The notes under the pieces are model-generated. The model searched no databases. It saw nothing but the letters and a program-made list of their open reading frames with translations, and was not told where the DNA came from. This document shows positions 1 through 64,000 of a stretch of 64,000 bases of DNA, in pieces; the stretch's first letter is position 1; each line of letters starts with the position of its first letter. This DNA comes from a virus. The stretch spans positions 35,686-99,685 of the IMG/VR virus record IMGVR_UViG_3300021424_002547; one strand, written 5' to 3'. Made by a program: the position numbers and the translations under genes.

Positions 1-2
1 AT

Positions 3-509
3 TTCAATGACTTACAAAATACGTATTATGATACATATGGGTTTAGAAAATTATCTCCCTGCGCAGAACTATTAGACGCATTTCTTTTAGATTTTGATAG
101 AACGTTAATCAGAAGTAGGATAGCCATATTAAATTCTCAACATTTAGATCCAACAACTATAAATTCCTGGGGGTGGCACAGAGATGAATCTGTTTTTGAA
201 AATATACGAATTAACATACCTATCCAAACTGACAATAATTATCTTTTTCAACTATTAGGAAAATCGACTCTACATTTAAAATATGGACACATGTATTCGT
301 GGGATACCAACGTTCCCCACAGAGTATTTCCTTATATAAATTCGATAAAAAATAGAATACATATAGTTTTAGGATTTAGCCCATGGTTCGATTACAATCC
401 TTTAGATCAATGCTGGTGCAGCAATGAATTCTATGGTAAAATACACCCGTTCGAAATGCTTATTTCGGGTTTAATAAATAAAAAGATAACAGGTGCAAAT
501 TATATATGA
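3..509 (+). CDS. 2OG-Fe(II) oxygenase, aspartyl/asparaginyl hydroxylase-like (5' end outside window)
   Basis: The reading frame is open from the left edge to the stop, so the N-terminus lies outside the window. The frame shows a W-H-R-D-E segment (His codon at 177-179, Asp at 183-185), then a distal His in V-P-H-R-V (318-320) and an R-I-H-I-V-L-G-F strand. This is the H-x-D...H...R arrangement of Fe(II)/2-oxoglutarate oxygenases, with the hydrophobic context of the Asp/Asn beta-hydroxylase-like group common in marine phages. The substrate is not evident. The stop overlaps the next start (ATGA). It is the first of five oxygenases of this general type in the AT-rich island. The family is fairly secure; the specific reaction is unknown. 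Confidence 0.7.
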   Translation, partial: FNDLQNTYYDTYGFRKLSPCAELLDAFLLDFDRTLIRSRIAILNSQHLDPTTINSWGWHRDESVFENIRINIPIQTDNNYLFQLLGKSTLHLKYGHMYSWDTNVPHRVFPYINSIKNRIHIVLGFSPWFDYNPLDQCWCSNEFYGKIHPFEMLISGLINKKITGANYI

Positions 510-1261
510 AACTATTTTCAGCTTCGGCTATATCTTTATCTATAATACAAATAATTTCTACAATTGGAGCTATAATTGGGCTATGGGTGTTTAGTTTTGA
601 CTATCTGTCTATTATAGTTATTCTCGTATCATACTATCTATATAGTGGTATCGGAGTGAGTATGATGCTACACCGTTTTTACGCACACAAAAGTTTTGAA
701 TTTAAATATCCCATTTTAAAATATGTGTTTACCTGGTTCGCTTTAATGTCTGGACGAGGAAGTATTATAGGTTGGGTTCATGTACATCGAGAACATCATG
801 CATTTTCTGACACTGAAAAAGATCCTCATTCTCCTAGTATAAAAGGATGGCGGGTGCTTTTTCCGCATTTGATGGATTACGGTAAAAAAATAAATGTAAG
901 ACTGGTAAGGGATTTACTTAATAAAAAACAAATATATATTAATGACTATTATATGTTGCTAGTATTATCTTGTGTCTCTATTTTGATAATCATCGATCCT
1001 TGGATAGCATATTTTTGTTGGTTTGTCCCGGTATCAATTACTCATTTTGTTTTAAACACATTCATTTATTTTGGTCATAATTTAGGGTATACTAATCATA
1101 AGTATAAAGATAATAGCAAAAACCTTTGGGTATATGGCATATTGCTCTGGGGCGAAGGTTGGCATAATAATCATCATTCGAATGCCAAAAATTGGAATAT
1201 GCAAGAGAAATGGTGGGAATTAGATCTGATAGCCCCCCTTATATACTTGGTAAAAAAATGA
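506..1261 (+). CDS. Fatty-acid (delta-9-type) desaturase
   Basis: This 251-residue integral membrane protein has the three histidine boxes of acyl-CoA/acyl-lipid desaturases: H56-RFYA-H61, H94-RE-H97-H98 and a C-terminal W-H-N-N-H-H after G-E-G. Hydrophobic segments surround the boxes (about residues 10-50 and 145-185). The di-iron enzyme inserts a cis double bond into an acyl chain and needs an electron donor, which is not seen nearby. It is a little shorter than typical bacterial enzymes but all metal ligands appear present. It overlaps its upstream and downstream neighbours by 4 nt (ATGA), so the three genes are probably translationally coupled. Confidence 0.88.
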   Translation: MKLFSASAISLSIIQIISTIGAIIGLWVFSFDYLSIIVILVSYYLYSGIGVSMMLHRFYAHKSFEFKYPILKYVFTWFALMSGRGSIIGWVHVHREHHAFSDTEKDPHSPSIKGWRVLFPHLMDYGKKINVRLVRDLLNKKQIYINDYYMLLVLSCVSILIIIDPWIAYFCWFVPVSITHFVLNTFIYFGHNLGYTNHKYKDNSKNLWVYGILLWGEGWHNNHHSNAKNWNMQEKWWELDLIAPLIYLVKK

Positions 1262-2031
1262 AAAATATATTTTCTAGTAATACTTTAGGAGTCCAAATAT
1301 TCGCTATCATAAGCATAATCGGCACAATTATAGGAATTTACAGTCATGGATTAGACTATTTTGCTCTATTACTTATTGTTATTGGATATTTCTTATATGG
1401 ATGTCTAGGAATAGTGGTCACATTCCACAGAAATCTCACCCATAATAGCTACGAGACTACTCCTATAATAAAAAATTTATTTTCACTACTGGGATGCTTC
1501 GGTAACACAGGTAGCCCATTAGCATGGACTGCTATCCATATCAATCATCATTTAAAAAGTGATAAAGTAACCGATCCTCATAGTCCTAAATACAGAGGAT
1601 ACAAAATATTTTCATTATCGTATGATGCACGGGTGGATGGTAACACTAAATGGAAAATGAGAAAACTTATAACAGATAGATATCAACAATTTTTACATCG
1701 TTACTATTTTATAATTTTATTTTTATGGAGCCTAATCCTATTCATATTAGGGGGATCATATCTGATGATATTTTTGCACTGGGCTCCTGCCTTGCTTACA
1801 GGGATCATGAGTAATGTTGTAAACTACATAGGACATAAACCTAATTGGTTTGGAAGTTATCGTCGATATAATTTGAAAGACCAGAGCACAAACAATTGGC
1901 TATGGGCGATTCCTAGCTGGGGAGAAACATGGCACAACAATCATCATAGGCATCCTAAGAACTACAGTTGCGGTGAATCATGGTGGGAAATAGATGTATC
2001 AGCGATGATAATAAAAATAATTAAAATTTAA
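1258..2031 (+). CDS. Second fatty-acid desaturase, paralogue of the preceding gene
   Basis: A 257-residue membrane desaturase with boxes H57-RNLT-H62, H94-IN-H97-H98 and a terminal W-H-N-N-H-H. I place the start at the ATG that overlaps the previous stop (ATGA). The longer frame from 1192 would add 22 residues read from inside the upstream desaturase's conserved end and is unlikely. It is similar in length and order of motifs to its neighbour but well diverged, so this is an old duplication or two separate acquisitions. Two different desaturases side by side could act on different positions or substrates; that is inference. Confidence 0.85.
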   Translation: MKNIFSSNTLGVQIFAIISIIGTIIGIYSHGLDYFALLLIVIGYFLYGCLGIVVTFHRNLTHNSYETTPIIKNLFSLLGCFGNTGSPLAWTAIHINHHLKSDKVTDPHSPKYRGYKIFSLSYDARVDGNTKWKMRKLITDRYQQFLHRYYFIILFLWSLILFILGGSYLMIFLHWAPALLTGIMSNVVNYIGHKPNWFGSYRRYNLKDQSTNNWLWAIPSWGETWHNNHHRHPKNYSCGESWWEIDVSAMIIKIIKI

Positions 2032-2034
2032 TCA

Positions 2035-3558
2035 ATGGTTAATTGTGTCATACTTTATGGTAACTCAGATTTTCCTACAGGGCCTAAAGCAGCCGGTCCA
2101 TTTAGAATAGCGTCAGAATTAAGAGATAACGGGTATACAGTACAGACGATAGATATAGCAATTTTTAAAAAGCTAGATAAAGACTTAAAAGATATTTTAA
2201 CGAAGTTTGTAGGTGTAGAAACTTTGTGGATAGGTATAAGCGTAACATTTCTACATAAAATTTTAAGTTACCCTTTTAGTTTGCAATTAATAGATGATGA
2301 AAGATATAAATCGTTAAATTTTGAAACACTAGAAGAAGAAATACATAAACTTATTTCTTTCGTTAGATCAATAAATCCTAAAATCAAAATGATATATGGT
2401 GGAGCCAGAAATTACCGATTAGATAAATTGGGGTTTATAAAATTTGAAAAATATGTCGATAAAGAAATTGTAGATTTTACAAACTGGTTGGCTGGAAAAT
2501 CCAATAAAATAGACCTTCAATTTTATTCAAACCATATAGTCGGAAAAGAATTCGAAGGGTTTACAAAATCATCAATAAAATACACAAAATCAGATATAAT
2601 TGATTCCAAAGACGTACTTCCATTAGAACTATCCAGAGGATGTATTTTCAAATGCAAATTTTGTAGTTATCCTTTAAACGGTAAAACCAAAGGAGAATGG
2701 ATTAAACAAAGCCATGTCTTAAAAGAAGAGTTAAAAAGGAATTATAATGACTTTGGCGTCACTAATTATTCCTTTACCGATGATACATACAATGATAGTG
2801 TAGACAAACTTAAAATTTTATATGACGAAGTTTATTCAAAACTTTCGTTTAAGATAAAATTTGCCACATACATAAGATTAGATTTATTAACAACTTTTCC
2901 AGAAACCTTAAAAATTCTTAAAGAGTCTGGATTAAAAAGTGCAGTTTGCGGAATAGAAAGTACCAATCCAAAATCTGCTAAGTCAATTGGAAAAGGAATG
3001 GATCCAAAAAGACAATTAGACTTTGTAAGAGAAATTAAACAGGACGTGTGGAAAGATATATTAATTTCTGGGAATTTTATAATCGGCTTGCCGCATGATA
3101 CTAAAGAAACTATAGATGATTTTGAATCATGGCTTTTAAGTTCAAGCAATCCATTAGATTATTGGTATGTTTTCCCGTTAGGAATATTTCCTTCTTATAC
3201 GAAAAAATCATATTATCAATCAGAATTTGATTTAAATTATGAAAAATATGGATATGAGATTTTAGATTCATCTAGTGAATTTTGGAAGGTATCTGGTTGG
3301 GTCAATAAAAACACAGGATTAGATTATGATTACTGCACTGCAAGATCAAAAGAGATTCGGCGTAAATCATCTTTTACGAATTGGAAATTTGGTGGTTGGC
3401 TATGGACTTTTTATCAAGAAATAGTTAATGATTATGATATAACTAATCTCTCTCAATCAGAAATAATAAAAAAATATGATCTACTATCATTTCGAAATAA
3501 TAAAGTAAATGATTACATAGATCAACTCAAGAATATCAATCACGTAATAGAAAAATAG
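2035..3558 (+). CDS. Radical SAM protein with B12-binding-like N-terminal domain
   Basis: A 507-residue protein. The [4Fe-4S] cluster motif is C203-IFK-C207-KF-C210 within L-S-R-G-C...C-S-Y-P-L-N-G. The first ~150 residues resemble the Rossmann-like cobalamin-binding module of B12-dependent radical SAM enzymes (hydrophobic strand, A-x-E-L-x-x-x-G-Y-x-V-Q-T-I-D helix-strand, later L-W-I-G-I-S and Y-G-G-A-R), but I see no D-x-H-x-x-G cobalamin lower-ligand motif. Such enzymes usually methylate or rearrange unactivated carbons. It is paralogous to the gene at 7201. The 3' end overlaps by 23 nt the end of the convergent oxygenase gene. Substrate unknown. Confidence 0.82.
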   Translation: MVNCVILYGNSDFPTGPKAAGPFRIASELRDNGYTVQTIDIAIFKKLDKDLKDILTKFVGVETLWIGISVTFLHKILSYPFSLQLIDDERYKSLNFETLEEEIHKLISFVRSINPKIKMIYGGARNYRLDKLGFIKFEKYVDKEIVDFTNWLAGKSNKIDLQFYSNHIVGKEFEGFTKSSIKYTKSDIIDSKDVLPLELSRGCIFKCKFCSYPLNGKTKGEWIKQSHVLKEELKRNYNDFGVTNYSFTDDTYNDSVDKLKILYDEVYSKLSFKIKFATYIRLDLLTTFPETLKILKESGLKSAVCGIESTNPKSAKSIGKGMDPKRQLDFVREIKQDVWKDILISGNFIIGLPHDTKETIDDFESWLLSSSNPLDYWYVFPLGIFPSYTKKSYYQSEFDLNYEKYGYEILDSSSEFWKVSGWVNKNTGLDYDYCTARSKEIRRKSSFTNWKFGGWLWTFYQEIVNDYDITNLSQSEIIKKYDLLSFRNNKVNDYIDQLKNINHVIEK

Positions 3559-4066
3559 GATCAGGATCACATTTTACAGTGAGGCTTATTCTTGGAGAAA
3601 AATTTTCGTCCATTATTACCTGATGAGGTGTCATTACTTTAAATACAGTTGGCATATCCAGTACAAAATTATCCACTTCAACTGCAGATTCTTGATCACA
3701 TAAAATAAATGGAAGTTTATTTTTTTGTACTATTTTAACATTAGGTCTGGCTTTAAAAAATTTGGTTTGACTATGCTCACAGTTTAAAATCGGAATATTA
3801 ATCCTGGTCTTATATTCATAGGTATCAATATGAACTAGACTATCACCATTTTTTATTGTTTTATATAAATTAAATCTAACCGGAGTCAAATTTAATTTTA
3901 AGAAAAAGTATAGAGTATCTGCACAGTGATCAATAACACTCTGTTTGTTTAATGGTATAAATCCGATAGTTTTATCATTTAAAATATCAGTATGGACTTT
4001 GAGATAGGTTAAAAGCTCAGATTGAATACTTTTTATATTCTTTATATTAATTTTTTTATAATTCAT
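3536..4066 (-). CDS. 2OG-Fe(II) oxygenase-like protein
   Basis: A 176-residue protein with candidate iron ligands H79-x-D81 and H148 and a candidate 2-oxoglutarate-binding Arg at R159 in the signature P-H-x-x-I-M-x-E-x-x-x-P-R-I followed by an acidic D-P. The same signature occurs in its upstream neighbour, so the two are a tandem paralogous pair. They form a two-gene minus-strand unit with an 11-nt overlap. The fold assignment rests on the motif spacing, which is right for a small cupin-type (double-stranded beta-helix) oxygenase. No partner or substrate is visible. Confidence 0.65.
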   Translation of the reverse strand: MNYKKINIKNIKSIQSELLTYLKVHTDILNDKTIGFIPLNKQSVIDHCADTLYFFLKLNLTPVRFNLYKTIKNGDSLVHIDTYEYKTRINIPILNCEHSQTKFFKARPNVKIVQKNKLPFILCDQESAVEVDNFVLDMPTVFKVMTPHQVIMDENFSPRISLTVKCDPDPIFLLRD

Positions 4067-4601
4067 CTAGCATGTGGACAGGGTCATTTTTAAATTCTAG
4101 TGCCATAGTTATTCTCGGAGTATTTTTTTCATTCATGATAGTGTTATGAGGTACGCTTGTCCTCATTATCCATGGACCTTTAATAACAATACTATCTCTA
4201 GCCCTGTAATTATTTCCTGGTTTGTAGCTTTTTACCCCAGAATCGGGATTTATCCATTCAACTAGATCTGATGATTCATAAAATATTGTTCTTGTATTAT
4301 GTGCATTTAACAAAGGAATCAATACTTTGGCAGATGGAGGAGATATGTCTGTATGTACAGGAGAATGCTTATTATTGTACATAATAAAAATTGATGCGAA
4401 ATAAGGCTCCATATTCAGTTTAGAAAATGCATCTAGTATAATCGGACAACAATTTAATAATTTATTAAAATTTAAAATATAATAACTTGCGTTATTCAAT
4501 CTTCTATTATATATTTCGTCTATAGATTTAACAAAATTAAGAGATTTTTCGGTTATTTCTTCAATGTTTGGGATCTCTAAATACTTGTAATATTTGCTCA
4601 T
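4056..4601 (-). CDS. 2OG-Fe(II) oxygenase-like protein (paralogue)
   Basis: A 181-residue protein with H83-T-D85, distal H152 and R163 in a P-H-N-T-I-M-N-E...P-R-I segment, matching the facultative triad plus 2OG-anchoring Arg of Fe(II)/2OG oxygenases. It is the first gene of a minus-strand pair with the paralogue downstream. On the minus strand a GATAAATT sequence lies 6 nt before the ATG; it is only a near match to the late-promoter motif. Role unknown. Confidence 0.65.
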   Translation of the reverse strand: MSKYYKYLEIPNIEEITEKSLNFVKSIDEIYNRRLNNASYYILNFNKLLNCCPIILDAFSKLNMEPYFASIFIMYNNKHSPVHTDISPPSAKVLIPLLNAHNTRTIFYESSDLVEWINPDSGVKSYKPGNNYRARDSIVIKGPWIMRTSVPHNTIMNEKNTPRITMALEFKNDPVHMLDEL

Positions 4602-4606
4602 AAATA
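4599..4606 (+). promoter_or_regulatory. T4-late-type promoter motif CATAAATA
   Basis: CATAAATA fits the NNTAAATA motif found before many genes here and resembles the T4 late promoter TATAAATA. It lies 33 nt before the plus-strand gene at 4640 and overlaps the start codon of the divergent minus gene. Assignment is by motif only. Confidence 0.4.
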
Positions 4607-4639
4607 TAATTTATCCTTATAATTTTAATAATATGTAAA

Positions 4640-5134
4640 ATGATAAAAATTTTAAAAAACTTAGATAAAACAGCCATTGAAGAAATTCTACGTACTTACC
4701 AGACATTAGATTCACAAATCCAATGGCACAGTTCTGTAAACTCGAAACAAACAAGCGTACAATTCAAAAAAGGAGAAGATCATTGGGCAAGTTCTGTTGG
4801 TCGGCAAACAGGGGCAGAAACTGACTACGATCAATTAAATCCTTTTTTTAAGAATACAATTTTTGAAGATATCATAACAGAATATAATTTATATAGAAGT
4901 AGACTTATGTGGGTTTTACCTTATAGATGTTATAGTTTTCATAGAGATAGACTTCCTCGAATACATGTTCCTATCATAACTAATGAAGAATGTTATTTTT
5001 TATTTAGGACCGGGGAAATAAGGCATTTAACTGTAGATAAAATATGGCTAACTGATACCAGGCTAGCACACACATTTATTAATACTTCTGACTATGAAAG
5101 ATTGCATTTTGTTGGTGTAACTGCTGATCAATAA
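4640..5134 (+). CDS. Aspartyl/asparaginyl beta-hydroxylase-like 2OG oxygenase
   Basis: A 164-residue protein. F-H101-R102-D103 supplies the H-x-D pair, A-H144-T-F the distal His, and Y-E-R-L-H-F a nearby Arg for 2-oxoglutarate. The wording of the motifs (H-R-D...I-H-V-P-I, then D-T-R-x-A-H) is that of the Asp/Asn beta-hydroxylase group, which is also the type at the window's left edge. It is the only plus-strand gene between two minus-strand transcription units and ends 1 nt before the convergent SGNH-hydrolase gene. Substrate unknown. Confidence 0.72.
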   Translation: MIKILKNLDKTAIEEILRTYQTLDSQIQWHSSVNSKQTSVQFKKGEDHWASSVGRQTGAETDYDQLNPFFKNTIFEDIITEYNLYRSRLMWVLPYRCYSFHRDRLPRIHVPIITNEECYFLFRTGEIRHLTVDKIWLTDTRLAHTFINTSDYERLHFVGVTADQ

Positions 5135-5135
5135 T

Positions 5136-5858
5136 CTAATCTAACGTGCTTAATATTTTATCATGCACACACTTATGGGTATGCTTCCCAGGATGACTTA
5201 AATCTCTCGCAAAATCATTGTCTGCCCATATTTCATTTGTAAAAACTTCATTAGAATTGTAAGTCTTAAATTTAATTCGATATGAATTGCATATATTTTC
5301 AATCGCTAATATGTTCTTCTTTTGATTGAGGAAAGAATTATTATTGTTCAGCAACCACGTTTTATAAAATCCATTATTCAAATATTCCGATTTTTCGTGC
5401 CTAAAAAATAGCACATCTTCATCATCCCAGAGTTCTAATCTAGTTGGTTCTGGACTAAGACAAATTACTATCTTTGGTAATAACTTCGCTATGTAATAAT
5501 ATGCAAGTCTAAATGAAGTATCATTAGAACTTGCACCCAGAGCTAGATTATAATATTTCATATTTAGGGATTTAGATAACTGATAAGCATATACTTCTTC
5601 TAATTGTAATCCGGTTCCAAATGTTAAACTACAGCCCAAAAATAATATTGAATTTCTATCGTGAGAGAACTCGTCTGATCGAAATCCTTCATTATTAAAA
5701 TTATAATAAATTTTTTTTTCTAGCCAACCGTTGACCGCTAATAAATTTCTATTTTTTTGCAAATTACGAACGAATCTTTCCTTCGTATCAAATAATTCCC
5801 ATTCTTGTGTGGTCCCAGAAAAAATTTTCCAAGGATGACTATTTAACGGAATTTCCAT
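5136..5858 (-). CDS. SGNH/GDSL-like hydrolase
   Basis: A 240-residue protein with the SGNH-fold pattern: block I L-F-L-G-C-S77-L-T-F-G supplies the nucleophilic Ser (G-C-S in place of G-D-S), block II L-A-L-G-A-S-S-N112-D gives the Gly and Asn of the oxyanion hole, and D219-L-S-H222-P-G gives the catalytic Asp/His. Family members are esterases, lipases or sugar O-acyl (de)acetylases. There is no signal peptide, so it is probably cytoplasmic. The gene has a late-type promoter whose motif ends 5 nt before the ATG. In context it may act on an acyl product of the desaturases or on sugars; neither is shown. Confidence 0.72.
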   Translation of the reverse strand: MEIPLNSHPWKIFSGTTQEWELFDTKERFVRNLQKNRNLLAVNGWLEKKIYYNFNNEGFRSDEFSHDRNSILFLGCSLTFGTGLQLEEVYAYQLSKSLNMKYYNLALGASSNDTSFRLAYYYIAKLLPKIVICLSPEPTRLELWDDEDVLFFRHEKSEYLNNGFYKTWLLNNNNSFLNQKKNILAIENICNSYRIKFKTYNSNEVFTNEIWADNDFARDLSHPGKHTHKCVHDKILSTLD

Positions 5859-5863
5859 AAGCG

Positions 5864-5871
5864 TATTTATG
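5864..5871 (-). promoter_or_regulatory. Late-type promoter CATAAATA, 5 nt before ATG
   Basis: On the minus strand CATAAATA is followed by CGCTT and then the ATG of the SGNH-hydrolase gene. With T4 late-promoter geometry (motif at about -13 to -6) transcription would begin on the A of the ATG, giving a leaderless message. Confidence 0.55.
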
Positions 5872-5884
5872 GTCGAAGTTTATC

Positions 5885-5892
5885 AATAAATA
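5885..5892 (+). promoter_or_regulatory. Late-type promoter AATAAATA, 5 nt before ATG
   Basis: AATAAATA then TAGTT then the ATG at 5898. No Shine-Dalgarno sequence precedes that ATG. It is divergent from the minus-strand promoter 14 bp away, so one short spacer would drive both genes. Confidence 0.55.
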
Positions 5893-5897
5893 TAGTT

Positions 5898-6533
5898 ATG
5901 GACGATATTTTGTTCGCTAAAATCATTTTTCCAGATTTAAACAAAGAAAAATCTACATACGAAATTATGAAGATTGATAAATCTTATTGGTTTTGGGATC
6001 CCTATAGAGCAACCAATATGCTTTCACTAATGACAAAAAATCCTGTCCCCGGACCATTTGGAACTAAAAATAATCTACAAGGAGAATTTCAATGGTTGGC
6101 TTATACTCCCCCAGTGATAATAGATTGGTTTGAAACATACGTTTTTCCGTGGATGGGAACTAAAACCAGAATTATGGCACTGCTTACAAACCAGAAATCT
6201 AAAAATTTAGAACATGTAGATTGTGATAAAAATTCGATCTTCACAAAACAACATAAATTTAGAATAGTTTTAAAAGGAAAAACAGAAACACTGTATTTTA
6301 AAACTGATAAGCATGATGTGTATGTTCCAAATATTACATCACCATTTTTAATGGACGGAAGTTGGCCTCACGGAATGAATAACTTCGACGATGATTATAA
6401 GTTGACTATAGCAGCCGGAGCTCCTTGGGTGGGTAACGATTCATACACCAACATAGAAATTTTAATGAAGAGATCAGAATTCGTTTTCCCAGAGGATTAC
6501 AAAATTTATTTCAAAAAGGAATTTTCTACGTGA
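5898..6533 (+). CDS. 2OG-Fe(II) oxygenase-like protein
   Basis: A 211-residue protein with H106-V-D108, then R-I-V-L-K-G-K-T-E-T-L-Y-F (core strands of a cupin barrel) and distal H158 in S-W-P-H-G-M-N-N. The two-His-one-carboxylate set and spacing fit the Fe(II)/2OG oxygenases. A plausible 2OG-binding residue is the Lys in D-Y-K-L-T-I rather than Arg, which is less usual and lowers certainty. It overlaps the next gene by 4 nt (GTGA). Role unknown. Confidence 0.62.
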   Translation: MDDILFAKIIFPDLNKEKSTYEIMKIDKSYWFWDPYRATNMLSLMTKNPVPGPFGTKNNLQGEFQWLAYTPPVIIDWFETYVFPWMGTKTRIMALLTNQKSKNLEHVDCDKNSIFTKQHKFRIVLKGKTETLYFKTDKHDVYVPNITSPFLMDGSWPHGMNNFDDDYKLTIAAGAPWVGNDSYTNIEILMKRSEFVFPEDYKIYFKKEFST

Positions 6534-7198
6534 ATGATTTTATCTTAAAAACTTATGACAATTTAACGATCCAAGATAAAGAATTTTTTTTTAATTTTTG
6601 CCGAGATGCTTCGAAAGAAACGGAAAAATCGGCGTCTGTTAATATGTGGGCTAGAAATACCTTTGTTAAACCATGGACTCTGGGATATCGATTAGAATCT
6701 ACTAATGAATTTAAAGAACCGAATGGAAAATTTTATATTCTATACAATAACAACGAAGTAATTGGATGTAGCGGTATACATGTAAGCGAATTTCATCCTT
6801 TGATATTTTCGGCTGGAGTAAGGACTTGGATCAAAAAAGAGTATAGGAATCAATCTATTAACAAAAAATATTTTTTCCCAGAACAACGATCTTGGGCTAT
6901 AAAGAAAGAAGCAAAAATAATATTTCTGTCATTTAATGAGTATAATAAAAATTTAATACAGGTTTTTAAAAGAAATAGATTAGGCGAAAATAAAGAAAGA
7001 GTTACAAATAGAAATAAAAATGACCTATTCAGTAATGGACTTAAAATAATCGATTTTCCGCTGATTATTAATCAAACAAAGCAATGGATATGTTACGAAA
7101 TTATAGATGAAGATTTTGATTACGATTGGACTCGACTTGCGTACTCAGATGATAGAAAAGAACAAATTTATACAAAAGATCTTTCAAAAAGATTTTAA
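6530..7198 (+). CDS. GNAT-type acetyltransferase-like protein
   Basis: A 222-residue protein. Residues ~70-150 resemble a GNAT core: a strand F-Y-I-L-Y-N-N-N-E-V-I-G-C-S-G, a following strand with an acyl-acceptor side, and an R-x-W-I-K-K-E-Y-R-N-Q-S segment at the place of the acetyl-CoA pyrophosphate loop, then a long helix and N-E-Y-N-K-N-L-I-x-V-F-K-R typical of the C-terminal GNAT helix. The canonical Q/R-x-x-G-x-G/A is degenerate, so this is a fold-level guess. It starts with GTG overlapping the previous stop. Confidence 0.5.
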   Translation: MNDFILKTYDNLTIQDKEFFFNFCRDASKETEKSASVNMWARNTFVKPWTLGYRLESTNEFKEPNGKFYILYNNNEVIGCSGIHVSEFHPLIFSAGVRTWIKKEYRNQSINKKYFFPEQRSWAIKKEAKIIFLSFNEYNKNLIQVFKRNRLGENKERVTNRNKNDLFSNGLKIIDFPLIINQTKQWICYEIIDEDFDYDWTRLAYSDDRKEQIYTKDLSKRF

Positions 7199-7200
7199 AA

Positions 7201-8688
7201 ATGGCAGAAATAGTATTGTTTACATGTATAGAAAGTGGAGGATTTTTCCGGAGTATCGGAGCTTATCAAATAGCTAATGCGTTAAGACAACAAGGCTATA
7301 CAGTACAGGTAGTTGATTGGTTATCTACTATTATTTCCAAAAATAATAGCATTTTCCTTAATATATTAGAAAAATATGTATCAAAAGATACCTTATGGAT
7401 CGGGTTTAGCACTACTTTTTTCTTTCATAAACCTAAAAAGAATTCAAATAAAATTAATAAAATCGATGAAACATTTAAAAACAATATTTTTGATAACAAA
7501 CAAATTACCGAGATTAAAGATTACGTTTATTCAATATCTCCAAAATGTAAATTTGTTCTAGGGGGCGGCAGAGCATATATAGAAGATACTTCCGGACTAA
7601 TAGATGTTTTTATTTTAGGATATGCAGATCAATCAGTAATAGAATTCACCAGATTTTGTCAAAACAAAAATCCATTTTTCCAATATAATTTATCCAAAGG
7701 AAAAATGATAATAAACAATGATACAAAGGCAGTTAATTATGATTTTTCAAATTCCAAATTCAGTTGGCATGATTCGGATCATATAAATTTTATGGAAGCT
7801 CTGCCAATAGAAATTTCTAGGGGATGTATATTCAACTGTAGTTATTGTTCGTATCCGTTAAACGGTAAAAAGAAATTAGATTATATTAAAAATCCGGAAA
7901 TATTAACAGAACTATTTCTTTCAAATTACGAAAAATACCAGACTACAAATTATGTTTATTTAGACGATACACACAACGACAGCACTGAGAAATTAGAACT
8001 ACTATTTAATAAAGTTTATTCTAAATTACCGTTTAAAATTAAATTTTGTACCTACCTTAGATTAGACTTACTGAATGCTCATCCAGAAACTATTGAATTA
8101 TTGTTATCAAGTGGATTAGTAAGTTGTTTTTTTGGCATAGAAAGTTTAAATTATGAATCTAACCGAGTTATCGGTAAAGGCATTAAACAAGATAAAATTA
8201 TTTCCACTTTGCAAAAAATAAAAGACGTATGGAAAGAAGATGTTAGGACTGAGGGAGGATTCATAATAGGATTGCCAAACGATTCTGTCGAATCAGTTAA
8301 ATCATGGGTGTCTACTTTAGAAAATGAAAATTTATTACATAGTTATAGATTTCATTCTTTAGGAATTAATCAAGTTTTTAAACAGAAACCATGGTCAAGC
8401 AAATTTGATCAAGATCCTATAAAATATGGTTACAAAATGTTACCAAACAATCATTGGATTAATAATAAAGGTATGACGTCGTTTCAAGCATGGCAAATTT
8501 ATATAGAATTAGAAAAAAGGCTAGGCAATAAACTTCCATGGACTGGTATTTTTGATTTCCATAATCTAGGTGCAAATTTTGAAGAATGTTTTGTCAGTGA
8601 TAGAATAGAAATGTATAAAAAATATTATAACAATAAAATAGAACTATATAGTAGTTACTTAAGGAAACTGTTACATGAACAAATTTAA
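7201..8688 (+). CDS. Radical SAM protein with B12-binding-like N-terminal domain (paralogue of 2035)
   Basis: A 495-residue protein with cluster motif C209-IFN-C213-SY-C216 in the same I-S-R-G-C...C-S-Y-P-L-N-G-K-K context as the gene at 2035. The N-terminus again has a cobalamin-domain-like strand-helix-strand (A-x-A-L-R-Q-Q-G-Y-T-V-Q-V-V-D), L-W-I-G-F-S-T-T and L-G-G-G-R-A-Y. Shared features continue through the barrel (K-I-K-F-C-T-Y-L-R-L-D-L-L, G-I-E-S, G-G-F-I-I-G-L-P). Two copies of one rare enzyme type in 7 kb suggest successive steps of one pathway or a duplicated step. Confidence 0.82.
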   Translation: MAEIVLFTCIESGGFFRSIGAYQIANALRQQGYTVQVVDWLSTIISKNNSIFLNILEKYVSKDTLWIGFSTTFFFHKPKKNSNKINKIDETFKNNIFDNKQITEIKDYVYSISPKCKFVLGGGRAYIEDTSGLIDVFILGYADQSVIEFTRFCQNKNPFFQYNLSKGKMIINNDTKAVNYDFSNSKFSWHDSDHINFMEALPIEISRGCIFNCSYCSYPLNGKKKLDYIKNPEILTELFLSNYEKYQTTNYVYLDDTHNDSTEKLELLFNKVYSKLPFKIKFCTYLRLDLLNAHPETIELLLSSGLVSCFFGIESLNYESNRVIGKGIKQDKIISTLQKIKDVWKEDVRTEGGFIIGLPNDSVESVKSWVSTLENENLLHSYRFHSLGINQVFKQKPWSSKFDQDPIKYGYKMLPNNHWINNKGMTSFQAWQIYIELEKRLGNKLPWTGIFDFHNLGANFEECFVSDRIEMYKKYYNNKIELYSSYLRKLLHEQI

Positions 8689-9133
8689 AGAAAATCACTT
8701 GCGAACTATATCTAAGGTTATTTCTTGGAGAGTTCTTATAACAATCAGCCATATGGTTAATGCATTCATAGTAACAGGAAGTCTGCTAATGGGTGTTAAG
8801 ATAGCAGGACTTGCCTTGGTAATTAACAGTGCTTTGTTCTGGATCCATGAACGTGCATGGAACATTTTTCAGTGGAATCGTCGAGAGAACGAAAAATTAA
8901 ATTTCGCAGAAGGCCATCCGAGATCTATTTCTAAAGTAGTATCTTGGAGAATTTTGATCACCGTAAGCAATTTCGTGATTCCATTTGTCATGACCGGTAG
9001 TTGGGGACAGGCTGCGCTATTTGCGGGAATGGCTACTGTAGTCAATATCATTCTATATTGGAGCCATGAAAGGATTTGGAATCGCATAAAATGGGGGAAA
9101 TCTGTAGAAACAAATATATCATACATATCATAA
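8675..9133 (+). CDS. DUF2061-family membrane protein, tandem duplicated
   Basis: A 152-residue protein made of two ~65-residue copies of one unit: R-x-I-S-K-V-I/V-S-W-R-(V/I)-L-I-T, a membrane segment, a second membrane segment, then H-E-R-(A/I)-W-N. This is the DUF2061 signature (small inner-membrane proteins of unknown function). Most family members have one unit; here two are fused, giving about four membrane spans. An AAGGAAA Shine-Dalgarno precedes the ATG, which lies inside the end of the radical SAM gene (14-nt overlap). Confidence 0.72.
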   Translation: MNKFKENHLRTISKVISWRVLITISHMVNAFIVTGSLLMGVKIAGLALVINSALFWIHERAWNIFQWNRRENEKLNFAEGHPRSISKVVSWRILITVSNFVIPFVMTGSWGQAALFAGMATVVNIILYWSHERIWNRIKWGKSVETNISYIS

Positions 9134-9135
9134 AA

Positions 9136-10068
9136 ATGAATGAAATAGTTGATTATGGCATTAATTTTGGTTTTGATAATAATAAATTTTTTGTGGATTA
9201 TATCTCGTGCGGGTCAGACATTGGAAATTATAGGGAAGAATTTAAAAAACGTGCAGTAGAATTATCTAAAGCAAGCAAAAAAATATTGTTAGGATTAAGT
9301 TCTGGGCTAGATAGTCAAGCAGTATTACATAGCTTTTTTGAGCAAGGCATTAAAATCGAATGTGCATTTTTATATCAACCTAAATTTAATGAAATAGAAT
9401 ACAATCAATTAAAAATTGTTGCTAAAAAGTATAACATAAATCCTATTATTATAGAACTTGATCCTAATAACATTAAAGAAGAAATATTAGATCACTATAA
9501 TCAAACAGGAATCCCTCCTAATCAACTGATACACAAAAAATTTCTACAACAATTACCAGAAGACTACGATTTTGTTCAAGGAGTACACGGTCCTGACATT
9601 TTTTATAGGAACAATACTTGGTATTCCCTAGATTGTGCAGATTCTATGGAAATTTCTAGGCTGAGAGGGTTCGGTATGCTGGAAAGGAAAGGAAAAATAA
9701 TATGTTGGGAAAGGACTGGTTCTATATTATTAAGTATTTTAACAGATCATATTACTACATCATTTATGTATTCGTATAACTATATCGCCAGTAACCATCT
9801 AAAAACTACAGGAAAAGAAATTAACTTTATGAAAGATCACTGGGATATCTACATCAAACCCTTTCTATATGGAAAATATTGGAAAAATGAGTTAGAATAT
9901 TTTCCTAAATATCAAGGGTGTGAAGGTATTGATTATGTCATAGACGGACCAAAACACAATTATAGGAAAAATCGTGTAGTTATAAAATACGATGCATTAA
10001 TAAAACATCTTAAAAATCCTAAAGGAACAATTAAAAGAATTTATGAGTTTGAAGAAAATAAAAAATAA
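9136..10068 (+). CDS. PP-loop ATP pyrophosphatase (asparagine-synthetase-like domain)
   Basis: A 310-residue protein with a PP-loop S55-S-G-L-D-S60-Q following the strand K-I-L-L-G-L, as in ATP-pyrophosphatases that adenylate a substrate before amidation or thiolation (asparagine synthetase, QueC and TilS relatives). There is no glutaminase domain. The ATG 2 nt after the preceding stop is the likely start; a longer frame from 9076 reads through the conserved end of the upstream gene and is less likely. It is the last gene of the AT-rich island. Its substrate could be a product of the radical SAM/oxygenase enzymes, but nothing shows this. Confidence 0.7.
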   Translation: MNEIVDYGINFGFDNNKFFVDYISCGSDIGNYREEFKKRAVELSKASKKILLGLSSGLDSQAVLHSFFEQGIKIECAFLYQPKFNEIEYNQLKIVAKKYNINPIIIELDPNNIKEEILDHYNQTGIPPNQLIHKKFLQQLPEDYDFVQGVHGPDIFYRNNTWYSLDCADSMEISRLRGFGMLERKGKIICWERTGSILLSILTDHITTSFMYSYNYIASNHLKTTGKEINFMKDHWDIYIKPFLYGKYWKNELEYFPKYQGCEGIDYVIDGPKHNYRKNRVVIKYDALIKHLKNPKGTIKRIYEFEENKK

Positions 10069-10113
10069 CAATTTTCCATTGATTTTTAACTTGACTGAAT
10101 ATAAACTAAAAAC

Positions 10114-10225
10114 GTGGTCGTGAGCAAATTGGCAAAGCTCCCGCTGGACCCATAGTCCAGAATGGGGACGGGACGATGAGTATAACTCGCAGTCTTTGTA
10201 GGTTCGAAACCTACCGGCCGCACCA
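10114..10225 (+). tRNA. Aberrant tRNA-like gene, apparent CAT anticodon, oversized variable region
   Basis: Acceptor stem GTGGTCG (10114-10120) pairs with CGGCCGC (10215-10221) with two G-U pairs, followed by discriminator A and an encoded CCA. The T arm is canonical: GTAGG/CCTAC around TTCGAAA. The D arm GAGC/GCTC carries the GG of the loop. The anticodon arm CTGGA/TCCAG (10144-10160) encloses CCCATAG, giving CAT but with C instead of T at position 33. The variable region is ~37 nt (10161-10197) and can fold as GGGAC/GTCTT plus GAGT/ACTC. The total of 112 nt is too long for a normal elongator tRNA-Met. It may be a functional odd tRNA, a decayed one or a tRNA mimic. Confidence 0.6.
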
Positions 10226-10266
10226 TAACATAACATAAGTAAAATACATTTTATAAGGAAAACAAA

Positions 10267-10461
10267 ATGTCAAACACAGTAGAACAATTAAAAACACAAT
10301 TCGACGCATTCCTGGCAGAAGATGCTAAATTTACAGCAGGCAATGGATCTGCCGGCACCCGTGCTCGCAAAGCACTGCAAGAAGTGGCCAAACTGGTCAA
10401 GGCCCGCCGTAATGAAATTACAGCAGAGAAGAATGCTCGCAAGGAAGCCAAGGCCGGGTAA
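10267..10461 (+). CDS. Histone Hc1-like small DNA-binding protein
   Basis: A 64-residue basic protein with A-G-T-R-A-R-K-A-L-Q-E-V-A-K-L-V-K-A-R-R at residues ~29-48, the signature of Hc1/H1-like proteins found in chlamydiae and in many phages. The C-terminus is rich in Lys and Ala. Likely role: binding phage or host DNA; location cytoplasmic or nucleoid. An AAGGAAAA Shine-Dalgarno precedes the ATG, and a triple CATAA direct repeat lies in the leader just after the tRNA-like gene. The stop overlaps the next ATG (TAATG). Confidence 0.72.
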   Translation: MSNTVEQLKTQFDAFLAEDAKFTAGNGSAGTRARKALQEVAKLVKARRNEITAEKNARKEAKAG

Positions 10462-11009
10462 TGGACTACGATGCATTTTCTAGCGGTCAGGTCGTAAGCA
10501 AACTATGGTTAGCCCAAGAACTAGAACCGATCGCTAGAGTGCATGCTAATCCAGCCAGGATAGTTTTAGTAGGCGGTTGGTACGGAGTTTTTAATTTCAT
10601 ATTAAGGGTGAGATCAAATATGTCTATAGAATCTGTCAGAAGCATCGATATCGATGCAGACGCCTGTTCCGTAGCAGATAAGATTAACGATACTTGGGTC
10701 TGGCAAAATTGGAAATTCAAATCTATTAATTCTGATGCCAACGACCACGATTATTCTAACAGTAACCTAGTCATAAACACCAGCGTAGAACACATAGACA
10801 CGCATCGATGGTTTGATAATATACCAAACGGGTGTTTGGTAGCATTACAAAGCAATGACATGGATCACGAAGATCATTGTCATAATCACGGATCGCTAGA
10901 TGATTTCAAGGGCGATTTTTCGTTATCGGAAGTTTTTTATTCTGGCATCAAGCATTTTGGGTATCCAGATTGGGGATTCAATAGATTCATGATCATAGGA
11001 AAAAAATAA
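10461..11009 (+). CDS. Class I SAM-dependent methyltransferase-like protein
   Basis: A 182-residue protein. The Rossmann glycine-rich strand-loop is R-I-V-L-V-G-G-W-Y-G-V-F (about residues 33-44), followed by V-R-S-I-D-I-D-A-D-A (motif II acidic residues that bind the SAM ribose) and S-N-L-V-I-N-T-S-V-E-H-I near the catalytic cleft. A His/Asp-rich stretch M-D-H-E-D-H-C-H-N-H (~133-142) could bind metal, which is unusual. The product is probably a small-molecule or nucleic-acid methyltransferase. Substrate unknown. Confidence 0.65.
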   Translation: MDYDAFSSGQVVSKLWLAQELEPIARVHANPARIVLVGGWYGVFNFILRVRSNMSIESVRSIDIDADACSVADKINDTWVWQNWKFKSINSDANDHDYSNSNLVINTSVEHIDTHRWFDNIPNGCLVALQSNDMDHEDHCHNHGSLDDFKGDFSLSEVFYSGIKHFGYPDWGFNRFMIIGKK

Positions 11010-11020
11010 AGGACGATTTT

Positions 11021-11494
11021 ATGGACGACAAAGACAAAATAATTGGCAATGAAGATACTATGATCAATATCGATTATCTCGGTGGTGCCGCTGGACAATC
11101 TGTTCTGAGTTTTGATTGTTCAGATACCATAACTTTAGATACATCGATAACCTCACCTTGTACTATCACCATACCAGGATACAGTGCGCACTACAATTAC
11201 CCTAATACATTTACTACCAGCAGCGGATCTGGCTATACGCTAGGTGGAAGTATTCTCAACGACGGTATAGTTAGTATAGGTAATGACGGTATTGATATCC
11301 GAGAAGGCGGGGACATCAAGATCGGAAACCAAAGCCTCAAAGAATTTATGACGAAAATGGAACAGCGACTGGCTATCCTAGTTCCAGATCCTGCCAAATT
11401 AGAAAAATTTGAAGCACTTAAAAAAGCCTATGAGCATTACAAAACCATGGAAAGCCTCTGTTTCGACGAACCGATCGATGATGAAAACAAATGA
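11021..11494 (+). CDS. Conserved phage protein of unknown function, possibly virion-associated
   Basis: A 157-residue acidic protein with a Ser/Thr/Gly-rich middle (T-I-T-L-D-T-S-I-T-S-P-C-T-I-T-I) resembling beta-rich virion domains, then I-R-E-G-G-D-I-K-I-G-N-Q-S-L-K-E-F and a helical C-terminus ending in an acidic tail. I do not recognise a function. It overlaps the next gene by 4 nt (ATGA). Confidence 0.5.
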   Translation: MDDKDKIIGNEDTMINIDYLGGAAGQSVLSFDCSDTITLDTSITSPCTITIPGYSAHYNYPNTFTTSSGSGYTLGGSILNDGIVSIGNDGIDIREGGDIKIGNQSLKEFMTKMEQRLAILVPDPAKLEKFEALKKAYEHYKTMESLCFDEPIDDENK

Positions 11495-12042
11495 TAAAAG
11501 TCTACGATGATCTCATTCCTGTACATCTGCAGGATTTTTTTGAATTATCTATCCTAGGACGCACCGACAGAGAAGACGAATGCCTACATCCCACCATAGA
11601 TCTTCGTTGCAAATACGAAAGCACGTCTAGGGAAAACGACCATACTCCGATAAGTTTTACGCACGTATTAAAATCCAGTTCTAAAGTTTCGAATCACCTA
11701 GATAATTTTGGTCTCATTCCGCAGATCGTTTGCAGCGAAGAAAATGCTATCCTTAGAGAAATAATCACCGCAAGGATCTTTCTGACCGTTCCCCATAAGA
11801 CAGACTTAAAAAATTATGCTGCGCATACCGATTTTGATTTCCCGCATCATGTCTGTCTTTATTATGTAAACAACGCAGATGGACCTACAGCATTCTATGA
11901 TCAGGAAGGAAAAGTCGTCGATGAAGTAATGCCTAAAAAGGGCAGAGTAATATTCTTCGATGGATTGATCAAACACGGTGGTGGAATACCTAGGAATGGC
12001 CCTAGATGCATCGTTAACTATGATATTTTAATAAAGGAATAA
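11491..12042 (+). CDS. 2OG-Fe(II) oxygenase, prolyl-4-hydroxylase-like
   Basis: A 183-residue protein with an intact motif set: H112-T-D114 (iron), H162 in L-I-K-H-G-G-G (iron) and R172 in P-R-C-I-V-N-Y (2-oxoglutarate). The strand order and the H-H-V-C-L-Y-Y-V-N core are typical of 2OG-Fe(II) oxygenases of the P4H superfamily seen in T4-like marine phages. It lies outside the AT-rich island and has a composition like its neighbours, so it probably belongs to the phage's standing gene set. Confidence 0.8.
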   Translation: MIKVYDDLIPVHLQDFFELSILGRTDREDECLHPTIDLRCKYESTSRENDHTPISFTHVLKSSSKVSNHLDNFGLIPQIVCSEENAILREIITARIFLTVPHKTDLKNYAAHTDFDFPHHVCLYYVNNADGPTAFYDQEGKVVDEVMPKKGRVIFFDGLIKHGGGIPRNGPRCIVNYDILIKE

Positions 12043-12043
12043 C

Positions 12044-12727
12044 ATGAATGTTCGCTTGGTATCCTATTCAAAACCCTCAGATGAATTTGCAGTCCTCGGT
12101 ATCCAAGATGCGCAGGAACTCATCGCGTTCTGCGCCCGTGTCAGCAATCCCGCAAACCAATTCAATTCAGAGACATCAGAGAAGCTTATCCGATATCTTA
12201 TTAAACACGCACACTGGAGCCCCCTCGAGATGGTCTCTGCTTGCTTGGAAATCACGACGACTAGAGACATCGCAAGACAGATCCTTAGACACAGATCGTT
12301 CAGTTTTCAAGAGTTCTCACAGCGATATGCTAACCCTGTCGAGGATCTTAATTTCCACATTAGAGAAGCACGGTTGCAGGACACAAGAAACAGACAGAAC
12401 AGTGTCGAATTGGATATGCAAGACCCCAAACAAAGAGAACTTGCACGTCTATGGGCGGAAAAACAACAGACTGTCATTAGAGCCAGTAGAGAAGCCTACA
12501 CTTGGGCTGTATCTAACGGTATAGCCAAGGAGCAGGCTCGCTGTGTCTTACCGGAAGGCAATACTGAAAGCCGGCTGTATATGAACGGCACACTGCGTTC
12601 ATGGATCCATTATATAGAATTACGTGCAGCCAATGGTACCCAAAAGGAGCACATGGACATCGCCCGAGCCTGTGCCGAAACCATAGCCAAAGTATTTCCA
12701 ATGGCAGAATCATTAATTTCCAATTGA
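12044..12727 (+). CDS. thyX: Flavin-dependent thymidylate synthase ThyX
   Basis: A 227-residue protein with the ThyX signature R82-H-R-S-F-S-F-Q-E-F-S-Q-R-Y (R-H-R-x-x-S-x-x-x-x-S-x-R) and the later L-P-E-G-N-T-E-S-R-L-Y-M-N-G-T-L-R-S-W-I-H-Y-I-E-L-R region. The tetrameric FAD enzyme makes dTMP from dUMP using methylene-tetrahydrofolate and NADPH. In a phage it supplies dTTP for replication. Length is normal. The ATG follows the previous stop immediately. Confidence 0.95.
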   Translation: MNVRLVSYSKPSDEFAVLGIQDAQELIAFCARVSNPANQFNSETSEKLIRYLIKHAHWSPLEMVSACLEITTTRDIARQILRHRSFSFQEFSQRYANPVEDLNFHIREARLQDTRNRQNSVELDMQDPKQRELARLWAEKQQTVIRASREAYTWAVSNGIAKEQARCVLPEGNTESRLYMNGTLRSWIHYIELRAANGTQKEHMDIARACAETIAKVFPMAESLISN

Positions 12728-12729
12728 TA

Positions 12730-12758
12730 TTGACAGGTTTTTAAAGATCTCGTATAAT
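12730..12758 (+). promoter_or_regulatory. Perfect sigma70-type promoter TTGACA-17-TATAAT
   Basis: TTGACA (12730-12735), a 17-nt spacer and TATAAT (12753-12758) in the gap after thyX. The predicted start is near 12765, about 20 nt before the ATG at 12786. This is the consensus for the host housekeeping RNA polymerase and suggests early expression of the small genes that follow. Confidence 0.8.
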
Positions 12759-12785
12759 TAAGTTGTTCGACATAGAGAAAATATT

Positions 12786-13610
12786 ATGAGAGCAAACTAC
12801 TGGTCATGTTCACGGTTCGCAGATTGGCTGCGGGGTACCGCTAAAATCAAAGCGGGCACCGGCAAAGAATGGCGCCTCTGGGAAGAAGAGGCCAAAACTA
12901 GCCATCCCATCCGTTATTGGATCGTCGAAGAGGGTCTCGATTACCTCCAAAATTTCGTCAATTGGCCCGCGGATCGACTTAATGACATCCGCTATTATAT
13001 CAACAATCGCTGGGTCAGCCATACTCACAGGCTTACTGCTCATCCTAGAGATATCAAACCAGGGTCCTGGTCAGACGTAGGAAATCGTTTCTTGCCTTGC
13101 TTGTTTAACGAACTAGTCGATTTTGTAGAAATCGAGCAGGCTTGGCATCATGTACTGTGGGACAAAGAAGCACGTGAAAAATATCAGACACCTTGGAGTC
13201 GAAATTTCTTTCGTTTTCGTACGTGGCGCTGTTCAGAAGCAGGCGTCGATCACTTGAAGTGGGCTATGACACTGACTAACGAAGAATTCTTAGACGAAGA
13301 TGAGAAGCATCTAGCAGAACCTACCTATCAGGCCAAAGCAGCCAAAGAAATTCTAGAACTTTATACTTGGTGGAAAGAAGTCTATCCAAATCGTCCAGAT
13401 GTCCACGATGCTTCAGGATGGACTGCCTACTGCGAAATGCGCCGTGAAAAAGGTTATAAGTTTCTCGATATGGAAGATAAGACTCCTGAAGAAGCGGAGA
13501 TGTGTAAAACCGCTCTTGACAAATCACAAGAGTTGGAATTACAATATGCTAAAGAAGATGAAGAAATGATGATCCGATTAATCAAAATAAGAGAAAGTCT
13601 GTGGACCTAA
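12786..13610 (+). CDS. Conserved hypothetical phage protein
   Basis: A 274-residue protein, very rich in Trp and charged residues (W-S-C-S-R-F-A-D-W-L-R-G, then T-W-W-K-E-V-Y-P-N-R-P). The C-terminal third is acidic and helical. I recognise no catalytic motif. It is the first gene behind a consensus sigma70-type promoter, so it is probably made early in infection and may act on the host. Function unknown. Confidence 0.7.
   Translation: MRANYWSCSRFADWLRGTAKIKAGTGKEWRLWEEEAKTSHPIRYWIVEEGLDYLQNFVNWPADRLNDIRYYINNRWVSHTHRLTAHPRDIKPGSWSDVGNRFLPCLFNELVDFVEIEQAWHHVLWDKEAREKYQTPWSRNFFRFRTWRCSEAGVDHLKWAMTLTNEEFLDEDEKHLAEPTYQAKAAKEILELYTWWKEVYPNRPDVHDASGWTAYCEMRREKGYKFLDMEDKTPEEAEMCKTALDKSQELELQYAKEDEEMMIRLIKIRESLWT
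13516..13545 (+). promoter_or_regulatory. Possible sigma70-type promoter TTGACA-18-TACAAT
   Basis: It lies inside the 3' end of the preceding gene, ~55 nt before the small membrane-protein gene at 13601. One -10 mismatch and an 18-nt spacer make it weaker than the exact copies. Confidence 0.4.
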
Positions 13611-13801
13611 AAATCATTTTCAATAAGATCCAATCAGCCTTTGATTGGCTAGAGGATAATTTCGAGCCCATTGAAAATCGCTGGTTGGTATTTCTAGTGG
13701 CCTGTTTTTTGATCATCTTGTTCAAGGCCGGGGGTGCGACGGGTATATCTCTCCTTATAGGGTTGTTCTATATCATGTATTTCGTAACCCTAAAACGATG
13801 A
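13601..13801 (+). CDS. Small two-span membrane protein
   Basis: A 66-residue protein starting at GTG, overlapping the previous stop by 10 nt. Two hydrophobic stretches (about residues 28-45 and 48-64) are separated by a short Gly-rich turn, so it should be an inner-membrane hairpin with a helical, acidic N-terminus in the cytoplasm. Function unknown. A holin-like role is possible from topology but the early-gene context argues against it. Confidence 0.55.
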   Translation: MDLKIIFNKIQSAFDWLEDNFEPIENRWLVFLVACFLIILFKAGGATGISLLIGLFYIMYFVTLKR

Positions 13802-13998
13802 TGTCTTTCCGAAATTGGGTACATAATCTCTGGCTCGAAAACTGCGAGGAGCGTCAGACGTATTCAGTTGGTGTTCGGCTTACTGAGCAGGAATACTTTC
13901 GAAGATTCAAGTGGTGGCTGCGCCGAGAGTGGCGGCATCGCCGGCAACAAGAAATTAAAAGGGAGAAGATAAATGAACGATTCAAACGATGGGCTTGA
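13798..13998 (+). CDS. Small basic hypothetical protein
   Basis: A 66-residue protein, rich in Arg and Trp toward the C-terminus (R-R-F-K-W-W-L-R-R-E-W-R-H-R-R), so it is probably nucleic-acid- or membrane-binding. It begins at an ATGATG that overlaps the previous stop, and it overlaps the next gene by 26 nt. No recognised family. Confidence 0.5.
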   Translation: MMSFRNWVHNLWLENCEERQTYSVGVRLTEQEYFRRFKWWLRREWRHRRQQEIKREKINERFKRWA

Positions 13999-14206
13999 AC
14001 GTCTGTATCAGGATTATTGGATGATTCATGCACAGAAATTGGAAAAACATGATCCTATAGAAGTGGCTGCGGTGCTCGTAGCACATGCTATGACATTATA
14101 CAAGACCGTCCTAGACGACGAGGATTATAATAAAATGGTTGACGATATTGGGCGCATGAGAGATCGAGTAAAAACACTAACACCAGAACAGGGGAACTAT
14201 CACTAA
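13973..14206 (+). CDS. Small conserved phage hypothetical protein
   Basis: A 77-residue, mostly helical acidic protein (V-A-A-V-L-V-A-H-A-M-T-L-Y-K-T). A GGGAGAAG-type Shine-Dalgarno lies upstream inside the previous gene. Its stop overlaps the next ATG. Function unknown; the type recurs among small early genes of marine T4-like phages. Confidence 0.6.
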   Translation: MNDSNDGLERLYQDYWMIHAQKLEKHDPIEVAAVLVAHAMTLYKTVLDDEDYNKMVDDIGRMRDRVKTLTPEQGNYH

Positions 14207-14637
14207 TGAACGCACAAACTCCAGCAGAAGGCATCATGAAGGTAGGCGATTATGGCAACGCTAAATTTTATAAGGTCGCTTGTCAGTGTGGTAGCCACGA
14301 TCACGATCTTGATTTTGAAGTCGAAGCAGAAGAACCCAATGTCAATGTTAACACCTATGTACGAGTAAAGACAGACTATTGGACAGAATCCGTCAAGAAG
14401 CGTTACGATATCGATAATCCTTATCTACAAGAATTAGACTGGACTCTAAAGGATATCTTTAACGGACTTATTACCCGCTTGAAGTTGACCTGGACCGTTT
14501 GGACCAAAGGTTACGTCAAATGCGAAACCACTATCGCTATGACCAAGCAGCAGGCTCTCAACTACGCAGAGACTATCCGATCTGCGGTCAACGATGTAGA
14601 AACTTTCGAGAAAGCACAGAAGAATGACTCCCAGTAA
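14206..14637 (+). CDS. Conserved hypothetical phage protein
   Basis: A 143-residue protein. The N-terminal part contains a C-Q-C-G-S-H-D-H-D cluster (~residues 26-34) that could bind a metal ion; the rest looks like alternating beta strands followed by a helix with a conserved-looking M-T-K-Q-Q-A. Function unknown. It overlaps the next gene by 14 nt within a tightly packed series. Confidence 0.6.
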   Translation: MNAQTPAEGIMKVGDYGNAKFYKVACQCGSHDHDLDFEVEAEEPNVNVNTYVRVKTDYWTESVKKRYDIDNPYLQELDWTLKDIFNGLITRLKLTWTVWTKGYVKCETTIAMTKQQALNYAETIRSAVNDVETFEKAQKNDSQ

Positions 14638-15190
14638 AAGCCCAGATCGGCATACCTTCCAACGAGAGGGCTATGAGAAGCGCCAGGCTGAAAAAGGCGA
14701 GCCTGTCAACGACGATTATCTCGATATGTTCGCCAAGATCATCGAGGATCACAATTGCAAATGGGACGATCCTCAAAGCAAAGAACAGAATATGGAGTGG
14801 GATTTGGTTACCACAGATTGGATCCTAGCCAAGGTCCGTGCCGACGAAGCCTACGCACAGAATTTGTATGCGGCTATGTGTAATAACGGTTTCATTAAAC
14901 TGGAAGTGATCCCCGTGCTAAAAGGAGAAGAATGGTCTTGCTCCTGGCGCTATGCCGGAGGCATCGTCGCGGACATGCGGCAAGAAGGAGATTACATCGA
15001 TTGGTATTGCTCTGGTATCCGAGATACCTTCTATGCCGACACCAAAGACTATACCGAAGAACAATTAGCTAGATTAGACATAACTAAAAGATATGTAGGC
15101 GAAGGTTGCATCACCGACGAGATCCGGACAGATCTCCAGCGTCTTGGTTGGGCGGTGGCGCCCGATGGAGATTGGCAAAACTTTGAATAG
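14624..15190 (+). CDS. Conserved hypothetical phage protein
   Basis: A 188-residue acidic protein with no motif I can name. Features include a W-D-L-V-T-T-D-W-I-L helix, G-E-E-W-S-C-S-W-R-Y-A-G-G and I-D-W-Y-C-S-G near the middle, suggesting a small mixed alpha/beta domain. It continues the early cluster begun at 12786. Confidence 0.6.
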   Translation: MTPSKSPDRHTFQREGYEKRQAEKGEPVNDDYLDMFAKIIEDHNCKWDDPQSKEQNMEWDLVTTDWILAKVRADEAYAQNLYAAMCNNGFIKLEVIPVLKGEEWSCSWRYAGGIVADMRQEGDYIDWYCSGIRDTFYADTKDYTEEQLARLDITKRYVGEGCITDEIRTDLQRLGWAVAPDGDWQNFE

Positions 15191-15207
15191 GAGATAAGTG
15201 AAACAAA

Positions 15208-15399
15208 ATGACCTGGGAACTATACGAGGTCTGGTCCGACACAGATGGACATGAAGAATTGGTAGACACTACCAAAAGCCGTAAAGAAGCACAGGCACTA
15301 GCCAAAAAAACCTTGAACGAGGGCGCAGACGAAGTTTGGATCTGCCGAGAAACCGGAGACGGGGACTACGAAGAAGTGGATCGATTGACAAATGCCTAG
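15208..15399 (+). CDS. Small hypothetical protein
   Basis: A 63-residue acidic protein, probably a compact beta-alpha-beta unit (W-E-L-Y-E-V-W-S-D, helix with A-Q-A-L-A-K-K, V-W-I-C-R-E). It has a leader with GGAGATAAG before the ATG. Its 3' end contains the -35 box of the next promoter. Function unknown. Confidence 0.55.
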   Translation: MTWELYEVWSDTDGHEELVDTTKSRKEAQALAKKTLNEGADEVWICRETGDGDYEEVDRLTNA

Positions 15400-15413
15400 C
15401 CAGGCAGTATAAT
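15385..15413 (+). promoter_or_regulatory. Perfect sigma70-type promoter TTGACA-17-TATAAT with palindromic spacer
   Basis: TTGACA at 15385-15390 and TATAAT at 15408-15413. The 17-nt spacer contains TGCCT-AGCC-AGGCA (15393-15406), an inverted repeat placed where a repressor would block polymerase. It drives the gene at 15446, which has an AAGGAG Shine-Dalgarno. Confidence 0.78.
15393..15406. repeat. Operator-like inverted repeat inside promoter spacer
   Basis: A 5-bp arm (TGCCT/AGGCA) with a 4-nt centre sits exactly between the -35 and -10 boxes. It could be an operator for a phage or host regulator; a chance palindrome of this size is possible. Confidence 0.35.
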
Positions 15414-15445
15414 TATTATATTAACTAGACAAGGAGCAGATCTAA

Positions 15446-16630
15446 ATGGCTGGCAAATCCAATCGTAAAAATTCCATCGCCGCATTGAAAACCGTACATC
15501 GCGAAAAACGAGTGCGTGATCTCAGTCCGAAATGGGATGGACAGGAAACTTGGACTACCGATCAGTTTCTAAAGTTTTTCAAAGACAGCATGGACTATTA
15601 TCGTTTGGAAAAGTCTAACAAGGATCTCAAGCCCGAAGTGATCAATTGGATGGGCACAAACGGCTATACCAAGGACCAGATCAAGGCCTTTAAAGATACT
15701 AAAGATCACCGCTGTAACAATACCACAGGTGCTATCGCAGCCAATCTCAATCGTGGCATGCCACCGGTACGCAGTGATTTCAACAATGGCAAGAATACCG
15801 CGCTTTGGTTAGGCAATCAGATCACAGAAATCCTAGAAGCAGGCAAGAATGACTACGAACTCGAAGTCGTAGACAACAGGCCCGCGGTTCCGCAGATCTC
15901 TATCCAGGATCGCTTGCGAGAAGCATCATATGCCATGACAGACGAAATCGAAGAGGCGCTGGATAGTTTCAGCCGAGATTATGAAAATTTCAATCCTAAA
16001 CAGTTCAAAGTGCTGAATCTGCTCAAAGGCAAGCAGGCCAAAGCCGCACACGCTCGTATTATCCGCGATATCTATGCTTCGCAGTTAGCAGAATACGAAG
16101 AAGTCCTAGAAGGGTCGTGTCCACAACTCAAAGAGGGCTATGCTCATATCTCTAAGAAAAACATCAAGAAAATCATCGAATTCTATCAAGAAATCACCAC
16201 AGCCTGCGAAATGTTGATGCAGGAAGCCAAGGTCAATAAAAAACCTCGGGTCCGCAAGGCTGTGCCCACCGAGAAAATCGTAGCCAAACTCAAATACTGC
16301 AAGAGCAACGAGCCTATGAAACTAGTTTCCGTGAATCCCACAGAGATCGTAGGCAGCAAAGAACTGTGGATCTACAACACCAAAACCCGCAAACTAGGCA
16401 AATATGTAGCCGCAGAGTACCAAGAATTAACGGTCAAGGGCACATCTATCGTCAATTTCGATGCTAATCTCAGCAAACAGAAAAATCTGCGCAGGCCCGA
16501 AGAGCAACTCAAAGAGTTCAAGGCCGCGGGCAAAGTGGCTCTACGACGGTTCCTAGAAGATATCAAAGCCGTAGATATCAAACTCAACGGACGCATCAAC
16601 GAAGACACTGTGCTGTTGAAAGTACAATAA
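15446..16630 (+). CDS. Large conserved hypothetical phage protein
   Basis: A 394-residue basic protein. The N-terminal ~120 residues (W-D-G-Q-E-T-W, then D-H-R-C-N-N-T-T-G-A-I-A-A-N-L-N-R-G) look like a separate domain; a helical middle follows, with a Lys-rich linker at ~265-275; the C-terminal part contains E-L-W-I-Y-N-T-K-T-R-K-L-G-K-Y and K-G-T-S-I-V-N-F-D. I know proteins of this type as recurrent unknowns in marine phages. Its own strong promoter points to an early, abundant product. No function assigned. Confidence 0.65.
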   Translation: MAGKSNRKNSIAALKTVHREKRVRDLSPKWDGQETWTTDQFLKFFKDSMDYYRLEKSNKDLKPEVINWMGTNGYTKDQIKAFKDTKDHRCNNTTGAIAANLNRGMPPVRSDFNNGKNTALWLGNQITEILEAGKNDYELEVVDNRPAVPQISIQDRLREASYAMTDEIEEALDSFSRDYENFNPKQFKVLNLLKGKQAKAAHARIIRDIYASQLAEYEEVLEGSCPQLKEGYAHISKKNIKKIIEFYQEITTACEMLMQEAKVNKKPRVRKAVPTEKIVAKLKYCKSNEPMKLVSVNPTEIVGSKELWIYNTKTRKLGKYVAAEYQELTVKGTSIVNFDANLSKQKNLRRPEEQLKEFKAAGKVALRRFLEDIKAVDIKLNGRINEDTVLLKVQ

Positions 16631-16647
16631 TGATTATTTTAAGGATT

Positions 16648-16655
16648 GATAAATA
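16648..16655 (+). promoter_or_regulatory. Late-type promoter GATAAATA, 5 nt before ATG
   Basis: GATAAATA then CTGGT then the ATG at 16661. The spacing predicts that the message starts on the ATG. An AAGGA at 16641 is too far upstream to serve this ATG. Confidence 0.55.
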
Positions 16656-16660
16656 CTGGT

Positions 16661-17536
16661 ATGAACAATACCAATCTCGATCAATCCTTGACAGATCTCA
16701 ATAAAATAATCAAAGATCTGGCGGCTGCCGCACACCAGCCCGTAGCGCAAGAAGTAACACAATTTCTAGAGTTTAGAGCCAAAAAAGGCGAGAATAACAA
16801 TGGTAAGGGTGTTATCTGGAGCGGTGATGGATACACCAAACAATTCATTTTTGCCGCCAATCCAGACAAATTTTTCAGTTCTGAAAGCATCGATCTAAAC
16901 AAAGGCAAATCTCTAAGCATAGGAAATGTAAAAGTATTAGATGAAAAAGAACTGGGTCCTAACGTAGTAAAAAGCAATCTACAACAGGTCGGACGATTAA
17001 AAGGTTTGATCGTCGACGGTTCTGTCAGTATCAATCAATATCTTATCTACAATGCCGCCACTGATCGATTGGGCATCGGAACAGAGGCTCCTAATGCTGC
17101 CTTATCTGTGGCTGAAAATGCCATAGAAGTGATGCTGGGGACCAACGACGAATTTCATGGTATGGTTGGCACTTATGCATCTACTGATTTTGATATCGTC
17201 ACGGATAATACCACTAGAATCAATATCGGCGCCAATGGAAACATCCTATTAGGTAATTTTTCCAGAAATCCCATACAGGTTTCTATCAATGGTAAATTAT
17301 CTATAGGCGTTAAGAATCCAGATCCCACAGTAGATTTACATGTGGCAGGATCAGTGAGGTTCGCCAATCATCTCCAAACATATGGAGCAGCACCTCCCAG
17401 TGAAGGCACACATGCAATGGGCGATATCGTATGGAATAGTTCTCCAAGAGTCGGTGCTGGAATTGGTTGGGTTTGTCTGAGAGCAGGCAGCCCAGGTGCC
17501 TGGTATCCCTTCGGCGAAATCAAAGAAAGAGGTTAA
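16661..17536 (+). CDS. Tail-fibre-like virion protein
   Basis: A 291-residue protein. The N-terminus is helical (D-L-N-K-I-I-K-D-L-A-A-A-A). The middle has strand repeats such as D-R-L-G-I-G-T-E-A-P-N-A-A-L-S-V and N-G-K-L-S-I-G-V-K-N-P-D-P-T-V-D-L-H-V-A-G-S-V-R-F, typical of phage fibre shafts. The C-terminal W-N-S-S-P...G-I-G-W-V-C-L-R-A-G-S-P-G-A-W-Y-P-F-G is a recurrent fibre tip. I choose the ATG at 16661 over a TTG 15 nt upstream because it lies exactly 5 nt after the late promoter motif. Confidence 0.68.
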   Translation: MNNTNLDQSLTDLNKIIKDLAAAAHQPVAQEVTQFLEFRAKKGENNNGKGVIWSGDGYTKQFIFAANPDKFFSSESIDLNKGKSLSIGNVKVLDEKELGPNVVKSNLQQVGRLKGLIVDGSVSINQYLIYNAATDRLGIGTEAPNAALSVAENAIEVMLGTNDEFHGMVGTYASTDFDIVTDNTTRINIGANGNILLGNFSRNPIQVSINGKLSIGVKNPDPTVDLHVAGSVRFANHLQTYGAAPPSEGTHAMGDIVWNSSPRVGAGIGWVCLRAGSPGAWYPFGEIKERG

Positions 17537-17537
17537 T

Positions 17538-18200
17538 ATGCAGGCCCTAGCGATAGGGAACGGCGAAAGCCGTCGCAACATTGATATCAGTAGTTTTCAA
17601 AATCACACATTAATTGGTTGCAATGCCATACACAGAGAGTTTCAAGTAGATCATCTCATCTGTTGCGATCAACGCATGGTGCGAGAAGCCGTCGAAAATC
17701 CAAACACAATCAATACTACTATCTATGTCCGGGATCTATGGTATCATTATTTCCGGAAGATACGCAAAAATAAAAATATAAGCCTACTGCCCGATCTTCC
17801 ATACAAAGGAGATCGTAGACACGACCAACCTATACATTGGGGGAGTGGTTGTTACGCTGTGTTATTGGCTGCATTATTAGAGCATCGGGAGGTTTCTATG
17901 ATAGGGTTTGATCTCTATGCCAGGGAAGATCGAGTAAACAATATTTACAAGGGCACTGCTAATTATGCTGGAATAAATTCGTCTCCGGTTGATCCAGCCT
18001 ATTGGGTTTATCAAATAGGACAGGTCTTCCATTATTTTCCCGATACTATTTTTAACATCTATAATTTTAGAGAATGGTCTATCCCGAAAGATTGGCAAAA
18101 AAATAACGTTCAGTTAATACCTATAAATATTGACACAGCATTCAATACATCTTATAATAATTCATCAGCGGTCTTCAATGGCATTCACCCCGCTTTATAA
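17538..18200 (+). CDS. Possible MptE/DUF115-like Rossmann protein
   Basis: A 220-residue protein starting M-Q-A-L-A-I-G-N-G-E-S-R-R-N-I-D, a nucleotide-binding-like G-N-G-x-S loop, then L-I-G-C-N-A-I and H-L-I-C-C-D-Q-R-M-V. This resembles proteins related to the DUF115/MptE (6-hydroxymethylpterin pyrophosphokinase-like) and glycosyltransferase-associated group. A W-G-S-G-C-Y-A-V-L-L-A-A and S-M-I-G-F-D-L-Y follow. The ATG has an AGAGG Shine-Dalgarno. Its position before the pterin-like and sugar genes fits either pterin or glycan chemistry. Tentative. Confidence 0.42.
   Translation: MQALAIGNGESRRNIDISSFQNHTLIGCNAIHREFQVDHLICCDQRMVREAVENPNTINTTIYVRDLWYHYFRKIRKNKNISLLPDLPYKGDRRHDQPIHWGSGCYAVLLAALLEHREVSMIGFDLYAREDRVNNIYKGTANYAGINSSPVDPAYWVYQIGQVFHYFPDTIFNIYNFREWSIPKDWQKNNVQLIPINIDTAFNTSYNNSSAVFNGIHPAL
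18122..18129 (+). promoter_or_regulatory. Canonical T4-type late promoter TATAAATA
   Basis: An exact TATAAATA directly abutting the -35 box of a sigma70-type promoter. It would start transcription near 18135, upstream of the gene at 18246. Two overlapping signals could give both early and late expression of the same operon. Confidence 0.45.
18130..18158 (+). promoter_or_regulatory. Perfect sigma70-type promoter TTGACA-17-TATAAT
   Basis: TTGACA 18130-18135 and TATAAT 18153-18158, inside the 3' end of the preceding gene. The predicted start is ~18165, 80 nt before the QueD-like gene. Confidence 0.75.
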
Positions 18201-18245
18201 ATTCTGCATGTCATCAAACTTGCTCATTTATAAAGGAGACTAGAG

Positions 18246-18752
18246 ATGGCAAATTTCCAACCAGTGACATACAAATATGTCAGCACCAAAGAATATCACG
18301 ATTCATTTCCCTGTGCTTATCGACAATGGCGTGCCGATAGTCACTGCAATCTGATACACGGTTACAGTTTTTCGATGAAGTTTAATTTCGGAACCGACGA
18401 CCTCGATGTACGTAATTGGGCTGCTGACTATGGCGGACTCAAAGAATTAAAAGGTATCCTCGAAGATCAGTTTGACCATACGCTTCTTGTGGCTGAAGAC
18501 GATCCTGAACTCGAAACATTTAAACTTCTGCAAGAAAAGAAAATGGCCAAACTTACTATACTTCCTCGACTAGGGTGCGAAGGTTTGGCAGACATGCTGT
18601 ACAAATATGTCAACGGTGTTTATATCCCCGATATGTGGGGGGCAGGAGAAGCAGAAAGACTTTGGTGTTTCCGCGTAGAAGTGAGAGAAACTCAGAGCAA
18701 CATGGCTTTCCGAGAAGGTCATAGATGTTGGAATGAAGAGTTGTTAGGATGA
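18246..18752 (+). CDS. QueD/6-pyruvoyl-tetrahydropterin-synthase-like protein with altered zinc site
   Basis: A 168-residue protein of the T-fold PTPS/QueD family. The motif C34-N-L-I-H38-G-Y40 aligns with the catalytic-Cys/zinc segment C-x-x-x-H-G-H, and F-P-C23-A-Y25 with the usual A-A-H. Only one of the three zinc His is kept; the others are Tyr. The catalytic Cys, the D-H of F-D-H-T-L-L and the late Glu in G-C-E-G-L-A-D remain. It may use C23, H18 or H33 for metal, or have changed function. It is preceded by AAAGGAG and overlaps the next gene by 4 nt, at the head of a four-gene operon. Confidence 0.78.
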   Translation: MANFQPVTYKYVSTKEYHDSFPCAYRQWRADSHCNLIHGYSFSMKFNFGTDDLDVRNWAADYGGLKELKGILEDQFDHTLLVAEDDPELETFKLLQEKKMAKLTILPRLGCEGLADMLYKYVNGVYIPDMWGAGEAERLWCFRVEVRETQSNMAFREGHRCWNEELLG

Positions 18753-19930
18753 AGATAGCCGTAGTTGGTGCTGGTATCACAGGAATAACTGCCGCCTACT
18801 ACCTGGCAAAAGATGGTCACGAAGTAACAGTCTACGATCAAGAACCATATCCTGCGATGCGTACTAGCTATGCCAACGGAGGTCAAATATCTGTATCTAA
18901 TTCAGAAACTTGGAATACTTGGGCCAACGTCGCTAAGGGATTCAAATGGATGTTTACTCAAGATGCTCCTCTCTTGATACGTCCTGATCTAGATCTAGAC
19001 AAATATGCATGGCTGATGCGATTCCTATGGCACACGCTGAATGGTTCTCAGAGACAGAACACCATAGATACTATCAATCTAGGTCTAGAAGCTAGATCAT
19101 TGTACAAAGATATCATCCAATCGGAAGGGCTAGAGTTCGATCAGAGTTACTGTGGTATCTTGCACTTTTATAAAAATCAACGATATTTTGACGCCGCTGT
19201 TGACATCAAAGGCCTCTACGAAACCAACGGCAGCGAATGGGATATCGTAGATCTCGAGAAGATCATAGACATAGAACCCGCACTGAAATCCAGTTCCGGT
19301 ATCATAGGAGGAGCATGGACTGCCAGTGATTGGACTGGCGATATACATAAATTCTGCTACGATCTCTCAGAAACTATGACAGAAAAATATCAGGTAGAAT
19401 TCCAGTTCAACGTCAAAGTAGAAGATCTACAGGAATTGAAAGCCTACTATGATGCGGTGGTAGTCTCCAATGGTGTAGGCAGCGTAAAGTCCGCTAGAAT
19501 GGTCGGTGATGATCTGCCTATCTATCCTGTCAAAGGCTACAGCATAACCATTGAGCTCGATGACCAGAGTCTTGAACATGCCCCATCAGTCAGCCTGTTA
19601 GACGATGAAGCCAAGATCGTCACGGCGAAACTAGGTCGTAGATTGCGAGTAGCAGGCACTGCGGAGCTCTGTGGTGAGAATTACGATATACGGAGATCCA
19701 GGATCGAACCCCTGTTGAGATGGGTCCATGAAAATTTCCCCGAGATCAACACCTCTCAATATTCCAGTTGGGCCTGCCTGAGACCTATGACTCCAAACAT
19801 GATGCCCATAGTCCGGCAGAGCTCACGAGAACCTAAAATATTTTATCACACTGGACATGGTCATCTAGGGTGGACCATAAGTCCAGCCACAGCTAAAAAA
19901 TTGGTTAAATTATTATATGAAAAACTTTAA
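18749..19930 (+). CDS. D-amino-acid dehydrogenase (DadA)-like FAD oxidoreductase
   Basis: A 393-residue protein with an N-terminal FAD-binding G7-A-G9-I-T-G12 and D30 at the end of strand 2. S-Y-A-N-G-G-Q-I-S at ~41-49 is the DadA-type substrate/FAD region, and the C-terminal [13 protein letters not shown] motif closes the FAD site. Length matches DadA (~420) closely. DadA enzymes oxidatively deaminate D-amino acids (for example D-alanine) at the inner membrane. Such a gene is unusual in a phage. It overlaps both neighbours, so it belongs to the same operon as queD-like, kdsA and the glycosyltransferase. Confidence 0.78.
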
Positions 19931-20741
19931 TATTGGCAAAACAGTGGCCAGCAATGAGAATAAAATTTTCCTCATCGCAGGCCCATGTCAAATAGAATCA
20001 GACACTCATGCTCAACATCTCGCAGGATCTATCAAAGAAATCTGCGACGAACTAGACATAGATCTCATATACAAAAGCAGTTTCGACAAAGCTAATAGAT
20101 CCAGCATCGATACCAAAAGAGGCGTAGGTATCGATCGAGGACTGCAGATATTAAATGATGTAAAAAAGAAATTTGATCTATCAATTTTAACAGACATACA
20201 CGAAACAAATCAGGCTACAGAAGTCGCTGCCGCAGGTGTTGATGTTCTACAGATTCCCGCTTTCCTGTGCCGGCAGACTGACCTATTGCTGGCTGCGGGC
20301 AAGACCGGATGCGCCATTAACGTAAAGAAAGGCCAGTTTCTCGCACCTCACGATATGAAGAACGTTGCTGAAAAAATCGCCTCCACTGGCAATGAAAGGA
20401 TAATGTTATGCGAAAGAGGTTACACTCATGGATACAATAACTTGGTTGTGGATATGCGTAGTCTACCCATTATGGCAAGCACCGGGTATCCGGTGGTCTT
20501 TGATGCCACACATTCTGTACAGCAGCCTGGAGGAATGGGAACGAAATCAGGCGGAGATCGCGAAATGGTGCCCTACCTGGCGAGGGCTGCTGTAGCCACG
20601 GGCTGTGTAGCAGGAGTGTTCATGGAAGTGCATGAGGATCCTGATCGTGCTCCTTCAGATGGTCCTAACATGGTCAATATAAAAAATCTCTATGAGATTT
20701 TAGAAAAATTGCTAGAAATTGATAAAATAGTAAAAATATAA
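19917..20741 (+). CDS. kdsA: 3-deoxy-8-phosphooctulonate (KDO-8-P) synthase
   Basis: A 274-residue enzyme with I-A-G-P-C24-[15 protein letters not shown] near residue 57, [26 protein letters not shown] and E-V-H-E-D-P. All are core KdsA motifs. It condenses phosphoenolpyruvate with arabinose-5-phosphate to make the precursor of KDO, the inner-core sugar of lipopolysaccharide. Cys24 after G-P suggests the metal-dependent class. The length is full. In a phage it may boost or alter LPS synthesis in the host. Confidence 0.92.
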
Positions 20742-21566
20742 ATGGAACACGATAGAGGTCTTCTTAAAGAAATCCTTAACAAGCAGCAATGGAAACATTA
20801 TAAAAGTACAGGAGAATTGCCTCCTGATTTCGTATATCCAGAAGCCGAACCTATCCCAACAGACCCTACGGATTTTATCACTGTGCTCTGCGTGAGATTC
20901 GGCAACAAATATGGTCCGGAGTATGTAGAAAAATTGCGTAACATGGTCGCTAGGCACTTAACGATACCATATGAGTTCTGCTGCCTCACAGATGACCAAC
21001 ATCCGATCGAAGGTGTGAGATCTATAATTAGACCCAACGAAGGTTACACTAAAGGTTGGTGGCACAAGGTTCATATGTTCGATCCCAATCTAGAGTTGAA
21101 AGGCAGAGTATTATATATGGATCTCGATGTTATCATACATGATAACATCAATAGATTAGTCGTTGGTCAAGAAAAACGCTTTATGGGAATCAGAGATTTC
21201 AATAGAAAATTCAATCCTAATTGGAATATCCTCAATAGTTCGGTGATGAGTTGGCCAGCAGGACTACATCCCGATATTTTTACTACCTTTAAAACTGATC
21301 CAAAAAAAGCCCAAAGATTACACGGGGATCAAGATTGGATCTGGCAGGTAGCCAAATCTCGCATTACCTTTTGGCCGGATCGATGGATACTTAGTTACAA
21401 GTGGGAAGTCAGAGATCGCAGTGAAATTTTATATTCGGGAATTCAGCGAACATTCAAATCTATAAGGAATGCTCCGATACCTAGAGATTGTTCGATATGT
21501 GTATTTCATGGAGATCCAAATCCCCATGATATAAAAGATCCATATGTTGTTGACAACTGGCGTTGA
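20742..21566 (+). CDS. Glycosyltransferase (GT-A, GT8-like)
   Basis: A 274-residue protein. The nucleotide-sugar region reads L-K-G-R-V-L-Y-M-D127-L-D129-V-I-I-H-D, with a D-x-D metal motif after a beta strand, and the C-terminal F-H-G-D-P-N-P-H supplies a further His as in GT8-like enzymes. N-I-L-N-S-S-V-M-S-W and H-G-D-Q-D-W-I-W are acceptor-side motifs. It directly follows kdsA with no gap, so a joint role in changing cell-surface polysaccharide is likely; phage DNA glucosylation is a less likely alternative. Confidence 0.75.
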   Translation: MEHDRGLLKEILNKQQWKHYKSTGELPPDFVYPEAEPIPTDPTDFITVLCVRFGNKYGPEYVEKLRNMVARHLTIPYEFCCLTDDQHPIEGVRSIIRPNEGYTKGWWHKVHMFDPNLELKGRVLYMDLDVIIHDNINRLVVGQEKRFMGIRDFNRKFNPNWNILNSSVMSWPAGLHPDIFTTFKTDPKKAQRLHGDQDWIWQVAKSRITFWPDRWILSYKWEVRDRSEILYSGIQRTFKSIRNAPIPRDCSICVFHGDPNPHDIKDPYVVDNWR

Positions 21567-21578
21567 TCATAATATAAT
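21550..21578 (+). promoter_or_regulatory. Perfect sigma70-type promoter TTGACA-17-TATAAT with start on the ATG
   Basis: TTGACA 21550-21555 and TATAAT 21573-21578. Position +1 by standard geometry is 21585, the A of the uvdE start codon, so uvdE is predicted to be a leaderless early message. No Shine-Dalgarno is present. Confidence 0.78.
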
Positions 21579-21584
21579 AATACT

Positions 21585-22646
21585 ATGACTAAACGTATCG
21601 GTTTCGCCTGCAAATGGATCGACTATCCCGGACAGGTTGATGGAATCAAACCCAAGGACGACTGTAAAAAATACAACACAGGTTCTACTACTGTCGCTTG
21701 GTTAAATAGACAGACCAAGGACGTGGCTGTAGAAAAACTATGGTCATTGATGCAACAGAACATTGAATCTACACGCCTCCTTGTAGAACGAGTAGGAGCA
21801 TTAGATGAAAATCTTAGAATGGTACGACTCAGCAGCGATATCCTTCCTGTGTACACTGAGCCAACTTGGAGCTGGTTTTGGCGGACTGCCGATGTCAGAG
21901 CCTATTGCCAAAGAGAATTTGGACGAGTGGGAGATCTTGCTCGCGAGAAAGGTGTTCGCCTTAGTTTTCATCCTGGCCAGTTTACTGTGCTTGCTTCTGA
22001 TAATCCAGATATTGTAAATAGAAGCATAGAGGAGTTTGAATATCATGTGGATATGGCTCGCTGGATGGGATATGGCAAGACGTTTCAAGACTTTAAAATC
22101 AACGTCCACATCGCAGGCAGACAAGGTCCAATGGGAATCGTTGCTGCGCTGGCTCGTATGACTCCAGAAGCTCGCAATACACTGACCATCGAAAATGATG
22201 AGATTACATGGGGCACCGATGCCAGTCTGGAACTGGTAGAACACTGTGCTTTAGTGTTAGACATACACCATCATTGGATACACACAGGAGAATATATCAA
22301 TGCGGAAGACGACCGTGTTAAAAGGATTATTGACAGTTGGCGCGGTGTGCGTCCTGTCATACATTATAGTGTGTCACGGGAAGAGCATCTTACTGACCAT
22401 CCCGGACACCAACGCCCCGATCTTCGGACGTTACTAGAACAAGGACACAAAAAAGCCAAACTCCGTGCTCACAGCGATTTTATGTGGAACACTGCCTGCA
22501 ACAAATGGGCATTAGAACACGGCGAATGGGCCGATATTATGGTAGAGGCCAAGGGCAAAAATCTTGCCAGCTTTGCCCTCTACGAAGAAGCTAAAAGGAT
22601 TATTTCTTTGCCGCTGGCTTGCGACCACGAGTCGTTGCTTTCTTAG
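21585..22646 (+). CDS. uvdE: UV-damage endonuclease UvdE/UvsE
   Basis: A 353-residue TIM-barrel repair enzyme. Recognisable segments are R-M-V-R-L-S-S-D-I-L-P, L-S-F-H-P-G-Q-F, N-V-H-I-A-G, L-T-I-E-N-D-E and L-V-L-D-I-H-H-H-W, which supply His/Glu/Asp ligands for the metal centre. It nicks DNA 5' of UV photoproducts and abasic sites and starts excision repair. Useful for a surface-ocean phage. Its last 47 nt overlap the convergent gene that follows. Confidence 0.92.
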   Translation: MTKRIGFACKWIDYPGQVDGIKPKDDCKKYNTGSTTVAWLNRQTKDVAVEKLWSLMQQNIESTRLLVERVGALDENLRMVRLSSDILPVYTEPTWSWFWRTADVRAYCQREFGRVGDLAREKGVRLSFHPGQFTVLASDNPDIVNRSIEEFEYHVDMARWMGYGKTFQDFKINVHIAGRQGPMGIVAALARMTPEARNTLTIENDEITWGTDASLELVEHCALVLDIHHHWIHTGEYINAEDDRVKRIIDSWRGVRPVIHYSVSREEHLTDHPGHQRPDLRTLLEQGHKKAKLRAHSDFMWNTACNKWALEHGEWADIMVEAKGKNLASFALYEEAKRIISLPLACDHESLLS

Positions 22647-22911
22647 CAGCAGTTTTGGCTTTTGTAGCAGCCTTTTTAACTTCTGTTTTAGCTTTTTCAA
22701 CAACTACAGAAACATCTGACGCATCGACTTTACCGTCTTTGTTCACATCAGCAGTGGTCTGTACACCGCTAACTGCATTTTGTACAGCGGCTTTGACATC
22801 ATCGGCGTCAACTTTACCGTCGTTGTTAACGTCTAAACCTTTAGAATTTCTGTTGAAATAGATAAGGGCGCCAACGACTACTGCTGCTGCGATTGCTAAT
22901 AAGATTTCCAT
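22600..22911 (-). CDS. Membrane-anchored protein with two EF-hand/dockerin-like repeats and H1-like basic tail
   Basis: A 103-residue protein in three parts. Residues 1-19 form one membrane segment. Two calcium-loop repeats follow: D27-V-N-N-D-G-K-V-D-A-D-D38 and D55-V-N-K-D-G-K-V-D-A-S-D66, with the D-x-N-x-D-G-x-V-D-x-x-D pattern of dockerin-type EF-hands. A Lys/Ala-rich tail (~75-103) like histone H1 ends it. The start chosen has an AAGGAG Shine-Dalgarno and lies downstream of a late-type promoter; a longer frame to 22989 would run through that promoter. This combination of parts is one I do not recognise. A calcium-sensing, DNA- or envelope-binding role is possible. Confidence 0.7.
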   Translation of the reverse strand: MEILLAIAAAVVVGALIYFNRNSKGLDVNNDGKVDADDVKAAVQNAVSGVQTTADVNKDGKVDASDVSVVVEKAKTEVKKAATKAKTAAKKATTRGRKPAAKK

Positions 22912-22931
22912 GGTTAAATCTCCTTGTAGGT

Positions 22932-22949
22932 TATTTACCACGGTAAATA
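22932..22949. promoter_or_regulatory. Palindromic divergent late-type promoter pair
   Basis: TATTTACC-AC-GGTAAATA: a perfect 8-bp inverted repeat, which places a GGTAAATA late-type motif on each strand. The plus motif ends 5 nt before the sodA/B-type ATG at 22955; the minus motif ends 20 nt before the ATG of the EF-hand protein and is followed by a Shine-Dalgarno. Confidence 0.55.
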
Positions 22950-22954
22950 CAGTC

Positions 22955-23512
22955 ATGCTACATTTTATTAAAAGTCTGACCGAAAGCACAGATCGCAGAG
23001 AAATCTACCAAGAAAAACTAAAATTTGGTAAAAGTGAACTGGCTCCGGTTATGAGCGAAGATACTATTAAGTATCACTATGATGGACTGGCTGCCAAGTA
23101 TTCAGAGCGTTATAATAAAGGCGAAGGTGATCCAGATTTTAATTATGGCGGTGCTGTTCTGCACAATATTTTCTTTGCTAACTTGACCCCTCCCAGAGCT
23201 GCTAATAAACCAACGGGGCTCAGTAAGTCTTTGATAGAAAATAAATGGGGAAGTTTTGACGAGTTTAAAGACGAAATTGAAAAAACTGTTATGTCAATTC
23301 AAGGTAGCGGGTGGCTATATATGGATACCACCGGAGAAATAAAAACTATACGCAATCACGAGTATAAGAAGAACATGAAGATTGCTCTGTTGATAGACTG
23401 GTGGGAGCATGCTTGGGCTCTTGATTATCAACAGGACAAAGTTAAATACCTTAACAATATTTGGCGTATCATCAACTGGGACACAGTTGACATTAGACTA
23501 CAAGGAGCGTAA
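22955..23512 (+). CDS. Fe/Mn superoxide dismutase
   Basis: A 185-residue protein with all four metal ligands in place: H41 (K-Y-H-Y-D), H70 (A-V-L-H-N), D148 and H152 (D-W-W-E-H-A-W). G-S-G-W-L-Y and the C-terminal N-I-W-R-I-I-N-W-D-T-V complete the family pattern. It dismutates superoxide to peroxide and oxygen. The ATG at 22955 is chosen because it lies 5 nt after a late-type promoter; an upstream in-frame ATG at 22910 would start inside the divergent gene. Whether iron or manganese is used cannot be told. Confidence 0.88.
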   Translation: MLHFIKSLTESTDRREIYQEKLKFGKSELAPVMSEDTIKYHYDGLAAKYSERYNKGEGDPDFNYGGAVLHNIFFANLTPPRAANKPTGLSKSLIENKWGSFDEFKDEIEKTVMSIQGSGWLYMDTTGEIKTIRNHEYKKNMKIALLIDWWEHAWALDYQQDKVKYLNNIWRIINWDTVDIRLQGA

Positions 23513-23515
23513 AAT
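23487..23515 (+). promoter_or_regulatory. Possible sigma70-type promoter TTGACA-17-TAAAAT
   Basis: One -10 mismatch. The predicted start (~23522) lies inside the small gene at 23514, so it could serve iscU at 23643. It overlaps the Shine-Dalgarno of the small gene, so a chance match is possible. Confidence 0.35.
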
Positions 23516-23639
23516 GTTAGATATACTATTTTGGATAGCAGTAGGGGCATTCATTGGTTGGAATTTTCCACAGCCATTCTGGGCTAAAATGATCCAAGAA
23601 AAAATTCAAAACATGCTGGCGAAAAAACCGCAGGAGTAA
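23514..23639 (+). CDS. Small single-span membrane protein
   Basis: A 41-residue protein: L-F-W-I-A-V-G-A-F-I-G-W membrane segment, a short P-Q-P turn and an amphipathic Lys-rich helix. It has a strong AAGGAG Shine-Dalgarno and sits 3 nt before iscU. A longer frame from 23409 reads through the dismutase gene and is rejected. Function unknown. Confidence 0.6.
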   Translation: MLDILFWIAVGAFIGWNFPQPFWAKMIQEKIQNMLAKKPQE

Positions 23640-23642
23640 TAA

Positions 23643-24032
23643 ATGGCATACAGCGATAAGGTTATTGATCATTATGAAAATCCACGCAACGTAGGTTCAT
23701 TTGATAAGAACGATGAAGATGTTGGTACAGGAATGGTGGGAGCGCCAGCATGCGGAGACGTGATGAAACTGCAGATAAAGGTCAACGAAAATGGCATTAT
23801 ATCCGATGCACGTTTTAAGACGTATGGATGTGGTTCAGCGATCGCGAGCAGTTCGCTGGTTACGGAGTGGGTCAAAGGTAAAACTCTTGAGGAAGCTGGT
23901 ACTATTCGAAACACGGAGATTGCCAAAGAACTTGCTCTACCGCCTGTCAAGATCCATTGCTCGATCCTCGCGGAAGACGCCATCAAGGCTGCGATAGAAG
24001 ACTATAAGAAAAAACATTCAGAGGCGAATTAA
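23643..24032 (+). CDS. iscU: Fe-S cluster scaffold IscU
   Basis: A 129-residue protein with the three scaffold Cys at C37 (A-C-G-D), C63 (G-C-G-S-A-I-A) and C106 (H105-C-S), Asp39, and the L99-P-P-V-K103 site used by the HscA chaperone. Numbering matches bacterial IscU. It receives sulfur from the desulfurase IscS and assembles a [2Fe-2S] cluster. No iscS, hscA or hscB is present in the window, so it would have to work with host partners. Confidence 0.94.
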   Translation: MAYSDKVIDHYENPRNVGSFDKNDEDVGTGMVGAPACGDVMKLQIKVNENGIISDARFKTYGCGSAIASSSLVTEWVKGKTLEEAGTIRNTEIAKELALPPVKIHCSILAEDAIKAAIEDYKKKHSEAN

Positions 24033-24034
24033 CA

Positions 24035-24271
24035 ATGGAACACCTCATCATGTATTGGGCATTAGTCGTTGCTCCTGCAGATTTAGGTAGAGTAGATACT
24101 GTTTTTCAAACCTACGAACCTTGCCGCGTCCAAGCAGAACAGTATAGACGCATGGGGTACAAAGCAGACTGCGTACCCACTAACCAACTAGAAATTTCTC
24201 GTAGCGAACAGCAATTACGTAGTCTAGCAAATTTGCTCTATGGTAACACTGACAGAACTAGCAGCCACTAA
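24035..24271 (+). CDS. Small hypothetical protein between iscU and iscA
   Basis: A 78-residue protein. A short hydrophobic N-terminus ([10 protein letters not shown]) is followed by a polar part with two Cys (C-R-V-Q-A-E-Q-Y and D-C-V-P-T-N). It could be a small exported or membrane-bound protein. It overlaps the iscA start by 32 nt. No function assigned. Confidence 0.5.
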
Positions 24272-24560
24272 GGTCAAAACTAATCTAGAACGCAGAGGGC
24301 AAGGCCTTGGTATCCGTCTAGGTGTTAAAACTACAGGATGTTCTGGTCTTGCCTATGTGTTAGAATTCGTAGATAAAGAATCATCCAACGACTTAAAATT
24401 CACTAGCCATGATGTAGATATTTTCGTGGATCCCAAAAGTCTTGTCTATATCGATGGTATAATCATGGATTGGCAAAAACGGGGCCTTAACGAAGGTTTT
24501 GAGTTCATCAATCCGCAGGAAAAGGATCGCTGCGGCTGTGGTGAAAGTTTTCGAGTTTAA
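24240..24560 (+). CDS. iscA: A-type Fe-S carrier IscA
   Basis: A 106-residue protein with the three conserved Cys: C34 (T-T-G-C-S-G) and C98-G-C100-G at the end. This family carries iron or Fe-S clusters to target apoproteins. Length is typical. It forms an Fe-S unit with iscU and ends overlapping by 4 nt the stop of the convergent zinc-ribbon gene. Confidence 0.92.
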
Positions 24561-24844
24561 AATTTTCCCACTGGCCAATCTATACTGGCAGGCATGTCCC
24601 AGATTTTTTTACGTTCAACACCCTTGCGCTGGGCGAATCTCTTAGCATCACAATTATTGCAGCAATGGAAATAATTATTGCTGAGCCTCCTGTGATCGAT
24701 CTTTTTCAAATCTCTTTCAAACAGTTCATCGCAGTTATCACAACGGAATATCGCTACGACTTTTTTCCGTAGATAACGATGTGCGACACCTAGTTTACTG
24801 AATCTAGAATATTGATTATCGACGGTTTTCTTTTTTAAGAACAT
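24557..24844 (-). CDS. Cys-rich zinc-ribbon-like protein
   Basis: A 95-residue basic protein. C-D-N-C near residue 37 and C-C-N-N-C-D near residue 65, separated by a Lys/Asp/Arg-rich loop, form a four-Cys zinc knuckle. It resembles the zinc-binding parts of phage HNH-type proteins but I see no H-N-H catalytic residues. The ATG at 24844 lies 4 nt after TGTAAATA on the minus strand. Function unknown, probably nucleic-acid binding. Confidence 0.58.
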
Positions 24845-24848
24845 CAAG

Positions 24849-24856
24849 TATTTACA
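24849..24856 (-). promoter_or_regulatory. Late-type promoter TGTAAATA, 4 nt before ATG
   Basis: Minus strand: TGTAAATA, CTTG, ATG. Nearly the same geometry as the 5-nt cases and again without a Shine-Dalgarno. Confidence 0.42.
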
Positions 24857-24876
24857 TTCGGCTTATAAAATTCTTT

Positions 24877-24884
24877 GGTAAATA
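24877..24884 (+). promoter_or_regulatory. Late-type promoter GGTAAATA before giant virion gene
   Basis: The motif ends 27 nt before the ATG of the 7.5-kb virion gene. A GGG before the ATG is the only candidate ribosome site (TAGGGTAAAAT). Confidence 0.5.
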
Positions 24885-24911
24885 TACTATAACCATTTAC
24901 TAGGGTAAAAT

Positions 24912-27900
24912 ATGGCACGTAAAATCATTGATATAGGTACAGTAGGCAACGATGGTACCGGCGATAGTATTCGCGATTCCTTCCGCAAAGTTAACGATAA
25001 CTTCCGTGAATTATATAGTTCATTGGGTCTTGGAGAAAGACTTACATTTATTGGCCTAGATGATACTCCCGGCGCATACGTTGGGCAGAATGATTCCGAG
25101 TCCGGAAACACTCCTGTGCTCACGGTCAACAATACCGAGTCCGGTCTACAGTTCAAAAAAATAGTGCCGGGCGAAGGAATAAGCATAGATTTTACCACTG
25201 ACCCTAATGAAATATCCATCAGTTCTGAATTTTCGCAGGTTGTGGGAGATCCTAGTCCACAACTAGGGGGAGATCTCAGTACCAAGTCAGGAGGTTTTCA
25301 GCATAGGATCATCGATCTAGGGACGACCAATGATCCTCTATTTCCAATATTCGAGCATGAAGCAACCAGCAAAGGTTATGTAGATACCAAACTCAGTATA
25401 GCAGGTACGGAGGCCATAGACCCACGAACTGGATTGAACGATACCAGTTTTGGACGCATGACCGGGCCATTGGTATTGGCTCGTGATCCCGTTCCCGATG
25501 ACGACGAAGTCTTCGGAGGATTGGTCGCAGCCACTAAAAGATATGTAGATAACTCTGCATTCGGCAGCGCCGTGAACCTATATGTGGCTACCAGCGGAGA
25601 AGATGATCGCCCAGGAATCGCTTTAGAATTCCAAGGTAGGGCTCTGGCCTATGCTTATCGCACACTAGAAGCGGCATTAAAACGAGCAGAAGAAATCATG
25701 CTCGAATCTAGATTAGAGATAGGGCCATACAAAAAAGTTCTAACATACGACAATGGTGCCAATGACTGTACTCTAGAAGTTATCGACGATGCTCCTAGTG
25801 CCGGTAGCGGATTCAGCGGACAGGTGCTGATGAGCGTAGATTCAATTTCCGTCGTTTATCCAGGAGTGAACTATCTAGTAGGTGATATCATCACCGTGGC
25901 AGGAGGAACGTTCATAGAACCTGCCAGATACCAGGTACTTTCAACAACAGCAACACCCGGAGGAATAATCACTGTTAGACAATTAAGTTCCGGAGTCTAT
26001 ACAGCATTACCGGGGTCTACAAACGTAGACACCACTGATAATAGTCCTATACCACATCCGGATATTGCAGACCGGGTGAAATTCGATATCACCTATAAGG
26101 TTAACAATGTACAGGTATTACCAGGAAACGGAGGTAGCGGGTATGGCCTAGTTTCTGTTCGTATCGTCGGTGGCGGGGGAACTGGGGCATTCGGTACCGC
26201 AGATGTCGTCGGAGGATCGGTGGTCAGCATAACCATAGACGACTCCGGTACTGGTTTTACCAGCCTTCCTGCAGTACAGGTCAGCCTTCCTAGATTCCTA
26301 ATCGAAACTAATGGTCAACGAACAGACTTTACCGGCGATGTATCCACTAGCACACCCGAAGCGATACGCACTAGAGACCTCAGAGAAGGATTATTTCTAA
26401 GAGGAGAAACTTCAGGTGCTTTAGCACAGATACTAGCACATAGCGGAGAACTAGACAGCGGTGGTCGAGAAATATTTGACGTAGATATCAAGTTTGGCGC
26501 TTTCCAGATCGGAGAAGTTATATCTTATGGCGATGTATCTAGACAAACACAGATAACAGTGTTAGTAGAAAGTGGCATCTACGAAGAAAATCTTCCATTA
26601 AGAATTCCCCAGAACACTTCTATCGTGGGAGACGAATTTAGACGTTGTATCATCCGACCGAAACCAGGTATAAGTTCTAGCCCCTGGGCTTTTCTAAAAT
26701 TCCGCAGAGATCTAACCATAGGCGAAGATGGTACTGACCAGATCTCGCTGACTGATAGATTATTCGGATATCATTATCTCACAGATTCGGCAGATCCGGT
26801 ATATCCTTTGATCAATAACAGAGGAGCCTATAGATCAGCGGCACAATTATTAGTTTTAAATAGATCTTTTCTACAAAAAGAAGTCATAGGGTGGATCGAC
26901 TATCAGATTACTAATAATATTGCTCCTTTCGTAGCGGCCTTTGACTATAATAGGAACCTCTGCGAAAGGGATGTAGGTCTTTTGATCGATGCTATGGTGT
27001 TCGATCTACGCTATGGTAGATCGGATAGAACGGTCAGCGCCGCATTAAAATATTATTCTAATGCCAGCGGATTGATCGCTATCGGAGCGCAGTTAGACGA
27101 AACTGTAGCGGCGATCAGACGACTAGGAGTCCTGGCGCAGGCTGTGATACGCAATATTGAAATCACAGAGTTATATCAAGAAACTTTTTTACAGGTAATA
27201 GATGGAGCATTCATCGCAGAGGTTGGCACAGGCGGTACTTCTTTCAATATCGCAGGTGCCGGTAATTTTGATCCTGTGATAATCACTTCCGCCACTCCAC
27301 ACGGTCTAATCAATGGTGATAATGTGATCATCGATGCAGTAGGCGGTATGACTGAACTTAACGGCAATGATTATTTCGTTTCGGTAGTGGATAGTACTTC
27401 TTTTAGATTGTTCAACGATGCAGCATTGACAGATACCGTAGATGGTACTACGCTAGGTACATACACTAGCGGCGGCACGGCCTATAACAACGGCGGAGTG
27501 ATCGGTGCGCTGATCAATGTCATCATAGACGTTATCGACGAATCTGGTCCGGGATTTGGATCTGTAAACACACCCAAGAACAACGATCAGATGGATATGT
27601 TCTTGTGCAACGACAGCGTACGGTTACAGGCCATCACTGGTCAAGGACATGGCGGATTCATGATGGTCTTGGACCCTACGGGGCAGATATTGGCCAAGTC
27701 TCCTTATGCCCAAGAATGCGCCAGTTTTTCCAAGAGCACAGGCAGACAGACATTCGCTGGCGGACAATACATCGATGGATTTACTGGAAACATAAAATTT
27801 GAATTAGTTGGTAAGAGAGAGATCGCTGTCGCTGCTATGCTCGCAGGAAGATCCTATACTATCAAGACTCCCGGCAGCACCACTTTTACATCACTAGGGG

Positions 27901-30900
27901 CCACAGATAATAATATAGGAACAGTCTTCAATTACAACGGATTTCCAGTCGCTGGAAACGGTACCGTGGAAGATAACAGTTTCTTGTTAGTAGAAGGACT
28001 GGATAGATTTCCCCAACTGCCGGCATCTTTCATCGTACAAGACACAGTTTATAGAATCAACTATGTTAGAGATTTTACTTTCAATGTGGCTGGATCTACG
28101 GCATCATTCGTTCTAGACGAAGCCACACCCTGGCCATTCGGTATATTTTCATACGATGACGATATCTGTTACAGAGATGTAGGATTGATCATCGACGGCC
28201 TGGGTTATGACATCGTGCTCGGTACTAACTACCATATGCGCAAAGCAGGCCTGACCTACAGGCAGGCCAATGCGGCCGTGGTGATTGTTGATCAATTGGA
28301 TCTCACTGCCAGAGCGATTTCTTATGCACACGATCTCGCTATAGATTATCTTGCATTGTATCCAAGCGCACAGTCGGTGGCAGAAACTAGCCAATTGGTA
28401 TTAGACAACATCGTAAGGAACGGGGTTACATTTGCACCAGCATTATCTTTTACCAATCCTCCGGGATTGACTAGCAATATCATTAATGCCAAAAGTCTGT
28501 TACTTGCTAATTTAAACTATATCGCAGATGAAGTTGTGGGTTATGTTACTGCTACCTATCCCTCTTTGACTTATAATACTACTACCTGTGCTAGAGATAC
28601 ACGATTTATCGTAGAAGCATTGATCTATGACATTACATATGGGGGTAACAGCCAGACCAGAGACGCGGGGATTAGATATTATAATGGAGTAGGAGATGCT
28701 ATCGTTTTACAGATACCCTCGGGACAGTTATCGGAAACTGCAGATGCTATAGATTATATTAGATATCTTTGCAAACAGGTTATATTAGATCTTCCGCCCG
28801 CAGTCACTTACAGCGTTACTTCACGAATTTCAGGCGCTGTGAGCGATGTAACCGTGCAAAATCTGATCGAAACATTATTACTGGAAACTTCAGATATAGT
28901 AGCGAATGGCGTAGGTGCCGCGGCAGCCGAGGTACTTCCAGATCTAGATGCTTATGCATATACAACTTTAAGCAAAAATGCGCGAACTGCCTTGCTGGCA
29001 GAAAAAATCGACATACAGCAGGCAACCATAGAGTTCGTGGACGATAATGCCAACATCTATGAGGTGTTGATGCCAGGTAACAGATCTATGTTGTCGAATG
29101 ACTTTACACAGATCAATGATCTAGGTTACGGTATAGTTACACAGAATGGCGGATTGGCAGAATGCGTTTCTATGTTCACCTACTACTGCCATATTTCTTA
29201 CTATGCGGTCAATGGAGGACAGATCCGGTCAGTGGGAGGCTCTAGCGCACACGGAAATTTCGCCCTGGTCGCAGAAGGTGCGGATCCTCTAGAAGTTCCT
29301 ACCCCGGTCACACTATATTATGATCTGGCCCAGGGTGCTGATGTATATTTCCCCAGCCCGACATATGCCAATACTGTCAACGGATTGATAATCTACGTAG
29401 ACAATCTAGTATATGCTCCTCTGGATCGAGGAGAATTAGAAATCGATCATGGGCTAGGCAGCATCTATAGATATCCTATAGCCACTAGCGAATTCGGCGG
29501 AGATCTACCTCCTGGAGTGGCTAAACTGAGTTTGCAGAGTTCTGAGGGGGCGGGAGTAGAAGGGCTAGCAGCAACAGTTCCCGATGGAACCCGGGTCACT
29601 GTTAGACAGAATGCGCAGACAGTTCTTACCGGTGATGTAGTAGATGTGGCTGTGCGACCATCTACAGGCATGGTGCTTCGAGAATCGCCCACGGTCTATA
29701 GAATCTTGCAGTTTGAAGAGTATCAAGATCCCGTAGGTGAAAGGACCTGCACGATCAGTATATCTAGTCCCGCAATTATCACTAGAGTGGCGCATGGTCT
29801 CCAACCGGATTATCAGATCAGCTTGGCCACTACCGGTTCTCTGCCCACGGGAGTCAATTCGGTAGACATATATTACGTTTTAGCGGATGGATTCACTGCC
29901 GACAGTTTTAGTATCTCCGCGACCAAGAGAGGAACAGCAATCATTACCAGTGGTAGCCAATCTGGCACACAGGGATATTTCGTAGAGGGTTTGGCCAGGA
30001 CTACCCTAAGAGAAAACTATAATTATGTAGATCTTTCTATATGGCCTAGCCAACCATTCTCTGCAGGTTCACAGATCTGTACTATATCTATAGCCAGCCC
30101 TGCTGTAGTGACACTGGTAGGTCATGGATTTCTCGCTGGGGACACCATAAAAATTGAAACCGACGGATCGTTGCCCACGGGAATAATCAACGGTGGACAT
30201 GTTTTCGTAAAAACAGTTCTGAGTCCAAATACATTTACCATCACTAGAGAGGCTATTCCTGGATCAGTGGCAACAGATACCAGCGGTACACAGAGTGGTG
30301 TCCATCGCGTGGGTAAAATCGTGGGTGCGGCGGGGGATTCTACCTTCGCAGTAGTACCTCTAGGAGGAGATGAGAAAGATAGAGTACTGAATACTTTGAT
30401 CGTGTGGAAAGGTGTAGAACACGAACTAATAGCCTATAACGATGAAAATATCACTGGTCAACCTTTTGCCACGATAACACTCGATCCACCGTTAGTTGAC
30501 AGTGTGATCTATTTCACTGCGCTACCTGCATTAAAAGGAGCAGTTCCTAAAGACGAACCGGGAACATTGACCATCAGGATCGGCCTGACTAGGGTGACTT
30601 CTCATGATCTGCTAGACATCGGTACTGGTTCTTATTCGGATACAAATTACCCCAACGAAATATATGGACCGCCGGTTAACTCCTATAATCCTGGACAAGA
30701 GATACAAGAACGAGGAGTGGGGCGAGTTTTCTATGTGACCACCGACCAATTCGGTAACTTTTCAGTAGGTCCATATTTCCGGGTCGACCAAGGTACTGGT
30801 ACTGTGACATTCGCGGCGTCGATCGCGCTGAGCAATCTAGACGGAATCGGATTCAAGCGAGGTGTTCCTATCTCAGAATTTTCTATAGATTCGTCGATGT

Positions 30901-32465
30901 CGGATAACGCTACTGATTCTGTACCTACCGAAAACGCTACGAGAACCTATATCGATCGTAGATTAGGTGTTACACACGGCGGAGGAATCGTAGCGGGAAC
31001 TTCATTGATCCCTGCGTTCTCGGGTGGATTCATGAGCCTAGATGGACAGTTATCTATGAAAGGCAACATGAGCATAGGCAATTTCAAGATCACTGATCTT
31101 GCGGATGCCACGAGTCCTCTAGACGGCATCAATCTACGGAGCATGACTTTTGCCAATTTCCAGGATGCTTCGTTGTCCAATGTCAGTGCTGCGGATATAT
31201 TGACATTCACTGGCGCTGGAAATATAGTCCAAAATTCCACTGTGATAGGCGATATCAGTTTTAATATCGACAGCACGGCTAATACTGTAGACGCTCAGAT
31301 CAACCCAGGATCGATCTCGAACTCGGATATCAATATATCAGCAGCGATATCTCAGAGTAAATTAGCAATGACGGCTGCTTCTACCCGAGCCAATGCCACG
31401 GGAATCGCTCAGGCAGATCGAGGATTAGCCAGTTTCGATTCCGCGCAGTTTGACGCCACCAACGGATGGATCAGTGTAAAAAACAATGGACTCACCCTCA
31501 ATAAACTATCCCAGATAGCCACTAAAACCGTAGTAGGAAATTCCGGATTGACCACTGCAGATCCCGCAGCAGTGACATTTACCACTGTGGTAAATGATGG
31601 TGGCGCTATCAAAAAATCTCAGTACAACAGCGGGACTGGATATCTCCGCAGGATCGGATTTACTTCTACGGCAGATGGTGATTATGCCATCGTAGATGAA
31701 TCAAGCCCCAACGTAGTCAGCACTTTAGTTAAACGAGACAGCAGTGGTGATTTTGGTGCTAGAAATGTTTCTGTAGAAAGACTGTTAGTCGATACCAAAG
31801 TCACGATAGATACCACTACCAGCGCCACAGGAGGTTATACACAGTACCACGGATTCCTGGGACAGGTGGGTATTTTAGTAGGCGACGGATCGCTGGCCAC
31901 CGATAAGAGGAGTTTCTACGATAACGATGGTCATACGTTTCGGACTCAAAACGGTCTCAGCAATGCTCCTATCATATGTTCTTCGGTACAGGCTGTCGCG
32001 CTGACCGCTGGGGCTTCATCAACTACAGGAACAGTGACTGGGACTTGGTCACTGTCTAGTGGAAGCAGATGGCAGGCCACATACTCTGCCGACCTAGCAG
32101 AGTATTACGAAGGCGATCGCGAATATGAAGTAGGAACTGTATTGGTATTCGGAGGAGACAAAGAAGTCACGGTAGAAGGCAAACAAGGCAACACCAAAGT
32201 GGCGGGAGTGGTATCAGATTCTGCTGCTTTCGTCATGTATGATGCCTGCCCTGGACATAAGAATCTAATCGCATTGCAAGGGCGTGTTCCCTGCAAGGTC
32301 GTAGGAAAAGTACGCAAAGGAGATCTAATCATAACTTCAAACATACCAGGAGTCGCGATATCTTCGGGCAGTGAAGCACGAGCAGGAACCATCGTAGGCA
32401 AGGCCCTAGTCGACTACGATTCAGATCATATCGGCACTATAGAAGTGGCCGTGGGAAGAACATAA
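24912..32465 (+). CDS. Giant repetitive virion protein (fibre/baseplate-type) with C-terminal peptidase-G2-like domain
   Basis: A 2517-residue protein. Residues 1-40 are the module I-D-I-G-T-V-G-N-D-G-T-G-D-S-I-R-D-S-F-R...N-F-R-E-L-Y that recurs in other virion proteins here. Three repeats with C-x-R-D-(V/T)-x-(L/F)-(I/L)-(I/V)-(D/E)-(A/G)-(M/L)-x-(F/Y)-D occur in the middle (near codons at 26970, 28170 and 28590). Two ~80-residue repeats begin T-I-S-I-(S/A)-S-P-A near 29755 and 30080. The C-terminal S-A-D-L-A-E-Y-Y-E-G region resembles the self-cleaving G2/intramolecular-chaperone domain of fibre proteins. It is the largest gene in the window and probably one long appendage. Confidence 0.75.
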   Translation: MARKIIDIGTVGNDGTGDSIRDSFRKVNDNFRELYSSLGLGERLTFIGLDDTPGAYVGQNDSESGNTPVLTVNNTESGLQFKKIVPGEGISIDFTTDPNEISISSEFSQVVGDPSPQLGGDLSTKSGGFQHRIIDLGTTNDPLFPIFEHEATSKGYVDTKLSIAGTEAIDPRTGLNDTSFGRMTGPLVLARDPVPDDDEVFGGLVAATKRYVDNSAFGSAVNLYVATSGEDDRPGIALEFQGRALAYAYRTLEAALKRAEEIMLESRLEIGPYKKVLTYDNGANDCTLEVIDDAPSAGSGFSGQVLMSVDSISVVYPGVNYLVGDIITVAGGTFIEPARYQVLSTTATPGGIITVRQLSSGVYTALPGSTNVDTTDNSPIPHPDIADRVKFDITYKVNNVQVLPGNGGSGYGLVSVRIVGGGGTGAFGTADVVGGSVVSITIDDSGTGFTSLPAVQVSLPRFLIETNGQRTDFTGDVSTSTPEAIRTRDLREGLFLRGETSGALAQILAHSGELDSGGREIFDVDIKFGAFQIGEVISYGDVSRQTQITVLVESGIYEENLPLRIPQNTSIVGDEFRRCIIRPKPGISSSPWAFLKFRRDLTIGEDGTDQISLTDRLFGYHYLTDSADPVYPLINNRGAYRSAAQLLVLNRSFLQKEVIGWIDYQITNNIAPFVAAFDYNRNLCERDVGLLIDAMVFDLRYGRSDRTVSAALKYYSNASGLIAIGAQLDETVAAIRRLGVLAQAVIRNIEITELYQETFLQVIDGAFIAEVGTGGTSFNIAGAGNFDPVIITSATPHGLINGDNVIIDAVGGMTELNGNDYFVSVVDSTSFRLFNDAALTDTVDGTTLGTYTSGGTAYNNGGVIGALINVIIDVIDESGPGFGSVNTPKNNDQMDMFLCNDSVRLQAITGQGHGGFMMVLDPTGQILAKSPYAQECASFSKSTGRQTFAGGQYIDGFTGNIKFELVGKREIAVAAMLAGRSYTIKTPGSTTFTSLGATDNNIGTVFNYNGFPVAGNGTVEDNSFLLVEGLDRFPQLPASFIVQDTVYRINYVRDFTFNVAGSTASFVLDEATPWPFGIFSYDDDICYRDVGLIIDGLGYDIVLGTNYHMRKAGLTYRQANAAVVIVDQLDLTARAISYAHDLAIDYLALYPSAQSVAETSQLVLDNIVRNGVTFAPALSFTNPPGLTSNIINAKSLLLANLNYIADEVVGYVTATYPSLTYNTTTCARDTRFIVEALIYDITYGGNSQTRDAGIRYYNGVGDAIVLQIPSGQLSETADAIDYIRYLCKQVILDLPPAVTYSVTSRISGAVSDVTVQNLIETLLLETSDIVANGVGAAAAEVLPDLDAYAYTTLSKNARTALLAEKIDIQQATIEFVDDNANIYEVLMPGNRSMLSNDFTQINDLGYGIVTQNGGLAECVSMFTYYCHISYYAVNGGQIRSVGGSSAHGNFALVAEGADPLEVPTPVTLYYDLAQGADVYFPSPTYANTVNGLIIYVDNLVYAPLDRGELEIDHGLGSIYRYPIATSEFGGDLPPGVAKLSLQSSEGAGVEGLAATVPDGTRVTVRQNAQTVLTGDVVDVAVRPSTGMVLRESPTVYRILQFEEYQDPVGERTCTISISSPAIITRVAHGLQPDYQISLATTGSLPTGVNSVDIYYVLADGFTADSFSISATKRGTAIITSGSQSGTQGYFVEGLARTTLRENYNYVDLSIWPSQPFSAGSQICTISIASPAVVTLVGHGFLAGDTIKIETDGSLPTGIINGGHVFVKTVLSPNTFTITREAIPGSVATDTSGTQSGVHRVGKIVGAAGDSTFAVVPLGGDEKDRVLNTLIVWKGVEHELIAYNDENITGQPFATITLDPPLVDSVIYFTALPALKGAVPKDEPGTLTIRIGLTRVTSHDLLDIGTGSYSDTNYPNEIYGPPVNSYNPGQEIQERGVGRVFYVTTDQFGNFSVGPYFRVDQGTGTVTFAASIALSNLDGIGFKRGVPISEFSIDSSMSDNATDSVPTENATRTYIDRRLGVTHGGGIVAGTSLIPAFSGGFMSLDGQLSMKGNMSIGNFKITDLADATSPLDGINLRSMTFANFQDASLSNVSAADILTFTGAGNIVQNSTVIGDISFNIDSTANTVDAQINPGSISNSDINISAAISQSKLAMTAASTRANATGIAQADRGLASFDSAQFDATNGWISVKNNGLTLNKLSQIATKTVVGNSGLTTADPAAVTFTTVVNDGGAIKKSQYNSGTGYLRRIGFTSTADGDYAIVDESSPNVVSTLVKRDSSGDFGARNVSVERLLVDTKVTIDTTTSATGGYTQYHGFLGQVGILVGDGSLATDKRSFYDNDGHTFRTQNGLSNAPIICSSVQAVALTAGASSTTGTVTGTWSLSSGSRWQATYSADLAEYYEGDREYEVGTVLVFGGDKEVTVEGKQGNTKVAGVVSDSAAFVMYDACPGHKNLIALQGRVPCKVVGKVRKGDLIITSNIPGVAISSGSEARAGTIVGKALVDYDSDHIGTIEVAVGRT

Positions 32466-34792
32466 TGGCAAAACAAACTATCAATCCGGGTGCTGCTCCT
32501 ATCGTATGGAGCACCGTGGATGAAGCATTCAGGGCTATCAATGATAACTTCACTGAACTTTATCTAACTGTATCAGGGGGTCCTGGTTCAGTGATCGATC
32601 TCACAGATCTAGGCACCAATCTCATACCTAGAGATACTGAATTCTATGATCTAGGATCTGCTGCCAAGCGATGGAAAGATCTATATCTCAGCGGATCTAG
32701 CCTTCATCTAGGCAGCGCGATACTGACCGCCACTGGTTCCTCGATCAATCTTCCTGCGGGATCGACCATAGGCGGCTCAGTCTTAGACAACGAATATTTT
32801 AGAGAAATCGCAGTAGCAGGTCAAAATAATATCGTAGCAGATGCTGGAGGTACAGATATACTAACTGTTGCATCCGGTACTGGTATCTCTTTAACTACCA
32901 ACGATACCACAGACACCTTGACCATCGCGAACAGCGGAGTAACCAGTTTAACTACCAGCAGCGGTCTAAGCATCAATACGTCTGCCGTTGGAGCAGTATC
33001 TATAACCAATACCGGTGTGACTGGGTTAACTGCAGGGGCAGGGATTTCTGTCAATCAATCTACAGGTCCTATTTCTATCAGCAATACCGGAGTATTGTCT
33101 GTGACCACATTTGGTGGATCAGGAATCACTATCAATAATCCATCCCCGGGTGTTTTCGAATTCGTGAATTCTTTGCCGAACGTCCAACAAGATACGTTTA
33201 GAAGCATCCTAGTGGCTGGTCAGGCCACAGTGCAGGCAGACAACGCAGCAGATAATTTAATTTTGCTTAATGGTACTGGCATCAATATTACCACTGATGC
33301 TGCCACCGATACCATTACGTTCACTAATACGGGTGTTACGACTCTAGCAGGATCCGGCGCCGGTATAAGTGTGAGTGCTGCTACGGGATCTGTGAACATA
33401 TCTAATACCGGAGTCACTAGCCTAGTAGCAGGCAGCGGAATAAGTGTAAGCACGGGTACGGGAGCAGTCACAGTCACAAATACTAGATTTGGATTCCAAA
33501 ATTTCGCTGTGGCTAGCAATCCTAATCCTATACAAGCAGACAACGACTCTGATACATTTACATTCGTGGCCGGCGAAGGAGTAGTCCTGATACCCAATCC
33601 AACCAACGACAGCCTAGAAATCAATGTGTCATTTATCAACGGCAATGTATTTGCACACGATTCCACATTGTTGATAGATGCTGCAGGATCACAGATCTTA
33701 GGAGATATCAATACTGCTCGATTAAGAACTTCCGAAACGCAGATAGCGCTGGGTTTCAGAGCAGGAGCAACATCTCAAGGCGCCAATTCGATCGCTATAG
33801 GAAATTCAGCAGGCTTCCTTAATCAACCAGCTAATTCGATCATCATCAATGCCAGCGGTTCTGTTCTCAACGGTTCAGCGGCTGGGTTCTATGTAGAACC
33901 TATAAGAGAAGACACAGGACCTCAGGTGTTATATTATGATCCCACAGGAACCAAAGAAATAACATGGGGACCGGTGCCCAGCGGCGGAGGAGGCGGAGGG
34001 GGTGGTGGTGGCGAAAATTTTGAATTTAATGTAGCCGGTGATGATTCTACCATGAGAACAATTTTCTCAGGAGAAACTCTGCGTTTTGCAGGCGCTGGCG
34101 GTATTACCACAACAACTGATGGTGAAGGTAGAGTCACCATTACAGGTCCAACATTAGCCACAGTAGCTACCAGCGGAAATTATTTAGATTTAAGCAATCG
34201 ACCATCATTAGCCACAGTAGCTACCAGCGGAAATTATTTAGATTTAAGCAATCAACCATCTATACCTGCTGCATATTCTGTAACCAGTATTGATGCCTTA
34301 TCAGATGTTGACACATCAACTACTCCTCCAACAAATGGTCAAAGCCTAGTTTGGAGTACGGCCAGCAGCAAATGGTTACCTAGCACTGTAACCGGCGGCG
34401 GCGGTAGTGCTTTACAATCAAGAACTTCAATTTCTGCTAGCACAATTAGTATTGCAGATGGAGCCTCAAGTGATATTACTTTGACTGCATTTAAATCATA
34501 TGCTTTGTTAAAAATTCAAACTTCTCATGCATCTTGGGTTAGATTATATGTTGATGGAGCATCTAGAACAGCAGACTCTAGCAGGGCCGAAGGGGTTGAT
34601 CCTAGTCCCGGAGCAGGCGTAATAGCAGAAGTGATTACTACCGGAGCACAAACAATTTTAATGAGCCCCGGCGTTATTGGTTTTAATAATGACGGCACGG
34701 GCGCTACGCAACTTTATGTTGCTGTAAAAAATAAAAGCGGATCTGCAAATGCAATTACTGTGACATGTACAGTCCTACAATTAGAGGCTTGA
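32465..34792 (+). CDS. Tail-fibre-like virion protein with Thr/Gly strand repeats
   Basis: A 775-residue protein. The first 40 residues carry a diverged form of the N-D-N-F-T-E-L-Y module. A long run of short repeats (N-T-G-V-T-x-L-x-A-G-x-G-I-S-V-x-x-x-T-G) follows, a pattern of beta-helical fibre shafts. A Gly-rich linker lies near 33983-34013, then two tandem A-T-S-G-N-Y-L-D-L-S-N units encoded by a 54-bp direct repeat, then a jelly-roll-like tip. Sequence after ~34020 is more AT-rich, which suggests an exchanged tip. Likely host-recognition role. Confidence 0.75.
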   Translation: MAKQTINPGAAPIVWSTVDEAFRAINDNFTELYLTVSGGPGSVIDLTDLGTNLIPRDTEFYDLGSAAKRWKDLYLSGSSLHLGSAILTATGSSINLPAGSTIGGSVLDNEYFREIAVAGQNNIVADAGGTDILTVASGTGISLTTNDTTDTLTIANSGVTSLTTSSGLSINTSAVGAVSITNTGVTGLTAGAGISVNQSTGPISISNTGVLSVTTFGGSGITINNPSPGVFEFVNSLPNVQQDTFRSILVAGQATVQADNAADNLILLNGTGINITTDAATDTITFTNTGVTTLAGSGAGISVSAATGSVNISNTGVTSLVAGSGISVSTGTGAVTVTNTRFGFQNFAVASNPNPIQADNDSDTFTFVAGEGVVLIPNPTNDSLEINVSFINGNVFAHDSTLLIDAAGSQILGDINTARLRTSETQIALGFRAGATSQGANSIAIGNSAGFLNQPANSIIINASGSVLNGSAAGFYVEPIREDTGPQVLYYDPTGTKEITWGPVPSGGGGGGGGGGENFEFNVAGDDSTMRTIFSGETLRFAGAGGITTTTDGEGRVTITGPTLATVATSGNYLDLSNRPSLATVATSGNYLDLSNQPSIPAAYSVTSIDALSDVDTSTTPPTNGQSLVWSTASSKWLPSTVTGGGGSALQSRTSISASTISIADGASSDITLTAFKSYALLKIQTSHASWVRLYVDGASRTADSSRAEGVDPSPGAGVIAEVITTGAQTILMSPGVIGFNNDGTGATQLYVAVKNKSGSANAITVTCTVLQLEA
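34154..34261 (+). repeat. Two-copy 54-bp tandem repeat in the fibre gene
   Basis: Copies at 34154-34207 and 34208-34261 differ at two positions, one of which changes R-P to Q-P. The high DNA identity shows a recent in-frame duplication of an 18-residue fibre unit. Confidence 0.85.
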
Positions 34793-34793
34793 T

Positions 34794-37769
34794 ATGGCAT
34801 TACTTGAGTACATTAGACGCAGGAAATTTATTGTAACTGTTCGAGATCGTAGTGATCTCAATACAGTTTACAGTGAACTTGAAACTGATGGTAAAACTCC
34901 ACAGGGTCTAGACCTATTAAGGCCTATAGACTGTATTGATCGCAGACCTACTAGCAGAAACACAGTGTATCTAATGACAGATTGGGAAGCAGCCGCATTA
35001 CGTCAAGATCCTAGAATAATTTCTGTAGAGTTAGAACCTGCCGAACTGGGTATTTCAGCTGGTATTAATTCAACTACACAAACCAGCAGTGATTGGAATA
35101 AGTCTAATACTACTTCTAGCACAAATAAAAATTGGGGCTTGCTTCGCTGTGTCGAAGGTGAACAGCGAGTAGGGTGGGGTGGTACGGGCCGTCAAGGCAA
35201 TGGTGTTGGTACTGCGGCACAGACAGGCACTATTACCCTTACACAGACAGGCCGGAATGTCGATGTAGTAGTCTGTGACGAAAACGGTTTGGTATGGAAT
35301 CATCCTGAATTTGCAGTAAATGCTGATGGCACTGGAGGCACTAGAACTATTCAATACAATTGGTATCAGCATAATCCCGCAGTTAAAGGCACTGCTGCAG
35401 GCTCATACTCATACGGTGTTGGCGCCCATAGCACTCATGTTGCTGGTACGGTGGCTGGTAACACACAAGGTTGGGCGAGAGACTCTAATATCTATAATTT
35501 GTATTATCTAGCAGGAGACGACCTTGATTATACTTTTCCCTACGTTTATGATTATATTAGACAATTTCATGCGACTAAGCCAGTAAATGTAAACACTGGA
35601 AGAAGAAATCCTACTATAGTTAACAATAGTTGGGGCATGAGTATATTTCCTCCTTCGTGGAGTCTTAGTGATATAACTGCGGTAACATATCGTGGCATTA
35701 GGTATACGCCAGCTGCCACTCCAACAACTTTTCTAGGTACTAGTGGTGTTTGTAATGCTAATTCCAAGTTAGCAGACTTATTAAATCTAGAGGCAGGCGG
35801 CAATAGAATTACAACCACTGGTCCTTCACCAGCAGGTGCCGGTAATATTACCAGTAGGCCTGGAACTTGGAGCCAAGAGGGCGGCCAAGCCTATATCACA
35901 GAGACAACTGCACCAGCAGCTACCTATGCTGTAGTTGTACAAGGTCCTTGCACTGTGACACTGTTTTCTAATGTAGCATCAGGTGGGATAGCTGGAGTAA
36001 CTACATTATCTATTGGTATCACTGCGGCCACAAGTGTTGGGGTCATAATCGCTTCCTATAATCAAGGACCAACCAGTTCCGGTGAAGGCGGCAACGTTGA
36101 ATTAACAATAAATGAAGTGCTCAACTTACCACTGAACGAGGCATATACGCTGACATTCACCACAGCTTTAACATATCAAGAAGTTGCTAGTCCATTGACA
36201 GCCTTTGCTATGAGTGTGACTGTCAGTGTGGCTACTGGTGCTGAATCGGCCTCTGTAGCCGGTATCGCAAGTAGTCTGCTAGGCGCCGCAGCACTTACCG
36301 CATCAACCACGCCATCAGTTGGCAGTAACGATGACGGATATTGGACTTTAAATTTACCATTTGGTATAAATTTTTTAGGCAATACGTATAATACAATCTA
36401 CGTAGGCACAAACACATATGTCACCTTTGGTGCGGGTTCTACACAATATTTAAATGTAAGCCCAACAACTCCTAATTTGCCTAAGATAATGTGGTGTGCA
36501 AAAGATAATTCTGTTCAAAGAATTTACTATGGTGTAGAAGGTGCAGAGGTCGGAACATTTACTGTGATTAACTCCGGATCAGGCGCATACGTTATCAATG
36601 GGTCAAGTAACCCCACACTAACTCTCAAACGAGGTAGTACATATACGTTCAATATTAGTGCCGGTGGGCATCCTTTTTGGATCAAAACAGTTTCAAGCCT
36701 TGGTACTAGTAATGCCTATAATTCTGGCGTTACCAATAACGGCACACAATCTGGCACCATAACATTCACTGTGCCAAATGATGCTCCGGCAACTTTATAC
36801 TATAATTGTCAATTCCACATTTCGATGAAAGGAACAATTGATGTCGTTTCCAGCACACAAACCTATAGAGTAAGAATTGAAGGTAATGCCTCTACCGGTG
36901 GCACATTAGGTAGTCCTGGTATGGTCTGTGAGTATGTTTTCTATGAAAATACTCCTGCTCAGATAGATCTACAAGTAGGAGTAAACAATGCCAAACAGAA
37001 CAGCAGTGGATTTTCCACTGCCCAACTAAATGCATGGGGATTTATTTCTGGACAAAGAATACCTGCTAGAGTCGCTGCACTAGATGCAGATATCGAAGAT
37101 GCCATAGATGAAGGAATAGTAAATGTTGGCGCTGCCGGTAACGGTCGTTGGAAACATAGTATACCTGGTGATGCAGACTGGAACAATACCTTTGAAATGG
37201 GAATAAGATATCCTGCTAGTGTCTCGACACCCTATTACTATATGCAGGGCTCAAGTCCAACTGCTAATGACAGCACCAGTGGTGGCACTTATGATCTACC
37301 AAATATCTGCGTAGGAGCAGTAGATAGCATACAGATTGATCAAAAAGTTATTTTTAGCGACTGTGGCAGCGGTGTCGACCTTTGGGCCCCAGGTACCGCT
37401 ATAGTAAGTGCATATACAAGCGGTATTGCCGATCCTAGAAACGCCAGTTATTATGTATACAAAATCGATGGAACCAGCATGGCTTCTCCACAAGTTTGCG
37501 GAGTTTTAGCCTGTGCTTTAGAAGTATATCCACGCATGACTCAAGAAGAGGCCAAAGCGTATATTTTATTCTATACAAAATTATCTCAATTAACTGCGAC
37601 AAATGGCGGTCCAACAGATGCACAAGACTTGCAGGGTGCGCCAAATAAGTTTTTGTTTTACTATAAAGAAAGACAGACAACCGGAAATATATTTCCTAAA
37701 ATTAATTTCAAGACTAGACCAACTAGCGGCGCGGTGTGGCCTAGACCTAGAATTCGAAGAACAATTTAA
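34794..37769 (+). CDS. Virion-type subtilase (S8) with large insertion containing a cupredoxin-like domain
   Basis: A 991-residue protein with the subtilase residues D162 (V-V-C-D-E-N-G), H212 (A-H-S-T-H-V-A-G-T), oxyanion N277 (V-N-N-S-W-G) and S895 (D-G-T-S-M-A-S-P). About 600 residues separate the Asn from the Ser; in ordinary subtilases this is ~70-100. The insertion includes an F-G-I-N-F-L-G-N-T-Y-N-T-I-Y-V-G-T-N sandwich and a blue-copper-like unit with H626, C672, H675 and M678. There is no signal peptide. Located among virion genes with a 1-nt gap to the fibre gene, so probably a structural, perhaps self-processing or receptor-cleaving, protease. Confidence 0.8.
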   Translation: MALLEYIRRRKFIVTVRDRSDLNTVYSELETDGKTPQGLDLLRPIDCIDRRPTSRNTVYLMTDWEAAALRQDPRIISVELEPAELGISAGINSTTQTSSDWNKSNTTSSTNKNWGLLRCVEGEQRVGWGGTGRQGNGVGTAAQTGTITLTQTGRNVDVVVCDENGLVWNHPEFAVNADGTGGTRTIQYNWYQHNPAVKGTAAGSYSYGVGAHSTHVAGTVAGNTQGWARDSNIYNLYYLAGDDLDYTFPYVYDYIRQFHATKPVNVNTGRRNPTIVNNSWGMSIFPPSWSLSDITAVTYRGIRYTPAATPTTFLGTSGVCNANSKLADLLNLEAGGNRITTTGPSPAGAGNITSRPGTWSQEGGQAYITETTAPAATYAVVVQGPCTVTLFSNVASGGIAGVTTLSIGITAATSVGVIIASYNQGPTSSGEGGNVELTINEVLNLPLNEAYTLTFTTALTYQEVASPLTAFAMSVTVSVATGAESASVAGIASSLLGAAALTASTTPSVGSNDDGYWTLNLPFGINFLGNTYNTIYVGTNTYVTFGAGSTQYLNVSPTTPNLPKIMWCAKDNSVQRIYYGVEGAEVGTFTVINSGSGAYVINGSSNPTLTLKRGSTYTFNISAGGHPFWIKTVSSLGTSNAYNSGVTNNGTQSGTITFTVPNDAPATLYYNCQFHISMKGTIDVVSSTQTYRVRIEGNASTGGTLGSPGMVCEYVFYENTPAQIDLQVGVNNAKQNSSGFSTAQLNAWGFISGQRIPARVAALDADIEDAIDEGIVNVGAAGNGRWKHSIPGDADWNNTFEMGIRYPASVSTPYYYMQGSSPTANDSTSGGTYDLPNICVGAVDSIQIDQKVIFSDCGSGVDLWAPGTAIVSAYTSGIADPRNASYYVYKIDGTSMASPQVCGVLACALEVYPRMTQEEAKAYILFYTKLSQLTATNGGPTDAQDLQGAPNKFLFYYKERQTTGNIFPKINFKTRPTSGAVWPRPRIRRTI

Positions 37770-37780
37770 CGGAGCGCGAT

Positions 37781-38122
37781 ATGGCGAAACAAACGATTAA
37801 TGTTGGAACAACCGCAAATGACCGAAAAGGTGACAGCCTTAGAGCTGCTTTCCAAAAAGTAAATGCTAATTTTACAGAATTATACATTACATTAGGTTTG
37901 GATAGCGGAGGGCTTAATTTAGGGACTATTGAATTTATCGGCAGCACTATAAGCACAACAGACAGTAGCAGTATTACATTAAATCAAAAAACTATTTTGA
38001 CTAGTCAACTAGATGTGGGGATGGAGGTCTTTGCTAAAAATCTTAGGCGTGTGTCAAGCACCGCTGGATTGAAACAGGTTTATTTTGATCCCACCACAGG
38101 TGAATTTGTAGTATTAGATTAA
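37781..38122 (+). CDS. Small virion protein with N-terminal docking-type module
   Basis: A 113-residue protein whose first 42 residues (Q-T-I-N-V-G-T-T-A-N-D-R-K-G-D-S-L-R...) are the cleanest copy of the module found at the start of the giant virion protein. The remainder is a short beta-rich part ending T-T-G-E-F-V-V-L-D. The leader GGAGCGCGATATGGC is repeated before the next gene. Probably a minor baseplate or fibre-attachment protein. Confidence 0.62.
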   Translation: MAKQTINVGTTANDRKGDSLRAAFQKVNANFTELYITLGLDSGGLNLGTIEFIGSTISTTDSSSITLNQKTILTSQLDVGMEVFAKNLRRVSSTAGLKQVYFDPTTGEFVVLD

Positions 38123-38130
38123 GGTAAATA
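38123..38130 (+). promoter_or_regulatory. Late-type promoter GGTAAATA
   Basis: It ends 18 nt before the ATG at 38149, with an A/G-rich ribosome-binding stretch between. Confidence 0.5.
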
Positions 38131-38148
38131 TTTAAGAGAGAGCGCGAT

Positions 38149-39033
38149 ATGGCCATACAAACATTTATCATTACTTCCGTACCAAATCCCGAAGGTGCCG
38201 GAGCTATATATCAGGTTGACGGTCAAAACAAGCCTGTGCTTAATTTGGTTCGTGGTGGAGTATACACATTTATTCAAAGTGCAGCATCCAACACCAATCA
38301 TCCAATTGCGTTTAAAGATGATACCGGCGCTGCCTATACTGTAGGAGTGGTCAGTACAGGGGTTCCTGGTCAGACAGGTGCACAAACTGTGTTTACTGTT
38401 GCAGCCAACGCTCCTGCCAGTTTAAGATACTACTGTGTCACGCACGGCAACAACATGGGTAATACCATAGTTGTCACTGGCAATGTATCAGGTATTCAAA
38501 CTATTAATATCGGAAATATAGTCAACGACGGCTTAGGCGATGACCTACGCACCGCATTCCAAAAGGTAAATGCTAATTTCACTGAATTAAATGCTAGTTT
38601 AACTGTTACCGCTAAAAACATAGGTATTTCTGGAGAGGGTATCTTCGCACAAAAGATAGGAACCGAATTACAATTTAAAAATATCGTAGGCGGTACGAAA
38701 ATCACTCTGGATGCATTTGACAATCGTATCGTAATCAATAATACACAGACAGATTCCTTTGAAAACATAACCACCCAGTCCGGAACCATCGCAGCCAGCA
38801 ATCATACCAACATAACTATACAAGGTGGCAACGATGTGGCTGTTACAGCATCGGGCAGCATAATAACAGTCGATACTCTGCTAGACCTTAATCAAATTTT
38901 GACAGTATACGATTTTGGACCTATCAATCCGCCATATACTAGTGTAGTGCAATTTTTGTCATCGGCGACTAATATCGATTTTGGAACCATAACGACACCC
39001 TCTGGATTAGAAATTGATCTAGGGCCTATCTAA
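38149..39033 (+). CDS. Virion protein: cupredoxin-like domain plus docking-type module
   Basis: A 294-residue protein. Residues 1-112 resemble a type-1 copper fold with all four ligand types in order: H51 (T-N-H-P-I), C96, H99 and M103 (Y-Y-C-V-T-H-G-N-N-M-G). Residues ~118-155 hold the module Q-T-I-N-I-G-N-I-V-N-D-G-L-G-D-D-L-R...N-F-T-E-L. The rest is a beta-rich domain. The spacing C-x2-H-x3-M is one residue shorter than in plastocyanin, so copper binding is not certain. It may be a receptor-binding or surface-adhesion domain. Confidence 0.68.
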   Translation: MAIQTFIITSVPNPEGAGAIYQVDGQNKPVLNLVRGGVYTFIQSAASNTNHPIAFKDDTGAAYTVGVVSTGVPGQTGAQTVFTVAANAPASLRYYCVTHGNNMGNTIVVTGNVSGIQTINIGNIVNDGLGDDLRTAFQKVNANFTELNASLTVTAKNIGISGEGIFAQKIGTELQFKNIVGGTKITLDAFDNRIVINNTQTDSFENITTQSGTIAASNHTNITIQGGNDVAVTASGSIITVDTLLDLNQILTVYDFGPINPPYTSVVQFLSSATNIDFGTITTPSGLEIDLGPI

Positions 39034-39043
39034 GGAGACAGTC

Positions 39044-41533
39044 GTGGCAGTTACGTGGATTACTCCGGCAGGCGACCTAGGCACAGTCACTGAGCGACAG
39101 ATCTTAAACATCATTATACAGGCTACATCCGAAGAAGGATCGATTAGTTACTCTTTAATAGCAGGTAATTTACCTAGAGGACTTAGATTAGAATCGAGCA
39201 CCGGAACGATAAAAGGCAGCGCCACAGAAGTCCGACGATTCACTACCAGCAGATTCGTCATTAGAGCCAACGATGGTGCAGATATAGAAGACCGAACCTT
39301 TAGCATAAGTGTAGATGGATCCGACGTACCTCGATGGCTGACTGAACAGGGATTTCTAAAGGTTGGTAACGGAGATAATTATTTCGTTCTCGATAATGAG
39401 CAGGTAAATTTTGCCTTGTCGGCATTGGACTCGGATCTAATAGCAGGTGATACACTAGAGTATTATCTAATTCCCAACGGTGGAGATCTTCCCCCTGGAC
39501 TTTCTTTGAGTCGCGATGGCATGATATCTGGCTTCACTGATCCTATATTCGCTCTAGAAAATGTTACCGATCCTACCGGTGCGTTTGATACCAACGGATA
39601 CGATGTAACTTACTATGACAAACCAGAGGCTAGATCTAATGGTTTTGATACCTATCTCTACGACAATGTCACTTTCGATTACACAGAACCTAGCAGAGGT
39701 CCTAGACGCCTTAGTAGATTTTATACTTTCATCGTAGCAGTATCTGACGGAGTCAACGAAGTCCGTAGAGTGTTCCGTATCTGGGTGGTCACTGAAGAAT
39801 TCCTACAAGCAGATAACGGTATCATGCAGGTCGATACCAATCTATTCCGATCCGACAATACTGGCGATCGAGTACCCATATGGATCACTGACAGTTACCT
39901 AGGAAAGTATCGAGCAGACAATTACGTGACCGTGTTTATAGATGTCTATGATCCTCCTAGCCTTTCTGGGGTAATAACTTACTTTCTGCTGTCTACTAAT
40001 CCCGATGACGGATCTCCCAGCATTTTGCCTCCCGGATTACAGTTAGACACTATAACTGGAGAACTTGCAGGTCGAGTTCCATATCAAAACGCGGTAACTA
40101 AAACTTATAAATTTACCATGCAGGCCATAGACTTCCCTGCATCCTTGGCCACAACTACCTATACCTTTGTAGGCAATTGGAATTCCACCAGAGAATATTT
40201 TCCCGACGAAGCAGTGACTTATCTAGGTTTTATTTTTATCGCCTTGGAAAAAAATAGAAATGTCATTCCCGTAGAAGGAGTCACATGGAATCAAGCCGTG
40301 GCCACTGCGGAAAAAACTTTTACCATAGATATCATCGGAGAAATAGAAAGTGCTATATCATGGATTTCAGATTCGGATCGTGGATCGATTAGGCCTAATC
40401 AGCCCAGCACACTGTTCGTAGAAGCACGTAGTTTATACTATGGCGGCAAAGTAGTCTATGAGTTAACTGCGGGAACGTTGCCTCCGGGATTGATACTATT
40501 AAGCACCGGAATCATACAAGGAAAAGTAAAACAGTTCGCAGATGATCAAGGTCCGGGCATCATAAGATTTTATGAAAGAGTTGACAGCATAAATCTGTTA
40601 GAAGACAGCTCGAGTCTATCTAGAGATTACACATCGGCATCTTTTGATAGTGGATCTACTACATTTGATCGCAAATTCACCTTTTCGATCAAGGCCAGAG
40701 ACACTGCCAATTTCGCAGAAAACATCAAAAATTTCTCGGTATTCGTAGATACCCAAGTAGAAAAATCTTTCGCTAATCTTTATTTCAAGGCATTCCAGAA
40801 CAAAGAAAAAAGATTAGCATGGTACGATTTTATCACCAACAGCGATATTTTTAGAAGCGAGGAAATATATCGATACGGTGATCCTAACTTTGGAATACAA
40901 TCTGAATTACGTATATTGATCTACGCTGGAATAGAAAGCCTAGACGCTGTGAAATACGTACAGGCCATGAGTCGAAACCATTATCGGAAGCAGATACATT
41001 TTGGAAATCTTAAATTTGCCGTGGCCAAAGATCTCGTGACCCAAGAAACTATCTACGAAGTAGTTTACGTAGACATAGTAGATGATTTAGAGAAAGATGG
41101 AAAAAGCATCGGTCAGGTCGTTCATTTACCAGACAATATTAACAGCAGAGTATTAGTCAGTTATGATGCTATAAAAATAGACAGCGATATTCCATTAGTC
41201 AGCGATAGAGACCATCAACGTGTGTTTCCAAACAGTATCAAAAACATGCGACGTCGTATCAAGGCTCTAGGAGAGCGTGATCGCACTTTCTTACCTCTCT
41301 GGATGAGATCTATCCAGAGCGACAACTTTGTAGAAACTGGTTACGTGAAATCTTTGATACTGTGCTATCTCAGACCGGGATTCAGTGAATCTGTGATTTC
41401 AAGGATAAAATCTGTTAATTACGATTTCAAAAGCATAGATTTTACCGTGGATCGATATGTGATAGATATTTTAGACGGGCAGATAGAGGATAAATATCTT
41501 GCATTTCCGCAACGTGGAGAAAAATTACCGTGA
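39044..41533 (+). CDS. Large virion protein with Ig-like (He_PIG-type) repeats
   Basis: An 829-residue protein starting at GTG after AAGGAG. At least four units share the putative-Ig pattern Y-x-L-x-x-G-x-L-P-x-G-L-x-L-x-x-x-x-G-x-I-x-G (about residues 35-60, 140-165, 310-350 and 470-490). Such folds are common in phage tail and baseplate surface proteins. The C-terminal 250 residues are a different, basic alpha/beta domain ending in a D-R-Y-V-I-D-I-L-D-G segment. It overlaps the next gene by 4 nt (GTGA). Confidence 0.7.
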   Translation: MAVTWITPAGDLGTVTERQILNIIIQATSEEGSISYSLIAGNLPRGLRLESSTGTIKGSATEVRRFTTSRFVIRANDGADIEDRTFSISVDGSDVPRWLTEQGFLKVGNGDNYFVLDNEQVNFALSALDSDLIAGDTLEYYLIPNGGDLPPGLSLSRDGMISGFTDPIFALENVTDPTGAFDTNGYDVTYYDKPEARSNGFDTYLYDNVTFDYTEPSRGPRRLSRFYTFIVAVSDGVNEVRRVFRIWVVTEEFLQADNGIMQVDTNLFRSDNTGDRVPIWITDSYLGKYRADNYVTVFIDVYDPPSLSGVITYFLLSTNPDDGSPSILPPGLQLDTITGELAGRVPYQNAVTKTYKFTMQAIDFPASLATTTYTFVGNWNSTREYFPDEAVTYLGFIFIALEKNRNVIPVEGVTWNQAVATAEKTFTIDIIGEIESAISWISDSDRGSIRPNQPSTLFVEARSLYYGGKVVYELTAGTLPPGLILLSTGIIQGKVKQFADDQGPGIIRFYERVDSINLLEDSSSLSRDYTSASFDSGSTTFDRKFTFSIKARDTANFAENIKNFSVFVDTQVEKSFANLYFKAFQNKEKRLAWYDFITNSDIFRSEEIYRYGDPNFGIQSELRILIYAGIESLDAVKYVQAMSRNHYRKQIHFGNLKFAVAKDLVTQETIYEVVYVDIVDDLEKDGKSIGQVVHLPDNINSRVLVSYDAIKIDSDIPLVSDRDHQRVFPNSIKNMRRRIKALGERDRTFLPLWMRSIQSDNFVETGYVKSLILCYLRPGFSESVISRIKSVNYDFKSIDFTVDRYVIDILDGQIEDKYLAFPQRGEKLP

Positions 41534-42114
41534 GCAACATCAATTATTTGAGCATAAATGAAAACTTTCCTGTGGCAGGAGAAGACAACGACACGCAGGT
41601 TTTCCGTGACAATTTTGACACGATTAAAACCAGTCTGCAAATAGCCAAAGACGAAATCACAGATCTAGAAGATAACGCAGCTAGATTAGACATAGATAAT
41701 GATTTCAATAGAACTCTCATAACTCGTGCGGTCATGCAGGACAACTACGAAAAAAGATTCGACGGAGGAACTGTTATTACTCCGTTGGTTGTGGATTTCG
41801 AGAATGGGTCGTATCAGATTTTTCGTTTTGGTGCAGATACTGTGATTGAGTTCCTTAACTTTCCGGACAGCAATACGTTACCTCCGAGCGTAGGTAAACT
41901 TACTTTAGAATTATACGGGGATGGCACGACACGAACTTTGACATTTAGTACCAGCGGTGGTACAGTATTGAAAAAGAATACCACATTTCCTGCACCTTTC
42001 ACCGTGACTAGCCAAGAATTGGCTGCAGGTGGCGGTAATCCAATTATCATAGAAGTGTGGCGACATAAATCGGATAGGATTTTCCTTAACTATCTAGGAC
42101 AGTTCTCGTCATAA
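41530..42114 (+). CDS. Conserved phage structural protein
   Basis: A 194-residue protein, GTG start overlapping the previous stop. N-terminal L-S-I-N-E-N-F-P-V-A-G-E-D-N-D-T-Q-V-F-R then D-N-F-D-T-I-K is a diverged relative of the docking-type module. The C-terminal half (R-F-G-A-D-T-V-I-E-F-L-N-F, later H-K-S-D-R-I-F-L-N-Y-L-G) is a beta sandwich. This type is a recurrent structural protein in marine T4-like phages. Confidence 0.62.
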   Translation: MSNINYLSINENFPVAGEDNDTQVFRDNFDTIKTSLQIAKDEITDLEDNAARLDIDNDFNRTLITRAVMQDNYEKRFDGGTVITPLVVDFENGSYQIFRFGADTVIEFLNFPDSNTLPPSVGKLTLELYGDGTTRTLTFSTSGGTVLKKNTTFPAPFTVTSQELAAGGGNPIIIEVWRHKSDRIFLNYLGQFSS

Positions 42115-42115
42115 A

Positions 42116-42352
42116 ATGTTCCATCCATTCGAACAGAATCTTTCTGACTTGAAAGATAATGAATTGGAAGAAAAAGTCCAAGAATTAACTAGAAAATACT
42201 ACCAAGCATACCGTCTGGGCAAGCCAGAACTGTTGACACAGATCTCTACTTTTGTTACAATATACAAAAACGAGTTATCTAAAAGATATCGTGAACGTAC
42301 ACAAACAGAACTTAATGGCGATTTGGATCAACTGATCAATGTCAACAAATAA
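42116..42352 (+). CDS. Small conserved phage protein
   Basis: A 78-residue helical protein (L-K-D-N-E-L-E-E-K-V-Q-E-L-T-R-K-Y-Y-Q-A). No catalytic motif. It contains the sigma70-type promoter of the next gene and overlaps it by 14 nt. Function unknown. Confidence 0.6.
   Translation: MFHPFEQNLSDLKDNELEEKVQELTRKYYQAYRLGKPELLTQISTFVTIYKNELSKRYRERTQTELNGDLDQLINVNK
42233..42261 (+). promoter_or_regulatory. Near-consensus sigma70-type promoter TTGACA-17-TACAAT
   Basis: Exact -35 and spacer, one mismatch in -10. The predicted start is ~42268, 70 nt before the ATG at 42339, inside the preceding gene. It marks a probable switch from late structural genes to an early/middle unit. Confidence 0.62.
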
Positions 42353-42812
42353 TTTAAATAATTTAACAGAAGCAGTAATGATACACGGTCCAGACATATT
42401 GTCTGATTGTGCGATCTCTGCTGAATATCTAACACAATATCTAGATAAAATCTCCGAAGAACGATTGCCTTATCCAATACCTTTGGCCCAAATAGATATC
42501 GAAAAATGGTTTATTCCCGATGAATATGCCGACATGGATATCGAAGAATTTTTGATCGGCATCTGTCCTGAGCAAAACTATGATAGATTAATCAGTGAAC
42601 TACACCTTTTTCGTAATCATAAAATGATCCCGATGCTGTGTGCGATGAAATATATAGTAGACACTCTGAGGAAAAATAACATAGTATGGGGCGTAGGACG
42701 CGGGTCTAGCGTGGCTAGTTATGTGCTCTTTTTACTAGGTGTGCACCGGATCGATAGTGTTAAATATAGATTACCAATAGAAGAATTCTTCAAGGAGATA
42801 CAAAATGGGTAG
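42339..42812 (+). CDS. Mini-protein resembling the DNA polymerase III alpha catalytic signature
   Basis: A 157-residue protein. Residues 115-151 (I-V-W-G-V-G-R-G-S-S-V-A-S-Y-V-L-F-L-L-G-V followed by D-S-V-K-Y-R-L-P-I-E-E-F) match the conserved G-R-G-S-x-x-x-S...L-L-G-I-x-x-x-D-P-x-x-Y...F-E-R-F segment of C-family (PolC/DnaE) polymerase palms. The rest of the polymerase, including catalytic Asp motifs, is absent. A T4-like phage should use its own family-B polymerase. It may be a decoy or inhibitor that mimics host DnaE, a repair factor, or an exapted fragment. It overlaps the next gene by 8 nt. Confidence 0.62.
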   Translation: MSTNNLNNLTEAVMIHGPDILSDCAISAEYLTQYLDKISEERLPYPIPLAQIDIEKWFIPDEYADMDIEEFLIGICPEQNYDRLISELHLFRNHKMIPMLCAMKYIVDTLRKNNIVWGVGRGSSVASYVLFLLGVHRIDSVKYRLPIEEFFKEIQNG

Positions 42813-43035
42813 AGTCTACACAAGCATGCAGGGCAAACCTATAGACATGGACAGATTATCGTTAAAAAACGAACTCACGCCTGCTATAGGAAATATGAAA
42901 GTCAATGCCAGGGGCGATGAACTAGGTCCCGGAGGACAGATTCTGAGAACCAAAGAACAGATATTACAGGATTATTACAAAAATAACCCTAGAGCATTCA
43001 AAGAAGAAGTTGTTACGAGAGGAAACAAAAAATAA
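42805..43035 (+). CDS. Small conserved phage protein
   Basis: A 76-residue basic protein, mostly polar (M-Q-G-K-P-I-D-M-D-R-L, G-D-E-L-G-P-G-G, Y-Y-K-N-N-P-R). AAGGAG lies before the ATG within the previous gene, and its stop overlaps the next ATG (TAATG). Function unknown. Confidence 0.58.
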   Translation: MGRVYTSMQGKPIDMDRLSLKNELTPAIGNMKVNARGDELGPGGQILRTKEQILQDYYKNNPRAFKEEVVTRGNKK

Positions 43036-43394
43036 TGAATTCGTCGTATAACGTGAAAAATATCAAGATACGTGCGCTAGGCGATAATGTTATTGTGACT
43101 GGAATGAATTTTGGCGAAAGAAAGACGCAAGGTGGAATCGTGCTGCGCAGCGATGATGGCAAAACTCATGGTATCCGGCCACGATGGGGTCAGGTATACA
43201 AAATTGGACCGGAACAAACAGAAGTCAGCATCGGACAATGGATTCTGATAGAACACGGCCGATGGACTAGAAAAATCCGTATCAACGACGGAGACGGTGA
43301 AAAAGATATCTGGCGTGTAGATACTGATGCGATACTGGCCACGTCAGAGGACGCTCCTAGCGCAGATGCTGAACTCATTGTAGACAGTATCTAA
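43035..43394 (+). CDS. GroES/T4 gp31-like co-chaperonin
   Basis: A 119-residue protein. I-R-A-L-G-D-N-V-I-V, a loop G-E-R-K-T-Q-G-G-I-V-L (the mobile-loop region that contacts GroEL), G-Q-V-Y-K-I-G-P and W-I-L-I-E-H-G-R follow the Cpn10 barrel order. Length is close to T4 gp31 (111 residues), which replaces GroES so that host GroEL can fold the major capsid protein. The assignment is by fold pattern; identity to gp31 is low by eye. Confidence 0.7.
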   Translation: MNSSYNVKNIKIRALGDNVIVTGMNFGERKTQGGIVLRSDDGKTHGIRPRWGQVYKIGPEQTEVSIGQWILIEHGRWTRKIRINDGDGEKDIWRVDTDAILATSEDAPSADAELIVDSI

Positions 43395-43395
43395 T

Positions 43396-43635
43396 ATGGG
43401 ATTGAAAAAAAACTGGGATGTTTTCGATATCGCTAATCAAATTAATGCATTAGCCAGAGAATGTTCCAGTTCATACAATGACGGATTTACATCATTTGAA
43501 TTTAAAAAAGATCTTTATCAAATCAAAAATGCTATAGATCATGCTCTTAAAATGGCTCCGGACTTTGGTGACATGGAGAAAGAGTGGTTGACAGATCAGG
43601 AGAAAAAGCGTATCATTAAGCACTTAAAGTCTTAA
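43396..43635 (+). CDS. Small hypothetical protein
   Basis: A 79-residue charged helical protein with no known motif. Its 3' part contains a near-consensus sigma70-type promoter for the next gene. It follows the gp31-like gene with a 1-nt gap. Confidence 0.55.
   Translation: MGLKKNWDVFDIANQINALARECSSSYNDGFTSFEFKKDLYQIKNAIDHALKMAPDFGDMEKEWLTDQEKKRIIKHLKS
43588..43616 (+). promoter_or_regulatory. Near-consensus sigma70-type promoter TTGACA-17-TATCAT
   Basis: Exact -35 and 17-nt spacer, one -10 mismatch. The predicted start is ~43623, 22 nt before the ATG at 43645, which has AAGGAG. Confidence 0.5.
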
Positions 43636-43644
43636 GGAGATACC

Positions 43645-44046
43645 ATGACCAATCCATTCCTGGATCAAGAAAAATTTATGCGGGCCTGCGGGCAAACGAT
43701 AGATCAGCGCAATGCCGATCAATTTAACATGTATCTTCAACTCATCGAAGAAGAAGCCGAAGAACTGAACCAGGCTATCAAAAACAAAGACAAAGTAGAA
43801 ATGTTAGATGCTTTGATCGATATGCTGGTTGTTACTATAGGTGCTATAAATTCTCTCGGCGCAGATGGCGAAGGTGCATGGAAAGAAGTAATGCGGACGA
43901 ATTTCTCCAAGATAGACCCCGAGACTGGTAAAGTCCGCAAACGTGAAGATGGCAAAGTCCTGAAACCAGAGGGCTGGTCTCCTCCGAATCTTAAACCATA
44001 TCTTAACAAAGAATCATCATATCTGCGCCAAGGATTCGAACCATGA
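43645..44046 (+). CDS. MazG-like all-alpha NTP pyrophosphohydrolase
   Basis: A 133-residue protein. The metal-binding E35-E-E-A-E-E40 helix and D55-x-x-x-D59 helix are the E-x-x-E...D-x-x-D pattern of the all-alpha NTP-PPase (MazG/dUTPase-like) fold. The C-terminal K-P-E-G-W-S-P-P-N-L is typical of phage members. It probably hydrolyses non-canonical or signalling nucleotides to monophosphates; a role in lowering host ppGpp signalling has been proposed for phage MazG proteins. Overlaps next gene by 4 nt. Confidence 0.72.
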   Translation: MTNPFLDQEKFMRACGQTIDQRNADQFNMYLQLIEEEAEELNQAIKNKDKVEMLDALIDMLVVTIGAINSLGADGEGAWKEVMRTNFSKIDPETGKVRKREDGKVLKPEGWSPPNLKPYLNKESSYLRQGFEP

Positions 44047-44792
44047 CTGTGAACGTCTATTGGACTAGGTCAAATCCAGGGTGGGAAGATCTGCAAAAAT
44101 TAGGGTTTTCCTCAAGTACCTATATGAGTCCTATGCGGATTGAAGAACCAATATCTCTCACTAAACATCTAGATTATAAAAATTTCTTCGGTCCGCTTGT
44201 CAGTAAGTGCCCGGCGGTGATCGATGATCTAAAAAATACTTTCGTTATCAAGAGTCCTGTCGATCTTACTCTATACATCGAAAATAATTCTTTTAAAATC
44301 GATCATCAAGAACTAGATTTCGCACAGTCGTTCATAGGCGAACCACAAGGAAAATTTGGCATACACCAACTGTCTTTCTGTTACAATTTTTTCAGTGAAA
44401 AAAGTTTAACCATAACCCAATTACCTGCGTTCTACGACAGTAATAGTTTTACTAATAATACTTTCAGCATATCTGGCAGTTTTGATATAGGACGATGGTA
44501 CAGACCATCGGGCAAGCCCGCATTTATAATAAGGCCTGATACTAAAAAAATAACTATAAAACAGGGCGATGCATTGCTATACATAAAATTTAACACAGCA
44601 GATAAGATTAAATTGATCGAATTTGACGATAGCGAATTCTTATCGATGAAAGAACGTAGTCCTGAATGGATGTGCGGTACCTTAAAAAGACACACCAATA
44701 GCATCATATCTCTGTCGAAATGCTATGAAATATTCGATCAATATAAGATGCGCAGACGTATCATGAAAACAATAAAGAACAATTTAATTTAA
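44043..44792 (+). CDS. Conserved hypothetical phage protein
   Basis: A 249-residue protein with segments C-P-A-V-I-D-D-L-K-N-T-F-V-I-K-S-P and W-Y-R-P-S-G-K-P-A-F-I-I-R-P that suggest a compact beta-rich fold; the tail is basic. I recognise it only as a type seen in marine phages (it may belong with DUF6065-like proteins). No function assigned. Confidence 0.58.
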   Translation: MTVNVYWTRSNPGWEDLQKLGFSSSTYMSPMRIEEPISLTKHLDYKNFFGPLVSKCPAVIDDLKNTFVIKSPVDLTLYIENNSFKIDHQELDFAQSFIGEPQGKFGIHQLSFCYNFFSEKSLTITQLPAFYDSNSFTNNTFSISGSFDIGRWYRPSGKPAFIIRPDTKKITIKQGDALLYIKFNTADKIKLIEFDDSEFLSMKERSPEWMCGTLKRHTNSIISLSKCYEIFDQYKMRRRIMKTIKNNLI

Positions 44793-44803
44793 AAGGCATA
44801 ACG

Positions 44804-44826
44804 ATGAAAGAACTATGGGTGAAAAA
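44804..44826 (+). repeat. Displaced copy of the clamp-loader gene start
   Basis: The first 17 nt match exactly the start of the clamp-loader gene at 45270 (ATGAAAGAACTATGGGT); after a 1-nt deletion six more match. The copy reads as an 8-codon frame M-K-E-L-W-V-K-K whose TGA overlaps the ATG of the cytidylyltransferase gene. The two copies flank that gene, as left by an insertion. Confidence 0.8.
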
Positions 44827-45273
44827 ATGAAAGTAGGTTTTACCTGTTCAACCTTTGATCTTTTTCACGCCGGACATATCATAATGTTGAAAGAAGCTAA
44901 GGGGCAATGTGATTATCTTATTGTAGGTTTACAAACTGATCCCACAATAGATCGACCTAAAGAAAAAAATAAACCTGTACAAAGTATTTTTGAAAGATAT
45001 GTACAACTACAGGCTTGTAAGTATGTAGACGAAATCGTAGTCTATGCTACAGAAAAAGATTTGATTGATATATTGCTTTCGTATCCAATTGATGTTAGAA
45101 TATTAGGCGATGAATACGAACATAAAAATTTTACTGGTAGACAGGAATGCATCACTAAAGGTATTAAATTTTATTTCAACAAACGAGAGCATACATTCTC
45201 TACTACAGAACTAAGGCAACGTGTTATCGATACAGAAGCAGAAAAATTTATAAAAAAGGCAGAAATTAAATGA
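44827..45273 (+). CDS. Glycerol-3-phosphate cytidylyltransferase-like nucleotidyltransferase
   Basis: A 148-residue protein starting M-K-V-G-F-T-C-S-T-F-D-L-F-H14-A-G-H17, the H-x-G-H nucleotide-binding motif of the cytidylyltransferase family (TagD, phosphocholine and phosphoethanolamine types). F-S-T-T-E-L-R is the second active-site motif. It would make a CDP-activated alcohol for surface polymer or lipid synthesis. I prefer this start over an in-frame ATG 12 nt upstream, because it overlaps the stop of the 8-codon remnant (ATGA). It ends with a 4-nt overlap into the clamp-loader gene. Confidence 0.82.
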   Translation: MKVGFTCSTFDLFHAGHIIMLKEAKGQCDYLIVGLQTDPTIDRPKEKNKPVQSIFERYVQLQACKYVDEIVVYATEKDLIDILLSYPIDVRILGDEYEHKNFTGRQECITKGIKFYFNKREHTFSTTELRQRVIDTEAEKFIKKAEIK

Positions 45274-46190
45274 AAGAACTATGGGTAGAAAAATATCGTC
45301 CTAAAACATTAGATGAATATGTCTGGAGAGACGAAGAACAAAAAAAACAAGTACAGACTTGGATCAAAGAAAAAAGCATTCCTCATTTATTATTAAGTGG
45401 TGCTCCGGGTATCGGAAAAACTACCATGGCCAAGATGCTGATTAACGAAATTGGAATCGAAGATTATGATGTGCTAGAAATCAATGCTTCCAGAGAACGT
45501 GGATTAGATCTCATGAAAGAAAAAATCACGAACTTTGTCAGCATGATTGCGTTTGGTCCTTTTAAAGTTGTGCTGCTAGATGAGGCAGATCGACTGACTC
45601 CGTTCGCGCAGGATGCTCTAAAAGGAGTCATGGAAGAATACAGCAATTTTAGCAGATTCATCCTTACCTGTAACACCCCTAGCATGATCGTTCCGGCCAT
45701 ACATAGCCGATGCCAACAATTCCATTTTACTAGATTAGATTCTGTAGAATTCACAGCCAGGGCCGCTACTATTCTAGTCAATGAAGGAATAGATTTCGAA
45801 CTAGATGTTTTAGACACTTACGTAAAAACAACATACCCAGATCTAAGAAAATGTATCAACTTGTTGCAGCAAAATAGCAGAGACAGTAAACTACATACAC
45901 CAAATCAAAATGATACTGGAACCTTAGAATGGAAATTCGATATGGTCGAACTATTCAAGGCAGGAAAAATCACAGAAGCACGTAAAATGCTCTGCGGCAA
46001 AGTACAGGCGGACGAAATCATCGAAATCTATAGATGGTTATACAATAATCTTGACATCTTCGGCAGTGAAGATAATCAGGATAAGGCTATATTGATCATC
46101 AAGCAAGGCCTCGTAGATCATCCCATATGCGCAGATCCAGAAATCAATCTGTCAGCCACTCTGATCAGACTGTCTAAATTAAATGCCTAA
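45270..46190 (+). CDS. 44: Sliding-clamp loader large subunit, gp44-like (RFC family AAA+)
   Basis: A 306-residue AAA+ protein: Walker A G44-A-P-G-I-G-K-T51, Walker B V-L-L-D104-E-A-D107, sensor 1 I-L-T-C-N, and the S-R-C motif (H-S-R-C-Q-Q-F) of RFC-type loaders. It opens and loads the gp45-like clamp for the phage replisome. Length fits T4 gp44 (319). The first codons are also present in a displaced copy at 44804. The gp62 and gp45 partners are not recognised in this window. Confidence 0.92.
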   Translation: MKELWVEKYRPKTLDEYVWRDEEQKKQVQTWIKEKSIPHLLLSGAPGIGKTTMAKMLINEIGIEDYDVLEINASRERGLDLMKEKITNFVSMIAFGPFKVVLLDEADRLTPFAQDALKGVMEEYSNFSRFILTCNTPSMIVPAIHSRCQQFHFTRLDSVEFTARAATILVNEGIDFELDVLDTYVKTTYPDLRKCINLLQQNSRDSKLHTPNQNDTGTLEWKFDMVELFKAGKITEARKMLCGKVQADEIIEIYRWLYNNLDIFGSEDNQDKAILIIKQGLVDHPICADPEINLSATLIRLSKLNA

Positions 46191-46674
46191 AAAAAGCAAT
46201 ATCGCTAAGGGAAGACACAGTTATGACTCTGAATTAAGCACTGGATTAGTGACTTTTTTTAACAAGAACGTGTCTCCATACCCGACAGATGTCGGCTCTC
46301 CTAGTTTTGATTTGGTTCCAGTAACCAAACAAAAAGATATAATGATCAACCATGCTAGATTATATGCGCAGCAAGAATATAATAGGATAATGGAATTGGT
46401 AGAAGTTTTACAAAAACAAGCAGCATCTATCAAACGCAGATTGGACGTCACTGATATGGTACATGCTGCCGAATATCATTTCCAAGTCACGATGGGGCAA
46501 TGCTATTGGTTAGTATGGGATAAAAGAAAACAAAAAATATTACTAGCAGGACTTGGTCCCGATCAGTGGAGTACAGGGGCGCCGGATGATTATGAATACC
46601 GACTCAGAGTAAAATATATGGGAGATCATACCTGGCTAGAAGTAGATAATTTAGGAAACCCTATAGATGGATAA
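46183..46674 (+). CDS. Conserved phage protein, DUF2452-like
   Basis: A 163-residue protein. N-terminal N-I-A-K-G-R-H-S-Y-D-S-E, a helix H-A-R-L-Y-A-Q-Q-E-Y-N-R-I and a C-terminal H-F-Q-V-T-M-G-Q-C-Y-W-L-V-W-D beta part. The arrangement resembles DUF2452 proteins found in T4-like marine phages and some bacteria. Function unknown. It overlaps its neighbours by 8 nt each, so it is translationally coupled to the clamp loader. Confidence 0.6.
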   Translation: MPKKSNIAKGRHSYDSELSTGLVTFFNKNVSPYPTDVGSPSFDLVPVTKQKDIMINHARLYAQQEYNRIMELVEVLQKQAASIKRRLDVTDMVHAAEYHFQVTMGQCYWLVWDKRKQKILLAGLGPDQWSTGAPDDYEYRLRVKYMGDHTWLEVDNLGNPIDG

Positions 46675-46909
46675 CAGATACATGATAGTCTGCTATGTGA
46701 AAAAGCCAGACGGAAAATTCGACGAACTTACCGAATTTAAAAGGCATTATAGAACTAGCCATATACAAACAGCCAAAGTCATATTAGATCTCAAAGAAAA
46801 AAAAGTCATCAAGAATGGGCTTAATCCTCAAGCCACATTCGAAGATATGATCGAGTTTTATAAAAGGATGATAGGAGATCGATTGATCCCCCATCTACCT
46901 AAAGATTAA
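46667..46909 (+). CDS. Small hypothetical protein
   Basis: An 80-residue basic protein (Y-V-K-K-P-D-G-K-F-D-E-L, then helices). It is coupled to the upstream gene by overlap and ends convergent with phoH, overlapping its stop by 4 nt. Position after gp44 raises the idea of a replication accessory, but it is too short and dissimilar to call gp62. Confidence 0.55.
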   Translation: MDNRYMIVCYVKKPDGKFDELTEFKRHYRTSHIQTAKVILDLKEKKVIKNGLNPQATFEDMIEFYKRMIGDRLIPHLPKD

Positions 46910-47643
46910 TCATCGCCGTATATAGACAAGATCTCCTTAACTGCTTCGTGTCGTTCGATATCACCTATAGTGAAATGACATAGATCTACGTATCTATGAT
47001 TTTCAAAATTATTATAGAGATTTAAAAACTCTAATAATCCGTTATTGCTAGGACGATCAGCCTGCTGTAGGTCACCAGTGACAACCATCTTAGATTCTTG
47101 ACCTAATCTCGTTAACAACATCTTCATCTGGCTAGGCGTAGCATTCTGCATCTCGTCGGCGATGATAACAGCGTTCTTGAATGTTCTTCCACGCATGTAT
47201 GCTAAAGGACTGGTTTCAATCACCCCCTCAAGTATCATATTAGTAATTTCTTTAGCATAATAATTTTCTGCGAAAACATCCATGATTGGTTTAGTCCAAG
47301 GTTCCATTTTCTGTTGCAAATCTCCCGGAAGAAACCCGTGTTCCTCATCCACCGATACAGCAGGTCTAGTAATAATAATCTTATTTGCATCGCCGTACTT
47401 GAGTTGATCTATAGCCCATTGCACCGCAAGCATAGTCTTACCTGTACCTGCAGGACCGATAGCGAAAATGATCATTTTCTGCGGATCGTTGAGTTTTAAA
47501 AGGTATGATTCTTGATTGAGGTTTTTTGGGTAGATCTGAACCCTGTGGCGTTTTTGATGTTGATTATCTACTAACTTAATGACATTTGACTGCTGTTCTT
47601 GATAAGAGTGAGACTTTTGTGCTACTGCTCTTTTTCGCTTCAT
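46906..47643 (-). CDS. phoH: PhoH-family ATPase
   Basis: A 245-residue protein with Walker A G63-P-A-G-T-G-K-T70, the P-A-V-S-x-D-E-x-x-G-F-L-P-G-D motif, Y-M-R-G-R-T, Walker B V-I-I-A-D-E-M-Q-N and V-T-G-D-L-Q-Q. This is the single-domain PhoH common in marine phages; its biochemical role (RNA-associated ATPase, helicase/nuclease-related) is not settled. It has its own divergent promoter, a strong AAGGAGGG ribosome site and a structured leader. Confidence 0.92.
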   Translation of the reverse strand: MKRKRAVAQKSHSYQEQQSNVIKLVDNQHQKRHRVQIYPKNLNQESYLLKLNDPQKMIIFAIGPAGTGKTMLAVQWAIDQLKYGDANKIIITRPAVSVDEEHGFLPGDLQQKMEPWTKPIMDVFAENYYAKEITNMILEGVIETSPLAYMRGRTFKNAVIIADEMQNATPSQMKMLLTRLGQESKMVVTGDLQQADRPSNNGLLEFLNLYNNFENHRYVDLCHFTIGDIERHEAVKEILSIYGDD

Positions 47644-47666
47644 ATAAGGTTAGCCCTCCTTGTTAA

Positions 47667-47709
47667 GTGCTAGGCACGGACCTTGGACCGTAGTGCCCGT
47701 ACCGAGCAC
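47667..47709 (-). promoter_or_regulatory. Nested stem-loop at the 5' end of the phoH message
   Basis: Outer pair GTGCT (47667-47671)/AGCAC (47705-47709), inner pair GGCAC (47673-47677)/GTGCC (47693-47697) and an inner ACGG/CCGT. On the minus strand the structure begins at the predicted start site and ends just before the Shine-Dalgarno. No T-run follows, so it is not a terminator. It may protect the 5' end or control translation. Confidence 0.5.
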
Positions 47710-47714
47710 AAAAG

Positions 47715-47722
47715 TATTTAAC
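47715..47722 (-). promoter_or_regulatory. Late-type promoter GTTAAATA for phoH
   Basis: Minus-strand motif; +1 is predicted at 47709, the first base of the stem-loop. Confidence 0.45.
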
Positions 47723-47762
47723 AAAGTCTCTGAAAAGTTAACTGTAATGATAAACTATCGTC

Positions 47763-47770
47763 GATAAATA
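47763..47770 (+). promoter_or_regulatory. Late-type promoter GATAAATA
   Basis: It lies 14 nt before the ATG at 47785, with an AAGGGAG ribosome site between. Divergent from the phoH promoter. Confidence 0.55.
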
Positions 47771-47784
47771 CAAAGGGAGATATT

Positions 47785-48306
47785 ATGGCTGATATTAAAG
47801 ACGTTATACAAAATATAGAGCAGATCTACGGATCAAATAATAGTCTAAACATGCTTAAAGATTTTGAACGTGTCATAGACGAATTAGATGTCTATGTCTT
47901 TGACAATTGGATCGACGGTGAATTAATAGCAGGCCCGAAAGAAAGTCGTTATTTTGTAGAATGTACTTTTATGTGGCCTAAAGAAAAGATGCCGGAACCA
48001 ATCGGCGGGCAGAGATTATTAGATTACGGATGCAAGGTACAATTTGCAGAAAGCCAGATGGCCAAAGTGAGAAAAATTAAAACTCCAGATGATATACGTC
48101 CAGGCACCCGTAAAGGCAAAATTGACCAAGAAGATATCTGGATGGTTAAAATTATTATGCCTAAAAAATTAATGAACGACATCAATAGAGGATATAGAAC
48201 TCTAGATAAAAATAAAGTAGAAGATATTCTCAATCAAAACAATGTTGTTAATGTCCAACCAGAACCTACACAGGAACCAGCAAATGCAGAACAACCTGCC
48301 GCTTAA
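47785..48306 (+). CDS. Conserved hypothetical phage protein
   Basis: A 173-residue acidic protein: helical N-terminus, a beta-rich middle with Y-F-V-E-C-T-F-M-W-P and L-D-Y-G-C-K-V-Q-F, and a low-complexity tail rich in Pro, Gln and Glu. First gene of a late unit running into the lysis cassette. No function recognised. Confidence 0.6.
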   Translation: MADIKDVIQNIEQIYGSNNSLNMLKDFERVIDELDVYVFDNWIDGELIAGPKESRYFVECTFMWPKEKMPEPIGGQRLLDYGCKVQFAESQMAKVRKIKTPDDIRPGTRKGKIDQEDIWMVKIIMPKKLMNDINRGYRTLDKNKVEDILNQNNVVNVQPEPTQEPANAEQPAA

Positions 48307-49024
48307 TGAAGGTCTGAGATCCAGTGATCTCAAAGAGATGGTATATAATACTTTAGAGATCGACACTTATAGATCTAAGATGGGTGAGGATCGAGATGTC
48401 TGCGTTTTAAGTTTTAAAGTCAAAGATCGGGCACCGGCTAAAGATCTAATGGAGTTTATAGAAAAAGGCTACAACTTCGTGTTAGATGCCGATGTCAGTT
48501 CCGGTGAAAACAAAAACGGTGAATATTTCGTTTTCGTAGAATTAGACCGCACAGAAAAACTCGCAGAACAGATACAAGAATTAATGTATGGCATCAAAAG
48601 GCTCACAGAGATAGATTCCTATAAATTTAAGTATCACAAAAACGACAAAGAGCATGAATTAACCACAGAATCGATCAAATCGTTCGTTCCCAATACTCCG
48701 GTAGACTACGAACGTACCATGAATAAATTACAGGTAGAAAATTATAAAAGATTTTTTAATAAGACACTCATGGACGATCTTAGTTTAGAAAAAGATATTA
48801 TTACTTTTTATAAACCTTTTGACAAATCATATAAGTTTAAAATAATCGACGATCAGGATATCACACCTATAGCAGAGGGGGCGATATCATTAGACGAAAA
48901 ATCTGTTGGAGAAACATTTTGGCTTACTAAAATGTTTGGAGATTATAATATCGCTAAAATAGGTGAAAACTTTCTATTCACCAATGGCGATAAATCAATT
49001 TTATTACAAAGGATCGAACTATGA
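48284..49024 (+). CDS. Conserved hypothetical phage protein
   Basis: A 246-residue acidic protein. I choose the ATG at 48284 (M-Q-N-N-L-P-L-N-E-G-L-R); a frame from 48242 lies entirely in the previous gene's low-complexity tail. The N-terminal half (D-R-D-V-C-V-L-S-F-K-V-K-D-R-A-P-A-K-D-L, F-V-L-D-A-D-V-S-S-G) resembles a small alpha/beta domain, the C-terminal half is beta-rich. Not identified. Its position directly before the endolysin suggests late expression. Confidence 0.58.
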   Translation: MQNNLPLNEGLRSSDLKEMVYNTLEIDTYRSKMGEDRDVCVLSFKVKDRAPAKDLMEFIEKGYNFVLDADVSSGENKNGEYFVFVELDRTEKLAEQIQELMYGIKRLTEIDSYKFKYHKNDKEHELTTESIKSFVPNTPVDYERTMNKLQVENYKRFFNKTLMDDLSLEKDIITFYKPFDKSYKFKIIDDQDITPIAEGAISLDEKSVGETFWLTKMFGDYNIAKIGENFLFTNGDKSILLQRIEL

Positions 49025-49650
49025 GTTTTACATTCGAATTTAAAAAAGAGCACCTATCTGAATTAATAGGAAAAAACCCCTATACAGATTATTGGTATAA
49101 CGCGATGTGTGAAATATTACCCGTATATGATATCAACACTCCGGAGCGTGTAGCAGCATGGTTGGCACAGTGCGCACACGAAAGCGGTTATTTCAAATTC
49201 TTAAAAGAGAATTTAAACTACAAAGCAGAAAGTCTGCTGAAAACTTTTCCCAAGTATTTTAAAACACTGGATGAAGCCAAGCAGTACGAAAAACAGCCAG
49301 AGAAGATCGCCAATCGTGTCTATGCCAATCGCATGGGCAACGGTGATGAGGCTTCGGGAGATGGATTCCGTTATCTAGGACGTGGTCTGATACAGTTAAC
49401 CGGCAAGAACAATTACACGTTCTTTGCTGCCAGCATCGATACACCTTTAGAACAGGTTCCTGAATATCTACAGACATTCGAAGGCGCCGTGCAGAGCGCC
49501 TGTTTCTTTTGGGAACAAAATGGGCTGAACAAATTCGCTGATAGCAGAGATATAGTCACTATGAGCAAGCGTATCAATGGTGGTACTATCGGCATGGAAG
49601 ATCGTCTTATGAAATACGAAAAGTGCCTTAAGATGTTTGGAGTAAAATAA
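49021..49650 (+). CDS. Endolysin, glycoside hydrolase family 19 (chitinase/muramidase-like)
   Basis: A 209-residue GH19 protein. C-A-H-E54-S-G-Y-F carries the general-acid Glu, G-D-G-F-R-Y-L-G-R-G-L-I-Q-L-T-G-K-N-N-Y the substrate-cleft signature, and S-K-R-I-N-G-G the C-terminal part of the cleft. In phages this fold cleaves peptidoglycan. No signal peptide or SAR anchor is seen, so release should need a holin. It overlaps the preceding gene by 4 nt (ATGA) and the spanin-like gene follows at once. Confidence 0.88.
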   Translation: MSFTFEFKKEHLSELIGKNPYTDYWYNAMCEILPVYDINTPERVAAWLAQCAHESGYFKFLKENLNYKAESLLKTFPKYFKTLDEAKQYEKQPEKIANRVYANRMGNGDEASGDGFRYLGRGLIQLTGKNNYTFFAASIDTPLEQVPEYLQTFEGAVQSACFFWEQNGLNKFADSRDIVTMSKRINGGTIGMEDRLMKYEKCLKMFGVK

Positions 49651-50150
49651 TGTTTGGGATAGGAGGTGCCATCAAAGCGATAGTAACGCTGATCATAGTG
49701 TTGATAGTGGCTGCAGGTGGTTATTTCCTAATCAATCTCAAAGCCGACCTCGCCATAGCCCAAGAAAATAGTCGTAAACTCGAAGAAGGAGTTCGACTAC
49801 AGAATGAGGCCATGGCACAGATGAAGGCTGATCAGGAAAAAATCAAGGATCTCAATAATGAACTTAATACCACAATTAAGTTACAAAACAAAGATATGGA
49901 GAACCTCAAAGACCGCTTCAGCACCAATGCTGCAGGTGAAAAAAGAGACTTTGGTAAAACCGCCGCTGCTAAACCCGCGAGTTTAGAACGTGCTGTTAAC
50001 AGAGGAACTATTAACGCACTGCGTTGTTTAGAAATCGCTTCAGGAGCGCCTTTGACAGAGGCAGAAAAAAATGCAACCAAACCAAGTGAAATCAATCGTG
50101 AATGCCCCTCGTTGGCTCACCCTAACTACAAGCCTGCTGCTGGTCAGTAG
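49650..50150 (+). CDS. Inner-membrane spanin (Rz)-like protein
   Basis: A 166-residue protein with one N-terminal membrane segment (A-I-V-T-L-I-I-V-L-I-V-A-A-G-G-Y-F) and then a long predicted coiled coil (~residues 30-95, heptad-like L/I/M spacing). This is the architecture of i-spanins, which span the periplasm and fuse membranes at lysis. Its position after the endolysin and its 80-nt overlap with a lipoprotein gene fit. Two Cys in the C-terminal part could form disulfides. Confidence 0.65.
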   Translation: MFGIGGAIKAIVTLIIVLIVAAGGYFLINLKADLAIAQENSRKLEEGVRLQNEAMAQMKADQEKIKDLNNELNTTIKLQNKDMENLKDRFSTNAAGEKRDFGKTAAAKPASLERAVNRGTINALRCLEIASGAPLTEAEKNATKPSEINRECPSLAHPNYKPAAGQ

Positions 50151-50505
50151 TCTCTCTGGCTGTGCCAGTTTCGACTTCTTAGGCAAGCGTGAGAAGCCTA
50201 TCGAGATCATAACCAAGGCTGCTGACAAGACACCATTAGATATAGCACATCCCGATCCACTGAGACTCAAACCTGTAGAATGGGTAGTGATGACTCCTGC
50301 TAACCAAGAAGAGATATTCAAAAAAATAGAAGAAAAAGGCACAGATCCAGTAGTATTCGGTCTCACACCGGACGGATATCAAGCATTGGCTGTGACTATT
50401 GCTGAACTGCGCAATATGATAAACACACAGCGTAATATCATAATCAAATACAAAGAATACTACGAGCCCAAAAAAGAGCAAGCGAACACAGAAGCAAAGA
50501 AATGA
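50071..50505 (+). CDS. Outer-membrane spanin (Rz1)-like lipoprotein
   Basis: A 144-residue protein whose N-terminus has a signal sequence and lipobox L-S-G-C (about residue 31, in S-S-L-S-G-C-A-S). The mature part has a conserved-looking T-P-A-N-Q-E-E-I-F-K-K-I and a C-terminal coiled helix. The start lies inside the i-spanin gene in another frame, the classic overlapped Rz/Rz1 layout. It is longer and less Pro-rich than typical o-spanins, so a different lysis lipoprotein is possible. Confidence 0.6.
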   Translation: MQPNQVKSIVNAPRWLTLTTSLLLVSSLSGCASFDFLGKREKPIEIITKAADKTPLDIAHPDPLRLKPVEWVVMTPANQEEIFKKIEEKGTDPVVFGLTPDGYQALAVTIAELRNMINTQRNIIIKYKEYYEPKKEQANTEAKK

Positions 50506-50726
50506 CAGACAATGACGAGATCAAAGAACTAGGCTGGTTTGCTCGATTATTTAGAAAAAGGGCGAAACTGACCTATTGGCTTGATCAACAGGCCTATGTA
50601 ACCGAAGTGTGTCATTTTAAAGAAATCTCTCCAGAATGTATCGTGTTCAGCGACTATTATACGAAAAAGAACACTATGGTGAAATATCAAAACAAGATAA
50701 CTTATGTCTTGGAACAGACTAAGTAG
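50502..50726 (+). CDS. Small hypothetical protein in lysis cassette
   Basis: A 74-residue soluble protein (W-F-A-R-L-F-R-K-R-A-K-L-T-Y-W-L, then strands with I-V-F-S-D-Y-Y). It overlaps the spanin-like gene by 4 nt. No known motif. Confidence 0.52.
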   Translation: MTDNDEIKELGWFARLFRKRAKLTYWLDQQAYVTEVCHFKEISPECIVFSDYYTKKNTMVKYQNKITYVLEQTK

Positions 50727-50734
50727 GAGAAGAA

Positions 50735-50965
50735 ATGGGTTGGTTTCGTAGCATATTTACAGACGGCACGGACGACGGAATCAGCAGCAAACGTGTGGTA
50801 ACCATATTGGCATTTATCATGTGTTCGGCAGGATTTATTGGTGATTTATTCTGGGATTTAGATGTTAAGGATGTTATATTTGAATCAATGATGTATATAG
50901 TTGTAGCAGGACTAGGGTTTACAGCATCGGAAAAATTTTCAAAAAATAAGAAGGATGGTGAATAG
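50735..50965 (+). CDS. Holin candidate, two-span membrane protein
   Basis: A 76-residue protein with two hydrophobic segments (V-V-T-I-L-A-F-I-M-C-S-A-G-F-I and M-M-Y-I-V-V-A-G-L-G-F), a short acidic loop and a Lys-rich C-terminus. Size, topology and place next to the endolysin and spanins suit a class II-like holin. The call rests on context only. Confidence 0.5.
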   Translation: MGWFRSIFTDGTDDGISSKRVVTILAFIMCSAGFIGDLFWDLDVKDVIFESMMYIVVAGLGFTASEKFSKNKKDGE

Positions 50966-51021
50966 GTTGATTTTTAATGAATTTTTTGTTAAATAAAGTT
51001 GTAGTTTTAATAGGAGCGAGT

Positions 51022-51273
51022 ATGAATTCTGACAAAAGTCTAGCGAGATGGATGATATTACTAATACTTTTGCCTATAGGTCTAGCGGCATTCAGCGGAG
51101 ATCGTTTCCGTTATCCCTGTCAGGATCCTGCCAATTGGGATAAAGCAGAATGCCAAAAACCTAGATGCGAGGTAACAAGGACATGTCCGGAACATATTTT
51201 TAAAGGTGAAGGACCCTCGGGAACATCGGCCCCAGTTAAAACAGCCGTGGTTGGAAAAAAGGAATGTAACTAA
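51022..51273 (+). CDS. Small membrane-anchored Cys-rich protein
   Basis: An 83-residue protein, with an N-terminal signal anchor (W-M-I-L-L-I-L-L-P-I-G-L-A-A-F) and a periplasmic part with five Cys (P-C-Q-D-P, A-E-C-Q, R-C-E-V, R-T-C-P, E-C-N at the end). The ATG at 51022 has TAGGAG in front; the longer frame from 50977 lacks a ribosome site. Disulfides in the periplasm are likely. Function unknown. Confidence 0.52.
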   Translation: MNSDKSLARWMILLILLPIGLAAFSGDRFRYPCQDPANWDKAECQKPRCEVTRTCPEHIFKGEGPSGTSAPVKTAVVGKKECN

Positions 51274-51800
51274 TGGAAAAAATAGATCTTAAAGACGGAA
51301 AAGAAATGTTCATATATACAGAAGAACAGTTAATGGCTCGACTGAAATTTTTTATAGGTATCTGTCTAGCACTAACACTGACGGGTATCGTGTTTGTGGT
51401 GCTTTATTCGCTGATATTTGTTACACAGCCGATGAATGCCATAGCTCCTATAGATCAAAAGTTTTTTGAGCTGATCATACCTATCGCTACATTTTTAACA
51501 GGTACCCTTTCAGGAATCATGCTGGCAGGCAATGACAAGGATGCAAGGATGGAGGCACTGAAGGCTGCCAACAGAGGCGGATCACCTAGCCCTAGTCCTA
51601 GCATACCAACTCCCAGCCTAGGAGGTGGTGGTTTTTCTGCTAACGCCAATATCGGTGGCGCTAATTTTAGTTTTAATAAATCTGCAGCACCGTCCGCAGG
51701 GGCATTTACTCCTGCGGCACCGACTGCATCGTTCGCAGCACCTAAGATGAGCAGCACCGGTAAACCTATGCCTGTCTTAGAAGATGATGAAGAATTATAA
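51273..51800 (+). CDS. Two-span membrane protein with Pro/Ala/Ser-rich tail
   Basis: A 175-residue protein with two membrane segments (residues ~25-50 and ~68-86) and a disordered tail with S-P-S-P-S-P and A-A-P-T-A repeats ending in acidic residues. Topology places both ends on the same side of the membrane. A second holin or antiholin candidate, otherwise unknown. Confidence 0.5.
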   Translation: MEKIDLKDGKEMFIYTEEQLMARLKFFIGICLALTLTGIVFVVLYSLIFVTQPMNAIAPIDQKFFELIIPIATFLTGTLSGIMLAGNDKDARMEALKAANRGGSPSPSPSIPTPSLGGGGFSANANIGGANFSFNKSAAPSAGAFTPAAPTASFAAPKMSSTGKPMPVLEDDEEL

Positions 51801-51810
51801 GGAGAAAAAT

Positions 51811-52044
51811 ATGTTTAAGAAGATGATTTTCGCAGCAGGTTTAGCATTAGCCGTTTCCATGCCTACTTATGCCGACAAGCATGAAAAGAAAGCAGAACCA
51901 GAAACCAAACAGGTCTGCGTAGATGTGCAGGGCAAGGATGGTAAACCAGTAATGGATCCTAAGACCAACAAGCCCAAGCAAAACTGCGTCACAGTCAAAG
52001 TACGTGAAAAATTCGAAGGTACCAAAGTTCCTGAGAAGAAATAA
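51811..52044 (+). CDS. Small secreted periplasmic protein
   Basis: A 77-residue protein with a clear Sec signal peptide (M-F-K-K, hydrophobic core, then P-T-Y-A before D-K-H-E-K-K). The mature part is charged and has two Cys (V-C-V-D-V and N-C-V-T-V) that could pair. The ATG has AAGGAG. It is the last gene before the terminator. Function unknown. Confidence 0.6.
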   Translation: MFKKMIFAAGLALAVSMPTYADKHEKKAEPETKQVCVDVQGKDGKPVMDPKTNKPKQNCVTVKVREKFEGTKVPEKK

Positions 52045-52071
52045 TTTAAACTCAGTAAATCTGTAGTAAAT

Positions 52072-52100
52072 AAAAGGACTGCTTAATGTAGTCCTTTTTT
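52072..52100 (+). terminator. Rho-independent terminator after lysis cassette
   Basis: Stem AAAAGGACT (52072-52080)/AGTCCTTTT (52090-52098) with a 9-nt loop, running into a T-run. It closes the late lysis unit before dnaJ. Confidence 0.85.
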
Positions 52101-52115
52101 ATTATAGAAAATACT

Positions 52116-52958
52116 ATGGACTATTACTCTACTTTAGGTGTTAATAGAAACGCCACCCAAGACGAAATTAAAAAAGCGTATCGCAAGATGGCTATGAACC
52201 ATCATCCTGATCGCGGTGGAGATGAGAAAAAATTTAAACAGATTTCGGAAGCCTATGAAATCTTAAGTGATCCTCAAAAAAAACAGATGGTAGACATGGG
52301 TATAGATCCCAAGAGACAACCGCAAGGTAATGGATTCGGACAAAACGGTCCTTTCGAGTTTCATTTCAATGCTAACAATTTTGATGATATATTTGGTGGA
52401 TTCGGATTTGGTGGATTCGGACACAGACATGTTCAAAGAAACAAAACTATCAGCCTCATGGTGGATCTTACATTAGAAGATGTCTTACAAGGTAAAAATC
52501 TAGATGCAGAAATAGCCATACCTGGAGGAAGGAAAAAGATTATTAATATCGTGATACCGTCTGGAATAGAAGAAGGACAACAGATAAGATATCAAGGAAT
52601 GGGAGATAATAGCATTTCTAACATACCTCCCGGAGATTTAATAGTTAATGTTAGAATCATGCCGCACGGAATGTTTCGACGAGAAGGCGATAACCTAATA
52701 CTAGAAAAATTCATCTCAGCATGGGATGCCATGTTAGGAACAAAAATAGATATTTCTACACTAGACAACAAGTCATTAGAAATCGCTGTACCGGCAGGTA
52801 GCCAGCCCGAAACAGTATTAAGTTGCAGAAACGAAGGATTGCCAAATATGCGTAGCAAGTTAAGAGGTAATCTTTTAGTAAAAATAAAAATTAAAATACC
52901 AAAAATTACATCAACTAAACAGAAAGATCTCGTAGAACAATTGAAAAATGGATTATAA
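52116..52958 (+). CDS. DnaJ/CbpA-type co-chaperone (type B)
   Basis: A 280-residue protein. J domain residues 1-65 with H30-P-D32, a Gly/Phe-rich linker ([15 protein letters not shown]), then the C-terminal substrate-binding barrels (G-V[13 protein letters not shown], G-D-L-I-V-N-V-R). The zinc-finger C-x-x-C-x-G-x-G repeats are absent, as in CbpA. It recruits Hsp70 (host DnaK) to substrates. It overlaps def by 11 nt. Confidence 0.9.
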
Positions 52959-53442
52959 ACTAGGACCGCATCAAAGCCTTCAACAAGTAAGCACTTCTTG
53001 GGATTTTTCTCGAGACGGTGATTCTGAAAAATTAGAATCTGATCTATGTTATTTTATGCAGAAACATATGGGTATAGGTTTAGCCGCTAATCAAATAGGT
53101 ATTGCTAAACAAATTTTTGTAATGGGCAGCGATAATATTCCGGGATTTCCTAAACCCTTCGCAGTTTTCAATCCAAAAATAATCAGCACAGATCAAGAAA
53201 AAGAAATCTTCAAAGAAGGATGTCTGAGTTTCCCTGGACTTTGGTTGAACGTAAAAAGGCCAAAAAAAATAATAGTGGAGTACCAGAACAGTCGAGGAGA
53301 CATCATAGAAGCAGAAATGGACGGATTAATTTCTAGATGCTTTCAGCATGAATTTGATCATCTCAATGGTATATGTTTCGTTGACATCGTTAGTCCCTTG
53401 AAGTTAAAATTAGCAATACAAAAACTAAGGAAACAAAAATAA
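52948..53442 (+). CDS. def: Peptide deformylase
   Basis: A 164-residue protein with motifs G44-L-A-A-N-Q (G-x-G-L-A-A-x-Q), E-G-C92-L-S and Q-H134-E135-F-D-H138-L, giving the Fe2+ ligands Cys/His/His and the catalytic Glu. It removes the N-formyl group from new proteins. Deformylases are known cargo genes of marine T4-like phages. Its stop overlaps the next ATG (TAATG). Confidence 0.93.
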
Positions 53443-55772
53443 TGATAGAGCCCAGCCAGCACCTGCATAATATCTTTAATACCGCCGTTGAAATAGCCAA
53501 GCAGTTAAATCATGAGTACATCACTATAGAACATCTAGTCTATAGCATCATGAGTGATCAAGAATCGTATGACATGATTTCTAACTTTGGGGCCGATGCT
53601 AATTTTATTAAGACCAATCTAGATCATTATCTAAAAAATAACCTCAAAGAAATCATCTCACAATCTCAGGTAAAGAAACCTAAAAAAACCACTAGTGTTG
53701 AACGTGTGTTGAATCGATGTTTTACACAGGTTTTGTTCAGCGGCAGGCAACGCATGGAGATCGCAGACGTTATTATCAGTGTACTGGCTGAAAAAAACAG
53801 TTTTGGTTATTATTTTCTAAACAAAGGCGGTCTGACTAAAGAAAAATTTGTGAAATATTTCCAAGAAAATGTTATCATAGAAGAAGAACAAGAAAGTATT
53901 CCAGCGACCACGAACAATCAGATAGAAAGAATTCTAAATCAATTCTGCACGAACCTAACCTTACAGGCTAAACAACGTAAGATTGATCCGGTGATAGGAC
54001 GAGACGAAGAATTAGAAAAAATCCAACTGATTCTAGCACGTAGAAATAAATGCAATGTGTTAATGGTAGGAGAACCCGGAGTAGGCAAGACTGCGATCGC
54101 AGAGGGGTTGGCTCGAAAGATTTTCGAGGACAAGGTTCCTAAATTTATCAAAGACCATACAGTCTATACTTTAGATATATCAGCATTATTAGCCGGGTCA
54201 AAGTATCGTGGTGACTTTGAAGAACGAATCAAAGCCGTATTCACCGCACTAGAAAAAAAAGGTAAGATCATTTTATTCATCGACGAAGCACACATGATGC
54301 AGGGTGCAGGGGCCGCTAATCAATCAAGCAACGATATGAGCAATATGCTAAAACCCATATTGACCAAAAAGTCTATGAAAATCATAGCGTCCACTACCTG
54401 GGAAGAATATCGAAAGCACTTTGAAAAAGACCGTGCTTTGATGCGTCGTTTCCAGCGTGTGACCATCGATGAACCCAATGAAGAACTAACTATTAAAATC
54501 TTAAAAGGATTGAAAAAGTATTATGAAAAACATCATGAAGTAAAAATTACCGATGCTGCTATAGATCAGGCTGTGAAACTTTCTATGAAATACATGTCAG
54601 ATAAAAAACTGCCAGATAAAGCCATAGATATCTTAGACTGCGCAGCGGCTCGATATAAACTTAAAGATGACGAAAATATGGAAGGTGTAGAACAGATCGT
54701 AGATATAGAACAGGTTACCTACGAACTCAGTAAGATGATCAACATGCCATTAGAGATTGTTGCTCAGAAAGAAAGCAAAAATCTTTCTGATCTAGAAGGA
54801 AATATGAAATCATCAGTTTTGGGTCAAGATGGAGCTATTGATACACTGCTAGATAAAATATTCGTCAGCCAAGCAGGAATGAAATCACCTAACAAACCTG
54901 TTGGAAGTTTTCTATTCCTAGGACCTACTGGCTGTGGAAAAACTGAAACTGCCAAACAATTAGCAGAAAAGATGGGAATGCAATTAGTTCGATTCGACAT
55001 GAGCGAGTACCAAGAAAAACACTCGGTGGCTCGTCTGATCGGTGCTCCACCGGGCTATGTAGGATACGAAGATAATTCCGGTCAACTGATCACTAAATTA
55101 CAAGAATATCCCAATTGTGTGTTGCTGCTAGATGAAATCGAAAAAAGCCATCCTGATGTTTCTAACATCTTGCTGCAGTTTATGGATAACGGTTTCGTCA
55201 CAGGATCGAATGGCAAACAGGCCGATGGTCGCAACTGTATCCTTATCATGACCAGCAACTTAGGTGCCCGGGACAACGAAAACAACACCATCGGGTTCGG
55301 CGAACTTGAGCGCGAAGGAGAAGATGATAAAGCTATTAAAAAGTTTTTTGCTCCGGAATTTCGCAATCGACTAGATGCAGTAGTGAAATTTGGTAGATTA
55401 AACATCGAAACTGTAGAAAAAATCGTACATAAATTTATCAACGATTTAAACTTCCAACTTAGAGACAAGAATATTGAAATAGTAGCAGATGATAATTCTG
55501 TTAAATGGTTGGCAAAAAACGGATATGATCGAAAAATGGGAGCCAGACCGTTAGCCAGATTGATCGATAATAAAATAAAATCACCGTTGAGTAGAAGGGT
55601 TCTGTTTGGCGATCTCGTCGACGGCGGAAATATACACATCCAACTATCTGGAGAAGAAATCACTTTTACCGTCACTGAACGGGCGAAACCGTTAACAAAA
55701 CAACAGAAAAAATTATTAAAGAGAGGATCTCCTTTAGTGATGGAAGAAAAAATCGAAGATGCACAAACATAG
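53442..55772 (+). CDS. clpA: ClpA-type AAA+ unfoldase
   Basis: A 776-residue protein with an N-domain (~1-150), AAA1 Walker A G210-E-P-G-V-G-K-T217, Y-R-G-D-F-E-E-R pore loop, AAA2 Walker A G494-P-T-G-C-G-K-T501 and S-D-M-S-E-Y-like D-M-S-E-Y segment. The coiled middle domain of ClpB is missing, so it is ClpA-like. I617-G-F619 sits at the position of the ClpP-docking loop of ClpA, which suggests it can feed host ClpP. It would redirect host proteolysis. Confidence 0.9.
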
Positions 55773-56430
55773 TATCACTAAAAAGAAGTTCTACGGAAAA
55801 TGGTTGTATAAGGCCGCACTAAAGATTCCCGGTGTGGCTATTCTCCGTGCGAATTCATTAGATGGTGCCATCGAGTTATTGAATAAATGTTTCTCAGATG
55901 ACCATACTAGATATCATTATTATAAAAAAGCCTTTGCTAACAAAGAAGATATGACTAATTTGTGTCAGTATCTCAAATCTTTAAGCGCAAATGATTGGTA
56001 CAAAAGGATCGAAAGAGATAATATAGATCTCTATACGAATGATCCAAAAATTCACAATTATCTTGTTAACAGATTCCGACACATATTGTGTTTGGTCAGC
56101 GAACCAGACATTTCTAGAAAGGATGAATACGAGGATACTCATCACATACTTTGCAAAAAATTACCTCACGATCGTTACAGATATCGCATCTATCTCAAAC
56201 CGCACAATATGCATGGTGATAAATCGGCCAAAAAAAATTATATCGATTGGTTAGAAACTCAAAATAGCGTTCTAATATCTCAAGCGGTCAAAAAATGGTT
56301 CATTGTCACTGATTGGAATTGGGATCCTAGATATATTTTAGTAGAAGATCATAAAACGCTGCTGTTTTTACACATGAGAAATTCAGAAGTTCTAGGAAGG
56401 ATATATGAATATATATTATCCGATAAATAA
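55759..56430 (+). CDS. Conserved hypothetical phage protein
   Basis: A 223-residue basic protein, Tyr/His/Lys-rich (K-K-K-F-Y-G-K-W-L-Y-K-A, R-Y-H-Y-Y-K-K, H-D-R-Y-R-Y-R-I-Y-L-K-P-H). A final strand V-E-D-H-K-T-L-L-F-L-H-M-R suggests an RNA-recognition-like or Rep-like fold, but no catalytic set is clear. It overlaps clpA by 14 nt. Function unknown. Confidence 0.58.
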   Translation: MHKHSITKKKFYGKWLYKAALKIPGVAILRANSLDGAIELLNKCFSDDHTRYHYYKKAFANKEDMTNLCQYLKSLSANDWYKRIERDNIDLYTNDPKIHNYLVNRFRHILCLVSEPDISRKDEYEDTHHILCKKLPHDRYRYRIYLKPHNMHGDKSAKKNYIDWLETQNSVLISQAVKKWFIVTDWNWDPRYILVEDHKTLLFLHMRNSEVLGRIYEYILSDK

Positions 56431-56433
56431 GAG

Positions 56434-56802
56434 ATGCCCATCGAAAACACAGTATTATTGTCAAACATAAGCACAGAATCAACTCCCGGAATCTTTTCTT
56501 ATGGAAGCAAAAAAAAGGCCGCTGGTTATCACAAAATCAGTGATGGGCTGCATACAGCGATTTATACCGTGAACAGTTTTTCCGGGACCATAAAAATACA
56601 AGGTACTCTAAATCTGTATCCGGGGGACAGTGATTGGTTTGATATCGATAACACAGAAATAGGTGGAGATAGTTCTGAGATAGGCGGAGCAGATGGATTA
56701 AATTTCACAGTCTCCCGTAATTTTACTGGCAATTTCCTTTGGATCCGTGCAGCATACCACTTAGAGAACGGTATCATAGTAGATCTTAGGTTTAGTTACT
56801 AA
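56434..56802 (+). CDS. Small phage structural protein
   Basis: A 122-residue beta-rich protein (S-G-T-I-K-I-Q-G-T-L-N-L-Y-P-G-D-S-D-W-F-D-I, G-N-F-L-W-I-R-A-A-Y). It resembles small virion proteins of T4-like marine phages. Position just before the predicted packaged-protein cluster fits. No precise role. Confidence 0.58.
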   Translation: MPIENTVLLSNISTESTPGIFSYGSKKKAAGYHKISDGLHTAIYTVNSFSGTIKIQGTLNLYPGDSDWFDIDNTEIGGDSSEIGGADGLNFTVSRNFTGNFLWIRAAYHLENGIIVDLRFSY

Positions 56803-56814
56803 AAAAATATTCAC

Positions 56815-56822
56815 GATAAATA
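56815..56822 (+). promoter_or_regulatory. Late-type promoter GATAAATA for packaged-protein cluster
   Basis: It ends 24 nt before the ATG at 56847; GAGGGAG follows as the ribosome site. It is the probable start of a long late unit to the window's right edge. Confidence 0.55.
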
Positions 56823-56846
56823 TAGTATCACCTCGAGGGAGATACT

Positions 56847-57863
56847 ATGAGAGACCTTTTATCAAAATTAGACGCCATAATCAGCGAAACAGCACTGAAT
56901 CCTAAAGATCCTAAAGCAGACTATGCTGCAAAGAGCAAAGCACTTGACGATCTAGAACGGGATGGACAGACCGATAAAAGTGCCATACAACAGCGAAGAT
57001 TAGATCTAGACAAAGAAGCCAAAACTAAAAACGTCAAAGAAGACACCGTTTTCGAAGTAGGTGACGATTTCGGTATCAGTTTTTCCAAAGATCTCGAAAT
57101 AGCCACAGAAATCGTGGGTTTCGTAGAAGATGGAATCGTTATCGATCTAGATGAACAGGCCCTAGCTGTGTTGGAATCCGAGGGGCTGCTGTTTCTAGAA
57201 GGTGAGTTAGTCAACGAAGAAAAACAAAAAGGTGTTGACGGCAAAGTCTGCTGGAAAGGCTACAAGCGCATGGGCACCAAAATGAAAGGTGGCAAACGTG
57301 TAGACAACTGCGTCAAGGTAGGTGAAGATAATGATGTAGATGAAAGCGGTCTACAATATTACACAGGCAAAAAGAAATACGGCAAAGATGGCATGGCAGC
57401 ATTAGCACAAGCAGGTCGAAAAGGTGCTTCTGAAGAAGAACTAGGGCGCATCAAAGACAAATACAAAAAAGAAGATACAGATATCGAAGAAGCAAAATAT
57501 CCTTTTGCTGGTGCTAAGGTAGGACAAAAAGAAGGTCCTGCAGGACAGTTGAAAGGCAAAGATCCTGCAGGTTATCCTAAAGGAAAACTAGTAGGTGGTG
57601 AAAGTATAGAAGAAGGCATGGACGAAGCCAAATATCAAGGTAGAGAGGTTCCTCTAGGTAAGAAAATGGCCGGTGATGTAAAGAAATCAAAAGTTTATGT
57701 ACGCAAACCAAATGGTAATATTGTCAAGGTAAACTTCGGCGACAAGAAGATGCGCATCAAGAAATCCAACCCCGCTCGTAGGAAATCATTCCGTGCCCGT
57801 CATAACTGTAAAAATCCTGGTCCACGTTGGAAAGCACGTTATTGGTCATGCAGGTCTTGGTAA
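56847..57863 (+). CDS. Predicted packaged/head-associated protein with E-A/E-G linkers and Arg-rich C-terminus
   Basis: A 338-residue highly charged protein. The N-terminus M-R-D-L-L-S-K-L-D-A-I-I-S-E ends in an I-x-E site. Repeated short K/G units follow, and the linkers D-I-E-E-A-K-Y and S-I-E-E-G-M-D-E-A-K-Y look like prohead-protease sites. The basic C-terminus (K-K-S-N-P-A-R-R-K-S-F-R-A-R-H-N-C...W-S-C) with conserved Cys and Trp is a domain I know as a recurrent unknown in marine T4-like phages. DNA binding inside the head is plausible. Confidence 0.62.
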   Translation: MRDLLSKLDAIISETALNPKDPKADYAAKSKALDDLERDGQTDKSAIQQRRLDLDKEAKTKNVKEDTVFEVGDDFGISFSKDLEIATEIVGFVEDGIVIDLDEQALAVLESEGLLFLEGELVNEEKQKGVDGKVCWKGYKRMGTKMKGGKRVDNCVKVGEDNDVDESGLQYYTGKKKYGKDGMAALAQAGRKGASEEELGRIKDKYKKEDTDIEEAKYPFAGAKVGQKEGPAGQLKGKDPAGYPKGKLVGGESIEEGMDEAKYQGREVPLGKKMAGDVKKSKVYVRKPNGNIVKVNFGDKKMRIKKSNPARRKSFRARHNCKNPGPRWKARYWSCRSW

Positions 57864-57864
57864 T

Positions 57865-58200
57865 ATGAAATTATTAGAAATGTTTAGTCCCATTGGGGCT
57901 CCTAAAGACGATCAACAAGATATTGATTGGTTAGAAGATCTTAAATTTTTTATCGACAATGACGATAAGATGCTCAATCAATTTTTCTTTCCTGCTATAA
58001 AAAAGCACAAGGAGCATCAAGGAAATCCTAATGCATACAAACTGTACATCAGACCGTTGAGTAAATGCAAAGAAGCCTATTGCAAAAAATTTGAAATCGA
58101 GCAACCGGAAGAAAAATTTACAAAAGAAAAGATTATCGAACTAGCCAAATATATCGCTTCAGAACAAGAAAACTTTTTGAAAAAAGGCGATTATAATTAA
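57865..58200 (+). CDS. Small hypothetical protein of packaged-protein cluster
   Basis: A 111-residue helical protein beginning M-K-L-L-E-M-F-S-P-I-G-A. Three Cys fall in S-K-C-K-E-A-Y-C-K and nearby. The ATG lies 1 nt after the previous stop; a frame from 57793 lies in the preceding gene's conserved end and is rejected. Type known to me as a recurrent marine-phage unknown. Its stop overlaps the next ATG. Confidence 0.58.
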   Translation: MKLLEMFSPIGAPKDDQQDIDWLEDLKFFIDNDDKMLNQFFFPAIKKHKEHQGNPNAYKLYIRPLSKCKEAYCKKFEIEQPEEKFTKEKIIELAKYIASEQENFLKKGDYN

Positions 58201-60656
58201 TGTTATTATCAGAATTATTCGAAGATTCAGTCAAGCATGTTACATTCTGTTTCGGTAGAATGAATCCTCCTACCATAGGTCACAAACAGGTCCTAGATAC
58301 TATGAAATCTCAGGGCGGGGAAATAAAGATATTCGTTAGCCAGAGCCAAGATGCCAAAAAGAATCCTCTAGATTATTCTACCAAGATCAAATTCATCAAG
58401 GCCATGTTTCCAGAATATGCCCAGGATGTGGTAGAAAATTCTAGCCTAAACACCGTGGTCAAGGTGGCCAGTTATCTCTATGATCAGGGATATACTGCTG
58501 CGACATTTGTCGCAGGTAGTGATCGTCTAGACGATATGAAAAAACTACTGGAAGCATATAATGGAGTAGAAGGTAAGAGCCACGGTTATTACAAATTCGA
58601 AGTGCTAGATTTTGCCAGCAGCGGTGAGAGAGAAGACGGTGCTGAAGGTGTTGCAGGTGTTTCAGCTAGTGGTGCCAGAGCGGCGGCAGCTAATGGCGAC
58701 TTGGAATCGTTTAAAGAAGCCACAGGGGCCGGTGAACTAAGCGAAAAGTTATATGCGGCTGTTCGTAAAGGTATGGGCATATCAGAATCATACAAAATCG
58801 CAGAATCCGTTTCTATAGATTCAGCGATAAAGAATATCGTTGCTACAGGTGATAGTGTCGCAAAGACCTATGGCGATCTCAAGACCATGGCGGAGAAGTG
58901 GGTCTATAACAACGGCACGCTCAAAGGATTCCACAGGAATGCCGCAGGTGTAGGTAAACGTTGGTATGACACATTCTTTTGGAACAAGATGGAAAACGAT
59001 CTACGCACACTGCTACAGAAAAATCCCAAGGCCGCAGCGAAGATACAAGACTTTCTCAACATAGAGAAGGACGACAAAGGTCATGTCAGTTTTAACATCA
59101 TCGGACGCAGCCTGCCGAGAATATTAAACGACGTGGGCGAGAAAATGGGCAACGACGATCTCAAGAGATTTGGTGCTAACTGGTTCAAGCGACAGAAAGA
59201 CTACGAAGATTATCTAGGTCGTGTAGAAAAAGAAGTAAACGATGAAGAAGATGATGATGACTTCTCTCCCGCACCTAAACAACCCAAAGACAATGTGGTA
59301 GGCCGTCAGAACGCTGCTGCCGAAGACATAGTAAACCAGATACTCAAGAGTATTGACAAGAAGGCTGCGGGAGAGATACGCAACATCATCGCCAGAGAGC
59401 CTAATAAACTACAGGCCCTGCAGAAAGAGTTAGCGAAACGCAACATCAAGGTAGGCGAATCGATACGCAGGATAAAGGAACAAATCCTCGCCGAACTGCT
59501 CGAACTAACTACAGAATTCGTGAAATTAAATGACGGTAGTTTTGTTCAGATACAATATAGACCGATGTTAAACAGGCAACCTATGCCAGGTTCCGTACAA
59601 ATATCGGTAGCAGATCCAAGAGTCATTCCTAATATCACAACAGTTAGGCCGTTGGCCTCTGCGGGAGCATGGCAGCAGGACGCAATAAACAAAGCAGCAT
59701 CATCTGGACAGTTAAAACAAAAACAATCAGGACAAGGTGTGGCGGAAGGCATCCGTGTGGTAGATCAAGACTACGATCTCGATCAAATCATATTAACTTT
59801 AGATATCGAAGGTCGGAGAGCATCATTTACCTATACTGATTACGATGAGAACTTTGAAAACGCAGAAAGAAAGGATGTGTTTGATCAACTACAGGAAAAA
59901 TCATGGTATAAGGGTTTAGATCATCCTACTAAAATGGAGATCTTAGATGCTGCCTACAAGGCTATAAGAGGTGAAGAACCGAGCGAATACAAACCTACAG
60001 TTGGTGATGAGCCATTAGACATAGACGAAGGTGTCTCGGAAGGCGATTTAGAAGAAGACTGGCGGAAGAAATTGGCCGCTGCGGGCATGGCCGGCATGAT
60101 GGGACTCAGCGGTGCTGCTGGTGCAGCAGATCGTGTACCGGATACTGCCAAAGAACCTATCATAGCTACTGTAGTCATCGACGGTGAAGCGAGGAGATTA
60201 GATCTCACTCCTAAAGGGTTTGACGATGTCAAAGAAGCAGAAAGATTTTTAAAAAAATTCTTGGCGGATCGAGGTATAAAAGATTGGCAGGCCAAGATAG
60301 AACGCAGTAAACCGGGAACAGGCAAGTATGAGAGGTTGACTATCTCAGGCATGGGTGGATTAGAAAGCATACATGAAGCGCCTATAGAGATGGATCCTAG
60401 CGATCCAATGGATCCTATGATCTACGGACACGATCGAGCCAATCCCGGAAAACTGAAATATCGCATGGCAAGAGCGGCCGGACAATTAAAAGATCTATCT
60501 TCGAGAGTAGACGGTGCAAGCGCCAGTGAATGGCAGATGATGGCTCGTCAATTCGAAGAACTGAAGATGAACATGGAACAGATAAGACATGCCTTGGAAG
60601 AACTGGGCAAAGTCAGGAAGAAGGGTGGCATTCGATCGATGGGAATAACAGTATGA
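58200..60656 (+). CDS. Multidomain polyprotein: N-terminal nucleotidyltransferase plus V-x-E-G-linked modules
   Basis: An 818-residue protein. Residues 1-10 (M-L-L-S-E-L-F-E) resemble a targeting peptide. Residues ~12-195 form a HIGH-type nucleotidyltransferase: F-G-R-M-N-P-P-T25-I-G-H28, F-V-A-G-S-D-R and S-A-S-G-A-R (as in NadM-like adenylyltransferases). A helical part follows. Linkers G-V-A-E-G (59736-59750), G-V-S-E-G (60030-60044) and S-I-H-E-A mark further modules. The segment after the second linker (D-W-R-K-K-L-A-A-A-G...A-G-A-A) looks like a latent signal peptide. Probably cleaved by the prohead protease; this is inference. Confidence 0.68.
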   Translation: MLLSELFEDSVKHVTFCFGRMNPPTIGHKQVLDTMKSQGGEIKIFVSQSQDAKKNPLDYSTKIKFIKAMFPEYAQDVVENSSLNTVVKVASYLYDQGYTAATFVAGSDRLDDMKKLLEAYNGVEGKSHGYYKFEVLDFASSGEREDGAEGVAGVSASGARAAAANGDLESFKEATGAGELSEKLYAAVRKGMGISESYKIAESVSIDSAIKNIVATGDSVAKTYGDLKTMAEKWVYNNGTLKGFHRNAAGVGKRWYDTFFWNKMENDLRTLLQKNPKAAAKIQDFLNIEKDDKGHVSFNIIGRSLPRILNDVGEKMGNDDLKRFGANWFKRQKDYEDYLGRVEKEVNDEEDDDDFSPAPKQPKDNVVGRQNAAAEDIVNQILKSIDKKAAGEIRNIIAREPNKLQALQKELAKRNIKVGESIRRIKEQILAELLELTTEFVKLNDGSFVQIQYRPMLNRQPMPGSVQISVADPRVIPNITTVRPLASAGAWQQDAINKAASSGQLKQKQSGQGVAEGIRVVDQDYDLDQIILTLDIEGRRASFTYTDYDENFENAERKDVFDQLQEKSWYKGLDHPTKMEILDAAYKAIRGEEPSEYKPTVGDEPLDIDEGVSEGDLEEDWRKKLAAAGMAGMMGLSGAAGAADRVPDTAKEPIIATVVIDGEARRLDLTPKGFDDVKEAERFLKKFLADRGIKDWQAKIERSKPGTGKYERLTISGMGGLESIHEAPIEMDPSDPMDPMIYGHDRANPGKLKYRMARAAGQLKDLSSRVDGASASEWQMMARQFEELKMNMEQIRHALEELGKVRKKGGIRSMGITV

Positions 60657-61798
60657 AAGCCAAAGATTTTATACCCGCAAGCAAACCTAGAAACTTTGTA
60701 GCCAAGAATCAACAGACCGCAGGCGCTGGTGCACATCGCGACAAGAAGAAAGCGCAGAAACAGGGCTACGAGAAGCACAAAGGCAAAGGTGTCCGGGAAG
60801 GCAGTAAAATCGCTGTAGATCGCAAAACCGGTCGATACTATGATCCAGATAAAGAACTTGACAAACTATTGAACCAACACAAAGCTCAATTTCAAGGTAT
60901 GGCCGCGATTGAAAAAGCACAGAGTTCTGCTAAAAAAGCCAAACCTAAAAAGCCAGATGTCTCAGAAGGCGACGAACCAGATGAGCAGTATCTAGACAAG
61001 GTCATCAGCGATCTATACAAGGATACCTACGGTATGCGTCCAGATCACGAGTTCGGTCGAGAGTGGATGTCAAGCAATTACGAAGAAAAACTTGAGATCT
61101 ATAACAGCATATTAAAAAATCTACACAGTGATATGGATGAAGGTATTGGTGGTACGATCGCCGGTGGCGTGGGTCAGTTCATTGGCAATAAAATCGATCC
61201 TCTACATGGAGAAATCTTAAGAACTCACGGTGAGATGGCTGGTAGAAAAGCAGAATATATTATACGAAAGTATATGCACTTACTACAGAAATCTCTCAAG
61301 AAACAACTAGATTCTGGAGAGAAGGAAGGTGTCCGAGAAGGCAGCGACTGGGGCGAACCTAGAGAGATACTGGAAGATGTTCTACAGACTTTGGAGCGTG
61401 AAGTAGAGTGGCCATTGACCGAGGTAATGGATCCTAGAGAAGTACGCCAACTATTGGCACCTATCATAAAAGCAGTAAATGATAAAATGATGAGTATGAA
61501 AGAAGCACAAGACGACTGGGGCGGTATGAGCCACAGAGAATTCAAGCGTAAAGAATTACAGCATGAACTAGGACATGAAGACGATCCGGACTTTGAACGC
61601 AAGATGCGCCAACAACAGATGGATAAGGATAAAGGCCCGTGGTATATCCGTATCAATGGTAAGATCTACAAGCAGAAGGGCGAAGCCAAAGTGTTCGACT
61701 GGAAAAAAGGTGCTAACAATTATGCCCTAGCCATACTGAAGAACAAGCCGGAGTTGCAAGGTAAAGTCCTGATAACTAAAAATCCCTCGGATCAATGA
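60653..61798 (+). CDS. Predicted packaged polyprotein with three V-x-E-G linkers
   Basis: A 381-residue charged protein starting M-K-A-K-D-F-I-P-A-S, a diverged targeting-like N-terminus. Linkers G-V-R-E-G (60788-60802), D-V-S-E-G (60956-60970) and G-V-R-E-G (61328-61342) separate four short modules: a Lys/Gln-rich one, a small D-R-K-T-G-R-Y-Y-D-P helical one, a glycine-rich module with an I-A-G-G-V-G-Q-F-I-G-N-K stretch, and a C-terminal domain ending W-Y-I-R-I-N-G-K-I-Y-K-Q-K-G. The ATG overlaps the previous stop; the frame from 60530 is read from the wrong phase of the upstream gene. Confidence 0.62.
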   Translation: MKAKDFIPASKPRNFVAKNQQTAGAGAHRDKKKAQKQGYEKHKGKGVREGSKIAVDRKTGRYYDPDKELDKLLNQHKAQFQGMAAIEKAQSSAKKAKPKKPDVSEGDEPDEQYLDKVISDLYKDTYGMRPDHEFGREWMSSNYEEKLEIYNSILKNLHSDMDEGIGGTIAGGVGQFIGNKIDPLHGEILRTHGEMAGRKAEYIIRKYMHLLQKSLKKQLDSGEKEGVREGSDWGEPREILEDVLQTLEREVEWPLTEVMDPREVRQLLAPIIKAVNDKMMSMKEAQDDWGGMSHREFKRKELQHELGHEDDPDFERKMRQQQMDKDKGPWYIRINGKIYKQKGEAKVFDWKKGANNYALAILKNKPELQGKVLITKNPSDQ

Positions 61799-62034
61799 TG
61801 GAAATCGCAGAATTAAAAAGGTTGGCTGGTATCAATGAATTTAAAGGATATGTAAAATACGATCCTGTAAATCCCAACGATGGTAGTAATATCAGCATAA
61901 CTGGTAATGAAAAGGGCGAAATACAGAAAAAAAACAATATAAAACCAGGAACTCCTGAATGGTTCCAACTATGGTTTAGTTTGCCTTACATGACCGGGGA
62001 ACGTCCAGTAGGAGATAAAAAATGGTTGAGATAA
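61795..62034 (+). CDS. Small hypothetical protein of packaged-protein cluster
   Basis: A 79-residue protein starting [16 protein letters not shown], an amphipathic helix with an I-x-E site. The rest is polar. ATGATG overlaps the previous stop, and it overlaps the ErpA-like gene by 13 nt. No function recognised. Confidence 0.52.
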
Positions 62035-62348
62035 CTGAAGCAGCAAAAATAAAGATCATAGATCTGTTGATTGACGAAAACAATCCCAAGTTATTTCTCC
62101 GCACCTTTGTGCAGGGAGGTGGATGTAGCGGTTTCAGTTATGGATTTACTTTTGATGAAGAAGTTAATGAAGATGATTTTGAATTTTCTCTAGATGAAAA
62201 ATATAAGTGTGTTATTGATTCTATGAGTATGCAATACATGACCGGAGCGACAATAGATTATAAAGAAGAACTAATGGGTAGTCAGTTTACCATAAAAAAT
62301 CCAAATGCTGAAACTACCTGCGGATGTGGGAGTAGTTTTTCTATATGA
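62022..62348 (+). CDS. erpA: A-type Fe-S carrier, ErpA-like
   Basis: A 108-residue protein with C35 (G-G-G-C-S-G-F) and C100-G-C102-G-S-S-F. The V-E-I-T-E-A-A start, the [14 protein letters not shown] segment and the length fit ErpA more than IscA. It delivers Fe-S clusters to target enzymes. It is the second A-type carrier in the window and lies among predicted virion proteins, away from iscU/iscA. It overlaps both neighbours. Confidence 0.88.
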
Positions 62349-62716
62349 GAGCCCGAGAATTCATCAAAGAAGCAAGAAATACACAGGGAGATGTGGCCTC
62401 TGGTTTCGATCCAATCCAGAGCGATCCTCTGACCTTGACCTATGTGTTTCCTACTATGCCTGCGAACAATCCTTACAGGACCTACAGGTTCAGCATGGCC
62501 GTGGCCAATCATGATGCAGAACCTATGGAAAACCCTACCAGCCAGATGGCCATGATGTCGGCCTATACCAAAGAAGAAGATGACATGCTGAAGAAAGCCA
62601 TGAAGAAAACCGGCGATCGTGGACACGTTGTAGGCAACCAAGGCAGTAAAGAACCAAAAGACACCGGTCATCACAGTCCTGTGGCACGGGCCAAACGCAA
62701 TCGCTGGGGAGTGTAA
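62345..62716 (+). CDS. Predicted packaged protein with capsid-targeting-like N-terminus
   Basis: A 123-residue protein starting [10 protein letters not shown], very close in pattern to the T4 internal-protein targeting peptide (M-K-T-Y-Q-E-F-I-A-E), with a protease-type I-x-E site before Ala. The mature part has [18 protein letters not shown] and a basic, His/Lys-rich C-terminus. Its first 17 nt after the start base are identical to those of the next gene. Function of the mature part unknown. Confidence 0.6.
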
Positions 62717-62719
62717 GCA

Positions 62720-63895
62720 GTGAGAGCCCGAGAATTCGTCATCGAGAAGAAACGCCGCAAGCGTAGACCACGGTGGGCTGCCTATGGTCCAGGACCCTAC
62801 GGCGGTTATGGCTACTACGCAGGTTATAGTGGAGACGGCGGAGGCGGTGATGGCGGAGTAGGTGAAGCCAGCTATCCCGGCAACGTCGGAGCCATGGAGA
62901 TAACTAAATTCTTTAGGATAGCAGGTCCTAAAGAAAAAGATCTGTTGAAAGTGTTGATACAACGCAAAGACTACAGCCGAGCCTGGGCATTGATACAGGG
63001 TATCACGGGTGTAAAACTACAGGGACGAGAATTCCAAACCGACGAAGGATGGCGAGATACACTGGCTGGATTGGCGTTAGGTACCGGTGTAGCCATGGGC
63101 AGCCCTGCTGATGCTAAAACTAATGTAGAACGAGTTGTCGTATCACCGGGACAAACTGTGTATTCTATAGCCAAAGCATTTGATACTACCCCGGAAGTCA
63201 TTCAAAAATTAAACAAATTAGATAAAGATTTTACTATCAAACCCGATCAGGTTATAAAAGTTCCTAAGATAGATACAGTTGAAATTCCTTCTAAAGAAAA
63301 AAAATCTATTGATAGTAAAAAATCTGTAGAAAAGAAAGATGAAAAGAAATCCGAAAAGAAAATAGACACCAACAAAACTCTAACCGGAAAACCTTTTGAA
63401 GCATTGCTAACTCGAACCGCTCGGTCGTCCGGAATCACAGATCCTATCGAACTGGCGGCTTTCCTAGCCCAGACTTCTGTAGAGACTGGAAGATTCAAAC
63501 ACATGAGAGAAGTCGGCAACAAAGAAAGGATCGAAAGGATGTACGATCTAAAATTCAACCGACAAGGTGCTAAGATACTAGGCAATACCAAACCCGGAGA
63601 CGGCTGGAGATATCGAGGTAGAGGATTTATACAATTGACTGGCAGAGACAATTATACCAGAGCCGGCAGAGATCTCGGCCTCGATCTAGCCAAAGATCCC
63701 GATCTAGTGGCCAGAGAGCCTGAAGTCGCGGCCAGAGCCAGCGTATGGTATTGGAAAACCCACGTTAGACCACAGGTAAACGATTTTAGAGATACTGCTG
63801 CAGTTACCAAAGCGGTTCAAGGGGGGTCGTCTGCGCTGGATCGTAGAGAACGCGAATTCCAAAATTTTAAACAATTACAATTGGCTAAAATATGA
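62720..63895 (+). CDS. LysM-GH19 muramidase with capsid-targeting-like N-terminus
   Basis: A 391-residue protein starting at GTG: M-R-A-R-E-F-V-I-E, then a basic Gly/Tyr-rich spacer with a V-G-E-A site. A hydrophobic segment after T-D-E-G-W-R (63047-63115, ending S-P-A-D-A) resembles a signal peptide. A LysM domain follows (S-P-G-Q-T-V-Y-S-I-A-K...I-K-P-D-Q-V-I-K-V-P), then a Lys/Glu/Ser linker and a GH19 domain (S-V-E-T-G-R-F, then G-W-R-Y-R-G-R-G-F-I-Q-L-T-G-R-D-N-Y). It should bind and cut peptidoglycan. Distinct from the endolysin at 49021; probably carried in the virion. Confidence 0.75.
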   Translation: MRAREFVIEKKRRKRRPRWAAYGPGPYGGYGYYAGYSGDGGGGDGGVGEASYPGNVGAMEITKFFRIAGPKEKDLLKVLIQRKDYSRAWALIQGITGVKLQGREFQTDEGWRDTLAGLALGTGVAMGSPADAKTNVERVVVSPGQTVYSIAKAFDTTPEVIQKLNKLDKDFTIKPDQVIKVPKIDTVEIPSKEKKSIDSKKSVEKKDEKKSEKKIDTNKTLTGKPFEALLTRTARSSGITDPIELAAFLAQTSVETGRFKHMREVGNKERIERMYDLKFNRQGAKILGNTKPGDGWRYRGRGFIQLTGRDNYTRAGRDLGLDLAKDPDLVAREPEVAARASVWYWKTHVRPQVNDFRDTAAVTKAVQGGSSALDRREREFQNFKQLQLAKI

Positions 63896-64000
63896 AAGCT
63901 CACGAATTCATAACTGAAAATTTTGCAGACGGTAAACGCAAAGGCAAGAGCCGTCCAGGGCGTGTAAAACGTTCAGGAGCCAGTTGTAATGGTAGCGGGG
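63892..64000 (+). CDS. Predicted packaged protein with capsid-targeting-like N-terminus (3' end outside window)
   Basis: The first 36 codons are inside the window. It begins M-K-A-H-E-F-I-T-E-N, the third strong copy of the targeting-like peptide, followed by a Lys/Arg/Gly-rich part (K-S-R-P-G-R-V-K-R-S-G-A-S-C) typical of a recurrent small basic protein of marine T4-like phages. The ATG overlaps the stop of the muramidase gene. Confidence 0.55.
   Translation, partial: MKAHEFITENFADGKRKGKSRPGRVKRSGASCNGSG

What the first reader, a model, noticed from the sequence alone, without database searches (positions are those of the whole stretch)
63041..63115. Latent signal peptide exposed by prohead-protease cleavage in the muramidase
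After the site T-D-E/G the LysM-GH19 protein continues G-W-R-D-T-L-A-G-L-A-L-G-T-G-V-A-M-G and ends S-P-A-D-A before the LysM domain: an Arg, a hydrophobic core and an A-x-A. Cleavage in the head would leave a product that starts with a Sec-type signal. A very similar segment (D-W-R-K-K-L-A-A-A-G...) follows L-E-E in the polyprotein at 58200 (60057-60128). This could export an injected enzyme into the host periplasm.
Basis: inference. Interest (0 to 1): 0.66.

Follow-up and report, generated by a model that had tools for sequence, protein, structure and literature searches.

The report
Hidden export signals in packaged phage proteins
Many uncultured T4-like phages seem to pack enzymes in their heads whose export signals lie buried mid-protein, right behind the site where the head's own protease should cut, which suggests the enzymes are injected into a cell and then sent on to its envelope by the cell's own export machinery.

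Summary
The segment is real and at the stated coordinates. Residues 110-132 of a 391-residue LysM-GH19 protein form a Sec-type signal (short basic start, uncharged hydrophobic core, A-D-A) buried behind a T4-style capsid-targeting N terminus. The idea was tested on about 280 fetched loci and held. Signal-like segments begin right after a protease-type site ([LVI]-x-E) in 62 unrelated upstream contexts, at residues 6 to about 1,350. A rule-based signal test passes at 104/105 of the Sec-type sites against 3/897 other [LIVMF]xE sites in the same proteins, and two of the three exceptions are themselves a Tat and a lipoprotein signal. Decisively, the signals come in three unrelated export classes: Sec/AxA, Tat (DRRGFLKG, recognised by Pfam and NCBIfam) and lipoprotein. 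Sec and Tat swap between the same upstream and downstream domains, including HAD-signal-GH19. Relatives carry gp21 protease and gp23. Caveats: the window's own site is T-D-E|G, outside the L/I-x-E rule, although many relatives conform. No cultured phage has the module. Cleavage, packaging and export are inferred and were not measured. Best reading: packaged, head-matured, injected, then exported.

The parts
62720..63895 (+). LysM-GH19 muramidase/chitinase-like protein, 391 aa, with N-terminal packaging region
   Evidence: ORF; LysM and Glyco_hydro_19 above Pfam cut-offs; endolysin PHROGs
62720..62746 (+). capsid-targeting-like N terminus MRAREFVIE, compare T4 IPIII MKTYQEFIAE|A
   Evidence: sequence; T4 IPIII read; CTS function from PMC9026906
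62858..62866 (+). upstream protease-type site V-G-E|A (residues 47-49), invariant in relatives
   Evidence: alignment A1
63038..63046 (+). T-D-E|G site in front of the signal (residues 107-109); homologues have LDE, VEE, VDE, VGE
63047..63115 (+). latent Sec-type signal GWRDTLAGLALGTGVAMGSPADA, predicted signal-peptidase cut after A132
63137..63265 (+). LysM domain
   Evidence: Pfam PF01476 residues 140-182
63410..63874 (+). GH19 catalytic domain
   Evidence: PHROG 181 residues 231-385, Pfam PF00182
58200..60656 (+). 818-aa polyprotein: cytidylyltransferase-like domain plus modules
58200..58226 (+). capsid-targeting-like N terminus MLLSELFED
   Evidence: sequence
60033..60041 (+). protease-type site V-S-E|G
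   Evidence: sequence
60048..60056 (+). protease-type site L-E-E|D in front of the second signal
60057..60128 (+). second latent Sec-type signal DWRKKLAAAGMAGMMGLSGAAGAA
60156..60353 (+). exported-cargo candidate domain PIIATVVIDGEARRLDL.. (beta-beta-alpha-beta fold predicted from relatives)
   Evidence: alignments A3, A6; model
49021..49650 (+). separate GH19 endolysin of the phage, showing that 62720-63895 is not the only, and probably not the main, lysis enzyme
   Evidence: PHROG 181 E 2e-74; followed by a membrane-anchored i-spanin-like ORF 49650-50150

Best explanation
The LysM-GH19 protein is a phage internal (head) protein in precursor form. Its T4-style N-terminal targeting sequence takes it into the prohead, and the extra N-terminal region keeps the export signal buried, so the protein is packaged and not secreted by the cell that makes it. 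Head maturation by the gp21-type protease cuts after glutamate and leaves a product that starts with, or close to, GWRDTLAGLALGTGVAMGSPADA. After injection with the DNA, the signal sends the enzyme through the new host's Sec pathway, signal peptidase removes it, and LysM-GH19 acts on periplasmic peptidoglycan. The window polyprotein at 58200 and many relatives use the same plan with Sec, Tat or lipoprotein signals. Shown here: anatomy, conservation, position behind the site, exchange of signal classes, and gp21/gp23 in relatives. Inferred: packaging, cleavage, injection, export, and the place and time of action.
For: (1) About 105 distinct Sec-type modules follow E| at residues 12 to about 1,350 of proteins that mostly have targeting-like N termini, 91 with hydrophobic P3 (background 7%); 22 of 23 distinct Tat modules, found with a pattern that did not include the site, also follow [LIVMF]xE (background 7.8%). 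(2) The signal rule passes 104/105 Sec and 21/23 Tat modules, against 3/897 other [LIVMF]xE sites in the same proteins. (3) Tat motifs hit Pfam TAT_signal in 10/10 proteins tested, 4 at or above cut-off, and NCBIfam TIGR01409 above cut-off in 7 of 8. (4) Exchange of signals: HAD-Sec-GH19 (L052) vs HAD-Tat-GH19 (L282); cytidylyltransferase-Sec-domain (L063) vs -Tat-domain (L276); L071 vs L271. (5) Third class: lipobox versions VIDE|GIKK..TLSGC and IEE|GWREK..TSGC. (6) Single polyproteins carry two signals: Sec+Tat L262/L165, L279, L283; Tat+lipo L270. (7) Peptidase_S77 and Gp23 occur in 9 related contigs. (8) The separate endolysin makes a lysis role unlikely.
Against: The window's site T-D-E|G lacks the L/I at P3, and no gp21/gp23 is found in this incomplete record. 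Some GH19 relatives keep a hydrophobic segment but lack a clean AxA (GGPAAYDAY). The h-regions are only moderately hydrophobic (8-residue maximum 1.74 here against 2.3-3.1 in eight E. coli examples). One cargo motif (RVxPG..NRLTGKP) also occurs without a signal. L282's Tat lacks a canonical site. No cultured phage has the module and no protein data exist.
Confidence: 0.74

Rival explanations
1. The signals work in the producing cell, not the next one: fragments cut out by the head protease leave the prohead with the other propeptides late in infection and are exported to the producer's periplasm, tying export to head maturation.
For: Propeptides are thought to leave the head in tailed phages (PMC10052503; PMC9026906). 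Several modules are short and bounded by sites on both sides, for example in L142 and L262.
Against: The GH19 product is about 280 residues, large for pore exit, and T4 internal proteins stay in the head and are injected. Hiding the signal is needed only if the protein must first enter the head.
Confidence: 0.12
2. The segments are inherited remnants of host or phage secreted proteins that were fused into head proteins and no longer work as export signals.
For: Cargo such as LysM-GH19 is normally secreted; the N-terminal hydrophobic part of secreted LysM families aligns weakly from residue 121.
Against: Fossils should decay. Here 104/105 keep all signal features, in 62 upstream contexts, directly behind a site, and are replaced by Tat or lipoprotein equivalents.
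Confidence: 0.05
3. The hydrophobic segment is a membrane anchor, membrane-entry helix or head-assembly element, not a signal for the export machinery.
For: Gly/Ala-rich segments with conserved GW; some GH19 relatives have no AxA.
Against: Replacement by twin-arginine motifs and by lipoboxes; AxA followed at once by variable cargo; nothing known in head assembly needs RRGFLKG.
Confidence: 0.06
4. The signal becomes N-terminal by internal translation start and not by proteolysis.
For: Internal in-frame ATG/TTG codons exist upstream (residues 59-91).
Against: No in-frame start codon lies between residues 91 and 118 in the window. Across 121 modules only 5 have a start codon with a Shine-Dalgarno-like sequence within 14 codons upstream.
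Confidence: 0.03

Closest known systems
T4 internal head proteins (IPI, IPII, IPIII, Alt) and the gp21 head protease
   Same: N-terminal capsid-targeting sequence (IPIII MKTYQEFIAE|A; here MRAREFVIE), cut after glutamate by gp21 (L/I-x-E), packaged and injected (PMC9026906, PMC9958956). Relatives encode gp21 and gp23.
   Different: T4 internal proteins act in the host cytoplasm and have no described export signal. Here many are multi-module and each signal-bearing module starts at a protease-type site.
Giant-phage ejection proteins with long propeptides (phiKZ, SPN3US)
   Same: Head proteins with N-terminal propeptides of 111-254 residues removed by a gp21-like protease (PMC10052503).
   Different: The terms 'signal peptide' and 'periplasm' do not occur in that paper's main text.
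Sec, Tat and lipoprotein signal peptides of Gram-negative bacteria
   Same: n-, h- and c-region with AxA, RRxFLK, or lipobox.
   Different: They sit tens to more than a thousand residues inside the precursor, behind a viral protease-type site, instead of at the translation start.
SAR endolysins and other phage endolysins
   Same: GH19/LysM catalytic architecture and a hydrophobic export element.
   Different: The element is internal behind a 109-residue head-targeting region, and the phage has another GH19 endolysin next to a spanin-like gene.
Bacterial effectors whose self-cleavage exposes a hidden lipidation or targeting site in the host cell (from own knowledge, not tested)
   Same: Works alike: proteolysis unmasks an N-terminal address.
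   Different: Different delivery machine, protease and address; no homology claimed.

Membership tests
T4-type gp21-processed internal head protein | N-terminal capsid-targeting sequence of about 10 residues | tested here: inconclusive
   MRAREFVIE / MLLSELFED resemble T4 MKTYQEFIAE; resemblance only, T4 work shows residues 4, 7, 8, 10 matter
T4-type gp21-processed internal head protein | cleavage site L/I-x-E | tested here: inconclusive
   window GH19 site is T-D-E|G (not met), its upstream V-G-E|A and the polyprotein L-E-E|D fit better; 59 of 62 upstream contexts have L/V/I/M at P3
T4-type gp21-processed internal head protein | genome encodes gp21 protease and gp23 capsid protein | tested here: inconclusive
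   not found in this incomplete 99,685-base record; found in 9 related contigs
T4-type gp21-processed internal head protein | present in the mature virion in cleaved form and injected | not testable with these tools
   needs virion proteomics
Sec signal peptide (signal peptidase I type) | basic n-region, uncharged hydrophobic h-region, AxA c-region | tested here: met
   net +1, 8-residue maximum 1.74, A-D-A at position 23 of the matured form; rule-based, not SignalP
Sec signal peptide (signal peptidase I type) | located at the N terminus of the translocated chain | tested here: not met
   internal in the primary product (residue 110); N-terminal only after the proposed cleavage
Sec signal peptide (signal peptidase I type) | directs export | not testable with these tools
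   needs a reporter test
Tat signal peptide (relatives only) | twin-arginine motif recognised by curated models | tested here: met
   PF10518 in 10 of 10 proteins, 4 at or above cut-off; TIGR01409 above cut-off in 7 of 8; the window protein itself has no RR in the signal
Bacterial lipoprotein signal (relatives only) | lipobox Cys after h-region | tested here: met
   L270 TLSGC, L298 TSGC; L299 TPGC is off-consensus
phage endolysin of the lysis cassette | catalytic domain of endolysin families | tested here: met
   PF00182, PF01476, PHROG 181
phage endolysin of the lysis cassette | lies with holin/spanin genes and is the genome's lysis enzyme | tested here: not met
   another GH19 endolysin lies at 49021-49650 beside a spanin-like gene

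The most novel reading that the evidence does not exclude
A general two-step delivery system: T4-like phages pack polyproteins into the head, the head protease turns them into many proteins that each begin with a freshly exposed Sec, Tat or lipoprotein signal, and after injection the new host's own export pathways place them in its envelope within moments of infection.
Probability: 0.6. Interest if true: 0.93.

Novelty: new variant of a known kind. Interest (0 to 1): 0.85.

Why it matters
Injected phage proteins are known to act in the cytoplasm. If these signals work, phages also equip the new host's periplasm and membranes at the moment of infection, before any phage gene is expressed, using the host's Sec, Tat and lipoprotein pathways. 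It would explain why the signals are hidden (a protein with an open signal would be secreted by the producer before packaging) and gives head proteolysis a second role as an address switch. Virion-encoded envelope effects such as superinfection exclusion, wall repair or envelope defence become testable through N-terminal mapping and simple reporters. It also warns that signal predictors run on whole phage ORFs will tend to miss these signals because they look at the translation start.

Tried and rejected
Internal translation start: no suitable start codon or ribosome site in general. Lysis-cassette endolysin: a separate one exists. gp21/gp23 in the window's own record: not found, record incomplete. 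Cultured phages: nine tblastn searches with module, N-terminal, cargo and Tat queries found no isolate with the module; only the unrelated C-terminal part of L142 matched cyanophages and pelagiphages. Bacterial genomes: no relative of the ITIAYV cargo with its signal. Cargo fold: small beta-beta-alpha-beta model, no significant PDB match. Literature: seven full-text searches found T4 and giant-phage head proteolysis but no report of signal peptides exposed by it; the library is open-access only. Possible bias: scans used patterns containing E-G-W, so P1 = E in those sets is partly built in; the GH19 set and the Tat set were found without it and give the same picture.

Full report
WHAT WAS CLAIMED AND WHAT IS THERE. 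The stated segment translates exactly as written and lies at residues 108-132 of a 391-residue ORF at 62720-63895. Behind it come a LysM domain (residues 140-182) and a GH19 domain (231-385). The window is 64 kb of a 99,685-base IMG/VR virus record. The phage has another GH19 endolysin at 49021-49650, followed by a membrane-anchored spanin-like ORF, so the LysM-GH19 protein is probably not the ordinary lysis enzyme.

SETTING. The proteins near the segment begin [27 protein letters not shown] and the like. T4 IPIII, read from its record, begins MKTYQEFIAEA, and such ends are the capsid-targeting sequences of T4, cut by gp21 after L/I-x-E (PMC9026906, PMC9958956). The window's own record shows no gp21 or gp23, but it is incomplete. 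Nine related contigs have Peptidase_S77 and Gp23. In their gp23 a candidate site KYL[SA]E|S precedes the conserved body of the protein.

THE MODULE IS WIDESPREAD. Homologues of the LysM-GH19 protein keep E|GW[KR]D plus a hydrophobic segment directly before LysM or GH19, whatever lies upstream. In some, V-G-E|GWKDW sits about 50 residues from the start; in others it follows a HAD domain at residue 240 or later. The same module, [VLI][DE]E|GWK.K(L/V)A.AALAG...AxA, occurs in other proteins with targeting-like ends, at residues 12 to about 1,350, in front of quite different cargo.

OTHER EXPORT CLASSES. In L010/L056 the cargo domain that elsewhere follows the Sec-type module follows VDE|VDRRGFLKGLGAAALAGTGISAAA, a twin-arginine motif. 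A collection scan for DRRGFLKGLG, a pattern that says nothing about a protease site, gave 28 loci and 23 distinct cases. Almost all are internal, typically GVAEGSLEE|IDRRGFLKG, and 22 of 23 follow [LIVMF]xE (background 7.8%). Pfam TAT_signal matches all ten proteins tested, four at or above its cut-off, and NCBIfam TIGR01409 exceeds its cut-off in seven of eight. Among control sites two further cases appeared: LTE|MNRRGFLRGLAG (L148) and a lipoprotein signal, VIDE|GIKKSAAATALATCMAAGGTLSGC (L270). Relatives of the latter read IEE|GWREK...TSGC and LEE|GWKER...TPGC. So the GW module exists in AxA and in lipobox form.

EXCHANGE BETWEEN MATCHING NEIGHBOURS. L282 and L052 share a HAD domain upstream and a GH19 domain downstream, yet L282 has the Tat motif and L052 the GWKDW module. 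L276 and L063 share a closely similar cytidylyltransferase region up to ...RKGMGIKES and differ in the signal, Tat against GWKSK. L071 and L271 share the cargo domain and differ in the signal. One polyprotein can hold two kinds: Tat and Sec in L262/L165, L279 and L283; Tat and lipoprotein in L270. Unrelated sequences that share only an export function, placed at the same spot, are hard to explain unless export is the function.

QUANTITATIVE CONTROL. A simple rule (basic start, uncharged hydrophobic stretch, small residue at -3 and Ala at -1) passes 104 of 105 Sec-type and 21 of 23 Tat-type modules when read from the glutamate. It passes 3 of 897 other [LIVMF]xE sites in the same proteins, 0.6% of all positions, and 9.9% of shuffled modules. 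The window GH19 segment passes (8-residue maximum 1.74, net charge +1, A-D-A). Its hydrophobicity is at the low end compared with eight E. coli signals (2.3-3.1). By upstream context there are 62 clusters, 59 with L, V, I or M at P3. Carriers are rich in G[VLI]xE[GA] (89 against 10.9 in shuffles), as expected of multi-cut polyproteins, though shared ancestry contributes.

LIMITS. The window's own site is T-D-E|G; several GH19 relatives share this or have AAE|G or EQE|G, while others have LDE, VEE, VDE or VGE. Cleavage could instead occur at the invariant V-G-E|A (residues 47-49), which would leave a 60-residue extension. A few GH19 relatives lack AxA. One cargo motif occurs without a signal. 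Scans used E-G-W patterns, so the glutamate is partly selected there; searches are free of that. No cultured phage carries the module. Cleavage, packaging, injection and export are inferred.

MECHANISM AND RIVALS. Best reading: packaged through the targeting end, unmasked by the head protease, injected, exported by the new host. The hidden position makes sense because an open signal would send the protein to the producer's periplasm before it could be packaged. The main rival is export in the producing cell of fragments that leave the prohead. Internal translation start is rejected. Fossil signals and structural helices fit poorly with the exchange of signal classes.

NOVELTY. The carrier type (T4-like internal proteins processed by gp21) is known. 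Seven full-text searches found no report of export signals uncovered by a head protease. I rate it a new variant of a known kind in its parts, with a strong chance that the working principle is new.

Noticed in passing
window 23643-24032, 24240-24560, 62022-62348: The phage encodes an IscU-type scaffold (NifU_N, E 4e-55) and two A-type iron-sulphur carriers (Fe-S_biosyn), an unusual iron-sulphur assembly set for a phage.
   Followed up: partly
L017 17533-19020 (record positions, upstream of the window): A TctA tricarboxylate-transporter gene (Pfam E 7e-139), preceded by ORFs that look like TctC and TctB by eye, lies in the phage record.
   Followed up: partly
window 43035-43394, 52116-52958, 52948-53442, 53442-55772: Host-type protein-quality genes: GroES-like, DnaJ, peptide deformylase, ClpA/ClpB-type ATPase.
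   Followed up: partly
L140 3938-4960, L145, L153, L154, L168: The short motif RVxPG..PGINRLTGKPxE occurs both behind latent signals and, without a signal, in other head-type proteins; its role is unknown.
   Followed up: no
window 60653-61798 and 60530: The mechanical ORF at 60530 probably starts at MKAKDF (60653, overlapping the stop of the polyprotein); it has V-R-E|G and V-S-E|G sites and a DUF7230-like N-terminal part.
   Followed up: no
L058, L062, L066, L071, L087 and others: The AAYGPGP..YSGDGG linker and the GVKLQGxEF domain recur in front of unrelated C-terminal modules (ENFADGK.., HAD, metallopeptidase-like), showing free shuffling at VGE|-type junctions.
   Followed up: partly
L259 5439-6338 and three near-identical loci: A Tat signal at the very start (MKITE|IDRRGFLKG) in front of LysM and a transglycosylase SLT domain.
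   Followed up: partly
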